From positions 1-23,653 of IMG/VR virus record IMGVR_UViG_3300010153_000119: 23,653 nucleotides of DNA. One strand, written 5' to 3'. This DNA comes from a virus. The notes under the pieces were generated by a model, which had not been told where the DNA came from, did not search any database, and was given only the letters and a program-made list of their open reading frames with translations. A program made the translations under genes and the position numbers. Positions 1 through 23,653 of the stretch are shown here, piece after piece (the first letter of the stretch is position 1; every line of letters begins with the position of its first letter).

Positions 1-462
1 ACTTGTTTGGACCCTTGGAACGACCTCGACGTCGATATAAATACCCACGGCGGGCGCGAGGACTTACAACTCGCCGACCTATTGAAGTCAGTTCGAAACG
101 CCTCGCGCGATTTTAACCGGGTCGATATTATAGTTAACCACGTCGCGAAAATCTACGCCGACAAAAAAACCGACTGCGGTAAGCGTTACCAAGGTCCCGC
201 AATGCCTTCGGAGTGGGCGGGCGGCCAAACTTGGTTCCGTCGGGCCTTTACTATGCTCCTCGTCTACCGCCCTCCGGCGGGCTATGTAATCGACGGCTCC
301 GGTATTCCTATCGAGGAGGGTGAGGCGTGGGTTTATTGTCAAAAAACAAAGCCGAAAGGAGTCGGCTCGTTAGGTATGTGTCGCCTTTGGTGGAGTAAAA
401 CGGCCCACCAGTTCACCGAAAGAGACGAAACGGGCAACGTTTTCCGCCCTTTTGGTAGATAA
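1..462 (+). CDS. DnaB/RecA-fold helicase-like ATPase, C-terminal fragment
   Basis: The reading frame is open to the left edge, so the true start lies outside the window; the TTG at position 7 is not a convincing start. The visible 153 residues open with LDPWND, which resembles the Walker B strand of SF4 helicases (T7 gp4, Twinkle, DnaB relatives: hydrophobics, D, PWN). About 40 residues on, VDIIVNHVAK resembles the strand ending in a sensor-type His (family pattern hxxVAHPxK). Then PSEWAGGQTWFRRAFTMLLVYR parallels the 'D-x-x-GS-x-x-x-x-x-AD-x-h-h-h-h-xR' arginine-finger region, and KTKPKGVGSLGMCRLWW resembles the C-terminal strands. The likely role is an ATP-dependent helicase or recombination ATPase in phage replication, but Walker A is off-window and cannot be checked. 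A RecA-like or Sak4-like ATPase is the main alternative. An A/T-rich gap with a weak terminator follows. Confidence 0.6.
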   Translation, partial: TCLDPWNDLDVDINTHGGREDLQLADLLKSVRNASRDFNRVDIIVNHVAKIYADKKTDCGKRYQGPAMPSEWAGGQTWFRRAFTMLLVYRPPAGYVIDGSGIPIEEGEAWVYCQKTKPKGVGSLGMCRLWWSKTAHQFTERDETGNVFRPFGR

Positions 463-487
463 AAACACTTTTTTTCAATTTTTTTTT

Positions 488-520
488 ACCTCGGTAAGCC
501 TTGTATTTACTAGGTTTTTT
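488..520 (+). terminator. Weak rho-independent terminator after the helicase-like gene
   Basis: ACCT (488-491) can pair with AGGT (512-515), and inner GTAA pairs with TTAC around a short internal mismatch. A T-run begins at 515 and continues into further A/T. The stem is short and A/T-rich, so this is a weak candidate supported mainly by its position between a stop codon and a promoter. Confidence 0.35.
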
Positions 521-560
521 AATTTTTATTGAATTATTTTTAATTTTAGTTGTGTAAAAG

Positions 561-591
561 TTTGTATAACTAATATTATTGACTATCTTTA
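561..591 (+). promoter_or_regulatory. Bacteroidota-type promoter for the 632 gene
   Basis: TTTG (561-564) and TATCTTTA (584-591) are separated by exactly 19 bp, matching the -33 TTTG / -7 TAnnTTTG arrangement used by the primary sigma factor of Bacteroidota. The -7 box differs from consensus only at its last base. Transcription would start near 598, leaving a leader of about 35 nt that ends AAATTTCAATTATG. The same arrangement is found upstream of the ArdC-like gene on the other strand. Confidence 0.7.
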
Positions 592-631
592 CAAAGTCAA
601 ACACAAACAAACAAATTAAAAAATTTCAATT

Positions 632-1057
632 ATGACAAATTTAAAAACTCCAGTTTTAAACGGTACACTCGACGAGGTTAGAAAGTTAAACGCTTTTTTG
701 AAAAGCCAGCCATTAAGAGCCGCGCAAGTTAGTGAGTTCATTACTTTAACCGAGAACATTAAAGGGTTAAGGACTTGGTTAGCTTACGACGAGAATAACG
801 TCGAAAAGTTTACCCCTCATATTATAACGGAGGTTATAAGTGACGAGGACGGGACCGTTATAAGTAGAAGTTCCGATGAGTTAAATCGCTTTTATTGCGC
901 TAAGGTAGAAAGTTATATTTTTACCGGGCGTGTTGAGTGGTTAGAGACAACGAACGCCGAGCGTGAGAGGTGTAAGGGTTATATTTACAATGAAGCCGGT
1001 ATACCTATTGACTTCGATAACGCCGCAATAATTCACCCGGAGCAATACGGCAAATAA
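632..1057 (+). CDS. Hypothetical phage protein (141 aa)
   Basis: I do not recognise the family. The ATG follows the AAATTTCAATT leader directly, which fixes the start well. The protein is soluble, has no signal peptide or membrane segment, is rich in Glu and Asn, and carries a short helical N-terminal part (residues 10-30) followed by mixed alpha/beta sequence. A PHIITEVISDEDG stretch near residues 62-74 looks like a beta hairpin. No catalytic motif is apparent. It is the first gene behind its own promoter, sits between a replication-type ATPase and another unknown gene, and shares its leader with the ArdC-like gene, so early expression is a reasonable inference; a function is not. Confidence 0.75.
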   Translation: MTNLKTPVLNGTLDEVRKLNAFLKSQPLRAAQVSEFITLTENIKGLRTWLAYDENNVEKFTPHIITEVISDEDGTVISRSSDELNRFYCAKVESYIFTGRVEWLETTNAERERCKGYIYNEAGIPIDFDNAAIIHPEQYGK

Positions 1058-1064
1058 ATCACCA

Positions 1065-1128
1065 AACTCGGACGGTCCCCCGGTTAGGTTTCATTGCCGG
1101 GGGGGCGGTTCGATTCCGCCCCGAGTTT
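1065..1128 (+). other. tRNA-like structure lacking a D-arm
   Basis: A 7-bp acceptor-like stem is formed by AACTCGG (1065-1071) and CCGAGTT (1121-1127), followed by T at the discriminator position. A 5-bp T-stem (1104-1108 with 1116-1120) closes a canonical seven-base T-loop TTCGATT, and GGTTCGATTCC matches the universal tRNA B-box exactly. The central part is not a normal D-arm plus anticodon arm. It is a single 7-bp hairpin, CCCCCGG (1077-1083) with CCGGGGG (1097-1103), and a 13-nt loop that contains CAT. The total of 64 nt is shorter than a standard tRNA. No CCA is encoded. It lies between two + strand genes and may be a degenerate tRNA, an RNA-processing element, or an attachment-site remnant. 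Confidence 0.5.
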
Positions 1129-1160
1129 CTAATTAAGTCAAACAAAAATAAATTTCAATT

Positions 1161-2084
1161 ATGAAAAAATTTAACAACCCGCGCGAAGTGTTCCAAGCGG
1201 TAAAAGGAACGAGTTTAGAGTTTGGAAAGTTTAGGAGTTTAATGCTAAACCCAACAGTCGAAAACATACTAGAGTACAAAGCCCAAGCCGTAAAAGACAA
1301 AAGGAATTTAAACCAAGACGAGGCCGAAATTATTGAGGCAATGCTCGGCGTTAAAAACTGGGACGATATGGCTAAGGCTTACGTCGAAAATCGTCAAAAC
1401 GACAAGGCTATAACTCTCGATTGTAAAATAGTAATTAAAACCGTTAAAATGTCGGCGAGGTTAATGAGTAAAGCAATGCGCGAGCGTCTTATTTATGCAA
1501 TAGAAAGAACCCCGCAAGGTTTCAAAGGGGACGCCGAGGGCCGTCTAAGGTGGACGCTTAACGAGTTGGCGGGTTTATTTTATAAGTCCCTTGAAAGCCA
1601 CCTCGGAGGCGAGGCGTTTACGGGTGAGGACCGTGACGAGTTAAAAAGGCTTTTAAGTAGTATCGGCTCTCATCACTTCGACGGGTTAAGCTACGAAAAA
1701 CAAGAGGCGTTAAATCACTTAAAAGAGTCATTACATTTGTTAAGCGGTAAAGTATATCAATTGAGTTTTATAGAGTCGGACCGTGACGTTATTAAAAAGG
1801 CAATTAAGAACCACCTCGACGACGTTTATACTTGTGCAAGGGCTTTGCCTTGTAGCGAGATGAGTCGCCGAACTACTAACCAACTGCGCGACGACATTTA
1901 TAGCCATATTAGCCGCCACGCCGGGACGGAAAAATTTAACGCCGATTTTTTACGCGCTTGCTTTTTAGGCCTGAGCGGTTTAGTTTACTCAACGCATAAA
2001 GACGACCCAACGGCAAAAGAAAACGCCGTAAAAATTGAGTCGAGTATTGAGTCAATTATAAAGCTAAGTAATAACCTCGTTTAG
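1161..2084 (+). CDS. Hypothetical phage protein (307 aa)
   Basis: No family is recognised. The ATG at 1161 follows AAATAAATTTCAATT, a variant of the leader used by the 632 gene, so the start is well supported. The protein is largely alpha-helical and charged, without membrane segments or a signal peptide. The N-terminal 80 residues (basic, with DEAEIIEAMLGVKNWDDM near 54-71) could form a small helical domain; residues 85-300 are a second helical region with ERLIYAIERTPQ near 108-119 and several Cys. No nuclease, kinase or DNA-binding motif is clear. There is no obvious promoter of its own, so it is probably cotranscribed with the 632 gene through the tRNA-like element. The bidirectional terminator follows 16 bases after the stop. 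Confidence 0.75.
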   Translation: MKKFNNPREVFQAVKGTSLEFGKFRSLMLNPTVENILEYKAQAVKDKRNLNQDEAEIIEAMLGVKNWDDMAKAYVENRQNDKAITLDCKIVIKTVKMSARLMSKAMRERLIYAIERTPQGFKGDAEGRLRWTLNELAGLFYKSLESHLGGEAFTGEDRDELKRLLSSIGSHHFDGLSYEKQEALNHLKESLHLLSGKVYQLSFIESDRDVIKKAIKNHLDDVYTCARALPCSEMSRRTTNQLRDDIYSHISRHAGTEKFNADFLRACFLGLSGLVYSTHKDDPTAKENAVKIESSIESIIKLSNNLV

Positions 2085-2100
2085 TAGATGAGAATAAAAA

Positions 2101-2128
2101 GGGGCGCCACTAAAGGCGCCCTTTTTTT
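2101..2128. terminator. Bidirectional terminator between convergent transcripts
   Basis: GGGCGCC (2102-2108), loop ACTAAA, GGCGCCC (2115-2121) and seven T form a textbook intrinsic terminator for the + strand block. The upstream AAAAA reads as a T-run on the other strand, so it can also end the long - strand operon. The - strand nuclease stop codon lies inside its T-tract. Confidence 0.85.
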
Positions 2129-2543
2129 ATGCTCTAAAATCTAGGTCCGGAAAATATTCGTTTAGGAGTTCGATAGTATCGTCCCACCCGGTCGAGACCT
2201 CACCCCTCCAACCTCTCGCCCGGAGGCTTTTAAGGGCGTTTAATTGATAACTCGACGCTCTGCCTTTCCCGGCTTTTAACTCGATAGCGAGGCCGCAATA
2301 ATCGCCCGACGGTTCGAAGATTAAAAGGTCCGGAATACCTCGCAAATATCCGGCCGCCTTCATTCGTTTAGCTTGGTTAATTGAAAGGCGAACGCCTCCA
2401 ACGGTAGCGGTGAAAAAAATAGAGGGGTCGACCTCTCGGATATGGTTAACAAGTTTAACTTGTAGGTCGTGTTCGGGGCTTTTATTTTTTGCCACAAGTA
2501 CAAACCGGAGCCGGCTGGTTAAAATTTCGGTATTCGACCCCAA
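2127..2543 (-). CDS. VRR-NUC domain nuclease
   Basis: This is a small nuclease of the PD-(D/E)XK superfamily, the stand-alone phage VRR-NUC type. Visible motifs: PEHDLQVKLVNHI at the start of the domain, the ATVGGVRLS segment, GIPDLLIF with the catalytic Asp, and AIELKAG supplying the E-x-K pair. These are known family features and predict Mg2+-dependent DNA cleavage, possibly structure-specific. The ATG at 2543 overlaps the amidase gene by 62 bases and adds 16 residues not typical of the family. The GTG at 2495 (VAKNKSPEHD) would cut the overlap to 14 bases and gives the usual family length, so it is a credible true start. It is the last gene of the - strand operon, behind lysis genes. The role could be packaging, recombination or host DNA breakdown. 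Confidence 0.85.
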   Translation of the reverse strand: MGSNTEILTSRLRFVLVAKNKSPEHDLQVKLVNHIREVDPSIFFTATVGGVRLSINQAKRMKAAGYLRGIPDLLIFEPSGDYCGLAIELKAGKGRASSYQLNALKSLRARGWRGEVSTGWDDTIELLNEYFPDLDFRA

Positions 2544-2946
2544 CGTTAAAGCAAGGGCAACCCTTGGCCGGGTTTACTTCATTATGACCGTGGACCGACT
2601 CAATAGAGTTAAAAACCGTTTTAAGGGCATTTACAAGCGTTTTAAGCGATTTTTTTTGTTCCGGGGTCCTAGTGTCCCACTCGTTGCCAGTTGTGGCGTG
2701 TATGCCTCCCGAATAAGCTACGCCAATACTTTCGGCGTTGTGGCCTTTAACGTGGGCGCCCGCCCTTTCAAGTGGGCGGCCGGTTTCGATAGTCCCGTCG
2801 CGTCTTATTAAATAGTGATAACCTATATCGCTCCAGTTGCGAGGGTCTGAGGTGTGCCACTCCCTAACCGTCTCGACGTCGACGTCGCCCTTTTCGTCGC
2901 CAGTTGTCGCCGTGCAATGAATAAAAATTTTATTTAATTTTCTCAT
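2482..2946 (-). CDS. N-acetylmuramoyl-L-alanine amidase (T7 lysozyme/PGRP type endolysin)
   Basis: This is a 154-aa single-domain Zn amidase that cleaves the bond between MurNAc and L-alanine in peptidoglycan. Zinc ligands can be read by comparison with T7 lysozyme: H10 (FIHCTAT), H121 (GHNEV) and C130 (KGCPC), with Y45 in IGYHYLI and K128 as the catalytic pair. The RRDGTIETGRPLE and GHNAESIGVAYSGG segments are hallmark amidase_2 strands. Length equals T7 lysozyme. There is no signal peptide, so release to the periplasm would depend on a holin. It overlaps the preceding small TM gene by 17 bases. The C-terminal VCTCGKK tail, with two Cys in addition to the active-site region, is unusual and its meaning is unknown. 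Confidence 0.93.
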   Translation of the reverse strand: MRKLNKIFIHCTATTGDEKGDVDVETVREWHTSDPRNWSDIGYHYLIRRDGTIETGRPLERAGAHVKGHNAESIGVAYSGGIHATTGNEWDTRTPEQKKSLKTLVNALKTVFNSIESVHGHNEVNPAKGCPCFNVGVEYRNFNQPAPVCTCGKK

Positions 2947-3112
2947 CTTTTTCGTTCCTATCTTTTCGGGTTGTTATGGCCCTCTCAATATTAAACCAAA
3001 TTAACGACAACCCGGCCAAAACTCCAACCGTCCAACTTATGCACTCGGAAAGCATCGCGGCGCTCCAACTAACGAACAAAAAATTTAAGCCCCAAGTTTT
3101 CAAATGTTCCAT
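2930..3112 (-). CDS. Small holin-like transmembrane protein (60 aa)
   Basis: The protein has two hydrophobic segments (about residues 7-20 and 27-40, the second containing WTVGVLAGLSLIWF), joined by a short SECIS turn, and ends in a strongly charged tail (RKDRNEKDEKIK). This hairpin topology with a basic/acidic tail and direct coupling to the amidase gene (17-base overlap) is what a class II-type holin or holin partner looks like. The start lies 1 base after the stop codon of the large tail gene. Family identity is inferred from topology and context only; a second TM gene pair at 18833-19466 offers an alternative holin. Confidence 0.7.
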   Translation of the reverse strand: MEHLKTWGLNFLFVSWSAAMLSECISWTVGVLAGLSLIWFNIERAITTRKDRNEKDEKIK

Positions 3113-3113
3113 T

Positions 3114-6100
3114 TTATACGGTTGCGATTGTTATGTCAGCCCCATATATTACGGTCGTAACCGACGCCGGGCTTACTTTTATAACGAGGTTACTCGTTGC
3201 GCTACTGGTTACGTCCGTTATATCAATTAAAGCGCCAAGGTCGCCGCTACCTTTTGAGGCGGTGGCGCCCGTTGTTTGGTTAAAACTTAAAACGTCCACG
3301 GCGCTCGAGGTTGAGGCGCTTGCATACACTTTAACGTGTGTCGCTTTGTAACCCGTTGGAATAGCTTTAAAGGCGTACATTTCGGCCGAGGACGCTGGTA
3401 AGCGAACCCCTAAAACGTCTGTCGTGTCGTCCTCGATAGCGATAGGCGCCCGGGTGTAGTCGTCGTTCATTATAAACTCGGACGGTAAAACTTTAACCAA
3501 AGTCGTCGCCCCGTGCCACCCGTCCGAACCTCCAGCCGCCGCCCAAGATAAAACCCCGCCGCCGTTGGTGCTTAAAAACTCACCGGCCGCCCCGTCAGCG
3601 AGTCCCGCAAGTCGCCCCGTATTATTGTAAGTCATTACGGCAGTCGCTTGCGTTGGGTGTGCCTTTGGTAATATTAGAGTGTAATCGCTCGCGAGGTCTG
3701 AGGGTGCTTGTATGCTTACCTTTTCCGTTGACTCGGTCGAGGCGTCCGGGTTTATTTTATATATGTATAAAGTGGGCGTCGCAACCTTTCCGATAGGGGC
3801 GTGAATTTTAAGGTGTCCGTCATAATCTTCGTAATCCTCGAGCAACCTTTTGACTGAGTCGTGGAGGGTTTGGATATTAACGGACGAGTCTCCGGCGAGC
3901 GTGATAGTTTTGTTTCCGCTCCCTAAGTCCGAGGCTATCAAAGTCGTAAGGCCGAGAGCGTCAAAGTTAAACTTTGTAAAATTAAAATCGGACGGAATTT
4001 CACTATCCGAGGAGTTTAAAATTAAGGCCTGTGTCGACTTCGTTCCGGGTACGCCAGTAATTCCACCGCTCCCCGCCTCGCCTTTTATGGCGTCGGTGTT
4101 GTCGTCTGAGGTTATCGGGATAGTCCTATCGAAATCAATAGCCACCCCCTCAAAATCAAATAAACGGCTTTTTATAGTCCACGATAAATTCAACGGCAAA
4201 AGTTTTGCCATAGTTCCCGCGATAGTTACGCCCCATAAATCTCGGAACCTCGGGAGCGCTTTATATGTTATATTATTCCAGCCCGGTAAGTGGTGAGCGG
4301 GGTCGAATAAAAAAGAACCTTGTCTAATTAAAAGACTTCGCGCCCTCTCCTCGGTTAAGTCGTTCGCGTTTAGTTGGTGTATATATTTTTCGGAGTCTGA
4401 GGGGCCGGCTAGATTAACCCAACGCTCGCCGCCGGTAGTATAATCGGTTCCGGCGGTGTTTACGTCCTCAACTAACAAGACGCCGTTCATTTGGCCGCTT
4501 ATTGAGTCGCCGAGTATGGAGCGACTCGCATAAATTTCGGCCCTATTTTCCCCAACGGTAGAACTAAAAAAGGCGTCCGTATTGCCGTTTCCACCGTCTC
4601 CCGTTACTATCCTAAAATTTGCGAATACGCCCGGAATTTCGTATTGTAAAAAAGAGGTCTCGGAATAGTCTAATTGTGTCCCGTCATATTTATAGTAATC
4701 TACATAAGCCGAAAAAGACATACCGTCAAAACCCGCCGCCACGTCCGGCAAAGCCGGGAGAGTCCAATTAAACGACGCCATAATTCCGTCGTGTTCGGTT
4801 CCGTTACCAAATAAGCCGCTCCGGTGCATATAATGGTCGTCGTTAGGAGACTCACGTCCGGCGGTATGTAAACCGCCCACCCTATCGACGGCGTCGTCGC
4901 CATAACCTTGAGTTACAACAGGAGCCTCGGGGTCGCAACCGATAAAAGGGACAACCATAGAATAAGACGACGAAACGGTGGTCCACTCAATAGCGCCACT
5001 TTGTTCGAGGGGTTGGTAATCGAGATTACTTTGTCCGTTTCTTTGTATAACTATTGTGTCCGAGCCTCCCGAGTGAACGAGGTCCCTTTTTAGATAGTAC
5101 GCGCCGACTTTTATAATAATTTCGACGACGGCCTTAAGCCCGACCCCGTCCGGCTCAGTTATAGAACCGTCGTGTCGGCCCGTTTCGGAAAGTCCGAAGT
5201 CGGTCTTTATAGTTAATTCGGTTCCGTTAGGTATGTGGGCCGCCGTGTTTTGTATTGTTGTTATTTCGCTCGAGTCGTGCGCCCTTATATAATAAGGATA
5301 AAACTCGATATATCCGTAATCGTTTTGCCACGTTGGGCGTGGCCCGCCGTGGGTTCCGGACGGGTTTAGGATAGCAGTCGGCGGCGCGACGAGGACCTCC
5401 ATAGACCCGCCTCCCTTATGTAAAGAAACGGCCCGCTTAATCGGAAAAAGGGAGCGGTCGACTAAACCGCTCAAAGGTTCGATTTTTTCGGCGTCAAGGT
5501 CTACAACGACGCTCGATATAGTTCCGGTTGTTGAGTCGCTAACATCTAACGAGTCAAGGGTAGCCCATTCGTGGACGTTTGGCGTTTCGTCGGCGTCTAT
5601 TGCTCCGGGGTTCATAAAACACCACGAGCCACCGGATAAAAAAAGGCGAGCCATAAACACCTCTAAAATTGATTCGAGTACCTTGGCACAACTCGCCGAG
5701 TCTTTTTCGATAAAATCGCCGCCGAGTGGGTCGGTAACGGTTTTAATATTGTAAAAGGTTGGCGAATTTACCGCAGTGTTATGTAAGACACTCATAACTA
5801 TTTGAGGGCCGGTGTCTAGTAGGTGTTCGTCCTCGGCATATTGATATATATATTCACGAAAAAAAGACGGCGACCCCCACACAACAGAATCCGACGAGTC
5901 GGTTGCGTCTCCATAACCATTGAAGCCCCAAAGTTTAGCCGTCGGGAGGTACTGGAGGCAACGCCCTATAACTTGGATAAGTCTAGGGGCGTCGTCGTAA
6001 AAAGTCCCGTCCGGTTTTTTATAGTCGACTTGGTTAAGAATTTCGAGGCCGTCGGTTGCCGTAATTCTTAGAAAACTATTTGGCTCATTCGTTAGCCTTT

Positions 6101-6563
6101 CAACGCCTTCGGGTTTTATAATTCCGAACCACTCCGGAACCCAGTAACCCGTCGGGCTTGGGTCTTGTGTTGTGGTGCTAGTTGACGAACTCGCGGGGTG
6201 TGGCTTGTGCTTAAAAAGACCCACCGCGAAACGCTCGTCTTTACATTTAGCCAACTCGGTCGCTAGTTGTATTCTATAAGTTCCTTCGAGTAAAAAATCA
6301 AATGTTAACTCACTATTAACGAAAGGCGAGTGTAGACTTTCGCCTTTTCCTTTATAGCTTAGGGTCGCGCCGTCCGGTCCTAGCCTAAACCCTTGGGGAG
6401 CGTCGTCGGCAAAACTAAACCCGTCGGACGTTGTAACGCTATCCAAAACCTCAACCCGCCACACTTGGCCGGCGTCGTCCATAAATTCAGAAAAAAATCG
6501 CCTAAAAAATCCGGAGTTCGCTAAGGCTCCGAGCGTTGTCCCGTCATAGTTTAAAATTGCCAT
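3114..6563 (-). CDS. Large tail tip/hub and fibre-like protein (1149 aa)
   Basis: It sits directly after the tape measure gene (4-base gap), where siphophages encode distal tail and hub proteins. The N-terminal half (residues 1-600) is beta-rich, with many Trp, Tyr and Gly, consistent with a baseplate/hub protein that may combine distal-tail and tail-associated functions. A low-complexity SSSTSTTTQ linker occurs near residues 125-132. The C-terminal third looks fibre-like: a helical stretch (IQTLHDSVKRLLEDYEDYDG) near residue 895, then DYTLILPKAHPT and GEFLSTNGGGVLSW, a pattern common in phage tail fibres and spikes, ending in an all-beta Thr/Ser-rich domain that could bind receptor. No separate receptor-binding gene is visible downstream, so this protein probably performs that task. 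Exact domain borders are uncertain. Confidence 0.75.
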   Translation of the reverse strand: MAILNYDGTTLGALANSGFFRRFFSEFMDDAGQVWRVEVLDSVTTSDGFSFADDAPQGFRLGPDGATLSYKGKGESLHSPFVNSELTFDFLLEGTYRIQLATELAKCKDERFAVGLFKHKPHPASSSTSTTTQDPSPTGYWVPEWFGIIKPEGVERLTNEPNSFLRITATDGLEILNQVDYKKPDGTFYDDAPRLIQVIGRCLQYLPTAKLWGFNGYGDATDSSDSVVWGSPSFFREYIYQYAEDEHLLDTGPQIVMSVLHNTAVNSPTFYNIKTVTDPLGGDFIEKDSASCAKVLESILEVFMARLFLSGGSWCFMNPGAIDADETPNVHEWATLDSLDVSDSTTGTISSVVVDLDAEKIEPLSGLVDRSLFPIKRAVSLHKGGGSMEVLVAPPTAILNPSGTHGGPRPTWQNDYGYIEFYPYYIRAHDSSEITTIQNTAAHIPNGTELTIKTDFGLSETGRHDGSITEPDGVGLKAVVEIIIKVGAYYLKRDLVHSGGSDTIVIQRNGQSNLDYQPLEQSGAIEWTTVSSSYSMVVPFIGCDPEAPVVTQGYGDDAVDRVGGLHTAGRESPNDDHYMHRSGLFGNGTEHDGIMASFNWTLPALPDVAAGFDGMSFSAYVDYYKYDGTQLDYSETSFLQYEIPGVFANFRIVTGDGGNGNTDAFFSSTVGENRAEIYASRSILGDSISGQMNGVLLVEDVNTAGTDYTTGGERWVNLAGPSDSEKYIHQLNANDLTEERARSLLIRQGSFLFDPAHHLPGWNNITYKALPRFRDLWGVTIAGTMAKLLPLNLSWTIKSRLFDFEGVAIDFDRTIPITSDDNTDAIKGEAGSGGITGVPGTKSTQALILNSSDSEIPSDFNFTKFNFDALGLTTLIASDLGSGNKTITLAGDSSVNIQTLHDSVKRLLEDYEDYDGHLKIHAPIGKVATPTLYIYKINPDASTESTEKVSIQAPSDLASDYTLILPKAHPTQATAVMTYNNTGRLAGLADGAAGEFLSTNGGGVLSWAAAGGSDGWHGATTLVKVLPSEFIMNDDYTRAPIAIEDDTTDVLGVRLPASSAEMYAFKAIPTGYKATHVKVYASASTSSAVDVLSFNQTTGATASKGSGDLGALIDITDVTSSATSNLVIKVSPASVTTVIYGADITIATV

Positions 6564-6567
6564 TTCG

Positions 6568-8988
6568 CTAAATTACTCGACGCCTCGCGAGTATTCTATC
6601 GCTCCGCTCGTTACTTAAAAAAATATCATCACCGACAAGGCGCCCGCTTACTTGCATACGTCCCGAACCGCCTCCGGCCATATCCATAAAGCGCCCCATT
6701 TTTTCAAAAGGAACCACGAACTCGCCACGGCTTGCCGGGTTCTCACCGACGAGGGCGAGAGTAGGACCTAAAACCGCGCCCCCTGAGGCCATTTTTACGG
6801 CGCTAAATAACCCCGCCGCAATAGCTGGGGCGGCGGCCGACTTAGCTAAACCGCTCGCGCCGTTAGTCGCTAAGTTCTCAAGGCTCGGAGCCATAAAGTT
6901 CGTAATTAAGTGGCCTATCGTTAAGCTAATAAGTTGCTTAACGAGTTGCATAGCTAAGGCCTTAAACGCCTCGCCGAAAGACTTAGCCCCCATAATAGCG
7001 TCGGCGAACGCGTCGCCGACTTGGTTAATAGCCTCACCGGCGGCGGTTCCGAACTCAGTATATAAGTCGGTTAAATCTCTTATATTTTGCCCCTCCTCCT
7101 CGCCACCGTCAGAGCCTAAAAAACCACTATCGCCACCGTCGCCACCGTCGCCACCGTCCACACTTGGGGCGCCTCCACCATATCCACCACCACCACCACC
7201 ACCAAACAAGCCCGAGACTTTTCCCTTTAACCCGTCGAACCCTTCGCCCATCATCGCAAAGTAATCGGTGCCAGCGTCCTCAGCGTCCGACTGGTCGCTT
7301 AGTAAGCCGTCAAAAAACTCGCCGGCGGCGTCAGAAATTCCACTCAAAAAACCTTGAACGTCGGACTCTATTCCGAGGGCCTTCATAACGACGTCAATTA
7401 AATAGCCCACTTGTTCAAACATAAACATAAAAGAGTCGACTATTGCCTTGACTATTAAAATAAGAGTGTCAAGGATACCACGTAAAAAACCTTTCCAATC
7501 GCCTTTAAATAATTTTACAAAAGAACCGAGCAAAGTCCCGACGGCTTTAAAAACCGTATCAAATAACCCGGTAAAGTGAACAAAAACCAACTCCAAACCT
7601 TTAAGAATATCCTCGCCCCAAGCGTCCCAAATTGCTAGAATCAACTCGACGACGACGTTAAAAAGTCCAACTATAAACCCGACGAATTGATTAACGGCGA
7701 AAAGAACCGAGTCTAAAAAACTCGTCCCGGGTCCCTCGGTAAAATATTCGACGAGGGTATTCCAGTTTGTATATATTAAATAAGCGGCGCCACCAATAGC
7801 GGCGGCGGCGGCTACAATAGGGAGCGAAATAGAGGCGGCCACACTTGCGACGACGCTTAAAATAGTCGATAATTTTCCAAGGATAAAAACCGCCGGGCCA
7901 ACGGCCGAGGCGATTCCTATAATATTTAAAATCTGTTCTTTTTGCTCTTTACTTAGCGCCGAAAATTTACCAGCCAAACCGCTCACAAAGTCGCTAAGTC
8001 TCTCAATTTTCGGGAGTAGTAACTCACCGAACGAAATAGCTAAACCCTCGACGGCGCTTTTAAGTTCTAAAATTGCGCCTTGTGTGGTTCCTTTTAATAC
8101 GTCGGCGGCCTTTTGTCCGGCGCCGTCGGCCTTTTCTAATTTATCGTAAAACTCGGCCGTCTTATCTCCAGCGTTGGCGAGTATGGGGTTAATTATTTGC
8201 GCCCTTTTCCCGAGTAATTCAAGGGACCCCTCAAAATCGAACGAACCCTCGGCAATTTGTTTTAAAGTTTCTTTAACTGGTAAGCCGGCCGCCCTTATTT
8301 CGGTGAGGGCGATTTTTAATTTAGTTCCGGCGTCGCTCCCGGCGATTCCGTTGTTGGCCATTATACCAAGGAGGCTAGTCGTCTCCTTTAAATCTAAACC
8401 GGCGGCGTGAGCAACGGGGCCGACTTTTTCCATTGAGGCCGTAAACCGCCCAAGGTCGAGGGCTGAGTTACCAAAGGCGACGGCCATAACGTCGGTAACA
8501 TTCGTCGCCTCTTTTGCATTTAGTTCAAATTGTGCAAGGGTACGCCCAACCGATTCAGCCGTCTCGCTAAGGTCCTCGTCGAACGCTTGCGAGAGGTTCA
8601 AAATCGCCCCCTCCATTTCAACAATTTCGCCCGGGTCGACGCCTAACTTAGATAATTCAAGTTGTAAGCCGGCCACTTGTGAGGCGCTGAACGCCGTCGT
8701 CCGTCCGAGTCTTTTCGCCTCGCTTTCAAGTTTTGCGAGTTCGCCCTGAGTAGCGGAACCGGCTACGGCTTGCACCTTAGCCATTGCGAACTCAAAGTCT
8801 ACGGCGGTCTTTCCAGCGATTCCAGCCAAGGCCCCGAGCGGAGCCGTGACGCCCATAGTTAAGGAACGCCCGGCCGACGTCATAGACGCCCCGAACTTTT
8901 TAAACTGTTTCGACGCTCGAGTTAGTCCCCTCGTAAATTGTTTCGAGTTGAGGCCTAAAATTAGGGCGAGTTTACTGGTCCGAGCCAT
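6568..8988 (-). CDS. Tail tape measure protein
   Basis: The N-terminus has the tape-measure start LILGLNSKQFTRGLTRASKQFKKFG followed by helical Ala/Gly-rich sequence, and residues 60-330 resemble the TP901-type phage tail tape measure domain (AVDFEFAMAKVQAVAG, TAFSASQVAGLQLELSKLG, GSDAGTKLKIALTEI). Several hydrophobic segments lie between about residues 350 and 520, as is usual for proteins that enter the host membrane during DNA injection. A Gly/Asp-rich linker with an uninterrupted run of Gly and GGD repeats spans about residues 590-635. At 806 aa the length rule of roughly 1.5 angstrom per residue predicts a tail near 120 nm. It overlaps the frameshift product of the chaperone gene by 17 bases and is followed closely by the hub gene. 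Confidence 0.93.
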   Translation of the reverse strand: MARTSKLALILGLNSKQFTRGLTRASKQFKKFGASMTSAGRSLTMGVTAPLGALAGIAGKTAVDFEFAMAKVQAVAGSATQGELAKLESEAKRLGRTTAFSASQVAGLQLELSKLGVDPGEIVEMEGAILNLSQAFDEDLSETAESVGRTLAQFELNAKEATNVTDVMAVAFGNSALDLGRFTASMEKVGPVAHAAGLDLKETTSLLGIMANNGIAGSDAGTKLKIALTEIRAAGLPVKETLKQIAEGSFDFEGSLELLGKRAQIINPILANAGDKTAEFYDKLEKADGAGQKAADVLKGTTQGAILELKSAVEGLAISFGELLLPKIERLSDFVSGLAGKFSALSKEQKEQILNIIGIASAVGPAVFILGKLSTILSVVASVAASISLPIVAAAAAIGGAAYLIYTNWNTLVEYFTEGPGTSFLDSVLFAVNQFVGFIVGLFNVVVELILAIWDAWGEDILKGLELVFVHFTGLFDTVFKAVGTLLGSFVKLFKGDWKGFLRGILDTLILIVKAIVDSFMFMFEQVGYLIDVVMKALGIESDVQGFLSGISDAAGEFFDGLLSDQSDAEDAGTDYFAMMGEGFDGLKGKVSGLFGGGGGGGYGGGAPSVDGGDGGDGGDSGFLGSDGGEEEGQNIRDLTDLYTEFGTAAGEAINQVGDAFADAIMGAKSFGEAFKALAMQLVKQLISLTIGHLITNFMAPSLENLATNGASGLAKSAAAPAIAAGLFSAVKMASGGAVLGPTLALVGENPASRGEFVVPFEKMGRFMDMAGGGSGRMQVSGRLVGDDIFLSNERSDRILARRRVI

Positions 8989-9322
8989 TGCGTTTTTTTA
9001 GGTTTTTTGTCATAGACTCCGCAAAGTCTTTAATGTTTTGAGCGTCTAAATTTTCACTTTCTTTTGTTGGTATATCGTAAGGGTAAAAGTCGGCCGGTTT
9101 AGTTGGTGGCTTGCCTTTTCCTTTATTTATATTTACTAAGAGGGCGCAAATTGTGGCCGTATGTTGCCACCTTATACGCTCCTCGGTTTCGTGTCGGTAT
9201 TGAAACGCCGCCACTTCGCCGAAAGTCATCTCCCAAAAGTCGCGCGGTAAAATTCCAGTTTTGAGAGCGTTATAATAAAACTCTCGCCAGTTGGTCGGGG
9301 CGGTTGAGGACCCCGGGGCTAG
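8972..9322 (-). CDS. Tail assembly chaperone extension (T part), made by -1 frameshift
   Basis: This open frame has no credible start of its own and continues the 9319-9675 gene after a -1 shift at GGGAAAC. The shifted product would read ...DETPGN-LAPGSSTAPTNWREFYYNAL... and total about 234 residues. The extension contains WREFYYNALKTGILPRDFWEMTFGEV, a short helical pattern typical of the C-terminal (T) domain of lambda-like GT proteins and of the small 'phage tail assembly chaperone' family that senses the tape measure protein. It ends 17 bases inside the tape measure gene, the normal position. The N-terminal 59 codons of this frame upstream of the shift are the shadow of the chaperone frame (basic, Gly/Arg-rich, not protein-like). 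Confidence 0.85.
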   Translation of the reverse strand, partial: LAPGSSTAPTNWREFYYNALKTGILPRDFWEMTFGEVAAFQYRHETEERIRWQHTATICALLVNINKGKGKPPTKPADFYPYDIPTKESENLDAQNIKDFAESMTKNLKKRNGSDQ

Positions 9323-9675
9323 TTTCCCGGGGTCTCGTCCTCCTTTTTCGTTACTGGTCCAGTCATTGACGCGACTATCTTCTCGGCGTATTTTGCGAGG
9401 CGTTGGTCGTCCTCGCAAGTGTGCGCCGCCCAAGTGGAAAAGTTTGGCAAAGCCTTTCGAGTTTTGCCACCTCTCTCGAGGTAATTCACCGCCCCCCAAT
9501 ATAAAACCCTCGGAATAAACCCGAGAGGGTTGTCTTTCATCTCTTTATCAAAATCGTTTAATCCGATTCCCTCGTTTTCTGTTAAGAGTCTAAAAGCGTT
9601 CATATTTATAAGGCAAGTAAATTTTTTTTCTCCGACTTGGATTTCAAAGGAGCCTCTTAATTCATTTAAAGACAT
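9319..9675 (-). CDS. Tail assembly chaperone (G-type, unshifted product)
   Basis: A 118-aa protein between the tail tube and tape measure genes, the invariant place of tail assembly chaperones. The N-terminal MSLNELRGSFEIQVGEKKFTC is a beta strand pair of the kind that opens gene-transfer-agent-type tail assembly chaperones, followed by an INMNAFRLLTENEGIGLNDF helix and PLGFIPRVLYWGAVNYLE. In this family the short form coats the tape measure during assembly and the frameshifted form links it to the tail tube subunit. The stop codon TAG immediately follows the slippery GGGAAAC. No start ambiguity is apparent. Confidence 0.85.
   Translation of the reverse strand: MSLNELRGSFEIQVGEKKFTCLINMNAFRLLTENEGIGLNDFDKEMKDNPLGFIPRVLYWGAVNYLERGGKTRKALPNFSTWAAHTCEDDQRLAKYAEKIVASMTGPVTKKEDETPGN
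9322..9331 (-). promoter_or_regulatory. Programmed -1 ribosomal frameshift site
   Basis: On the - strand the last zero-frame codons are ACC CCG GGA AAC TAG. G GGA AAC fits X XXY YYZ exactly and differs from lambda's GGGAAAG only in the last base. An overlapping C CCG GGA heptamer also fits. ACCCCGG upstream can pair with CCGGGGT just downstream, placing the slippery bases in a hairpin loop. The -1 frame is open for 116 codons beyond it. Confidence 0.85.
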
Positions 9676-9725
9676 TGTTATTATTTTTTAGGTTTCCCCA
9701 AAAATAAAAACAACCGCCCGAAATA

Positions 9726-10229
9726 TTAGGCTATAACTGAAAGCGCCCCGTCTCCTTTGAAAGTTACCGAGTAAGTGGCGAAGTCGTCGACCCCGGCGCT
9801 TGCCTCGATTGATTCAATGAAAGCGGTACCCGTATATCCTTTATTCGCGGTCCCACCGGCGGCGGTTGCGTCTTGGAAATAAATTCCGACTTTCGTCCCA
9901 GCGATAGCCATATCCATAAGGTTATTAAATCCGTGTTCGGTAGTTGCTGAGGCGCCTCCGTCCTCGTCGTCAGCCGTTGAAAGGTCGACGAGACCGTCAG
10001 CCGAAAGGCTAAAAGATGAAGTTCCCGCGAATGAGTTAATCGTTCCGCCGTTAGTCGCTAAAGTTCCGCCGCCGTTGACGGACTTGGTAGCCGTCTCGAC
10101 GGTTGCGTTATTGTAAGAAAGGGAGCAAGAAGTCGCAAGCCCGACAAGACGCAAAGCGTCCCCGCTCGCGGCGTTGTCGTTGTCAACAAATATGCCGACC
10201 TTGTTCCCTGATGTTGGTACTAATGCCAT
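9726..10229 (-). CDS. Major tail tube protein
   Basis: A 167-aa all-beta protein with very high Ala, Gly, Thr and Ser content and few Cys, typical of siphophage tail tube subunits of the TP901-1/lambda gpV group. Visible features: GNKVGIFVD opening strand, a CSLSYNNATVETATKSVNGG loop-strand region, SFSLSADGLVDL, and FATYSVTFKGDGALSV as the terminal strand pair, a common end of this family. Its position between the connector genes and the tail chaperone agrees. It is preceded by the 213-base gap with the phased TTAA element and a terminator-like hairpin, suggesting separately controlled high-level expression. Confidence 0.88.
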   Translation of the reverse strand: MALVPTSGNKVGIFVDNDNAASGDALRLVGLATSCSLSYNNATVETATKSVNGGGTLATNGGTINSFAGTSSFSLSADGLVDLSTADDEDGGASATTEHGFNNLMDMAIAGTKVGIYFQDATAAGGTANKGYTGTAFIESIEASAGVDDFATYSVTFKGDGALSVIA

Positions 10230-10307
10230 AATAAAAAAGGTTTAAAAATTTACTACAAAAGTCTAAAAAAAAACTCGTTTTATCTTGTCTTTGTGAAAGG
10301 TGAGCGC

Positions 10308-10337
10308 AAAAAAAAAGGCCCTCGGAAAAGGTTGGCC
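10308..10337 (-). terminator. Possible terminator upstream of the tail tube gene
   Basis: Read on the - strand, GGCC (10337-10334) and GGCC (10320-10317) can pair across a C/T-rich loop and are followed by nine T. The stem is short, so readthrough is likely. It lies about 40 bases after the phased TTAA element, the same spacing as the T-tract following the second copy. Confidence 0.4.
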
Positions 10338-10356
10338 CCGTTGGTTTTTTTACGTT

Positions 10357-10428
10357 CTCAACTTTTTAAGGGTCTAACACCTTAAAAGGGTTAAAGTCTC
10401 TTAAAACGCTTTAAAATACGTTTTAAGG
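10357..10428. repeat. Phased TTAA element, copy 1
   Basis: About 70 bases in the gap between the zinc-ribbon and tail tube genes match 22316-22387 in the same orientation, with about 12 mismatches by eye. Read on the - strand, TTAA boxes have centre spacings of 12, 10, 10, 9 and 16 bases. It starts just after the stop codon of the upstream gene, as does copy 2. The periodicity suits a multi-site protein-binding array. Confidence 0.7.
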
Positions 10429-10442
10429 CTATTTGCAAAATT

Positions 10443-10628
10443 TTACAAAACTTGCCCGGTTGAGTTACTTTTGAAGCTAGGAAAGCCCTTTTTTTCGCTT
10501 ATCATTTTAAGCGGTTCGCCACACTTTTCACAGTCTAAATCTGGGCGGGCTTTTCCGTCAATTACTCGGACTGTATACTTTAAAAATTCGATTTTTTTCT
10601 TATCGCAAGAACACAAAAAAGTTGCCAT
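10443..10628 (-). CDS. Small zinc-ribbon protein (61 aa)
   Basis: Cys 6 and 8 (FLCSCDKKK) and Cys 33 and 36 (DCEKCGEP) form two knuckles about 25 residues apart, the pattern of a one-zinc ribbon; the first pair is C-x-C rather than C-x-x-C. The rest is basic with beta-like spacing (FLKYTVRVIDG). It lies between the tail completion and tail tube genes in the late operon, so a structural, assembly or RNA-binding role is possible; none can be assigned. The start ATG is 4 bases after the upstream stop. The phased TTAA element begins 15 bases after its stop. Confidence 0.75.
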   Translation of the reverse strand: MATFLCSCDKKKIEFLKYTVRVIDGKARPDLDCEKCGEPLKMISEKKGFPSFKSNSTGQVL

Positions 10629-10632
10629 TTTT

Positions 10633-11046
10633 TTATATAACGTCGACGGCGGTATGTTGAATTAAAATATTAAAAGAGGCCTCCGTTACGAATATATTTC
10701 CCTCCTCTATTATATCGGTCCGTAAATCTAAAATAACACACTTTTGAATTAAGTAAGTATTCGAGCCGACAGTTTTCGAACCGCTTAAACCGTCGAGGGC
10801 CGTCCTTACTTTTTTCCCTATTCCTATCGACTCGCTCAAAGTTTCACTTATTGAATAAACCGAAAAAGTGAACTCGTCGCCGTGCGAACTTTTCCCCATA
10901 GTCTCGCGAAAGTTGGCGCCACTTTGCTCGATAAAAACCGCCGGGAGGGCGGTCCCTTGTTCTCGGATATAAGGGTAAACCTCAGCGCCGACCGAAGTCG
11001 TAAGGGCTGAGTCGTTTTGTAGTTCGCTATAAATTAAGTCCAGCAT
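10633..11046 (-). CDS. Tail completion/terminator protein (DUF3168, gp17-like)
   Basis: A 137-aa protein with the pattern of HK97-type tail completion proteins: an N-terminal helix (LDLIYSELQND), a loop with YPYIREQGTALPAVFIEQSG, a strand HGDEFTFSVYSISETLSESIGI, the helix GKKVRTALDG and terminal beta strands. In this family the protein caps the tail tube and joins it to the head. Gene order (after the gp10-like gene, before the tube) agrees. Its start overlaps the stop of the gp10-like gene by one base (TAATG), so translational coupling is likely. Confidence 0.82.
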   Translation of the reverse strand: MLDLIYSELQNDSALTTSVGAEVYPYIREQGTALPAVFIEQSGANFRETMGKSSHGDEFTFSVYSISETLSESIGIGKKVRTALDGLSGSKTVGSNTYLIQKCVILDLRTDIIEEGNIFVTEASFNILIQHTAVDVI

Positions 11047-11558
11047 TATTTCGGTGCGTTTTTATTCCAATAGTCGGCGATAAATTTGTCGCTCTTTTCA
11101 ATTATTCGCGCTTGAATTTTTGGGCCGTAAGCGTCGACGGTTCTCTTAACGAAAAATTGTCCTTTCGTTCCGCCGTGTTTAATGTTTGCCGTCTGAATTA
11201 AACCCGAACCACTTGGATAAGTAAATCGCCCGGAGGTCGTGCGGTCGCCTCCCTTAGTTCCTAACTCGGCAAAGTGAGCATAAACGGCTCGCTTATTGCC
11301 TTTGTATCGAGGGCCTAACCTCGCCAGCCACTCGCCTCGCCTTTTCCATACTACCGTCGCGATAGATTTCTGAAGCCGTCCGGTCCTTTTCGGAGCCTTG
11401 GACCGCATAGCGTTATAAGCCGGGCGCAACGCTTGGCGCATAATTTTACCGAGCGCCTTACGTTGTGGCAAGTATTCCATACCTTTAAAAAGTCGGACGA
11501 GAGCCTTATTAGCTAAGGGGTCGAGTTTTGCGTGAACGCTTGCGCCTTGCCCTCTCAT
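11046..11558 (-). CDS. HK97 gp10-like head-tail/tail component protein
   Basis: A 170-aa basic protein with the gp10 family signature: helix LGKIMRQALRPAYNAMRSKAPKRTGRLQKSI (residues about 41-70), where APKRTGRL is the family's most conserved motif, followed by GPRYKGNKRAVYAHFAELGTK (strand and AHFAELGT) and a C-terminal helix after FVKRTVDAYGPKI. It functions at the neck or tail-completion stage. Its length is slightly above the usual 110-150 residues. The start is 2 bases past the end of the adaptor gene. Confidence 0.88.
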   Translation of the reverse strand: MRGQGASVHAKLDPLANKALVRLFKGMEYLPQRKALGKIMRQALRPAYNAMRSKAPKRTGRLQKSIATVVWKRRGEWLARLGPRYKGNKRAVYAHFAELGTKGGDRTTSGRFTYPSGSGLIQTANIKHGGTKGQFFVKRTVDAYGPKIQARIIEKSDKFIADYWNKNAPK

Positions 11559-11560
11559 TT

Positions 11561-12664
11561 TTATTCTCGGTCGCGTTTTTCGGTCGTAATTTTTAGCCCA
11601 ACTTTTCGCCCTATCTCTTGAACGCCCGTTACATAGTAGTAAGTCCCGATTTTTTTAAGTGAAATATCTGTAACAGTTACATCTGTGTTAGTATTTGCTT
11701 TCCCAAGAATAAAATCAGAGGTTGCACCCCCTACAATATATTCAACGTGTGTTCCGACATCCCTACTCATTGCTGCAGATTGTCCAGTTAACCCAATATC
11801 ACCACCATTGTATTCAACAATAGTGTACGTAAATTTATATGATTTACCCGATTCAAATACACTTGATTGAGATATTTTTGCTTGACCGTTTGCCGCCCCG
11901 TTTGTAATTTTTACACCTTGACTATTAAATTCAACACCACCATCGTTATCCGTATAAACAGTCCAATTTTCGCCGAGTTCCTGAACTACAACGTCTTTTA
12001 TCTCAAACGTGTTTGCTGTTTCTTCTCCAGTTGCTAAAACACCGCCAAATGCTACGCGAATTCCATTGCCCTCCGTGACAACATTATTTTGAAAAAATGT
12101 ATATGTAACAAATTCACCCGTGACAACTTGGTTAAAGATATTATTGTAACCAATACCGCCATACATAGCACCTGTACCCGTTAATCGCTTTGCTGTAAAA
12201 GTTACTTTGTAAGAACGAACACCAATATCAATAACATTTTGTGAAACGCTCCAATTGTTTCCCGTACTTGTTAAACTACCTAAACCCGTAATAGTCGCGC
12301 TACCTCCGTTAATTGTTGACGAATGTAATATCCAATTTGAGTTAGGTGAAGGAAAGCTTCCGTCTAGTATTTTTGTTGTGCTAGTTGCATTGAAATTTTT
12401 GTTAGTTATCAACTCTTGTATGGTCGAGTCACTTGTTTTTATTCGATAACGACTATCGAAGTCGCTACGGTGGCGAATAATCCACTCAGTTCGAACGACC
12501 TCGACAACTTGGCCGCCGCTTGTAACCTCTGAGGCGACGCGGTCGATTTTTTTCGCCCAAACGTCGGCGAGTTCGGTCCACGTTTCTATCGGTTGACCGA
12601 ACGAGTCGCGCGTAGTTGTCAACGTTTCTAGCGTGACTTTTCTATCTAGTTGCCCGGCGTTCAT
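11561..12664 (-). CDS. Head-tail adaptor (HK97 gp7/SPP1 gp16-like) with a large inserted domain pair
   Basis: Residues 1-76 read as a standard head-tail adaptor: MNAGQLDRKVTLETLTTTRDSFGQPIETWTELADVWAKK, with SEVTSGGQVVEVVRTEWIIRHRSDFDSRYRIK. The final approx. 28 residues (YYYVTGVQEIGRKVGLKI) are the normal C-terminal strand and helix. Family length is about 110; this protein is 367. The extra approx. 265 residues (about 78-342) split the family in one loop, before the last hairpin. They form two Ser/Thr/Gly/Asn-rich beta-sandwich-like modules ending in similar segments (NTFEIKDVVVQELGENW and TDVTVTDISLKKIG), as in carbohydrate-binding or jelly-roll modules. The DNA of the insert (about 11636-12436) is clearly more A/T-rich than its neighbours. 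The gene abuts the connector stop codon. Confidence 0.85.
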   Translation of the reverse strand: MNAGQLDRKVTLETLTTTRDSFGQPIETWTELADVWAKKIDRVASEVTSGGQVVEVVRTEWIIRHRSDFDSRYRIKTSDSTIQELITNKNFNATSTTKILDGSFPSPNSNWILHSSTINGGSATITGLGSLTSTGNNWSVSQNVIDIGVRSYKVTFTAKRLTGTGAMYGGIGYNNIFNQVVTGEFVTYTFFQNNVVTEGNGIRVAFGGVLATGEETANTFEIKDVVVQELGENWTVYTDNDGGVEFNSQGVKITNGAANGQAKISQSSVFESGKSYKFTYTIVEYNGGDIGLTGQSAAMSRDVGTHVEYIVGGATSDFILGKANTNTDVTVTDISLKKIGTYYYVTGVQEIGRKVGLKITTEKRDRE

Positions 12665-13276
12665 TTAATAGATACGTTTAAGACTTTTAACTAACGACTC
12701 AAAGGCGAGAGGCATAACGTAAGGCTTAAACCCGCCACTCGTTACCGCTTGGCGGTTTTCATAAAGGTGTGTTAAATAGATAAGACAGCAAGCAATAAAC
12801 GCCCTCGGGACTTGGTCGGCTGAGGCGCTCAGGGTATCAACCTCGGCCGTCTGAGTAAACCCAAAAATAAAAGGATAAGCGATATCATTCGCCACGTTAC
12901 TCGGTCCCGTTACGTCTTTTTTAACGCTTAAAATTGAGGGACTCGTTGCCTTATGTAGATAAAAATCTGAAGCGTCTAAAGTTGTCAAACTCCCGGCGTG
13001 AGTTTCGGCGTAATATTTCGCCGAGTTTACCGCCGACGCTTTAAACGGTAATTCTATAAACTCCGGGAACTCTTTAAAATGAACGTCCACAGTACCGGCG
13101 ACAAATATCCGGCCCGTTATTTCTTGGACGTAACGAATAGCCGCCTCAGCTAATAAACTGACGTGAGTCCTATCGGTCCCGCTTGCGCTTATATCTATGC
13201 GAAGATGTTCCTCGACGACTGTCTCGCCTCCGAGGACCGTAAAGGGGTCGACCGTGAACTTTTTGACTACTCTCAT
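12665..13276 (-). CDS. Head-tail connector protein (gp6-like, DNA packaging)
   Basis: About 203 aa from the ATG at 13276 (MRVVKKFTVDPF). An upstream in-frame ATG at 13327 would add 17 residues coded through the terminator stem, so it is unlikely. The sequence fits the HK97 gp6 fold: an EEHLRIDI segment followed by LLAEAAIRYVQEITGRIF (helix), a beta module with VDVHFKEFPEFIELP and FYLHKATSPSI, and the final helical part QVPRAFIACCLIYLTHLYENRQAV, the strongest family signature. The protein forms the ring below the portal. The strong terminator after the second capsid gene lies just upstream, so its mRNA level is probably lower than that of the capsid genes. Confidence 0.85.
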   Translation of the reverse strand: MRVVKKFTVDPFTVLGGETVVEEHLRIDISASGTDRTHVSLLAEAAIRYVQEITGRIFVAGTVDVHFKEFPEFIELPFKASAVNSAKYYAETHAGSLTTLDASDFYLHKATSPSILSVKKDVTGPSNVANDIAYPFIFGFTQTAEVDTLSASADQVPRAFIACCLIYLTHLYENRQAVTSGGFKPYVMPLAFESLVKSLKRIY

Positions 13277-13282
13277 TATCTT

Positions 13283-13325
13283 AAAAAAAAGAAAACCACC
13301 CCGGCCCAATTGCCGGGGCGTTTTC
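13283..13325 (-). terminator. Strong terminator/attenuator after the capsid genes
   Basis: On the - strand GAAAAC, a one-base bulge, CCCCGGC, loop AATTGG, GCCGGGG, two bases, GTTTTC and then eight T form a 13-bp interrupted stem with a good T-tract. It lies between the second capsid gene and the connector gene. In a continuous late operon this would reduce downstream expression relative to capsid protein. Confidence 0.85.
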
Positions 13326-13342
13326 AAAAGGTTAATAAACTA

Positions 13343-14650
13343 TTAAACCGGGTCCGTCACCATATACGCCGCGCTCGCCGCGTGTGCGGTGTTTGCGTTT
13401 GCGTATACGTTCATAATTAAACGAGTGATGCCTAGGTGTGCGCTAGTGAACTCGTCGACTACTAAGTCAGCCCCGCCCCAATAACAAACGTAGACGTCGT
13501 CCATATTTGCGAAAAGGAACGGCTCAAGAGTTGCGTCGTTAGTTACTGCGGTCGAGGCGCCTCCGCCGTATACCTCATTATAAGTGTTATAACTTGCGTC
13601 CGTTATTCGGCTAACGTTACATAAAGAAGTTGCGAGGGCCTCATAGCCCGCGATATTTCCGTTTTGTAAAATTCCGACCCCCGAGTTACTTACGGCCTCA
13701 GTTACTCGGCCCTCAGCTAGTGAAGCATAAGACCCGAAAAATTTGGAGTTATCTCCGATTCCGTTCGCGTCGCCTACCTTAGCGATAAGCCCGTTAACAT
13801 TTTGGAAAGTTAGACCCGTAACAACCGCCGCCGCCGTTTCCTTTCTTTCCATATATGTCGCGGTCTTGTCAGCTATAACGTTGTCGATAAATTGCTGGTC
13901 GATAAGTGCGCCCGAGTGCTTACGGAACTGGCTAGCCACCACCGAGTCAAAGGCGCCCGAGGACATATTTAACGCTTGTTGCGATATCGTAATCATAGAC
14001 GCCATTTTTACCGGGTCTATTTTACGCCCCGACATAGCCGACGAACTTGGCGCCGTTGTCACCTCCGCAATTATATCGGTTGCGTCCGTTGGTAAGCTAG
14101 GCAAAAGAACCGAACCCGCTACGCCGGTTATTCTATTCGCGCCCGCTCTCTCAAGTAATGAGTCAGGAACTAGGCCTTGCAATACACTTTGTTGAGTCTC
14201 GCCTATTACGTTCGACGTTGTGCTTACCGTGTCGGCTCTTTTTTCCATTAGAGCGATAGGAATCTGAAGTGTACCGCTTGGCGAAATTCCAGCCTCACGG
14301 AACTCGTTGCGAGCCTCCTGAGCCATTTCAGCCTCGAGACCCGTAAGCCTCCCGGTGCCGGCCTCTTTTATCGCTTTACCTAAGTTATAAGCGTCGCGGT
14401 TTTCTTTCATCTCTTTACTTCCGTTATCACTTACGGCGTGACTAACCGGAGCCGCTTGGCGCTTAAGAGTGGCCTCAAGTTTTTCGGCCCTTTCGATTTG
14501 CTGGTCTAGGTCTGAGACCTCGCCCATAATATTTTCGCTAAGGGTTACCTCCTCGGCGTTCATTTCTCGCGCCTCTGCTGAGGTAACGAGGGACTCGAGG
14601 GCGTCAATACGCTCGCCTCTCGCCTCTTTTAATTGTTTTGAATTTTTCAC
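13343..14650 (-). CDS. HK97-fold major capsid protein, paralog with delta domain (MCP-A)
   Basis: A 435-aa protein. Residues 1-70 are a charged coiled coil (LKEARGERIDALESL, NIMGEVSDLDQQIERAEKLEATLKRQ), matching the delta/scaffold domain cleaved from HK97-type precursors. The rest is the capsid body: GLEAEMAQEARNEFREAGI, DPVKMASMITISQQALNMSS (A-domain/spine region), KHSGALIDQQFIDNVI, CYWGGADLVVDEFTSAHLG and TRLIMNVYANA. The start is GTG at 14650, 41 bases after the stop of the sister gene. The body is clearly homologous to the protein of 14692-15840, with a nearly identical 3' stretch in DNA. The strong terminator follows. It could be the main hexamer/pentamer subunit. Confidence 0.9.
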   Translation of the reverse strand: MKNSKQLKEARGERIDALESLVTSAEAREMNAEEVTLSENIMGEVSDLDQQIERAEKLEATLKRQAAPVSHAVSDNGSKEMKENRDAYNLGKAIKEAGTGRLTGLEAEMAQEARNEFREAGISPSGTLQIPIALMEKRADTVSTTSNVIGETQQSVLQGLVPDSLLERAGANRITGVAGSVLLPSLPTDATDIIAEVTTAPSSSAMSGRKIDPVKMASMITISQQALNMSSGAFDSVVASQFRKHSGALIDQQFIDNVIADKTATYMERKETAAAVVTGLTFQNVNGLIAKVGDANGIGDNSKFFGSYASLAEGRVTEAVSNSGVGILQNGNIAGYEALATSLCNVSRITDASYNTYNEVYGGGASTAVTNDATLEPFLFANMDDVYVCYWGGADLVVDEFTSAHLGITRLIMNVYANANTAHAASAAYMVTDPV

Positions 14651-14691
14651 TTTATATATAAATTAAAATTTAGGTGATTTTTGAAAATTTT

Positions 14692-15840
14692 CTAAGTTGG
14701 TTTAGTTACAAAATAAGCCGCGTTAAGTTCGTGGCCGACTTTTGCGTTAGCGTATATATTCATAATTAAACGAGTGACGCCTAGGTGTGCGCTAGTAAAC
14801 TCGTCGACTATTAAGTCAGCCCCGCCCCAATAACAAGCGTAAACGTCGTCAAAATTTACAAACATAAAAGGCTCGAAATTAGCCGCGTCGGTTAAACCTC
14901 CAACCCCGGAGCGATACACCTCTTGCACGCTATTATAATCGTCGTCCGTCAACCGGTCCGGGTTACATAGCGAAGTCGTGAGGGCGTCATATCCGGCAAG
15001 TTTTGACCCTTGTAACATTCCGACCCCCGAGTCGGTTATAAAAGGGGTAATTCTCGCGTCTGACATAGACCCCGGCGACCCTATAAATTTGCAATTTCGA
15101 CTTGTATTTAAGTCCGGCCCGTTAGTTCCGTCGTAATTTTCTAAAGTCACGCGGCCGCTATTTCCGACGCTATGGATTAACTCGTTAATATTTGCCGCCG
15201 TTACCGTTCCGATTGAGCCGCTCGCGTCGGCCGTTTCGTGTCTTAAAACTCGTGGGCCGTAAGCACTCGGTGTACTCGCTGAAATTACGTTGTCGATAAA
15301 TTGCTGGTCGAGTAAGGCGTTCGAGTGTTTTATAAATTGATTAGTACAAACCTCATTAAAATTACTCGAGGACATACCGAGCGCCTGATTTGACACCGTA
15401 ATCATAGACGCCATTTTTACCGGGTCTATTGAGTTCGAAGTCATAACGTCCGAGTCGGTGGCCGTCGTCGTTTCGTCTTTTATGTTTGTCGCGTTAACCG
15501 GAGCGCTAGGAATTAAAACGGTACCCGTACAATTTCGGGCGATATTTGCGCCGCCCTTTTCTAAAAGTGAGGGCGGAATTAAACCTTGTAAATTTTTAAC
15601 TTGAGTCGACCCTTTGCCTCCGTAGTCAGTCGCGACGGTCGTCGCCCTTTTTTCCATTATAAAGGACGGAATTTGTAACGAGCCGCTCGTTGTAATTCCC
15701 GCCTCGCTAAATTCGCGCCGTGCCTCCTGACACATCTCAGCCTCGAGGCCGGAAAGGTTGCCCTCGCTAGTCTCTCGAATTGCTTTATTTATATCGAACG
15801 CCTTGCGGGTTTCTTTTATTTCGTTCGCCTCGCTTTTCAC
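14692..15840 (-). CDS. HK97-fold major capsid protein, paralog without delta domain (MCP-B)
   Basis: A 382-aa protein aligning with MCP-A from its first residues on: KAFDINKAIRETSEGNLSGL against NLGKAIKEAGTGRLTGL. It therefore lacks the coiled-coil delta domain. Shared blocks include DPVKMASMITVSNQALGMSS, ALLDQQFIDNVI, CYWGGADLIVDEFTSAHLG and TRLIMNIYANA. The start overlaps the protease stop codon by 4 bases (ATGA), indicating translational coupling. It has a longer A-domain-like region (residues about 185-250, ANINELIHSVGNSGRVTLENYDG) than MCP-A. It may be a co-assembling minor subunit, a subunit that borrows scaffold function from the protease C-terminus, or the dominant capsid protein; sequence alone does not decide. 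Confidence 0.87.
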   Translation of the reverse strand: MKSEANEIKETRKAFDINKAIRETSEGNLSGLEAEMCQEARREFSEAGITTSGSLQIPSFIMEKRATTVATDYGGKGSTQVKNLQGLIPPSLLEKGGANIARNCTGTVLIPSAPVNATNIKDETTTATDSDVMTSNSIDPVKMASMITVSNQALGMSSSNFNEVCTNQFIKHSNALLDQQFIDNVISASTPSAYGPRVLRHETADASGSIGTVTAANINELIHSVGNSGRVTLENYDGTNGPDLNTSRNCKFIGSPGSMSDARITPFITDSGVGMLQGSKLAGYDALTTSLCNPDRLTDDDYNSVQEVYRSGVGGLTDAANFEPFMFVNFDDVYACYWGGADLIVDEFTSAHLGVTRLIMNIYANAKVGHELNAAYFVTKPT

Positions 15841-16529
15841 TTTGTAGACTTTAGAGCGTTAAGTTTCTGACGTATTAAGTAGCTTTTTAACTCGGCTTTT
15901 TTATCGCTAGTTGGCTCCTCGTCCATTTTAAGGGGTTCCTCTTGGACGTTCTCACCTTCCGAGGTGTCTGAGTCCCTTAGTTCTTTTTCGTCGCTTAAAT
16001 CGTCGTTAAATGCGTCTTGAGAGCGTAAAGCAACCGAGGCCTCCGGATAGGCGCCAGTCGTTACGGCGCTCACGTCTATAAGTTGGCCGACCTTGTTAAT
16101 AGTTCTAAGGTCTAGGTCGTCGGCTCTTTTTTCCCAACTTTCGCCCTCGACAGTAAAAGCGAACGACGAACCGCTTACGATTCCGCGCTTCATTAGTTCC
16201 GTCAAGTCGCGGCCGGTTGTGGTGTCCGGAATATCAAAGCCATATTTTAAGCCTCTTTTATCGACTGACAAGTCTAAACCCGCCCCAACTTTTGCGAGGG
16301 GCTGGTTAGTGTTGTGATTCAAAGCGGCGACGACGTTGTCCTTAAGGCGACCCTCAAAGGCGCCCGGGGCGATTACTTCGGCAAAGCGTCCCGCGATAGT
16401 TGTCTCGCTATTAAAGACGGCGGCGTAACCTTCAACCCTTCGAACCCCGTCGACCTCTCTAATTTCGACGCCGGGAGTTTTTTCGGCCTCAGCCGTGAGG
16501 ACAAAACGCCTCTCTAATTTATTGCTCAT
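15837..16529 (-). CDS. Prohead protease (S78 family) with acidic C-terminal extension
   Basis: A 230-aa protein. The family core is evident: VEGYAAVFN (residues 32-40), FAEVIAPGAFEGRL (49-62), VVAALNHNTNQPLAKV with catalytic H72, and GIVSGSSFAFTVEG with the catalytic Ser at about 122, followed by SAVTTGAYPEASVALRS. It processes capsid precursors during head maturation. Residues 175-230 form a highly charged tail (acidic, then KKAELKSYLIRQKLNALK) that could be a scaffold-like segment. It overlaps the portal gene by 11 bases and MCP-B by 4 bases. The tail ending exactly where a delta-less capsid gene starts is noteworthy. Confidence 0.92.
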   Translation of the reverse strand: MSNKLERRFVLTAEAEKTPGVEIREVDGVRRVEGYAAVFNSETTIAGRFAEVIAPGAFEGRLKDNVVAALNHNTNQPLAKVGAGLDLSVDKRGLKYGFDIPDTTTGRDLTELMKRGIVSGSSFAFTVEGESWEKRADDLDLRTINKVGQLIDVSAVTTGAYPEASVALRSQDAFNDDLSDEKELRDSDTSEGENVQEEPLKMDEEPTSDKKAELKSYLIRQKLNALKSTK

Positions 16530-17745
16530 TATTCTCGTTATTAGTGGACCCCTCGACGGCTTGCACCGGGTTCGATAGCGGGGTTAAATTGACTTGTATA
16601 AAATGCTCGTCACCTCCTTCGACCGGGTTAAGGTTTTCGAGTTTTTCGCGGGCCTCGTTTATACTAACGACGCCGTCGCGAATTAAGGCGCTAAAATATT
16701 CGCCCCGGGTTTTGGCGTCGGCTCTTAATAGGCTCGAAATATTAAAACGAATTTCTATGTTTTGGGTCTCCTTTTCGCTCAATAATTTAAGGCATAGCTC
16801 TTGTTCGATAGCCCTCAGAAGTGGCTGAATTGTGTAGGTGGCAAAAAATATGCCTTGTTGTTCGACATTCGAAAAGGTGACATTTGTATCTAAACCAATA
16901 AGCGCCGGCGGGACTCCAAAAATTCGCGTCACCTCCTCGGCTTGGTATTTACGAACTTGCGTTAATTGCGAGGCCTCCGGGTTCGTCCCTATTCGGTCGT
17001 ATTTCATACCGTGTTCAAGGATAGCGGTCGAGTGCTGGGCGCCCTTGCCGTGGTTGCGTGAGTGCCACGCAAAATTCAGCCGGTTAAATTGCTCCTCGGT
17101 GAGTGAGTGGTCCGTTGAAATAATACCCGAAACATTGCCACCATTCTCGAAAAAAGAAAGGCCAAAATTTTCGGCCGACTTGGCAAGGCTTAACGTCTCG
17201 CTATGTAAAACCGCCGCCGACTCACTTCGAAAGTTTTTAATAATAACCAACTCGTCCGGGAGGTAAATTTCGTCGGCCTCTTTTAAGACGTAGGCCTTAA
17301 GTTCGTCAGTCCCCAAAGTGGTAACCTCCATATCTTCGGCGGGCAAATATTCAAGGCCTATAACTCGGGCATTTTTATCTCTATGAATTAAGGCGAACCC
17401 CTCGCCGAAAATTAGGGAGTCGCTTAGAATTTTTTCCCATAATTCAAAGGCCGTAAAATCGCGAAAAGGCGATTTTTTTAATAGGTTTGTAAGTGGGTGA
17501 GTGATTCGGTTCTGCTTTAAGCCGTCGACTTTGAAAAGGTCGACGTCTAAACTTGCGACAGTTTGGGCGATTTTTTGAACACAAGCGCGAACGACTGACG
17601 ACTCCAACGCCGTCGCCGGGGTTACTTTATTCGACCCGCCTAAAATAGCCCCAACGGAACCCGCTAAGGCCGACGAGTAGCTACGGCCCTCGGGTTTTGT
17701 TTCGGGTTGAGGTTGTCGGTTAAAAATTCGGTCGAGTAGTCCCAT
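16519..17745 (-). CDS. Portal protein (HK97 family)
   Basis: A 408-aa protein of the phage_portal family, the dodecameric DNA entry channel at the capsid vertex. Visible markers: VVRACVQKIAQTVASLDVDLFK (N-terminal wing helix), HPLTNLLKKSPFRDFTAFELWEKILSDSLIFGEGFALI, PAEDMEVTTLG, QVRKYQAEEVTRIFGVPPALIGL (the family's most conserved motif), and FATYTIQPLLRAIEQELCLKLL (stem/clip helix), ending in the crown-like helical REYFSALIRDGVVSINEAREKL. Length matches HK97 gp3. It overlaps the protease gene by 11 bases. Confidence 0.95.
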   Translation of the reverse strand: MGLLDRIFNRQPQPETKPEGRSYSSALAGSVGAILGGSNKVTPATALESSVVRACVQKIAQTVASLDVDLFKVDGLKQNRITHPLTNLLKKSPFRDFTAFELWEKILSDSLIFGEGFALIHRDKNARVIGLEYLPAEDMEVTTLGTDELKAYVLKEADEIYLPDELVIIKNFRSESAAVLHSETLSLAKSAENFGLSFFENGGNVSGIISTDHSLTEEQFNRLNFAWHSRNHGKGAQHSTAILEHGMKYDRIGTNPEASQLTQVRKYQAEEVTRIFGVPPALIGLDTNVTFSNVEQQGIFFATYTIQPLLRAIEQELCLKLLSEKETQNIEIRFNISSLLRADAKTRGEYFSALIRDGVVSINEAREKLENLNPVEGGDEHFIQVNLTPLSNPVQAVEGSTNNENNEQ

Positions 17746-17794
17746 AGTGCAAAAGTATAAAAGGCGTTTTTTGTATAGTTGTCACGTCGAAAGT

Positions 17795-18091
17795 TTAGCG
17801 GTCGACTCGGCCGTCGTGCCAGTCGTCGGGGTCGCGGTGGTCTCTCTCCAGTCCGGACCCCATACACTCCGGACAAGTTTTATAAATAGGATATTCCCAA
17901 CCGAACGGCCCAACCTCACCAAACCCGCAACAACTCGGACACTCCTCCGGGGTTTCGGGTTCTAAAAGTTCACACTCCTCGCCACAATCCGAGCAAATAT
18001 TTAAGTCAACACTATAAGCCGCCGACTCGCAACAATCCGAAAGGCCGGACGGGTTTTTTAAGTTTTCTAATTCGAGGCGTTTTTTTGTCAT
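17795..18091 (-). CDS. Cys-rich zinc-binding protein (DnaJ-type zinc finger-like, 98 aa)
   Basis: Two zinc-binding clusters are visible. The first has C20 and C21 with C33/C36/C40 (ICSDCGEEC). The second has C51/C54 (CPSCCGFGEVG) and C73/C76 (CPECMGSG), matching the C-x-x-C-x-G-x-G repeats of DnaJ zinc domains. A charged C-terminal tail follows. Such small proteins are frequent in phages of Bacteroidota, but a function is not established to my knowledge. The start overlaps the metallophosphoesterase stop by 4 bases (ATGA), and the portal starts 50 bases beyond its end. Confidence 0.78.
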   Translation of the reverse strand: MTKKRLELENLKNPSGLSDCCESAAYSVDLNICSDCGEECELLEPETPEECPSCCGFGEVGPFGWEYPIYKTCPECMGSGLERDHRDPDDWHDGRVDR

Positions 18092-18840
18092 AGTCTTAAA
18101 TTAAAAAATTCCGAACAACCTCGCTCGTCTATAACGACAAAGCCGGCGCCGTGGTTCCAGTTATTTCGAACTAAGTAATCGGGTTGCAATTCGCATAAGC
18201 ACCCGAGCGCGTGGGTAATCGTTGGCTCGCCTAATATATCGCGACTTGTGTAAGTGTCCGACTTATGAAAGTGGCCGCAAAACGCCGACCGGTTCGTTCT
18301 AAGTTGTAACCAGCGAGCGGGCTGAACACCGCCCGAACCTTTGCCGACTTCGTGGCCGTGGACCCCTACAATATCGCCGAACTTGACAACCCTCCACGAC
18401 TCAACAAACTCGACGCCGTAATCATAGGCCTCGAATAAGTCGCGTAAATTATAACGGGCCACTCCGATAAGTTCGGGCGCCTTAGTTTTTAGGTAACGGT
18501 CGAAACGGTCCTCGTGATTTCCAACCTTAAACCAAACCGTCCCGGGGTTTAATTTTTCGCGTAAATAATCGAGTAATTTTTTACCCGTTTCGAGTTCGTC
18601 GTTTAGGTTCCTTTCGTTGGGGTCTTTTGCGAAATTGCTGAGACTGTAAAAGTCTAAAAAATCGCCGTTAATATATACGTCCGTTGCGCCGTTTTCGATT
18701 CCATATTTTACCGCCTTTTCGATAGCCTTCGAGTCGTGGAAAGGGACGTGGATATCCGATAAAATTAAAACCCGGCGAGGCCCTTTAATATGTAAAGGGC
18801 GGCGCGAGGTTGTCGGTTGGCTTGCCGGTATTTTATTCAC
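18088..18840 (-). CDS. Calcineurin-like metallophosphoesterase
   Basis: A 250-aa protein with the full set of metal-ligand motifs of the superfamily: SDIHVP (D29, H31), NGDFLD (D60), GNHEDR (N108, H109), VHGHE (H161, H163) and GHFHKSD (H190, H192). It should be a two-metal phosphoesterase; phage members may hydrolyse nucleic-acid or nucleotide phosphates, but substrate cannot be read from sequence. The start is GTG at 18840, overlapping the preceding holin-like gene by 8 bases; the N-terminal 20 residues (Ser/Thr/Arg/Pro-rich) look unstructured, so a later start near residue 20 is conceivable. Confidence 0.93.
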   Translation of the reverse strand: MNKIPASQPTTSRRPLHIKGPRRVLILSDIHVPFHDSKAIEKAVKYGIENGATDVYINGDFLDFYSLSNFAKDPNERNLNDELETGKKLLDYLREKLNPGTVWFKVGNHEDRFDRYLKTKAPELIGVARYNLRDLFEAYDYGVEFVESWRVVKFGDIVGVHGHEVGKGSGGVQPARWLQLRTNRSAFCGHFHKSDTYTSRDILGEPTITHALGCLCELQPDYLVRNNWNHGAGFVVIDERGCSEFFNLRL

Positions 18841-19282
18841 GCCTTTTTTTTATAGATTTTTCAACCGTGCGACCCGTAAAGTAAGCCCCGAAAACGGTGA
18901 AAACTAAAACCCTCAAAAGTTCGAACCACTCAGCCGAAAGGGTAAAGTTTAACTTTTGAAAACCCTCTAAAATTAAAACGAAAAAAAGAAACAAAAGGCA
19001 AGACGCTAAAACTAGCGGCCGGATATTTTTCGCGAGCCGTGAGTCGCTTTTCATATCCAAACCCCAACGCTCAGAAACTTCGCGGGCTTGCTCAATTTTT
19101 AACTCCTTAATTAAAAGGCGCATATTAACAACGTCTTTTTGTTTGGTTAGCCTATTTTCTAAAAACATACTCAACACCTCCAGCGCCCCGCCGTCCGGAA
19201 TAATATGGCCGACGAGTTGGATAATATCGGGGGCGGTGGTTTTAAGCCACCGCCCGAGGTTCGTATTTTTTAGAGGTCTCAA
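18833..19282 (-). CDS. 3TM holin-like membrane protein (GTA_holin-type)
   Basis: A 149-aa protein. Residues 45-75 are a charged helix that resembles the cytoplasmic part of GTA-type holins, SRLAKNIRPL (81-90) gives the family's conserved RP-L motif, hydrophobic segments occur at about 90-106 and 121-137, and GAYFTGRTVEKSIKK at the end matches the conserved G-R-x-x-E-K signature. Known members are thought to form membrane lesions in lysis. It starts at TTG 19282 (MRPLKN...), 11 bases after the upstream small gene's stop. No earlier in-frame ATG exists. An alternative is a membrane protein of other function. It is far from the amidase gene. Confidence 0.75.
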   Translation of the reverse strand: MRPLKNTNLGRWLKTTAPDIIQLVGHIIPDGGALEVLSMFLENRLTKQKDVVNMRLLIKELKIEQAREVSERWGLDMKSDSRLAKNIRPLVLASCLLFLFFVLILEGFQKLNFTLSAEWFELLRVLVFTVFGAYFTGRTVEKSIKKRRE

Positions 19283-19292
19283 TTTCGACGCT

Positions 19293-19466
19293 CTATTTTA
19301 GGCCTTTTTTTTTTGCTCTATTCGCGCCCGTGATAGCGTTAACAATTAAACGAATATATCCGAGGACGGCGTCGTCCTTTTTGCTAGGTGTTAAAGAAAC
19401 GATAACGTCAACGAAAGTTATAAGGGCAAGCAATAAGACGGCCCAGTTTTCAAAAATCCACTCCAT
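19293..19466 (-). CDS. Small transmembrane protein with TPSKKDD motif (57 aa)
   Basis: The frame reads MEWIFENWAVLLLALITFVD..., a single hydrophobic helix (about residues 4-24), then SLTPSKKDDAVLGYIRLIVN and a basic tail (ANRAKKKGLK), stop TAG. The N-terminal W/E-rich helix followed by TP-x-K-DD is a pattern I associate with short membrane proteins in phage lysis regions. It directly precedes the holin-like gene and is probably a partner or antiholin-type component. The start ATG 19466 follows an A/T leader. Too short to assign a family with certainty. Confidence 0.68.
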   Translation of the reverse strand: MEWIFENWAVLLLALITFVDVIVSLTPSKKDDAVLGYIRLIVNAITGANRAKKKGLK

Positions 19467-19487
19467 AATGTTAAATTAAAATTTTTG

Positions 19488-19495
19488 CCAATATA
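19488..19495 (-). promoter_or_regulatory. Possible -7 box for the holin/late genes
   Basis: TATATTGG on the - strand is one base off TAnnTTTG, 22 bases before the 19466 start and just after a terminator-like hairpin. No good TTTG lies 19 bp upstream (only a T-run), so this is weak. Confidence 0.25.
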
Positions 19496-19508
19496 AAGCG
19501 CCCCGGAT

Positions 19509-19536
19509 AAAAAAAACCTTTCGAATTAAAAGGCTT
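19509..19536 (-). terminator. Terminator after the 19592 gene
   Basis: On the - strand CCTTT and AAAGG flank TAATTCG, extended by G-T and A-T pairs, and are followed by eight T. It lies downstream of the ArdC-led gene group and upstream of the holin genes, so it would separate early from late transcription. Confidence 0.6.
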
Positions 19537-19591
19537 ACAAGTTCATTTTTTTACTCTTATTGAACATACGAGCGTAATATGTACACTCAAT

Positions 19592-19876
19592 TTAAAGGCC
19601 GCAAATTTTTCGAAAGTGTTTAACCATATCCTTTTGACGTGGAGCATAACAGTCTAACGGGTGGCGCTGGTTTAATATTAGGAGGCTTTTAGCCTCTTTT
19701 AACTCGTCAAGGGTATAAGGCTCGTCCGGGTCTAAATAAAGGGCTTGTTCGTCCTCTAATTCGTCACGGTGGCCGACTGAGTTACTGACTAAGTACGCGC
19801 ATTGTTTTCGTAGGCTCCATTCGTGAGCCGTTGGGTCGTCTAATTTATCGAAATAATCGTCCCACTCCTCACTCAT
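19592..19876 (-). CDS. Hypothetical acidic protein (94 aa)
   Basis: I do not recognise this protein. It is acidic and helix-rich: MSEEWDDYFDKLDDPTAHEW at the N-terminus, an LEDEQALYLDPDEPYTLDELKEAKSLLIL central part, and a basic C-terminus (RQKDMVKHFRKICGL). No catalytic motif stands out. The ATG at 19876 overlaps the stop codon of the preceding gene by 8 bases, which is preferable to an upstream in-frame ATG at 19897 inside that gene. Last gene of the ArdC-led group before a terminator. Confidence 0.7.
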   Translation of the reverse strand: MSEEWDDYFDKLDDPTAHEWSLRKQCAYLVSNSVGHRDELEDEQALYLDPDEPYTLDELKEAKSLLILNQRHPLDCYAPRQKDMVKHFRKICGL

Positions 19877-20267
19877 CTTGAGGCTTTTCGTCCTCACCTA
19901 TAACGCCCGGCTCTGAATAAAGCCCCGCTAATTTTAACACAACCCGCGAGAGCGCCCGCTTTTCAGCCATAGCGACCGGGTAACTCGTTTTGTTATTTTT
20001 GGGGCTACTCTCGCCATACGTTTCGACCCTAACGGCGCCCTCGGCGGTCTCCATTTCGCCGAACGCTTTAACGACTACAAAGTCCGGCGCTAGGCTTTCA
20101 ATTTCGTAGCTTACAAAAATATTTTTTTTCGCTTGTATTTTTTCGATTCCTGAGCGGGTTATAATTGTGAAATGATTATGACTAAAAACGTCGTCCGGGC
20201 TGAGGCCGTTCTCCTTAAATAATTTCTTTAATCGGTTACGTTCGTCGGGGCTTAATTTTTTGCTCAT
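19869..20267 (-). CDS. Possible single-strand annealing/recombination protein (132 aa)
   Basis: The protein has a beta-rich core (HNHFTIITRSGIEKIQAK, IFVSYEIESLAPDFVVVKAFGEM) followed by SYPVAMAEKRALSRVVLKLAGLYSEPGVIGEDE. The last part resembles the 'A-x-x-EKRA-x-x-R-x-h-h-x-h-x-G' segment found in small phage annealing proteins (ERF/Rad52/Sak-type groups) and in related proteins of Bacteroidota phages. That comparison is from memory and the family cannot be pinned down by eye. Context is consistent with DNA metabolism. The start overlaps the upstream gene by 32 bases. Confidence 0.55.
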   Translation of the reverse strand: MSKKLSPDERNRLKKLFKENGLSPDDVFSHNHFTIITRSGIEKIQAKKNIFVSYEIESLAPDFVVVKAFGEMETAEGAVRVETYGESSPKNNKTSYPVAMAEKRALSRVVLKLAGLYSEPGVIGEDEKPQDE

Positions 20268-20628
20268 TGTTTTCGTTTTTTGGGACGCTCCAGTCGGTAA
20301 AATTCGACCGGTGTAAAGTTAGCAACTCGTCGGCTTTTCTTGTCACGTTCTCAAGTTTTGCCTCGAGGTTTCTAACTCTCGCCGCTAGGTAAATATTTAC
20401 GTCCTTTTGTTCGGCCAAATATACAACCTCGCGCTCGAGTTCGTCCTCCATTTCAGAGCATAAAACTAAAACCTTATTTAATACCTCAACCGTTCGCGTC
20501 ATTACATCGTAATCGACGGCCCGTAAAACGTCGCGCTCCTTTTCTAAGTGGTCGAGGACCCACAAACAAAACCCGCTCCCTATATTCCGGGAGCGGATTC
20601 GTTCAAGTTTTCTATCGTAGTAATTCAT
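20236..20628 (-). CDS. Hypothetical coiled-coil protein (130 aa)
   Basis: No family is recognised. Two helical stretches dominate: residues 12-75 with heptad-like leucines and valines (VLDHLEKERDVLRAVDY, VEVLNKVLVLCSEMEDELEREVVYLAEQ) and 80-105 (AARVRNLEAKLENVTRKADELLTL), which should form coiled coils. The C-terminus is a polar tail ending in KIKPRRT that is coded in the 32-base overlap with the next gene. The start shares one base with the ArdC-like gene stop (TAATG), so the two are translationally coupled. Confidence 0.75.
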   Translation of the reverse strand: MNYYDRKLERIRSRNIGSGFCLWVLDHLEKERDVLRAVDYDVMTRTVEVLNKVLVLCSEMEDELEREVVYLAEQKDVNIYLAARVRNLEAKLENVTRKADELLTLHRSNFTDWSVPKNENNEQKIKPRRT

Positions 20629-21554
20629 TATTCGCCGAGCATATAGTTAACGGCCTTAATAGCTTGTTGAGAGGCTACGACTATCGTCTTTGGGTCTGAG
20701 TCTTTAAGTCTCTTAATCCAACCGTTAATATAAGCCTGAGAGTTCTTTGAGTCGTCGGTTGGCTTTATTCCAGTTATTCCGGTTAGGTACTCGCTACCGA
20801 GTTCCGCGATTAACTCCTCGTTGCTATATACCTCAGTCCCGAACCCGTTAAATTCGACGATTCCCTTACGCTTTAAACCGCTTTCGTGTCCGGTCGAGTG
20901 TGTCAACTCGTGGAAAAGAGTCTTGTAATAATCGTCCGAACTTAAAAAGCTATCCTTTTCCGGCATAGTTACGGCGTGAGTCATAGGTTGGTAAAAGGCT
21001 TGGCTCCCTCGGTGGCTGAGGGTTGGCTTATTCTCGTAATTATTATAAATTTTTTCAGCCTCCTCGATAGGCGAAAAAACTGGGGCGTCGGTCGCTTTAC
21101 GCTTAGGCTCTAGGTTTTCAAATTGTGCGATATTGAAAACGTAAAAAGAACGCATAGAGAAAAACTTATTACACTCTGACGGCTTAACGCCCGCCTTTTT
21201 TAGTTGCGCCTCGCTATTGTAGTAAACGCCGGTTTTCTTGTGCTTATAAGAAACGGCCCAGTATACGACGAACTGACTTTTATCTTTTGCCGTTTCGCCT
21301 TTCTTTAATTTTGCGCCTATATTTTGGCCTTGCTTATAAGTGAGCCACTCGTTAGACTCATAGCCCTCGGTCTCTTTAACCATATTAAGCCAAAAGATAT
21401 TGAAACCCGTGTAATTTTTCTCGGTGGTGTGGTTCATAGGTCCGTTAAAAGAACCGGCCCAAGGGCGGAACCACTTAAGACCCTTCTCCTCTAGGCCCTC
21501 GATTACTCGGTTAGTAATTAACTCGTAAATGTTAGTTTTTGTTTGCTTTGTCAT
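20628..21554 (-). CDS. ArdC-like antirestriction protein (ssDNA-binding domain plus zincin)
   Basis: A 308-aa protein. Residues 1-145 match the N-terminal ArdC ssDNA-binding domain: YELITNRVIEGLEEKGLKWFRPW, NYTGFNIFWL, WLTYKQGQNIGAKLKKGE and a YVFNIAQFENL closing strand. Residues 180-260 hold a zinc metallopeptidase-like domain: FHELTHSTGHESGLKR with H215/E216/H219 and the third ligand probably in EELIAELGSEYL (about 246-251). ArdC proteins protect incoming DNA from type I restriction in known cases; the protease-like domain is typical of the group and its activity in phages is unclear. It has its own promoter and a leader shared with the 632 gene on the opposite strand, and heads a four-gene group. 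Confidence 0.88.
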   Translation of the reverse strand: MTKQTKTNIYELITNRVIEGLEEKGLKWFRPWAGSFNGPMNHTTEKNYTGFNIFWLNMVKETEGYESNEWLTYKQGQNIGAKLKKGETAKDKSQFVVYWAVSYKHKKTGVYYNSEAQLKKAGVKPSECNKFFSMRSFYVFNIAQFENLEPKRKATDAPVFSPIEEAEKIYNNYENKPTLSHRGSQAFYQPMTHAVTMPEKDSFLSSDDYYKTLFHELTHSTGHESGLKRKGIVEFNGFGTEVYSNEELIAELGSEYLTGITGIKPTDDSKNSQAYINGWIKRLKDSDPKTIVVASQQAIKAVNYMLGE

Positions 21555-21590
21555 AATTGAAATTTTTTAGTTTGTTTTTGTTTGACTTTG

Positions 21591-21621
21591 TAAAGGTAAT
21601 ATAAATTTTTTAATATCCAAC
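21591..21621 (-). promoter_or_regulatory. Promoter of the ArdC-like gene
   Basis: Read on the - strand, TACCTTTA (21598-21591) is preceded by 19 bases and GTTG (21621-21618), matching the -33/-7 layout seen at 561-591. The transcribed leader CTTTACAAAGTCAAACA... up to AAATTTCAATTATG is nearly identical to that of the 632 gene. It starts just after a strong terminator. Confidence 0.7.
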
Positions 21622-21649
21622 ATTTTCCCCAACTTTTTTTTTAAGACGT

Positions 21650-21680
21650 AAAAAAAGGGGCCGGGAACAACCCCGACCCC
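21650..21680 (-). terminator. Strong terminator before the ArdC-like gene
   Basis: On the - strand GGGGTCGGG, loop GTTGTT, CCCGGCCCC (one T-G wobble), then seven T: a 9-bp stem and good T-tract. A second GC-rich hairpin (GCGCC ... GGGCGC) lies just upstream, around 21684-21704. It ends the short transcript of the 22166 and 22005 genes. Confidence 0.85.
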
Positions 21681-21720
21681 TAGGCGCCCCCGGACGTGGC
21701 GCATTGTCAAACTTTACATT

Positions 21721-22005
21721 TCAATTATGTAAGTCCGGGCGAAAGTGTTCAGCGAGGTATCTATCGCCGTAAGCCTTGGCCTTTTCTAGTCCTTTAATTA
21801 AACCAACCCGCCAGCGGTCCAAAGTGTCCGACATATAAATCTCGTATTCGTCGATAATTCCGTCAGTCGATAAGCCGGCGCCGTTTCTTTTTATAGTTAT
21901 AAACCCGAGGACGTTTTTTAAATTATCTTTTTTTTCTATAAAGACTCTTTTTTGATATACCTCATCGTCGAATTTGTGCCAGTCGGAAAAAGTTGCTTTT
22001 ATCAT
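21721..22005 (-). CDS. Hypothetical protein (94 aa)
   Basis: Family unknown. The protein begins MIKATFSDWHKFDDEVYQKR, continues with beta strands (RVFIEKKDNLKNVLGFITIK, IDEYEIYMSD) and ends in an amphipathic helix (LDRWRVGLIKGLEKAKAYGDRYLAEHF). The pattern suggests a small alpha/beta fold without catalytic motifs. The start overlaps the upstream gene's stop by 4 bases (ATGA), and the strong terminator follows the stop. Confidence 0.75.
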   Translation of the reverse strand: MIKATFSDWHKFDDEVYQKRVFIEKKDNLKNVLGFITIKRNGAGLSTDGIIDEYEIYMSDTLDRWRVGLIKGLEKAKAYGDRYLAEHFRPDLHN

Positions 22006-22166
22006 TCCGCTAAAATTTTCCGAGTGTCTGAATTAAAAACCTCGCCGACGAGTTGCTTACCGAGGTAAATTTCAACGCTCCCGCTCTCGGTCGTTTTTGT
22101 ATTAAACGCCCTCGATAAAATTATCGACGTCGTTCCTTGTAGTTCTGCTTTTTGTTTTTTTGACAT
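22002..22166 (-). CDS. Hypothetical small protein (54 aa)
   Basis: The true start is most likely the ATG at 22166 (MSKKQKAELQGTTSI), following an A/T-rich leader (AAATTTATTTATT). A longer in-frame version starting at 22271 would add a hydrophobic but Phe/Leu-biased segment coded by low-complexity A/T DNA that contains a -7-like box and is probably untranslated. The short protein has a basic N-terminus and beta strands (GSVEIYLGKQLVGEVFN). It could be a DNA-binding or regulatory protein; nothing specific can be claimed. Confidence 0.65.
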   Translation of the reverse strand: MSKKQKAELQGTTSIILSRAFNTKTTESGSVEIYLGKQLVGEVFNSDTRKILAE

Positions 22167-22253
22167 AATAAATAAATTTGAGTTTAACGATTTCGACAAA
22201 CCTACAACGAAAAAAATAAGGACGCAAAAAAGGGGAAAAAATTGGAATTTTGG

Positions 22254-22261
22254 CAAATTTA
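22254..22261 (-). promoter_or_regulatory. Candidate -7 box for the 22166 gene
   Basis: TAAATTTG on the - strand matches TAnnTTTG fully, about 90 bases before the start codon and shortly after the phased TTAA element and T-tract. The -33 position reads CCGG, not TTTG, so activation by a factor bound to the upstream element would be needed if it works. Confidence 0.35.
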
Positions 22262-22315
22262 GGCAAGACAAAAAAAACGCCCGGGAACACCAGTAAAATA
22301 AGGGAATTTAACGAA

Positions 22316-22387
22316 CTCAAGTTTTTAAGGGTATAGCACCTAAGAGGGGTTAAAGTGGCTTAAAAGGGCTTAAAATGCGTTTTAAAA
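22316..22387. repeat. Phased TTAA element, copy 2
   Basis: This element matches 10357-10428 at about 83 percent by eye. Read on the - strand, TTAA box centres are spaced 12, 10, 10, then 10 (to a TTAG variant) and 15 bases, nearly the same as in copy 1. A T-tract follows about 40 bases downstream (copy 1: 41). It overlaps the last bases of the 22382 gene and lies in a 215-base intergenic gap. Confidence 0.7.
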
Positions 22388-22630
22388 GGGTGCCTTTTTT
22401 TTACGAAATTCCTTAAATTTACCCTTTCGACGCTTACAAGTCCACACATAAAAGGCGTTCAAAGTGGGGAATTTAAACACTCCGAACAAGTCGTCGTGTA
22501 TCATTTCGACCTCATAATATACAACCGTCGCCGTTTTTTGTCCGTCTAATTTTTCAAGGAAAACTTCAAAAAAACCCTCCCGAGTGTAAAGTCGTCGGGC
22601 TAATTTTAGGCGTTTTTTATCCTCGTTCAT
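22382..22630 (-). CDS. Hypothetical basic protein (82 aa)
   Basis: No family recognised. The preferred start is ATG 22630 (MNEDKKRLKLARRLYTREGFF), which overlaps the terminase stop by 4 bases (ATGA); a start at 22687 would lie deep inside the terminase gene. The protein has a basic helix (1-20), beta strands (EVFLEKLDG, TATVVYYEVEMIHDD) and a Lys/Arg-rich tail (CKRRKGKFKEFRKKKAPF), suggesting nucleic-acid contact. Its position next to the terminase invites comparison with HNH or head-packaging accessory genes, but no HNH motif is present. Confidence 0.7.
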   Translation of the reverse strand: MNEDKKRLKLARRLYTREGFFEVFLEKLDGQKTATVVYYEVEMIHDDLFGVFKFPTLNAFYVWTCKRRKGKFKEFRKKKAPF

Positions 22631-23653
22631 AGCGTCCGGATAGTAAAATCGTCGGGCAAAGTTGGGGCCGTTTCTTCGTCGTTCCAAGTCATAAACTCAC
22701 CGAGGGCCATAACCAAGGCAACCAACCCGTCGACTTTTCCGCTCTTGCTTTTCGTGATTTTCACGTTTCCGGCGGGGTCGTAAGTAAGGGCCACGGCGCC
22801 AAGTTGCCACTCGAGGACCGGGTCGCCGTCGTGTTTAAGTTTACCGTCTAGTATTAAACGCTCGGCCTCTTTTGTTGGTGCTGACTGGCTGACGAACCCC
22901 ATACCAAAAGGAGCGCACTCGACGCCGTCGTTAGTTATGTCGATAATCAACTGGCTCGAGTTGTAACGGTCGAACGCTACACTTTTAAGTTCGTATTTAG
23001 TGGCTAAACAATCCGGGTCGACTATAACCCGCCCCTCGTCGTTCGTGTGGTGTCCGGTTATCATTTTCCGGACGTAGTCGTAATCCGTGACGTTGCCGGG
23101 AGTGACGTGGACGTTATCGAGGTCGGCGAGTTTGGCATATATTGTGCTTTCGTCCTCCTCGAGTTTTCTTTCAATAGCCCGCTCAGGCACAAAAAAGTGA
23201 ACCTTTATTAAAAAATCATTTTCCCGAGGGAATAATAAAGCGAGGGCCGTCATATCCGAAACGCTCCCGAGGTCTAAACCAGCATAACAAACCGCCCCGG
23301 GTTCGGGTTCGTCTTTTGTAATATTTGCCCGCCAGTTATCCCGGTCGACCCATTGAGACGACGAACTTACAAAGATATTAAGGTGCTTAGTCATAAACTC
23401 GACAACCGCACGACCTCCGGCGTTTTGGGCTTGCTTACATTGGTGAGTTAGATATTCGTAACTAATAGACTCACCGAGGCCGGGGTTTGATTTTATCCAC
23501 GTCGCGGGGTCTTTCCAGTCGTCGCCCTCGTCAATTTGAAACATTAGGGCGAAAGTCCTCTCGTCAGTCTTTAAACCGTCGAGGACCGCCTTCGCCGTTT
23601 TCATAATAGAGGCCGCCGGGCCGTCGATATTAAACCCGGCCGTCGTAATTGCT
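22627..23653 (-). CDS. terL: Terminase large subunit, C-terminal part (runs off the window)
   Basis: The frame is open to the right edge; upstream of the first visible ATG (23604) it continues as AITTAGFNIDGPAAS, so that ATG is internal. ITTAG is the coupling-type motif at the end of the ATPase domain of the Terminase_1 family. Then come DEGDDWKDPATWIKSNPGLG, a strongly conserved family segment, and the nuclease domain starting CYAGLDLGSVSDMTALALLF, whose Asp pair should be the first metal ligands of an RNase H-like fold, followed by VIVDPDCLATKYELKSVAFDRYNSSQL and a final acidic/basic part. The ATPase Walker motifs are outside the window. It powers DNA packaging through the portal. No small subunit is visible; it may lie further right. 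Confidence 0.93.
   Translation of the reverse strand, partial: AITTAGFNIDGPAASIMKTAKAVLDGLKTDERTFALMFQIDEGDDWKDPATWIKSNPGLGESISYEYLTHQCKQAQNAGGRAVVEFMTKHLNIFVSSSSQWVDRDNWRANITKDEPEPGAVCYAGLDLGSVSDMTALALLFPRENDFLIKVHFFVPERAIERKLEEDESTIYAKLADLDNVHVTPGNVTDYDYVRKMITGHHTNDEGRVIVDPDCLATKYELKSVAFDRYNSSQLIIDITNDGVECAPFGMGFVSQSAPTKEAERLILDGKLKHDGDPVLEWQLGAVALTYDPAGNVKITKSKSGKVDGLVALVMALGEFMTWNDEETAPTLPDDFTIRTL

Follow-up and report, generated by a model that had tools for sequence, protein, structure and literature searches.

The window analyzed here, a linear IMG/VR record of 23,653 bases from an uncultured tailed phage, encodes two HK97-fold major capsid proteins in tandem, MCP-A and MCP-B. MCP-A is the orthologue of the only capsid protein found in related phages, and MCP-B is a fast-evolving paralogue that lacks the N-terminal coiled coil of MCP-A while keeping the rest of its pro-region and the whole capsid body. 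By analogy with the known mixed shells of this fold, we propose that MCP-B is a working, specialised capsid protein that co-assembles with MCP-A as a minor subunit, most likely at the pentons, with MCP-A forming the hexons. We give this reading a probability of about 0.4.

Two capsid genes in an HK97-type head module

The head genes follow one another on the minus strand in the order TerL nuclease domain, portal, S78 protease, MCP-B, MCP-A, adaptor, and head-closure protein, and are followed by the tail genes (Table 1). The two capsid genes are complete open reading frames, their products are 53% identical across 378 amino acids (E 3e-135), and the tandem is known from one metagenomic contig. 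The PF05065 profile, which has a curated cut-off of 24.2 bits, gives 27.0 bits to MCP-A, above the threshold, and 24.0 to MCP-B, a borderline value 0.2 bit short of it. The AlphaFold monomer models of the two proteins are of moderate confidence (pLDDT 73-75) and their top Foldseek matches are HK97-fold capsids (R4C, GTA, and HK97 itself). The best match of both is the capsid of the marine siphophage R4C (8gta), with E 2e-13 for MCP-A and 1e-11 for MCP-B. With both frames intact at the coordinates of Table 1 and both models matching HK97-fold capsids, the initial annotation of two tandem capsid genes stands. The same is true of its claim that MCP-B has a full capsid body, as the predicted model retains the whole body. 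The insertion that distinguishes MCP-B in the alignment probably belongs to the A-domain. We found no match of either protein to a T4-type capsid family at E 0.001; they match PF05065 and phrog_617/phrog_10 only and by this search do not belong to the T4 gp23/gp24 family proper.

Table 1. Features of the head-gene region, with positions in the window
Feature	Position	Strand	Basis or remark
TerL nuclease domain	22627-23604	-	head-gene block
Portal protein gene	16519..17745	-	PF04860, E 2.7e-82
S78 prohead protease gene	15837..16529	-	PF04586, E 4e-42
Charged C-terminal tail of the protease	about 15840-16019	-	also in single-MCP relatives
Protease stop and MCP-B start, overlapping as GTGA	15837..15840	-	same where protease and single MCP meet in L004 and L005
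MCP-B, 382 aa, capsid paralogue with the HK97 fold, lacking the coiled-coil module	14692..15840	-	
Pro-region retained by MCP-B, residues 1-68, helical, capsomer-lining type (predicted)	15637..15840	-	model, R4C mapping, ancestral states
MCP-B insertion region, residues 229-248	15097..15156	-	alignment with MCP-A and relatives
MCP-B/MCP-A leader, 41 nt, AT-rich	14651..14691	-	no counterpart in close relatives
MCP-A, 435 aa, orthologue of the relatives' single MCP	13343..14650	-	
N-terminal coiled-coil module of MCP-A, residues 4-66	14453..14641	-	model; found in full-length relatives
Second pro-region module of MCP-A, residues 75-130, common to MCP-B	14261..14428	-	
Terminator-like hairpin right after MCP-A	13297..13320	-	9 pairs, T-rich tail

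The hairpin that follows MCP-A is in a position equivalent to that of an annotated terminator in HK97, and such matches are not commoner than in shuffled sequences. Several other genes of the window deserve mention. The interval that separates TerL from the portal encodes, on the minus strand, an ArdC-type antirestriction protein (ArdcN and a zincin-like metallopeptidase, 20628-21554) as well as a holin-like protein and a metallophosphoesterase (18088-19282). An amidase (PF01510, 2482-2946) is distant from the holin-like gene. The head-closure gene Hc1 (PF05521, 11561-12664, minus strand) has a product of 367 residues, which the corresponding proteins of contigs L004 and L005 match only at residues 1-80 and over the final ~25-45. 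The insert near its C-terminus, of about 240-260 residues, has no Pfam match and by eye resembles two tandem repeats of the beta-sandwich or carbohydrate-binding type. The distant cellular matches are mostly in Bacteroidota, a weak hint that the host may belong there.

The pro-region of MCP-B

The model of MCP-A starts with two long helices (residues 4-25 and 32-66), both absent in MCP-B. These are followed by a low-confidence linker (64-78), a second helical module (75-130) that finishes in a short strand, another zone of low confidence (137-158), and the capsid body. The model of MCP-B has the helices of the second module (3-14, 17-26, and 31-47), a low-confidence zone (64-87), and the whole body. 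More precisely, MCP-B residues 3-63 correspond to MCP-A 75-136, that is, to the second pro-region module, and residues 64-87 to the disordered zone of the cleavage site and N-arm, and only the coiled-coil module (MCP-A residues ~3-77) is absent. The start codon and first codons of MCP-B resemble those of MCP-A and then jump to MCP-A position ~78, so that the N-terminus of the gene looks as it would after an in-frame deletion. A misannotated start does not account for the missing module, because the open frame gains just 6 codons above the GTG (388 against 382).

A profile alignment to HK97 gp5 gave no significant match (probability 0.5%), and we therefore placed the cleavage zone using the solved mature capsid of R4C, whose chain spans residues ~362-629, the mature portion of a gene product of 629 residues. 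The first residue of the mature chain in 8gta maps to MCP-A ~143 and to MCP-B ~69, so that ~66 residues of MCP-B belong to the part that should be removed by cleavage. In HK97, residues 2-66 of the delta domain form trimeric coiled-coil towers on the hexons that surround the portal, and residues 76-103 form a helix-turn-strand that lines the capsomer from below, with the cleavage site in a flexible stretch (PMC10275583). Judging from position and predicted structure, MCP-B would have lost the counterpart of the former and retained that of the latter. Of the features of an HK97-type head module with a delta domain, the window has the PF04586 protease encoded next door and both N-terminal modules in MCP-A, with the second only in MCP-B, and cleavage is predicted. 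These results revise the initial annotation, which had MCP-B starting right at the capsid body and a delta/scaffold domain in one gene only: the N-terminal coiled coil is indeed confined to MCP-A, but MCP-B keeps about half of the delta domain ahead of the expected cleavage zone. The stretch corresponding to MCP-A 80-130 (window positions 14261-14413), with the motif GLEAEM.QE, is among the most conserved of the whole MCP family, and it sits in the pro-region expected to be removed, outside the mature capsid body.

It had also been suggested that the charged tail of the protease supplies scaffold function to MCP-B. We rejected this idea, as the tail is common to relatives that have one MCP bearing a coiled coil. 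A protease-MCP-B fusion produced by frameshifting was considered as well; the two frames overlap by only ~6 codons, with no classical slippery heptamer, which makes ordinary stop-start reinitiation more likely.

Relatives with a single capsid gene

We searched IMG/VR and GTDB genomes for relatives using alignments, the portal, and degenerate patterns. The resulting MCP family set has 155 loci and 119 distinct proteins, 74 of which have usable flanks on both sides. A second MCP was found in none of the 155 loci, i.e., the MCP-B partner accompanies 0 of the 119 distinct related MCPs, and the pair is not a feature conserved in the group. The pair therefore appears to be lineage-specific and not durable beyond its own lineage, which leaves room for a transitional duplicate. 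One locus (L178) initially looked like a two-MCP locus; we interpret its two overlapping matches in different frames as a single gene with a frameshift. Searches of IMG/VR with individual proteins, and tblastn of MCP-B against GenBank phages, returned no relative, and MCP-A has one distant record among GenBank phages (25%). A scan for the IDPVKMA pattern gave mostly chance matches and one new locus with such an MCP, on a contig already in the set.

The four closest contigs (L004/L058, L005/L040, L006/L041/L070, and L039) have portals 72-77% and proteases 67-72% identical to those of the window, and an MCP that is 73-76% identical to MCP-A over the part present. In each, the gene next after the protease encodes the only MCP, which is orthologous to MCP-A and has the coiled coil. 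The single-MCP relatives resemble the window in their orthologous portal and protease and, where covered, in the adaptor and tail tube. The four close contigs differ from it in having neither a second MCP nor the leader between MCP-B and MCP-A. In L004 and L005 the GTG of the MCP overlaps the protease stop as GTGA, as it does in MCP-B, and MCP-B is therefore in the ancestral slot. The start context of MCP-A in the window is different, with the AT-rich leader of 41 nt. A separate observation concerns the tail: in many relatives with ~45% MCP identity (L044, L045, L049, L052, L067, L073, L075, L085, and others) we found two adjacent tail-tube-protein matches, possibly tandem tail-tube paralogues, and the window and its closest relatives have a single such match.

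Origin of MCP-B and selection on the gene

In the phylogenetic tree, MCP-B lies inside the clade of MCP-A and its closest relatives (support 81/83 to 93/92), and the next larger clade around this group has support of 97/99 to 100/100. The terminal branch of MCP-B is 0.8-1.1 long, against 0.13-0.14 for MCP-A, which amounts to roughly six-fold faster evolution. A clade of MCP-A and MCP-B has a p-AU of 0.25 and a clade of MCP-A and the relatives does about equally well, neither being rejected. The best explanation for these sequences is that MCP-B arose by duplication within its own lineage or was captured from a very close relative; given its position in the tree, the event would thus be about as old as the divergence between this phage and its closest known relatives. 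At fourfold sites, every comparison involving window genes shows strong divergence. Exact matches between the MCP-A and MCP-B genes reach 34 nt, and toward the C-terminus, in a block picked after inspection, the two have more synonymous codons in common than either shares with the relatives. This block, chosen as it was, suggests later gene conversion between the two genes, and hence their coexistence in one genome. The synonymous codon use of MCP-B correlates with that of most window genes at 0.73-0.87, and with that of the tail tube gene at 0.57.

The open reading frame of MCP-B has no stop in 382 codons, while neutral drift from MCP-A would produce a mean of 3.5 stops at 0.1 substitutions per site and of 6.3 at 0.2. 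Moreover, MCP-B retains the ancestral residue at 76% of the family-invariant sites, compared with 44-64% of the sites shared by less than half of the relatives (pooled 47/101, ~47%; Fisher p 3.5e-5 for invariant against poorly shared sites, among those with a clear ancestral residue). The best-kept parts are the pro-region (residues 1-40, 75%) and the C-terminal core (321-360, 79%), and the least conserved stretch is 201-240, which contains an insertion. The absence of stops and the preferential retention of conserved sites indicate that MCP-B is under purifying selection and make a pseudogene unlikely. At the same time, 22 sites that are invariant in the relatives have changed in MCP-B, mainly within residues 81-113 (N-arm and start of the E-loop), 162-174 (spine helix), and 260-270. 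In HK97-type shells these stretches, like 201-240, probably take part in capsomer contacts, and their change would fit an altered neighbourhood of the subunit; it could equally be compatible with relaxed constraint.

A proposed minor subunit of the shell

A shell of mixed subunits, already put forward in the initial annotation, remains the best reading because MCP-B is under purifying selection and parallels T4 gp24 and SaPIbov5 Ccm; the arguments that had been drawn from the delta domain and the protease tail fail. After duplication within the lineage, or capture from a very close relative, MCP-A would have remained the main shell protein, forming the hexons and providing coiled-coil towers like those that dock the portal on the hexons of HK97, and MCP-B would form the pentons. 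Since the portal towers of HK97 come from hexons only, a subunit restricted to pentons, which contribute nothing to the towers, would have no need of the coiled coil and could drop it at no cost. The loss would even help to exclude MCP-B from the hexons adjacent to the portal. The retained module would admit MCP-B to the procapsid under the MCP-A scaffold, and the S78 protease would then cleave off both pro-regions. That an HK97-type siphophage divides the labour in exactly this way, with hexons and portal-docking coiled coil assigned to MCP-A and a penton protein from which precisely that module was deleted and the capsomer-lining one kept, is a more tentative proposal, which we consider somewhat unlikely.

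Other explanations were weighed against a penton role. It is unlikely, if deserving of attention, that MCP-B is a non-essential, transitional duplicate or captured copy drifting toward loss under relaxed constraint. Its absence from all the relatives examined, its long branch, the lost N-terminal module, and the 22 changes at invariant sites would be as expected of such a gene, but at least several stops should have accumulated neutrally where we find none, conserved sites are selectively retained, and the gene stands at the front of the operon, where its start overlaps the protease stop. We judge it less probable again that MCP-B enters the shell without a fixed place, mixing at random into MCP-A capsomers and so diluting the coiled coils and stabilising the shell or adjusting its size. 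A protein that is 53% identical to MCP-A, with its body fold complete and the capsomer-lining module in place, and without the coiled coil that forms towers inside the HK97 shell, could mix in this manner; nevertheless, the changes at invariant sites affect likely subunit contacts, which would disfavour free mixing within a capsomer, and both known precedents of mixed HK97-fold shells put the paralogue at the pentons.

A role of MCP-B in regulating assembly, as a determinant of shell size or shape, or as a decoy that caps growing shells or acts against competing phages or satellites, seems improbable. Ccm does offer a model for it, with its shortened delta domain, its redirection of shell size, and its inability to build shells alone (PMC8569155), but it works by occupying pentons, and the explanation then largely merges with the penton one. 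Moreover, the head operon of the phage itself carries MCP-B in cis, and the window, which encodes portal, protease, tail genes, and the TerL nuclease domain, is not a satellite. The presence of its own adaptors and tail tube, next to these genes, also led us to reject its assignment to the SaPI/PICI capsid-redirecting (Ccm) class. Finally, the tandem could be an artefact joining the capsid genes of two co-occurring strains, which the sequence makes possible but unlikely, and to which we give a very low probability. It is seen in a single metagenomic contig and in no relative, and the exact runs shared by the two genes could tangle a k-mer assembler. Against this, both genes are complete, the junctions are clean and gene-sized, the neighbours are not partially duplicated, gene order on either side of the tandem agrees with that of the same relatives, and the codon use of MCP-B fits the window. 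A strain with MCP-B only would, in addition, lack the coiled coil seen in the inspected full-length relatives with one MCP.

Comparison with known capsid systems

In the literature searched, we found two precedents of mixed HK97-fold shells with a capsid paralogue or homologue, both of which place it at the pentons. T4 gp24 is probably a duplicate of gp23 and has a pro-peptide of 10 residues against 65 (PMC9958956). Ccm of SaPIbov5 is a homologue of an HK97-type capsid protein whose delta domain has 87 residues against 128; it cannot form shells alone and redirects shell size (PMC8569155). The pro-region of MCP-B (~68 residues against ~140) would fit this pattern of shortened pro-peptides. In the open-licence literature searched, we found no described case of capsid duplication with specialisation in a small HK97-type siphophage with a fused scaffold.

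The window pair resembles each of these systems in part. It shares with HK97 the order of portal, protease, and MCP, the protease family, the fold, and a scaffold made of a coiled coil and a capsomer-lining part (PMC10275583), but HK97 uses one protein for all capsomers. Like Ccm in relation to the phi12 capsid protein, MCP-B is an HK97-type homologue with a shortened delta domain that may enter a mixed shell at the pentons, as Ccm does. However, Ccm comes from a satellite and works in trans, its target being a helper phage, whereas MCP-B is encoded in cis, and the delta domain of Ccm is shortened without being demonstrably stripped of one module. If MCP-B is structural, it would amount to a deletion made by nature, in which the portal-docking coiled coil is split off from the capsomer-lining half of the delta domain, and two small proteins would suffice to test which subunit bears the scaffold in a mixed shell of the HK97 type. 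Like gp24, MCP-B is a co-encoded capsid paralogue under selection, with a pro-peptide much shorter than that of the major protein, and its vertex position is putative. The gp24 gene is thought to derive from a duplication of the major capsid gene that is ancient, gp23 and gp24 being ~20% identical, and it belongs to a large prolate myophage whose scaffold core is separate, not of the PF05065/S78 type. In contrast, the two proteins of the window are still 53% identical and are encoded in a small HK97-type cassette where the scaffold is fused to the capsid protein; if MCP-B is part of the shell, the pair would be an early-stage example of the hexon/penton specialisation that T4 exemplifies in an old form.
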